A stretch of 10,015 nt of DNA from Planctomycetota bacterium (GTDB taxonomy: Bacteria; Planctomycetota; B129-G9). The stretch is taken from NCBI GenBank assembly GCA_030622295.1, contig JAUXGI010000019.1, positions 1 through 10,015 on the forward strand, read 5' to 3'. Both the position numbers and the translations under genes were made by a program. The notes below the pieces were generated by a model, which saw nothing but the letters and a program-made list of their open reading frames with translations, ran no database searches and was not told the origin of the DNA. This document shows positions 1-10,015 of this stretch, piece after piece (the first letter of the stretch is position 1; the number at the start of each line of letters is the position of its first letter).

Positions 1-30
1 AAGGGTGAATCGCGGCCGAAACAGAGTCAT
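1..30 (-). CDS. Start of an unidentified gene, cut by the window edge
   Basis: An ATG on the minus strand at 30-28 is preceded by a strong Shine-Dalgarno sequence (TGGAGG, seven bases before the ATG). The ten codons visible read MTLFRPRFTL without a stop before the window ends. The gene follows lysA in the same direction, 95 nt after its stop codon, so it may be co-transcribed with it. Ten residues are too few to identify a family. Lysine or diaminopimelate genes often lie next to lysA, but the visible residues do not match the usual DapF N-terminus, so I give no product. The support is the ribosome binding site, the spacing and the co-directional position. Confidence 0.45.
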   Translation of the reverse strand, partial: MTLFRPRFTL

Positions 31-125
31 GATTGATCCTCCAGATGGCTGTATGGTGTGTGCGTCTCCCGGACGATAAAGGACGGTCTGAATGTGCAAG
101 AGGTTACCTTCGGCGAGGTGTTTTG

Positions 126-1388
126 TCAATCTTCAGCTTCTTCGCCGCGGATCAGGTCCTGATAGGTTTCGCGCGCTCTGATGGTTCGCCAGGAGTCACC
201 TTCGACGAGCACCTCGGGGGGTCTGGGGTGAGAGTTGTAGTTGCTGCTCATGCTGAACCCGTAGGCACCGGCGCTGAATACGGTCAGGAGGTCGCCCCTC
301 TTTACGGGGGGAAGGGGCCTTTCCCGGGCGAAGTAGTCCGCGGACTCGCATATCGGCCCGACTACGTCCGCCGGGGAAAGATTCTCGGCGGCGGTGTCGG
401 GCCCGCCGTTTCCTTCCACCGGCCAGATCCTGTGGAAGGCGTTGTAAAGCGCGGGACGCATGAGATCGTTCATTCCGGCGTCGCAGATGAGAAAGCGCCT
501 GGCGCCGGAGATCTTGACGTACTGGACCCGCGTGACGAGTATGCCCGCGTTGCCGACGATAAACCGTCCGGGTTCGAGCAAGAGTTTACACCTCGACGTT
601 TTGACGAAGGGCATGATTTGCTCGGCGAACTCCTTCACCGGTCTTGCTTCGTCTCCCCTGTAGTAGATGCCGAAGCCGCCGCCGATGTTGAGATACTCAA
701 GCGGGTACGACCTCCGGCAGTTCTGGAACAGTGCCGTCATTTTTCTTATGGCGAAGCCGTAAGGCTCGATGTCGGTTATCTGCGACCCGATGTGACAGTG
801 AAAACCCAGGAGTTTCACGTGTGTCATTCCGGCTATCCGCGCAATCATCTCTTCGGTTACCCTCATGTCAACACCGAACTTGTTCTCCGCCTTGCCGGTG
901 GTGATATGCGTGTGTGTTTTGGGGTCGACGTCGGGGTTCACGCGTATGACGACCGGGGCCTTGCGGCCCATGTCGGCGGCTATGCGCTCGATGTTCTCCA
1001 GTTCCGCGAGTGATTCGACGTTGAACGCCAGGACGCCGGCTTCGAGCGCGTAGCGGATGTCGTGGTCGGTCTTGCCGACACCGGCGAAGACTGTCTTCCG
1101 GGGGTCGCCGCCGACCTTGAGTGTGCGGAAGAGTTCCCCCCCGGATACCACGTCAAAGCCGGAGCCCATCTCCTTCATCAGGCGCAGGATGGCCAGGTTG
1201 CCGTTGGCCTTGACGGAGTAGCAGATAAGCGGAGCGCCGGCGTTAAACGCTTCCTCTATCCGGCGGTAGTGGTGCTCGACGGTGGCGCGTGAATAAATGT
1301 AGGCGGGTGTGCCGACTTCCGCGGCTATGTCCCGTACCCTGACGTCTTCGCAGTACAGTGTGCCGTTGCGATAGTCGAATGAGTCCAT
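126..1388 (-). CDS. lysA: Diaminopimelate decarboxylase (LysA)
   Basis: This PLP-dependent cytoplasmic enzyme decarboxylates meso-2,6-diaminopimelate to L-lysine, the last step of the diaminopimelate pathway. The 420-residue product is full length for the family and is a fold-type III (alanine racemase-like) TIM barrel followed by a beta domain. Visible landmarks are YSVKAN with the PLP-binding Lys60, the GFHCHIGSQ strand near 196-204, the phosphate-binding GGGFG at 236-240, EPGR at 272-275, CESAD at 347-351 (Cys347 and Glu348 act in the partner subunit's active site), and the C-terminal AGAYGFSMSSNYN stretch near 373-385 that helps bind PLP and substrate. The ATG is preceded by GAGGAG about eight bases upstream, which supports this start. 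It lies 63 nt after the histidine kinase gene and could share its transcript. No lysine riboswitch can fit in that gap. Related arginine, ornithine and carboxynorspermidine decarboxylases are less likely given the motif set. Confidence 0.96.
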   Translation of the reverse strand: MDSFDYRNGTLYCEDVRVRDIAAEVGTPAYIYSRATVEHHYRRIEEAFNAGAPLICYSVKANGNLAILRLMKEMGSGFDVVSGGELFRTLKVGGDPRKTVFAGVGKTDHDIRYALEAGVLAFNVESLAELENIERIAADMGRKAPVVIRVNPDVDPKTHTHITTGKAENKFGVDMRVTEEMIARIAGMTHVKLLGFHCHIGSQITDIEPYGFAIRKMTALFQNCRRSYPLEYLNIGGGFGIYYRGDEARPVKEFAEQIMPFVKTSRCKLLLEPGRFIVGNAGILVTRVQYVKISGARRFLICDAGMNDLMRPALYNAFHRIWPVEGNGGPDTAAENLSPADVVGPICESADYFARERPLPPVKRGDLLTVFSAGAYGFSMSSNYNSHPRPPEVLVEGDSWRTIRARETYQDLIRGEEAED

Positions 1389-1451
1389 TAACGTTGCTCC
1401 TCGTCGAAGTTTGAATTTTCAAATAGACCGACCTGCTCCCGGTGGAAACGG

Positions 1452-2630
1452 TCACGCGAAAGGCTGATGTTCCATCGCGGACTGCTCGCGCGCGAATTCA
1501 TCAAACGCCCGCGAGACGGGCAACAGCACGGAGAACTTTGAGCCTTCTCCGGGGGCGCTCTCCGCGGTTATGCTTCCCCTGTGTGCTTCGACCATGCCCT
1601 TCACTATGGCCAGGCCCAATCCGCTGCCGGGGATGTCGTTGTGCTCGGGATTATAGACACGATAGAACTTTTCAAAGATGTTTGCAAGGTGTTCTTTGGA
1701 AATTCCGAGGCCGTGGTCGATGACGTCAAATCTGACGCCCCTGCCTTCCCGGCGGATTTGCACGATAATATCGCCGCCGTCGGGCGAGTATCGTATCGCG
1801 TTGGAGACCAGGTTTGTGATTACTTCCCTGAGCATCAGGGCGTCCCCGACTATCGGCTGCATGTCCTGCTCCGAGCGGAGTACCAGGCGATGCTTCGTGT
1901 TCGTCATGTCGATGCTGTAGAGCGTATTTCTCACCACGTCCGCCAGGTCTATTTCATCAAGGGATGGCTTCAGTTGACCGGATTCTATCGTGGAGACGTT
2001 CAGGAGTTCCGCGAGCAGTCTGAGGGTGTGGTCGGTTTCTTCGTTGACGCCCTTGACGAAGCCGGTTTCCGTATCGTCGGGGTCGTACATTTCAGCAAGG
2101 ACTTCGCAGTATGCCTTTATCGCGCTGAGCGGGTTCTTGAGTTCGTGAGCGGCTCGGGAGACCGACTCCGTTTTCTGGATGTCCAGTGTGCGCAGGCGTT
2201 CCAGTTCGGTCACGGCCGTCCGGTCGTGGCAGACAATGACGACCTTCGGCTTGCCGTCTGCGTCAAACAGTGTGGCGTTCAGGCCCAGGTTTATCTCTAT
2301 GGCCTTGTCCACCCAGTGGCGCAGCGGCATGTTGATTACGTAGCCGTTTCTTGAAATCCCGGCGAGTGCCTTGTCGAAGGCCTCTCCGACGTCCCGGGGT
2401 ACTACCTCGGAGTAGTGTCTGCCGACGCAATTCCGCGCCTCGATGTCGAACATGCCGGTGGCGTTGCGGTTCAACTGGAGTATGACCCCTTTGCTGTCCA
2501 GGACCATCACGCCGGCGGGCACGCTTTCCACCAGTTCTCGCCAGAGCGCTTTCTGCGTTTCCAGTTCTTCCCGCAATGCACGGATTTCGCTTTCCGCCTT
2601 GTCGGGGGTATGTGTTGTGTTGTTGTCCAT
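1452..2630 (-). CDS. Soluble PAS-domain sensor histidine kinase
   Basis: This is a two-component sensor kinase of 392 residues. A short, probably coiled-coil segment (about 12-34) leads into one PAS domain (about 34-145, with PAGVMVLDSKGVILQLN at its start). The HisKA dimerisation domain follows, with the phospho-acceptor His162 in the H-box AAHELKNPLSAIKAY, and then an HATPase_c domain. The ATPase boxes are all present: N-box around 269-284 (Asn273, Asn277), G1 DHGLGI at 305-310, F-box FEKFYRV at 319-325 and G2 GSGLGLAIVK at 335-344. I see no signal peptide or membrane segment, so it should sense a cytoplasmic cue or a partner protein through the PAS domain. No response regulator is encoded nearby, making it an orphan kinase here. 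It lies 76 nt after the HDOD gene, which suggests a shared signalling role. The ribosome binding site is weak (AAGAGA). The ligand and target are unknown. Confidence 0.93.
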   Translation of the reverse strand: MDNNTTHTPDKAESEIRALREELETQKALWRELVESVPAGVMVLDSKGVILQLNRNATGMFDIEARNCVGRHYSEVVPRDVGEAFDKALAGISRNGYVINMPLRHWVDKAIEINLGLNATLFDADGKPKVVIVCHDRTAVTELERLRTLDIQKTESVSRAAHELKNPLSAIKAYCEVLAEMYDPDDTETGFVKGVNEETDHTLRLLAELLNVSTIESGQLKPSLDEIDLADVVRNTLYSIDMTNTKHRLVLRSEQDMQPIVGDALMLREVITNLVSNAIRYSPDGGDIIVQIRREGRGVRFDVIDHGLGISKEHLANIFEKFYRVYNPEHNDIPGSGLGLAIVKGMVEAHRGSITAESAPGEGSKFSVLLPVSRAFDEFAREQSAMEHQPFA

Positions 2631-2706
2631 GTGTTTCTCTTGCGGTAAAGGTACATGAAGAGTGAGACGGTTTCTTGTGGAAGGAATGTTCGAATTGCGG
2701 CGGTGG

Positions 2707-3558
2707 TCAAATTAGTTCAAGGAAGATGGAGGCCTTCTTCGTCTCCCTGTCGGCAAGCGTGAAGATGCGGTCGAAGTCACCCGGCTTCAGGCCGGTTTCC
2801 GCCCATGCCTGAGGGTCAATCGCAGGGATTTTCCGGTCGCCCGGGTTGCCGAGCTGCAGTGCGCGGGCCATTATGTCGGCCAGGTGCAGCACGCTGGTTA
2901 TTCGCATTTCGTCGCCCGCCAGCGTCGGCGTGTGGTGATAGGTAACGCTTTTCACCAGCCCCTTGGGCAGGTTCCACATCCGGAACAACGCCCCGGCGAT
3001 ATCCGCATGTGTCACGCCGTGCAGCACCTCATCCTCGGCGTCATACATCAGTGAATCGTTTTTGGATACTTCATCCTCGATCTTGTCATATTCGCTCTGA
3101 AGGTACTGGCCGATGACTATCTTTCCGACGTCATGCAGCAGGCCGGCGATGAAGAACTCTTCCAGCGCCTGGTATCCGAGTATCTGCGCGAGGACCTTCG
3201 CGGCGGCGCCCGTGGCCACGCAATGCTTCCAGAAGGACTTGTTGTATATCTTGCAGTGCCTGTTGCCCAGGGCATGCATGACGCTGGAACTCAGCACCAG
3301 AGTGCGCACGGTGTTGAAGCCCAGTATCACTATTGCGTGTGTTATCGTGGTTATGCGTGTGGGGAAACCGTAGAACGGCGAGTTCACAACCTTAAGGGTC
3401 TTCGTGGCCACCGAAGGGTCGGAGGCGATTAACTGCCCCACCTGCCGGGCCGTGGTGTTCGGATTGCTGACCAGTTTGTTCATCTCGGCCAGCGTATCGG
3501 GCAGGGCCGGCAGACCCTTTATGCGCTTGAGCACTTCTTTTATTGCTTCCTGTTCCAT
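2707..3558 (-). CDS. HDOD-domain signalling protein
   Basis: The 283-residue product is almost entirely one HDOD domain, a relative of HD phosphohydrolases found in bacterial signal transduction, often alongside kinases and c-di-GMP proteins. Typical HDOD features are the opening LPALPDTL (16-23), the DPSVATKTLKVVNSPFYG segment (47-64), the ITHAIVILGFNTVRTLVL helix (72-89) and FWKHC at 109-113. Unlike many HDOD proteins it keeps GLLHDVGKIV with His142-Asp143, as well as His112, His184, a His208-His209 pair and Asp228, which together could form an HD-type metal site. There is no GYP motif, so c-di-GMP hydrolysis is not indicated. The start lies only 8 nt after the stop of the upstream 109-residue gene, which implies a shared transcript and probable translational coupling. 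The function is probably regulatory scaffolding, possibly with residual phosphohydrolase activity; the latter is inference. Confidence 0.92.
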   Translation of the reverse strand: MEQEAIKEVLKRIKGLPALPDTLAEMNKLVSNPNTTARQVGQLIASDPSVATKTLKVVNSPFYGFPTRITTITHAIVILGFNTVRTLVLSSSVMHALGNRHCKIYNKSFWKHCVATGAAAKVLAQILGYQALEEFFIAGLLHDVGKIVIGQYLQSEYDKIEDEVSKNDSLMYDAEDEVLHGVTHADIAGALFRMWNLPKGLVKSVTYHHTPTLAGDEMRITSVLHLADIMARALQLGNPGDRKIPAIDPQAWAETGLKPGDFDRIFTLADRETKKASIFLELI

Positions 3559-3566
3559 AATTCCGC

Positions 3567-3896
3567 CTATTTAATTTTTCTCTTGAGGTAACGTTTCGCG
3601 GCCTCCGCAAGTTCCCGCATCAGGCGGTTCTTGTGGCCTGCGAACATTTGGTCGACCTTTTCATCGACCTGCCGGTGCATGCGCGTCTTTTCCTGTTTGG
3701 ACAGGCCGGCTTGTTCCGGGTCTTCCTCTCCGCCGCTGCCTGCGGAAATGCTCGTGACGCCGCGGTTCTTCAACGCCAGGATAAGTGTCCTGGTCAGTTC
3801 AACACCTTCCCGAAGCACGACGTTGCCCAGGTTGTCCAGCACCGCCTCTTCCGTGACCATGCCTTCATTCAGTTCTTCCAGCGTCTTTCTGGGCAT
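3567..3896 (-). CDS. Small protein resembling the N-terminal module of HD-GYP proteins
   Basis: The 109-residue product is co-transcribed with the HDOD gene (8 nt gap). Residues about 10-52 (EGMVTEEAVLDNLGNVVLREGVELTRTLILALKNRGVTSISA, cited here by its ends) follow a pattern I know from the small beta-rich module at the N-terminus of many HD-GYP proteins: a GM(V)xxxxV strand, D/N-x-x-G turn, LLxxGxxLT, then xLxxxGVxxIxV. No HD-GYP catalytic domain follows. Instead there is a glycine/glutamate linker (about 53-62) and a highly charged helical tail (about 66-109) rich in Arg and Lys that ends KRYLKRKIK. There is no signal peptide or membrane segment. Ribosome binding is uncertain: GAGGG lies about 13 bases upstream of the ATG and AAGAG lies closer. 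I infer an accessory protein for the HDOD or kinase partner. The module assignment is from pattern memory and is not tested. Confidence 0.75.
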   Translation of the reverse strand: MPRKTLEELNEGMVTEEAVLDNLGNVVLREGVELTRTLILALKNRGVTSISAGSGGEEDPEQAGLSKQEKTRMHRQVDEKVDQMFAGHKNRLMRELAEAAKRYLKRKIK

Positions 3897-3947
3897 TGCT
3901 CTTGGGTCCCTCGTTTTTCAGATTGCGCTTTCCCCGTGCGCTTCCTC

Positions 3948-3961
3948 CGGGGCCTGCCCCG
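3948..3961 (-). other. Short GC-rich hairpin after the UPF0173 hydrolase stop codon
   Basis: On the minus strand CGGGGC and GCCCCG can pair almost back to back (two-base centre, so in practice a shorter stem with a four- to six-base loop), immediately after the stop codon at 3965-3963. No run of T follows, so it is a poor intrinsic terminator. It may be a Rho-independent pause or simply chance in GC-rich DNA. The rest of the 66-nt gap up to the next start holds nothing else I can recognise. Confidence 0.25.
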
Positions 3962-3962
3962 T

Positions 3963-4613
3963 TTATGGGGCCGACCGCTCAAGCACGACTATGCGCATCT
4001 TCGGGGGCAGATCTCGACCGGTTATCTCCAGTTCCTTCAACCTGGTTACTTCCTGCTGCCCGGCGAGGAACTTGTCCGCGCCCTCGACGCCCAGCGACAG
4101 CCCTGGTATCTTGTAATGCATCGGGATTACGATGCGCGGGCCAATCTGGTCGACCACCTTCCGGGCACCCGCGGCGTCCAGCGTGTAGGTGCCTCCCACG
4201 GGAACCATGAACACGTCCAATCCCTTCAATCCTTCCACCATCTCCGGGGTCAGCAGATGTCCCAGGTCCCCGGCATGACATACCGATATACTGCCGCCGT
4301 CATCGACCGCGCTTATCACGAACATGATGTTCGGTCCGCGCTGTGCGCCTTTGTGTTCGTCATGGTACGTGGCGACTCCGCGGATCTTGACCTTTCCGTA
4401 ATCAAGGCCTTCGGGGGAATTTACGACTTTGGGTGTGCCGTGGATTTCGCTCACGGCGGCATGGTCGAAATGACCGTGGCTCGTTGTCACTATATCGGCA
4501 CTCACAGGCGGCAACTTCAGGCCAATTGAGGAATCATAAGGGTCTGTCGCTATTTTTACGCCGTCGGCGGTAGTGATGAGAAAACACGCATGCCCAAGCC
4601 ATTGAATCTTCAT
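3963..4613 (-). CDS. UPF0173/YtkL-like metal-dependent hydrolase (metallo-beta-lactamase fold)
   Basis: The 216-residue protein matches the short UPF0173-type branch of the metallo-beta-lactamase superfamily, whose members are about this size. The opening MKIQWLGHACFLI and ATDPY are typical. The metal-binding HxHxDH motif is intact as SHGHFDH (His46, His48, Asp50, His51), followed by CHAGDLGH (His113, Asp116, His119), the family VGGTYTLDAAGA stretch (139-150) and IPMHY with His166. The active site should therefore bind two metal ions. The physiological substrate of this branch is generally not established, so I give no specific reaction. There is no signal peptide, so it should be cytoplasmic. 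The ATG has a strong Shine-Dalgarno sequence (GGGAGG, eight bases upstream). It now lies 208 nt after surE, but only 34 nt after once the inserted repeat element is removed, which suggests the two genes were once tightly linked. Confidence 0.93.
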   Translation of the reverse strand: MKIQWLGHACFLITTADGVKIATDPYDSSIGLKLPPVSADIVTTSHGHFDHAAVSEIHGTPKVVNSPEGLDYGKVKIRGVATYHDEHKGAQRGPNIMFVISAVDDGGSISVCHAGDLGHLLTPEMVEGLKGLDVFMVPVGGTYTLDAAGARKVVDQIGPRIVIPMHYKIPGLSLGVEGADKFLAGQQEVTRLKELEITGRDLPPKMRIVVLERSAP

Positions 4614-4654
4614 GGTACTGTCCTCCCAGGATATGTGGTGATACCTCCTATTTA

Positions 4655-4822
4655 GTTCCTGTTGCGGAAAGTCCCTTTTTGACCGCCCTTGGGAAAATGC
4701 GCGGCGAGGGGGTCAGACGCTGAGGAGGAGCCCGCCTCGGGCGGGCGACGGGAGAGGGTCTGACTCCCCGAGCCGACAGATTTAGATGCCTGATTCAAAA
4801 ATCCACTTTCCGCAACAGGAAC
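4655..4822. mobile_element. 168-bp MITE with 18-bp terminal inverted repeats and a TATTTA target duplication
   Basis: The ends are perfect 18-bp inverted repeats: GTTCCTGTTGCGGAAAGT at 4655-4672 and its reverse complement at 4805-4822. Six bases, TATTTA, are repeated directly just outside (4649-4654 and 4823-4828), as expected of a target-site duplication. The repeat is seven bases, CTATTTA, if the ambiguous edge base is counted. Internally, after three mismatches, TTTTTG (4676-4681) pairs with CAAAAA (4796-4801). A second inverted pair, GGGGGTCAGAC (4708-4718) against GTCTGACTCCCC (4758-4769), encloses a 7-bp GC hairpin. There is no coding capacity, so it would depend on a transposase elsewhere. 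The last base of the element forms part of the surE stop codon. On the transcript the whole element can fold into one long interrupted hairpin between surE and the downstream hydrolase gene. Confidence 0.85.
4730..4746. repeat. Central REP-like hairpin of the MITE
   Basis: GCCCGCC (4730-4736) and GGCGGGC (4740-4746) form a perfect 7-bp stem with a TCG loop at the middle of the element. No T-run follows on either strand, so it is not a standard terminator. It is the apex of the nested palindrome. Confidence 0.7.
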
Positions 4823-5595
4823 TATTTACGTGTTTTCGGGGAAAAGTCCAGCGTATTCAACTTCTTCAGAACCTCGTGGTCCGTAAGGTCGAGTTTCATG
4901 GGGGCGACCGTCACGTAGCCTTGCCGTATAAGCAGCGTGTCATCCCCTTCGGTCTCCTCCAGAGGCGTCAGTCCCCCCGTAATCCAGTACACCCTGTTGC
5001 CGCGTGGGTCTACATGTCTCTGGAAGTTCTCTTCAAATCCGCTGCAGTTCATTTGTGCCGGGCGCACCCCGACCAGTTTCTCCGGCGGCAGGTTCGGAAT
5101 GTTGATGTTCAGGAAATTCCAGCCCGTCTCCTTGCGGCATTCCAGGATTTCGGGAAGGATGGCCCTCATAATCCTGCCCACGTCCGGGAATGAAACGTCT
5201 TCGTACGAATCCGCCGAAATCGCCATCGAAGGCACCTTGAACACCGTCCCCTCCAGCGCCGCGGCCACCGTACCAGAGTAAAACGCGTTTATCCCCAGAT
5301 TCGAACCGCGGTTTATCCCAGACACCAGCAGGTCCACGGGCTCCTTCAATATCTCGCAGAAACCCAGTTTCACGCAATCGGCCGGTGTGCCGCTCACCGC
5401 GTATCCGAACAACTCGCCCCCGCGTATTACCCTGCGAAAGCAAATCGGATGTCCCAGAGTAATAGAATGGCCCACCGCGCTGCGCTCGTTATCCGGCGCA
5501 ATAACTATCACCTCGCCGAACTCTCTCATGACCTCACGCAGCATCGCAAGCCCGTCGGCGTCGATTCCGTCATCGTTCGTAACAAAAATGCGCAT
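4822..5595 (-). CDS. surE: 5'/3'-nucleotidase SurE
   Basis: SurE is a metal-dependent, cytoplasmic nucleoside monophosphate phosphatase linked to stationary-phase survival and nucleotide salvage. With the start chosen here the protein is 257 residues, normal for the family, and begins with the diagnostic MRIFVTNDDGIDADG. The four metal ligands fall at their standard numbering: Asp8 and Asp9 (NDDG), Ser39 (ERSAVGHS) and Asn95 (SGINRGSN). SGTPADCV at 68-75 and the NAFYSGTVAAALEG segment near 103-116 are also typical. The frame stays open 32 codons further upstream to an ATG at 5691. I reject that start because the family begins at MRIF, GAGG lies at 5605-5602 just before the chosen ATG, and a near-consensus promoter lies inside the extension. 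The stop codon is made jointly by host sequence and the first base of the inserted MITE. Confidence 0.95.
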   Translation of the reverse strand: MRIFVTNDDGIDADGLAMLREVMREFGEVIVIAPDNERSAVGHSITLGHPICFRRVIRGGELFGYAVSGTPADCVKLGFCEILKEPVDLLVSGINRGSNLGINAFYSGTVAAALEGTVFKVPSMAISADSYEDVSFPDVGRIMRAILPEILECRKETGWNFLNINIPNLPPEKLVGVRPAQMNCSGFEENFQRHVDPRGNRVYWITGGLTPLEETEGDDTLLIRQGYVTVAPMKLDLTDHEVLKKLNTLDFSPKTRK

Positions 5596-5618
5596 CTTCG
5601 GCCTCGCAAAAAGACACA

Positions 5619-5635
5619 GGGCCTCTTTGAGGCCC
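5619..5635 (-). promoter_or_regulatory. Hairpin at the predicted 5' end of the surE mRNA
   Basis: GGGCCTC, AAA, GAGGCCC forms a perfect 7-bp stem with a three-base loop. The promoter just upstream should start transcription near 5638, so this stem would sit at or within a few bases of the transcript's 5' end, ahead of the surE ribosome binding site (5605-5602). After a six-base spacer comes TTTTT (5612-5608). It could therefore be a 5' stabilising hairpin, a weak attenuator, or a leaky terminator for transcripts arriving from the acetyltransferase gene. The structure is plain; the role is inferred. Confidence 0.6.
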
Positions 5636-5644
5636 AAAACCGAA

Positions 5645-5673
5645 CTTATATCACAAGCGTTTTCCGCTGTCAA
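5645..5673 (-). promoter_or_regulatory. Sigma70-type promoter for surE
   Basis: On the minus strand TTGACA (5673-5668), a perfect -35 box, is followed after exactly 17 bases by TATAAG (5650-5645), a 5-of-6 -10 box. TGA precedes the -10, giving an extended -10 (TGnTATAA). Transcription should start near 5638, about 43 nt before the surE ATG. The promoter lies entirely between the acetyltransferase stop and surE, so surE and genes after it can be expressed independently of dnaE. Confidence 0.8.
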
Positions 5674-5688
5674 AGCACCCCCGCCCGC

Positions 5689-5715
5689 CAAACTGTCCCC
5701 TAAAGGGACAGTTTG
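5689..5715. repeat. 27-bp intergenic palindrome (CAAACTGTCCC/GGGACAGTTTG)
   Basis: A perfect 11-bp inverted repeat (5689-5699 and 5705-5715) surrounds a CTAAA loop. It lies 9 nt after the acetyltransferase stop codon and about 15 nt upstream of the surE -35 box. No T-run follows on the minus strand, so it is not a classic terminator. The AAACTGTCCC motif looks like REP-type repeats I associate with uncultured GC-rich genomes. Only one copy is in this window. Confidence 0.7.
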
Positions 5716-5724
5716 CTGTTGGGA

Positions 5725-6207
5725 TTATGTCATGTTGAGGCGGAGGCGTTGCTTGAAGGGGGAAAACCCGAAGGATTCCCAGAAGCGTCTGCCGGTGTCG
5801 TTGGTGACGTAGACGTCGAGTTCGACTACTTCCACGTCCATCTGCCTGAGCGTTTGCAGGGCTCCCTTGACCATGAAGTTGCCCAGTCCCCTGCGCCGGT
5901 GCGCCGGCACCACGTATATGTTGGACAGGTAGCCGCGGCGTCGCTTGCGCCACATCGGCTCGTCACGATAGCCGAACATGATGAACCCGACGGCCTCTTT
6001 ATCCATGCGCAACCCCCGCACGAAGAAGTGCGGCGCGCCCAGTCCGCTTTCCATCCGGTGGCGGTAATATGTTTCCCATCCTTCGGCGAAGTGAATCGCG
6101 TCGTCGTACTGCTGCAACTCCGTGAAGTAGGCGTGCGTCAGGCGTGAGAGTTCGCCCAGATTGCGGCCGGTGAAATCGAAGACCTCGATATTGTTCTTTC
6201 GTGCCAT
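5725..6207 (-). CDS. GNAT-family N-acetyltransferase
   Basis: The 160-residue protein is a single GNAT domain, which transfers an acetyl group from acetyl-CoA to an amine. Motif A, the CoA pyrophosphate-binding region, is clear: LSNIYVVPAHRRRGLGNFMVKGAL (cited by its ends, about 94-117) with the R-x-x-G-x-G signature as RRRGLG at 104-109. Motif B follows (VELDVYVTNDTGRRFWESFGF, about 128-148), with the Asn-x-x-(A/G)-xx-(F/W)-(Y/W)-xx-xGF pattern typical of GNATs. The N-terminal half (tyrosine- and histidine-rich, about 23-52) would form the substrate side and is not diagnostic. The substrate cannot be deduced. AGGCGGG lies just before the ATG. The gene is downstream of dnaE on the same strand but separated by 213 nt of repeat-rich DNA, so co-transcription is uncertain. 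Confidence 0.93.
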   Translation of the reverse strand: MARKNNIEVFDFTGRNLGELSRLTHAYFTELQQYDDAIHFAEGWETYYRHRMESGLGAPHFFVRGLRMDKEAVGFIMFGYRDEPMWRKRRRGYLSNIYVVPAHRRRGLGNFMVKGALQTLRQMDVEVVELDVYVTNDTGRRFWESFGFSPFKQRLRLNMT

Positions 6208-6236
6208 TTCCCGCCTGTCTGCTGCATTTATGCTGC

Positions 6237-6384
6237 GAGGCTCGGGGAGTCAGACCCTTCCCGGCGGCCCTTGGCCGCTCTTATACTTCCGGTTTGCATG
6301 ACCTCGGAAATAATGCTCGAGAAGAGGAAACGCGAAAGGAAAGAAGCCGCCGAGGGCGATCCCGCAAGGCGGGGCGGATGGTTC
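6237..6384. repeat. REP/MITE-like repeat region between dnaE and the acetyltransferase gene
   Basis: GAGGCTCGGGG at 6237-6247 and its reverse complement at 6374-6384 form 11-bp inverted ends of a 148-bp block. The left end continues as GGCTCGGGGAGTCAGACCCT (6239-6258), which is an exact 20-nt reverse-complement copy of 4755-4774 inside the MITE. A 6-bp hairpin (GCGGCC 6264-6269, GGCCGC 6273-6278, loop CTT) follows. I see no target duplication at its borders, so it may be a decayed or differently built family member. The remainder of the gap (6208-6420) holds only the acetyltransferase ribosome binding site and a lone TATAAG on the minus strand (6285-6280) without a matching -35. Confidence 0.6.
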
Positions 6385-6420
6385 CCCGAGCCTCTTTTCT
6401 CTCGTGGTAAGAAATGCGGG

Positions 6421-9400
6421 CTAGTTCAAGGCTACACAGCCGGACCCCAGCAGGTTGTCGACTGCGGCTACCAGTTTCTCCGATGGCGAGACGAACAGGT
6501 TTCGGTCAACCATGAGGGATGTCTTTTGCCCGTCCTCACGAAAGTCGAGCACCACCGGGCACTCGCCCGCGTTTTCATAGAGTATCTCTTTGAGCGCTTC
6601 TAATGTCTCTTCTTCCAGCCCCACGCAGTTCAGCCGTACCGTCACTCGCCTGGTCAGGCGTTCGTAGGCCTCCTCTATCGGGATGGCTTCGGATACGATG
6701 ACGCTGGGCTCTTCACCTTTCGTGTCGACTTTGCCTCGGATGAACAGCACCGCATCGTTGTCTATGACCGATGCGAATTTCTCGTAGGTTTCCGGCCAGA
6801 ATATCGCCTTGCACTTGCCGCTGAGGTCCTCCAGTTCCGCCACGGCCATCGGTTTGCCCTTGCGTGTTACCTTGCGCTTTACGCCGTGTATCGTACAGCC
6901 CATCGTTATGGTGTTGCCGTCGCGAAGTCCGGGCATGTCCGAGGCGGTCATGTTGGAGAAGCACCGAATCAGCGCCTCGTAACGCGCCAGCGGATGGCTG
7001 GTCACGTAGAAGCCCAGCGATTCCTTTTCGTTCTTGAGGAGTGTTGTCTCGGACCATTCCTCGACGCCGGGCAGCGCTTCACTCACCCGGCCTGCGGCGT
7101 TCTGCTGGAAGTCGCCGAACATGCTCGTCTGCCCGCACCTCTTGTCCTGCTGTGCACGCGCGCCGAACTGCAGCGCCTGGTCCGCCACGGCCGTCAGTTG
7201 CGACCTGTGCGCCCCCAGCGAGTCAAATGCGCCGCACTTGATGAGGCTTTCTACCGTCGAGCGGTTGATGGCCCTGCTGTCGACCCGCTCGCAGAAATCG
7301 TATATCGACTTGAACTCGCCGCCTTCTTTGCGCGCCGCGACGATGGCCTCCACCGACCTGGCGCCCACGTTCTTTACCGCCACCAGGCCGAAATGAATCC
7401 TGTCGTTTTCCACGGTGAACCGGACGTCACTTGTGTTCACGTGCGGCGGCACCACATCTATGCCCATCCTGCGGCATTCCTTTATATGTTCGGCTATCTT
7501 GTCGGAATTGCCCGTATCGCACGTCAGCAGCGCCGCCATGTACTCCACCGGGTAATTGGCCTTCAGGTATGCCGTCTGGTAGGTTATCAGGCCGTATGCC
7601 GTGGAGTGGCCCTTGTTGAAGCCGTAGGATGCGAAGTAGGTGATGAGTTCGAAAACCTCCTTCGCAATCTTTTCGCTGACACCTTTGGATTTGCAGCCCC
7701 GCAGGAACTCTTCGGTCATGCCGGCTACGTAGTCGTGCTGTTTCTTGCTTATCGCCTTGATGAGCGAGAGCGCCTTCGCCATCGGTATGCCGCCCATCTG
7801 GTTGACTATCTGCATTATCTGTCCCTGGTAGACCATCACGCCGTGGGTTTCTTTCAAGGGGCCTTCCATGAGGGGATGCAGGTACTCGACCTTGCGGCGG
7901 CCGTGACGGCGCTGGATGAACTCGTCCACCATGCCGCCGCCCAGCGGGCCCGGGCGGTAGAGCGCTATCATCACGATGATGTCCTTGATGCAGTCGGGCT
8001 TGAGTTTCACCAGAAGGTCGCGAAAGCCCGATGATTCGACCTGGAAGACGCCCTTCGTCTCGCCCCGCGACAGCAGCGCGAACGTCTTCTCGTCGTTCAA
8101 CGGGAGGGATGAGAAATTCATCTCCACCCCTTTGTTCTGCTTCAGGAGTTCGGCGGTTGCGTGCATCACCGTGAGCGTGCGCAGGCCCAGGAAATCCATC
8201 TTCAGGAGGCCCGCCGCCTCGATCATCTTCATGTCCCACTGCGATGTCACTTCCCCGTCAGGGCTCTTGTAGAGGGGAATGTATTCCGTCAGGGGCCTGT
8301 CGGCGATAATCACGCCGGCCGCGTGCACGGACGCATGGCGTGCCAGTCCCTCCAGCCGCAGCGATATATCGAACAGTTTTTTTATCCGCGGCTCCTTCTC
8401 GTAGCGCGTGCGCAAATCGGGGTCTGAGGCGATGGCATCCTTCAGGCTTGAGCCGGTCGGCGGGATTTTCTTCGCGATGGTGTTGACCTCCGCCAGCGGG
8501 ACATTGAGCACGCGCCCCACGTCGCGCACTGCGCCGCGCGCCGCCATCGTTCCGAACGTGATTATCTGCGAGACGCAGTCCGACCCGTACTTGTTGCGCA
8601 CGTACTCTATCACTTTCTCGCGGCCGTTCATGCAGAAGTCGATGTCTATGTCCGGCATCTCTCGCCGGTCGACGTCGATGAACCTGGCGAAGAGGATGTC
8701 GTACTTTATCGGGTCAACGCCCGTTATGCGCAGGCAGTATGCAACCAGGCTGCCGCACACGGAGCCGCGCCCCGGCCCGACGGGTATGCCGTTTTCGCGC
8801 GCAAAGCGCACGAAGTCCCACACGATTAAAAAGTAACTCGCCAGGCCCATCTTCTTGATGGTGTCAATCTCATATTCCAGCCTGTCCAGGTATTCCTGCG
8901 GCGGCTCTGGAAACCGCTGCCGCAGGCCCTCGCGGCACAGTTCCTCAAAATACTGCTCTTGTGTCTTGCCTTCAGGCGGGTCGAAGCGCGGGAAGTGCAT
9001 CTCGTCGAAAGTCAACTCCAGATTGCACCTGTTCGCTATCGCCAGCGTGTTCTCGATTGCGCCGTCGATGCCCTGGAACAACTCCTGCATCTCCTTGACG
9101 CTCTTGAAGTACATCTGGTCGGTTTGCATGCGGAGACGTTTCTGGTCCTCGACCAGTTTGCCCGTATTGATGCAAAGCATTGCGTCGTGCGCTTCGGAAT
9201 CCTCGCGTTTCAGGTAGTGTACGTCGTTGGTGCACACGATCGGCAGGCCGGTCTTTTTACTGAGTTCCACCATTCCCGCGCACATCTTTTTCTGGTTTGT
9301 GATGCCGTGGTCCTGCACCTCCAGGTAGAAGTCGCCCTCGCCCATGATGTCGCGGTACTCCAGCGCCGCCTGCTCCGCGCCCGCCATGTCGCCGGCGATA

Positions 9401-9846
9401 ATCAGGCGGGCCACCTGGCCGCTCATGCAGCCGCTCAGCGCTATCAGCCCGGCGTGGTGTTGCTTCAGCAGTTCCCGGTCAATGCGCGGTTTGTAGTAAA
9501 AGCCGGTGAGGTACGCTTCCGAAGAGAGTTTCAGCAGGTTGTAATAGCCCTCTGTGTTACGGATCAGAAGTGTCAGGTGATGTGATGTCGCTTCGTTTTC
9601 CCGCGCGGACTTGTCCAGGCGGCTGCCCGGCGCCACGTACGCCTCGCAGCCCACTATGGGCTTGATGCCGCCCGCCAGGCACTTCTTGTAGAACTCCATC
9701 GCGCCGAACATGTTCCCGTGGTCGGTCAGCGCCAGCGCCGGCATTTTCGCCCTGACCGCCGCCTCCACCAGATTGTCTATCGTTGACGCACCGTCAAGCA
9801 GGCTGTAGTGACTGTGCGTATGAAGATGAACAAACCGGCTCCCCAT
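6421..9846 (-). CDS. dnaE: DNA polymerase III subunit alpha (DnaE)
   Basis: This is the replicative polymerase's catalytic subunit, 1141 residues with the start used here, close to the E. coli length. The order is PHP domain (1 to about 270), polymerase palm/fingers of the C family, a tandem helix-hairpin-helix region, an OB fold (about 980-1055) and a C-terminal domain. The catalytic aspartates are visible in MPDIDIDF (Asp399, Asp401) and KMDFLGLRTL (Asp551). VGPGRGSVCGSLVAY (about 356-370) is also characteristic. QTSMF at 906-910 fits the internal beta-clamp-binding motif (QxxMF-like). The PHP domain keeps HTH (His9, His11), DHGN (Asp42, His43), Glu68, His89/His90, Cys140, and Asp208/His210, so it may bind metal. 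I choose ATG 9846 over an in-frame ATG at 9876 because GGGGGGAG lies six bases before it and the family N-terminus (RFVHLHTHSHYSLLDG) begins there. Confidence 0.97.
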   Translation of the reverse strand: MGSRFVHLHTHSHYSLLDGASTIDNLVEAAVRAKMPALALTDHGNMFGAMEFYKKCLAGGIKPIVGCEAYVAPGSRLDKSARENEATSHHLTLLIRNTEGYYNLLKLSSEAYLTGFYYKPRIDRELLKQHHAGLIALSGCMSGQVARLIIAGDMAGAEQAALEYRDIMGEGDFYLEVQDHGITNQKKMCAGMVELSKKTGLPIVCTNDVHYLKREDSEAHDAMLCINTGKLVEDQKRLRMQTDQMYFKSVKEMQELFQGIDGAIENTLAIANRCNLELTFDEMHFPRFDPPEGKTQEQYFEELCREGLRQRFPEPPQEYLDRLEYEIDTIKKMGLASYFLIVWDFVRFARENGIPVGPGRGSVCGSLVAYCLRITGVDPIKYDILFARFIDVDRREMPDIDIDFCMNGREKVIEYVRNKYGSDCVSQIITFGTMAARGAVRDVGRVLNVPLAEVNTIAKKIPPTGSSLKDAIASDPDLRTRYEKEPRIKKLFDISLRLEGLARHASVHAAGVIIADRPLTEYIPLYKSPDGEVTSQWDMKMIEAAGLLKMDFLGLRTLTVMHATAELLKQNKGVEMNFSSLPLNDEKTFALLSRGETKGVFQVESSGFRDLLVKLKPDCIKDIIVMIALYRPGPLGGGMVDEFIQRRHGRRKVEYLHPLMEGPLKETHGVMVYQGQIMQIVNQMGGIPMAKALSLIKAISKKQHDYVAGMTEEFLRGCKSKGVSEKIAKEVFELITYFASYGFNKGHSTAYGLITYQTAYLKANYPVEYMAALLTCDTGNSDKIAEHIKECRRMGIDVVPPHVNTSDVRFTVENDRIHFGLVAVKNVGARSVEAIVAARKEGGEFKSIYDFCERVDSRAINRSTVESLIKCGAFDSLGAHRSQLTAVADQALQFGARAQQDKRCGQTSMFGDFQQNAAGRVSEALPGVEEWSETTLLKNEKESLGFYVTSHPLARYEALIRCFSNMTASDMPGLRDGNTITMGCTIHGVKRKVTRKGKPMAVAELEDLSGKCKAIFWPETYEKFASVIDNDAVLFIRGKVDTKGEEPSVIVSEAIPIEEAYERLTRRVTVRLNCVGLEEETLEALKEILYENAGECPVVLDFREDGQKTSLMVDRNLFVSPSEKLVAAVDNLLGSGCVALN

Positions 9847-9852
9847 GCTCGG

Positions 9853-9860
9853 CTCCCCCC
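9853..9860 (-). promoter_or_regulatory. Ribosome binding site that decides the dnaE start
   Basis: GGGGGGAG lies six bases before the ATG at 9846, inside the frame extended from ATG 9876. The upstream ATG lacks any comparable purine-rich site, so 9846 is the likely start. Confidence 0.7.
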
Positions 9861-9899
9861 TTTTGATTGGTGACATGAAAACTCGGAATGGTTCCCGAA

Positions 9900-9926
9900 A
9901 TTATCAAAAACCCCTCTCCGTGTCAA
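9900..9926 (-). promoter_or_regulatory. Probable sigma70-type promoter of dnaE
   Basis: On the minus strand TTGACA (9926-9921) is followed after 15 bases by GATAAT (9905-9900), a 5-of-6 -10 box at slightly short spacing. Transcription would start near 9893, about 47 nt before the dnaE ATG. The TTG of the -35 box is the last three bases of the adjacent palindrome, and ACA is flanking DNA. The hexamers are good; the 15-nt spacer lowers confidence. Confidence 0.55.
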
Positions 9927-9992
9927 CGCCCCCTCGTCAATAACAGCAAAAGGGGTCAGACCCTTTTTGCTGTTAGTGACGAGGGGGCGTTG
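9924..9992. repeat. Near-perfect 69-bp palindrome upstream of dnaE
   Basis: Arms of about 30 bases (CAACGCCCCCTCGTCA... at 9924 and ...TGACGAGGGGGCGTTG ending at 9992) pair with one mismatch (9941 T region against 9976 G) and one extra T in the right arm's T-run (9964-9968 against four A at 9948-9951). The centre is GGGGTCAGACCC (9952-9963), the same core as in the MITE and in the repeat before the acetyltransferase gene. If transcribed either way it would make a very stable hairpin. The A and T tracts flank the core rather than follow the stem, so it is not a standard terminator. No target duplication is evident. Confidence 0.8.
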
Positions 9993-10015
9993 GGGGGGAT
10001 TAAAGAATTGCAGGT

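Follow-up and report, generated by a model that had tools for sequence, protein, structure and literature searches.

A MITE at the surE stop codon of an uncultured Planctomycetota genome and its probable link to ISNCY-like insertion sequences

Several families of small bacterial repeats share features with the element described here. The RUP element of Streptococcus pneumoniae, a non-autonomous DNA transposon (MITE) associated with IS630-Spn1, has ends that match those of the full insertion sequence (IS) and lies at TA-containing targets, according to PMC2229807. The element at surE resembles RUP in both respects, differing in its transposase family, in its 6-bp target duplication and in its hosts, which are Planctomycetota and a few others. 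MITEAba12 is likewise a small MITE defined by the ends that it shares with an IS, ISAba12, with duplications in 40% of its copies; it differs from the surE element in having a 9-bp duplication without base pattern and in being spread within Moraxellaceae (PMC6382973). A table in the same paper gives for ISNov2 the ends GGCTTTGTTGCGCAAAT, similar in look to those of the surE element. PMC3733652 describes the GTAG REPs, small palindromic repeats, also present in Planctomycetes, whose ends reportedly often supply a TAG stop to the flanking genes; those repeats are linked to RAYT, whereas the surE element is a MITE related to an IS of the DDE type. Finally, the ISNCY-type IS (NF033593; ISRle10, ISRtr6) belong to the same transposase family as the IS that matches our element, and are distinguished from it by their end sequences (GTGCCCGTCC..., GTTCGCGG...) and by duplications of 6 to 8 bp. 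No name or description of the present MITE family appeared in the literature covered, which included PMC8147514 and left ISfinder and most subscription papers outside its scope, so that the family may already bear a name. A particular twist of the family, shown for the present host and suggested elsewhere, is the combination of shared ends with host-specific palindromic insides.

The window, by which we mean the whole stretch of 10,015 nucleotides that was analysed, contains the element in the spacer between surE and a hydrolase gene. The features of this region are as follows.

3963-4613, minus strand: downstream gene, metal-dependent hydrolase (PF13483; the name UPF0173 was given by the sequence-only reading)
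4649-4654, plus strand: left target copy TATTTA, 6-bp duplication
4655-4822: element body of 168 bp, between both TATTTA copies
4655-4672, plus strand: left 18-bp terminal inverted repeat GTTCCTGTTGCGGAAAGT, 25/28 when extended to 4682
4704-4774, no strand: GC-rich palindrome forming the core, bounded by inverted ends of its own (CGAGGGGGTCAGACG / GTCTGACTCCCCGAG)
4805-4822, minus strand: right 18-bp terminal inverted repeat, 25/28 when extended to 4795
4822-4824, minus strand: stop codon TAG of surE, with TA from the target copy and G from the element
4823-4828, plus strand: right target copy TATTTA, 6-bp duplication
4822-5598, minus strand: upstream gene surE (PF01975, by Pfam)

The analysis of the 168-bp element demonstrates an inverted match of 18/18 between its terminal repeats (25/28 when extended), with TATTTA on both sides, just as the sequence-only reading had described. 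No listed open reading frame (ORF) of at least 60 aa is contained in it, one starting within the element and running out. It is thus a short non-coding sequence with inverted ends, a target duplication, multiple copies and ends shared with an IS, and the proposal that it is a MITE has been borne out by the directly observed ends, the TATTTA duplication, further copies at different sites and, in another genome, an IS assembled from contigs that carries the identical 18 bp. Very probably, the element in the surE-hydrolase spacer is a non-autonomous DNA transposon belonging to a family with the ends GTTYCTGTTGCGGAAA, on which an ISNCY-like transposase acts in trans and which uses a 6-bp palindromic target.

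The matching IS was located in a Pirellulales MAG (JAFGPV, G059), where seven contigs run out within a single repeat. Its first 18 bp match the end motif exactly, and it shows one inner sequence beside seven different flanks, six of them TANNTA. The same inner sequence occurs on contig C44 together with an ORF of at least 445 residues that runs off the contig, and the outermost five end bases of this copy deviate from the end motif. The opposite end, again with all 18 bp exact, lies on contig L130, whose frame shares 10/10 residues with the end of the ORF and then stops. Pieced together from several contigs, these parts would form a multicopy IS with identical 18-bp ends; since C44, the ORF-bearing copy, has an altered end, no single contig shows the whole intact IS. 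The full-length transposon with these ends that the first reading proposed to look for is represented by this IS of G059, on separate contigs. The transposase, truncated by the contig end, matches the NCBIfam model ISNCY_1 (NF033593) at 2e-93 with 313.5 bits (cut-off 325) and IS5_1 at 4e-43.

Among four further ISNCY copies, three (in ISRle10, the planctomycete plasmid pPL62-2 and a Thermodesulfovibrionia MAG) carry inverted repeats of other sequence, which can be aligned to a G start beside the TA-bounded duplications TAGTCTA, TAGTACTA and TAATTA, respectively; ISRtr6 shows the initial G at a single side and has no duplication. The G059 IS, like these copies, combines a TA-bounded palindromic target with ends whose first base is G. 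A protein search for the IS gave two matches in 20 genomes, namely in G059 itself and in G071, whose match is distant and has different ends, and matches in G016, G019 and G038 among 59 relatives. The family model matched in 11/20 genomes, once above the cut-off. The G019 transposase (L143) is 38% identical to the G059 transposase (P0001). The end that accompanies it, GTTTCTGTTGCAAATGCC (GTTTCTGTTGC...), is a related one and lies next to GACTA, approximately 225 bases past the transposase. At the remaining family-model loci the ends come at best to 3-4 mismatches of 16. The end at L254 was rejected as an IS end and assigned to a nearby MITE, the transposase piece there having no match to P0001. 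In the host genome itself (G000), an incomplete MAG of 1.85 Mb in 412 contigs and 73.6% complete, neither the protein search nor the family model revealed an ISNCY transposase, and in G001, of the host's genus, one weak model match (40 bits) lacks these ends. The mobilising enzyme of the host may be missing from the assembly, may have been lost or may be a different one. Small repeats of uncultured Planctomycetota can in this way be linked to a transposase family, together with a target rule.

In order to follow the ends across genomes we searched the one-genome-per-species data with the pattern GTTYCTGTTGCGGAAAGT, which occurs in 70 stretches; 51 are labelled Planctomycetota or a subgroup, several copies being found in some MAGs, and among those with other labels are two stretches of a Nitrospirae MAG as well as one Thermodesulfovibrionia and one FCPU426 MAG. 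Thirteen isolated exact matches in other groups, where a scan for pairs gave none, look like chance, and these loci were excluded from the set of 72 paired elements, from the ORF count at 98 element ends, from the earlier-loci background and from the 60-nt comparison presented below. Two further pattern matches (L135, L137) were rejected because they are located inside long ORFs. The inner end motif was present as an exact pair, at the searched spacing, in 3/392 evenly drawn Planctomycetota genomes, host included, and in 11/21 genomes preselected for the ends or for near kinship; the former figure indicates that the family is patchy. Viral contigs gave no relative in 20 pattern stretches by the protein scan, and no additional paired element in 5 stretches by the end pattern. 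Over 144 ends the information content is 0.8-2.0 bits at positions 1-16, 0.58 at position 17 and below 0.3 from position 18, values that are partly built in where the elements were selected (positions 6-15, and for many all 18), while for the later loci positions 1-5 and 16-17 lay outside the selection and the drop after the selected stretch is not built in.

The duplication of the target is a property of the family. Exact 6-bp duplications flank 30/72 paired elements, against a mean of 2.09 and a maximum of 9 in 20,000 shuffles of the flanks, and a first, overlapping set gave 12/33 against a mean of 0.94 and a maximum of 7, again in 20,000 shuffles. The other 42/72 have imperfect duplications, 15 of them with less than 4/6 matches. 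Identity between the flanks is 0.79 at a length of n=6 and 0.22-0.33 at n=3-5 and 7-10; the value of 0.73 at n=2 is due to the shared TA. An IS630/mariner-type MITE, with its 2-bp TA duplication, was considered and rejected, the duplication here being of 6 bp. The 43 targets with at least 5/6 matches give the palindromic motif cTANNTAg, in which the outer pairs are mainly T and A, the middle is mostly A/C and then T/G, and C/G is favoured just outside.

Two arrangements depart from the common pattern. A copy in the Nitrospirae MAG (L082, 22-175) lies within the palindrome TGCTATTTTAGCA and has a 7-bp duplication, TATTTTA; and at L072, L087, L095, L114 and L204 (VGYV/G065) elements stand adjacent, 6 bases apart, like tandem insertions sharing a target copy.

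From the ends, targets and related IS we infer the type of the transposase and the geometry of the cut. An ISNCY/IS5-like DDE transposase, provided by an IS with the same ends, would recognise both ends in trans and move the element; a 6-bp staggered cut would be made at a palindromic target near cTA(A/C)(T/G)TAg, where the element would be joined, and repair of the staggered cut would duplicate the 6 bp. At surE the target would have been TAAATA(G) on the minus strand, at the end of the gene. Since TA closes the target and G opens the element, the TAG would be formed again and the length of SurE would be unchanged.

The sequence around the stop codon agrees with this scheme. On the minus strand SurE ends in ...DFSPKTRK, and its stop consists of the host TA followed by the G at 4822, with which the element begins in this reading direction. 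The in-silico removal of the element and one TATTTA yields the empty site CGT AAA TAG GAGG, with 34 nt between surE and the hydrolase ATG instead of the present 208 nt. Both the exact conservation of the stop codon and the 34-nt gap, which had been read from the window alone, were reproduced. A comparable case is found elsewhere in the host MAG (L036, 1501-1617), where a gene that we take from its sequence to be obg-like ends in a TAG whose last base is the G of an element from this family.

The earlier suggestion went further and proposed that ends starting with G after a TA target may be selected for insertion at stops, that is, that both features evolved to make such insertions harmless. 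We consider this unlikely, even though part of the counts speaks for it. Among 98 element ends, the ends of ORFs (at least 120 codons) fall 17 times at TA|G and 11 times within target positions 1-3, with no more than two at any other position. Reconstruction of empty sites left 55 of the 72 pairs (15 having less than 4/6 duplication matches and 2 lying near contig ends), with 11 at stop registers, 30 between genes and 14 inside an ORF; the corresponding numbers are 2, 64 and 180 for background TANNTA sites and 9, 94 and 197 for background sites in the earlier loci. In the non-coding part, 11/41 sites at stops thus compare with 2/66 (p = 4e-4), with 9/103 for the earlier-loci background (p = 0.007) and with 11/169 for the two backgrounds pooled, which share some loci (p = 6e-4). 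At distances of up to 60 nt from the end of an ORF, the TA|G register considered by itself accounts for 25/69 elements vs 11/64 background sites (p = 0.02). All gene calls in these analyses were ORF-based, with no trained gene finder.

The same 60-nt comparison loses its contrast when both registers are counted, with 34/69 elements vs 25/64 background TANNTA sites at ORFs of at least 150 codons (p = 0.30; p = 0.09 at 100 codons or more and p = 0.17 at 200 or more), the other register alone, at target positions 1-3, giving 9 vs 14 (p = 0.25). With perfect TANNTA targets the stops amount to 5/24 vs 2/66 (p = 0.01) or vs 9/103 (p = 0.14), and with YTANNTAR targets to 1/10 vs 0/10. The G beside TA is also the start of three other ISNCY copies, and is hence a feature of the transposase family. 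Insertions that truncated a gene in that frame would furthermore be expected to raise TA|G, because the element supplies the G and genes cut short add to this register. The target cTANNTAg contains stop-like trinucleotides, so that near gene ends, where elements are strongly enriched (69/176 ends vs 64/927 background sites, coding sites included), the motif itself accounts for most of the overlap with stops, and background sites with the motif fall in the two stop registers nearly as often as elements do; the claim of selection was thus not borne out. The neat rebuilding of the stop is mostly a consequence of a stop-like target and a low-harm position, to which a small additional preference for stops may contribute. 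This calls for caution wherever clean stop-codon insertions are read as adaptation, as target choice can mimic tailoring.

The host MAG was searched for further copies. Ends with up to 3 mismatches number 28, compared with 5 for a reversed control pattern, and with up to 1 mismatch to a Y-containing pattern 20, compared with 0, an excess that chance does not explain. A second full copy, in the opposite orientation and 86% identical over positions 5-168, lies on contig C182 between TAATTA and TATTTA, i.e. at another target; shorter relatives on C5 and C398 have kept the core together with the ends, and the version on C31 seems to have undergone a deletion. Further copies at other target sites, which the first reading had expected, are thus present as the further ends and the full copy on C182; the other paired copies of this genome have 3 to 5 of 6 duplication matches. 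At least 44 matches to the element were found in the host, most of them spanning just the middle (about positions 48-120); as 40/241 first-look candidates were scored, the copy number of the core is a lower bound. Only one (L006) of 28 further core loci (L003-L030) lies no more than 130 bp from an exact end, and 3/28 show ends at 4-5 mismatches, possibly by chance. Since the core mostly occurs elsewhere in this genome without the ends of the element, it represents a palindromic repeat of high copy number that is independent of the element surrounding it. The structure that had been described for the element is thus correct, with this separate repeat having gone unnoticed; the core was probably nested in the element before the composite multiplied in the host.

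The core also bears on a different origin, in which the whole sequence would be a REP/REPIN palindrome moved by a RAYT (Y1) transposase and the 18-bp ends merely part of the palindrome. The core is indeed a GC-rich inverted pair with many copies, and three Y1 (RAYT-like) transposase genes are present in the host MAG. In the three 3.3-kb Y1 loci, however, the core motif gave one partial match in one of them, approximately 1.4 kb from the gene, and the two others are without it; the clear 6-bp duplications contrast with movement of the RAYT/IS200 type and with the GTAG REPs, neither of which is known to make a target duplication. We consider this origin very improbable for the whole element, whereas it may apply to the core alone.

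At one of the core loci (L013) a different set of inverted ends flanks the core, with TTTCTGTCGG to its left and ATTTCTGTCGG / CCGACAGAAAT to its right; this may be a second MITE family built around that core.

Returning to the MITE at surE, its insertion probably split a compact order of surE and the hydrolase gene, as judged from gene order in the same bin. On contig C63 (locus L155) surE (54-57% identical), the hydrolase (59%) and lysA (61%) follow in a row, the surE stop overlaps the hydrolase start as ATGA, and no such element sequence lies between them. This overlap suggests that a tight surE-hydrolase operon was split by the element. The C63 cluster may be a paralogous operon or contamination from another organism in the bin. 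The operon split that had been put forward consequently gains from a homologous adjacent pair, but no close relative without the element was found: no surE was detected in G001 and G002, and when G001-G004 and G041 were searched for the hydrolase, G041 yielded two matches (50% and 32%) and G001 a single weak match, with surE at none of the three loci.

The minus-strand fold of the element is predicted to be very stable (-87.8 kcal/mol, z = -7.1), so that surE and the hydrolase gene would now be separated by a long hairpin. The reading that such a fold would favour, a conserved and non-mobile structured RNA or attenuator at this position, is the least credible of all, given copies of the element at other loci of the host, the target duplications, an inside that is unconserved between genomes, no Rfam match in the window and the absence of such sequence from the C63 pair. 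For the inserted element an effect of the predicted hairpin on the surE-hydrolase mRNA is plausible.

Conservation between genomes is limited to the ends and does not extend to the insides. Exact interior 20-mers away from the ends were found at 18 places in the host, at loci largely fetched for that repeat, and at 3 places only in 11 other genomes, of which small stretches were sampled. Host-specific palindromic insides on shared ends are thus established for the host MAG, and elsewhere only suggested. A wider proposal, which we offer as a tentative and rather doubtful one, is that a 16-18-bp ISNCY-like end frame spread over Planctomycetota and some other phyla while its inside was repeatedly replaced by host palindromic repeats, payloads that would be set harmlessly on gene ends. 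If true, one transposase family would keep many host-made payloads mobile.

As a minor observation, the insides of the elements in G061, G065, G069, G072 and G075 look like inverted hairpin pairs that differ in each genome on the same ends, an example from G072 being GTCATTCCTGCGAAAGCAGGAATCC with its partner.
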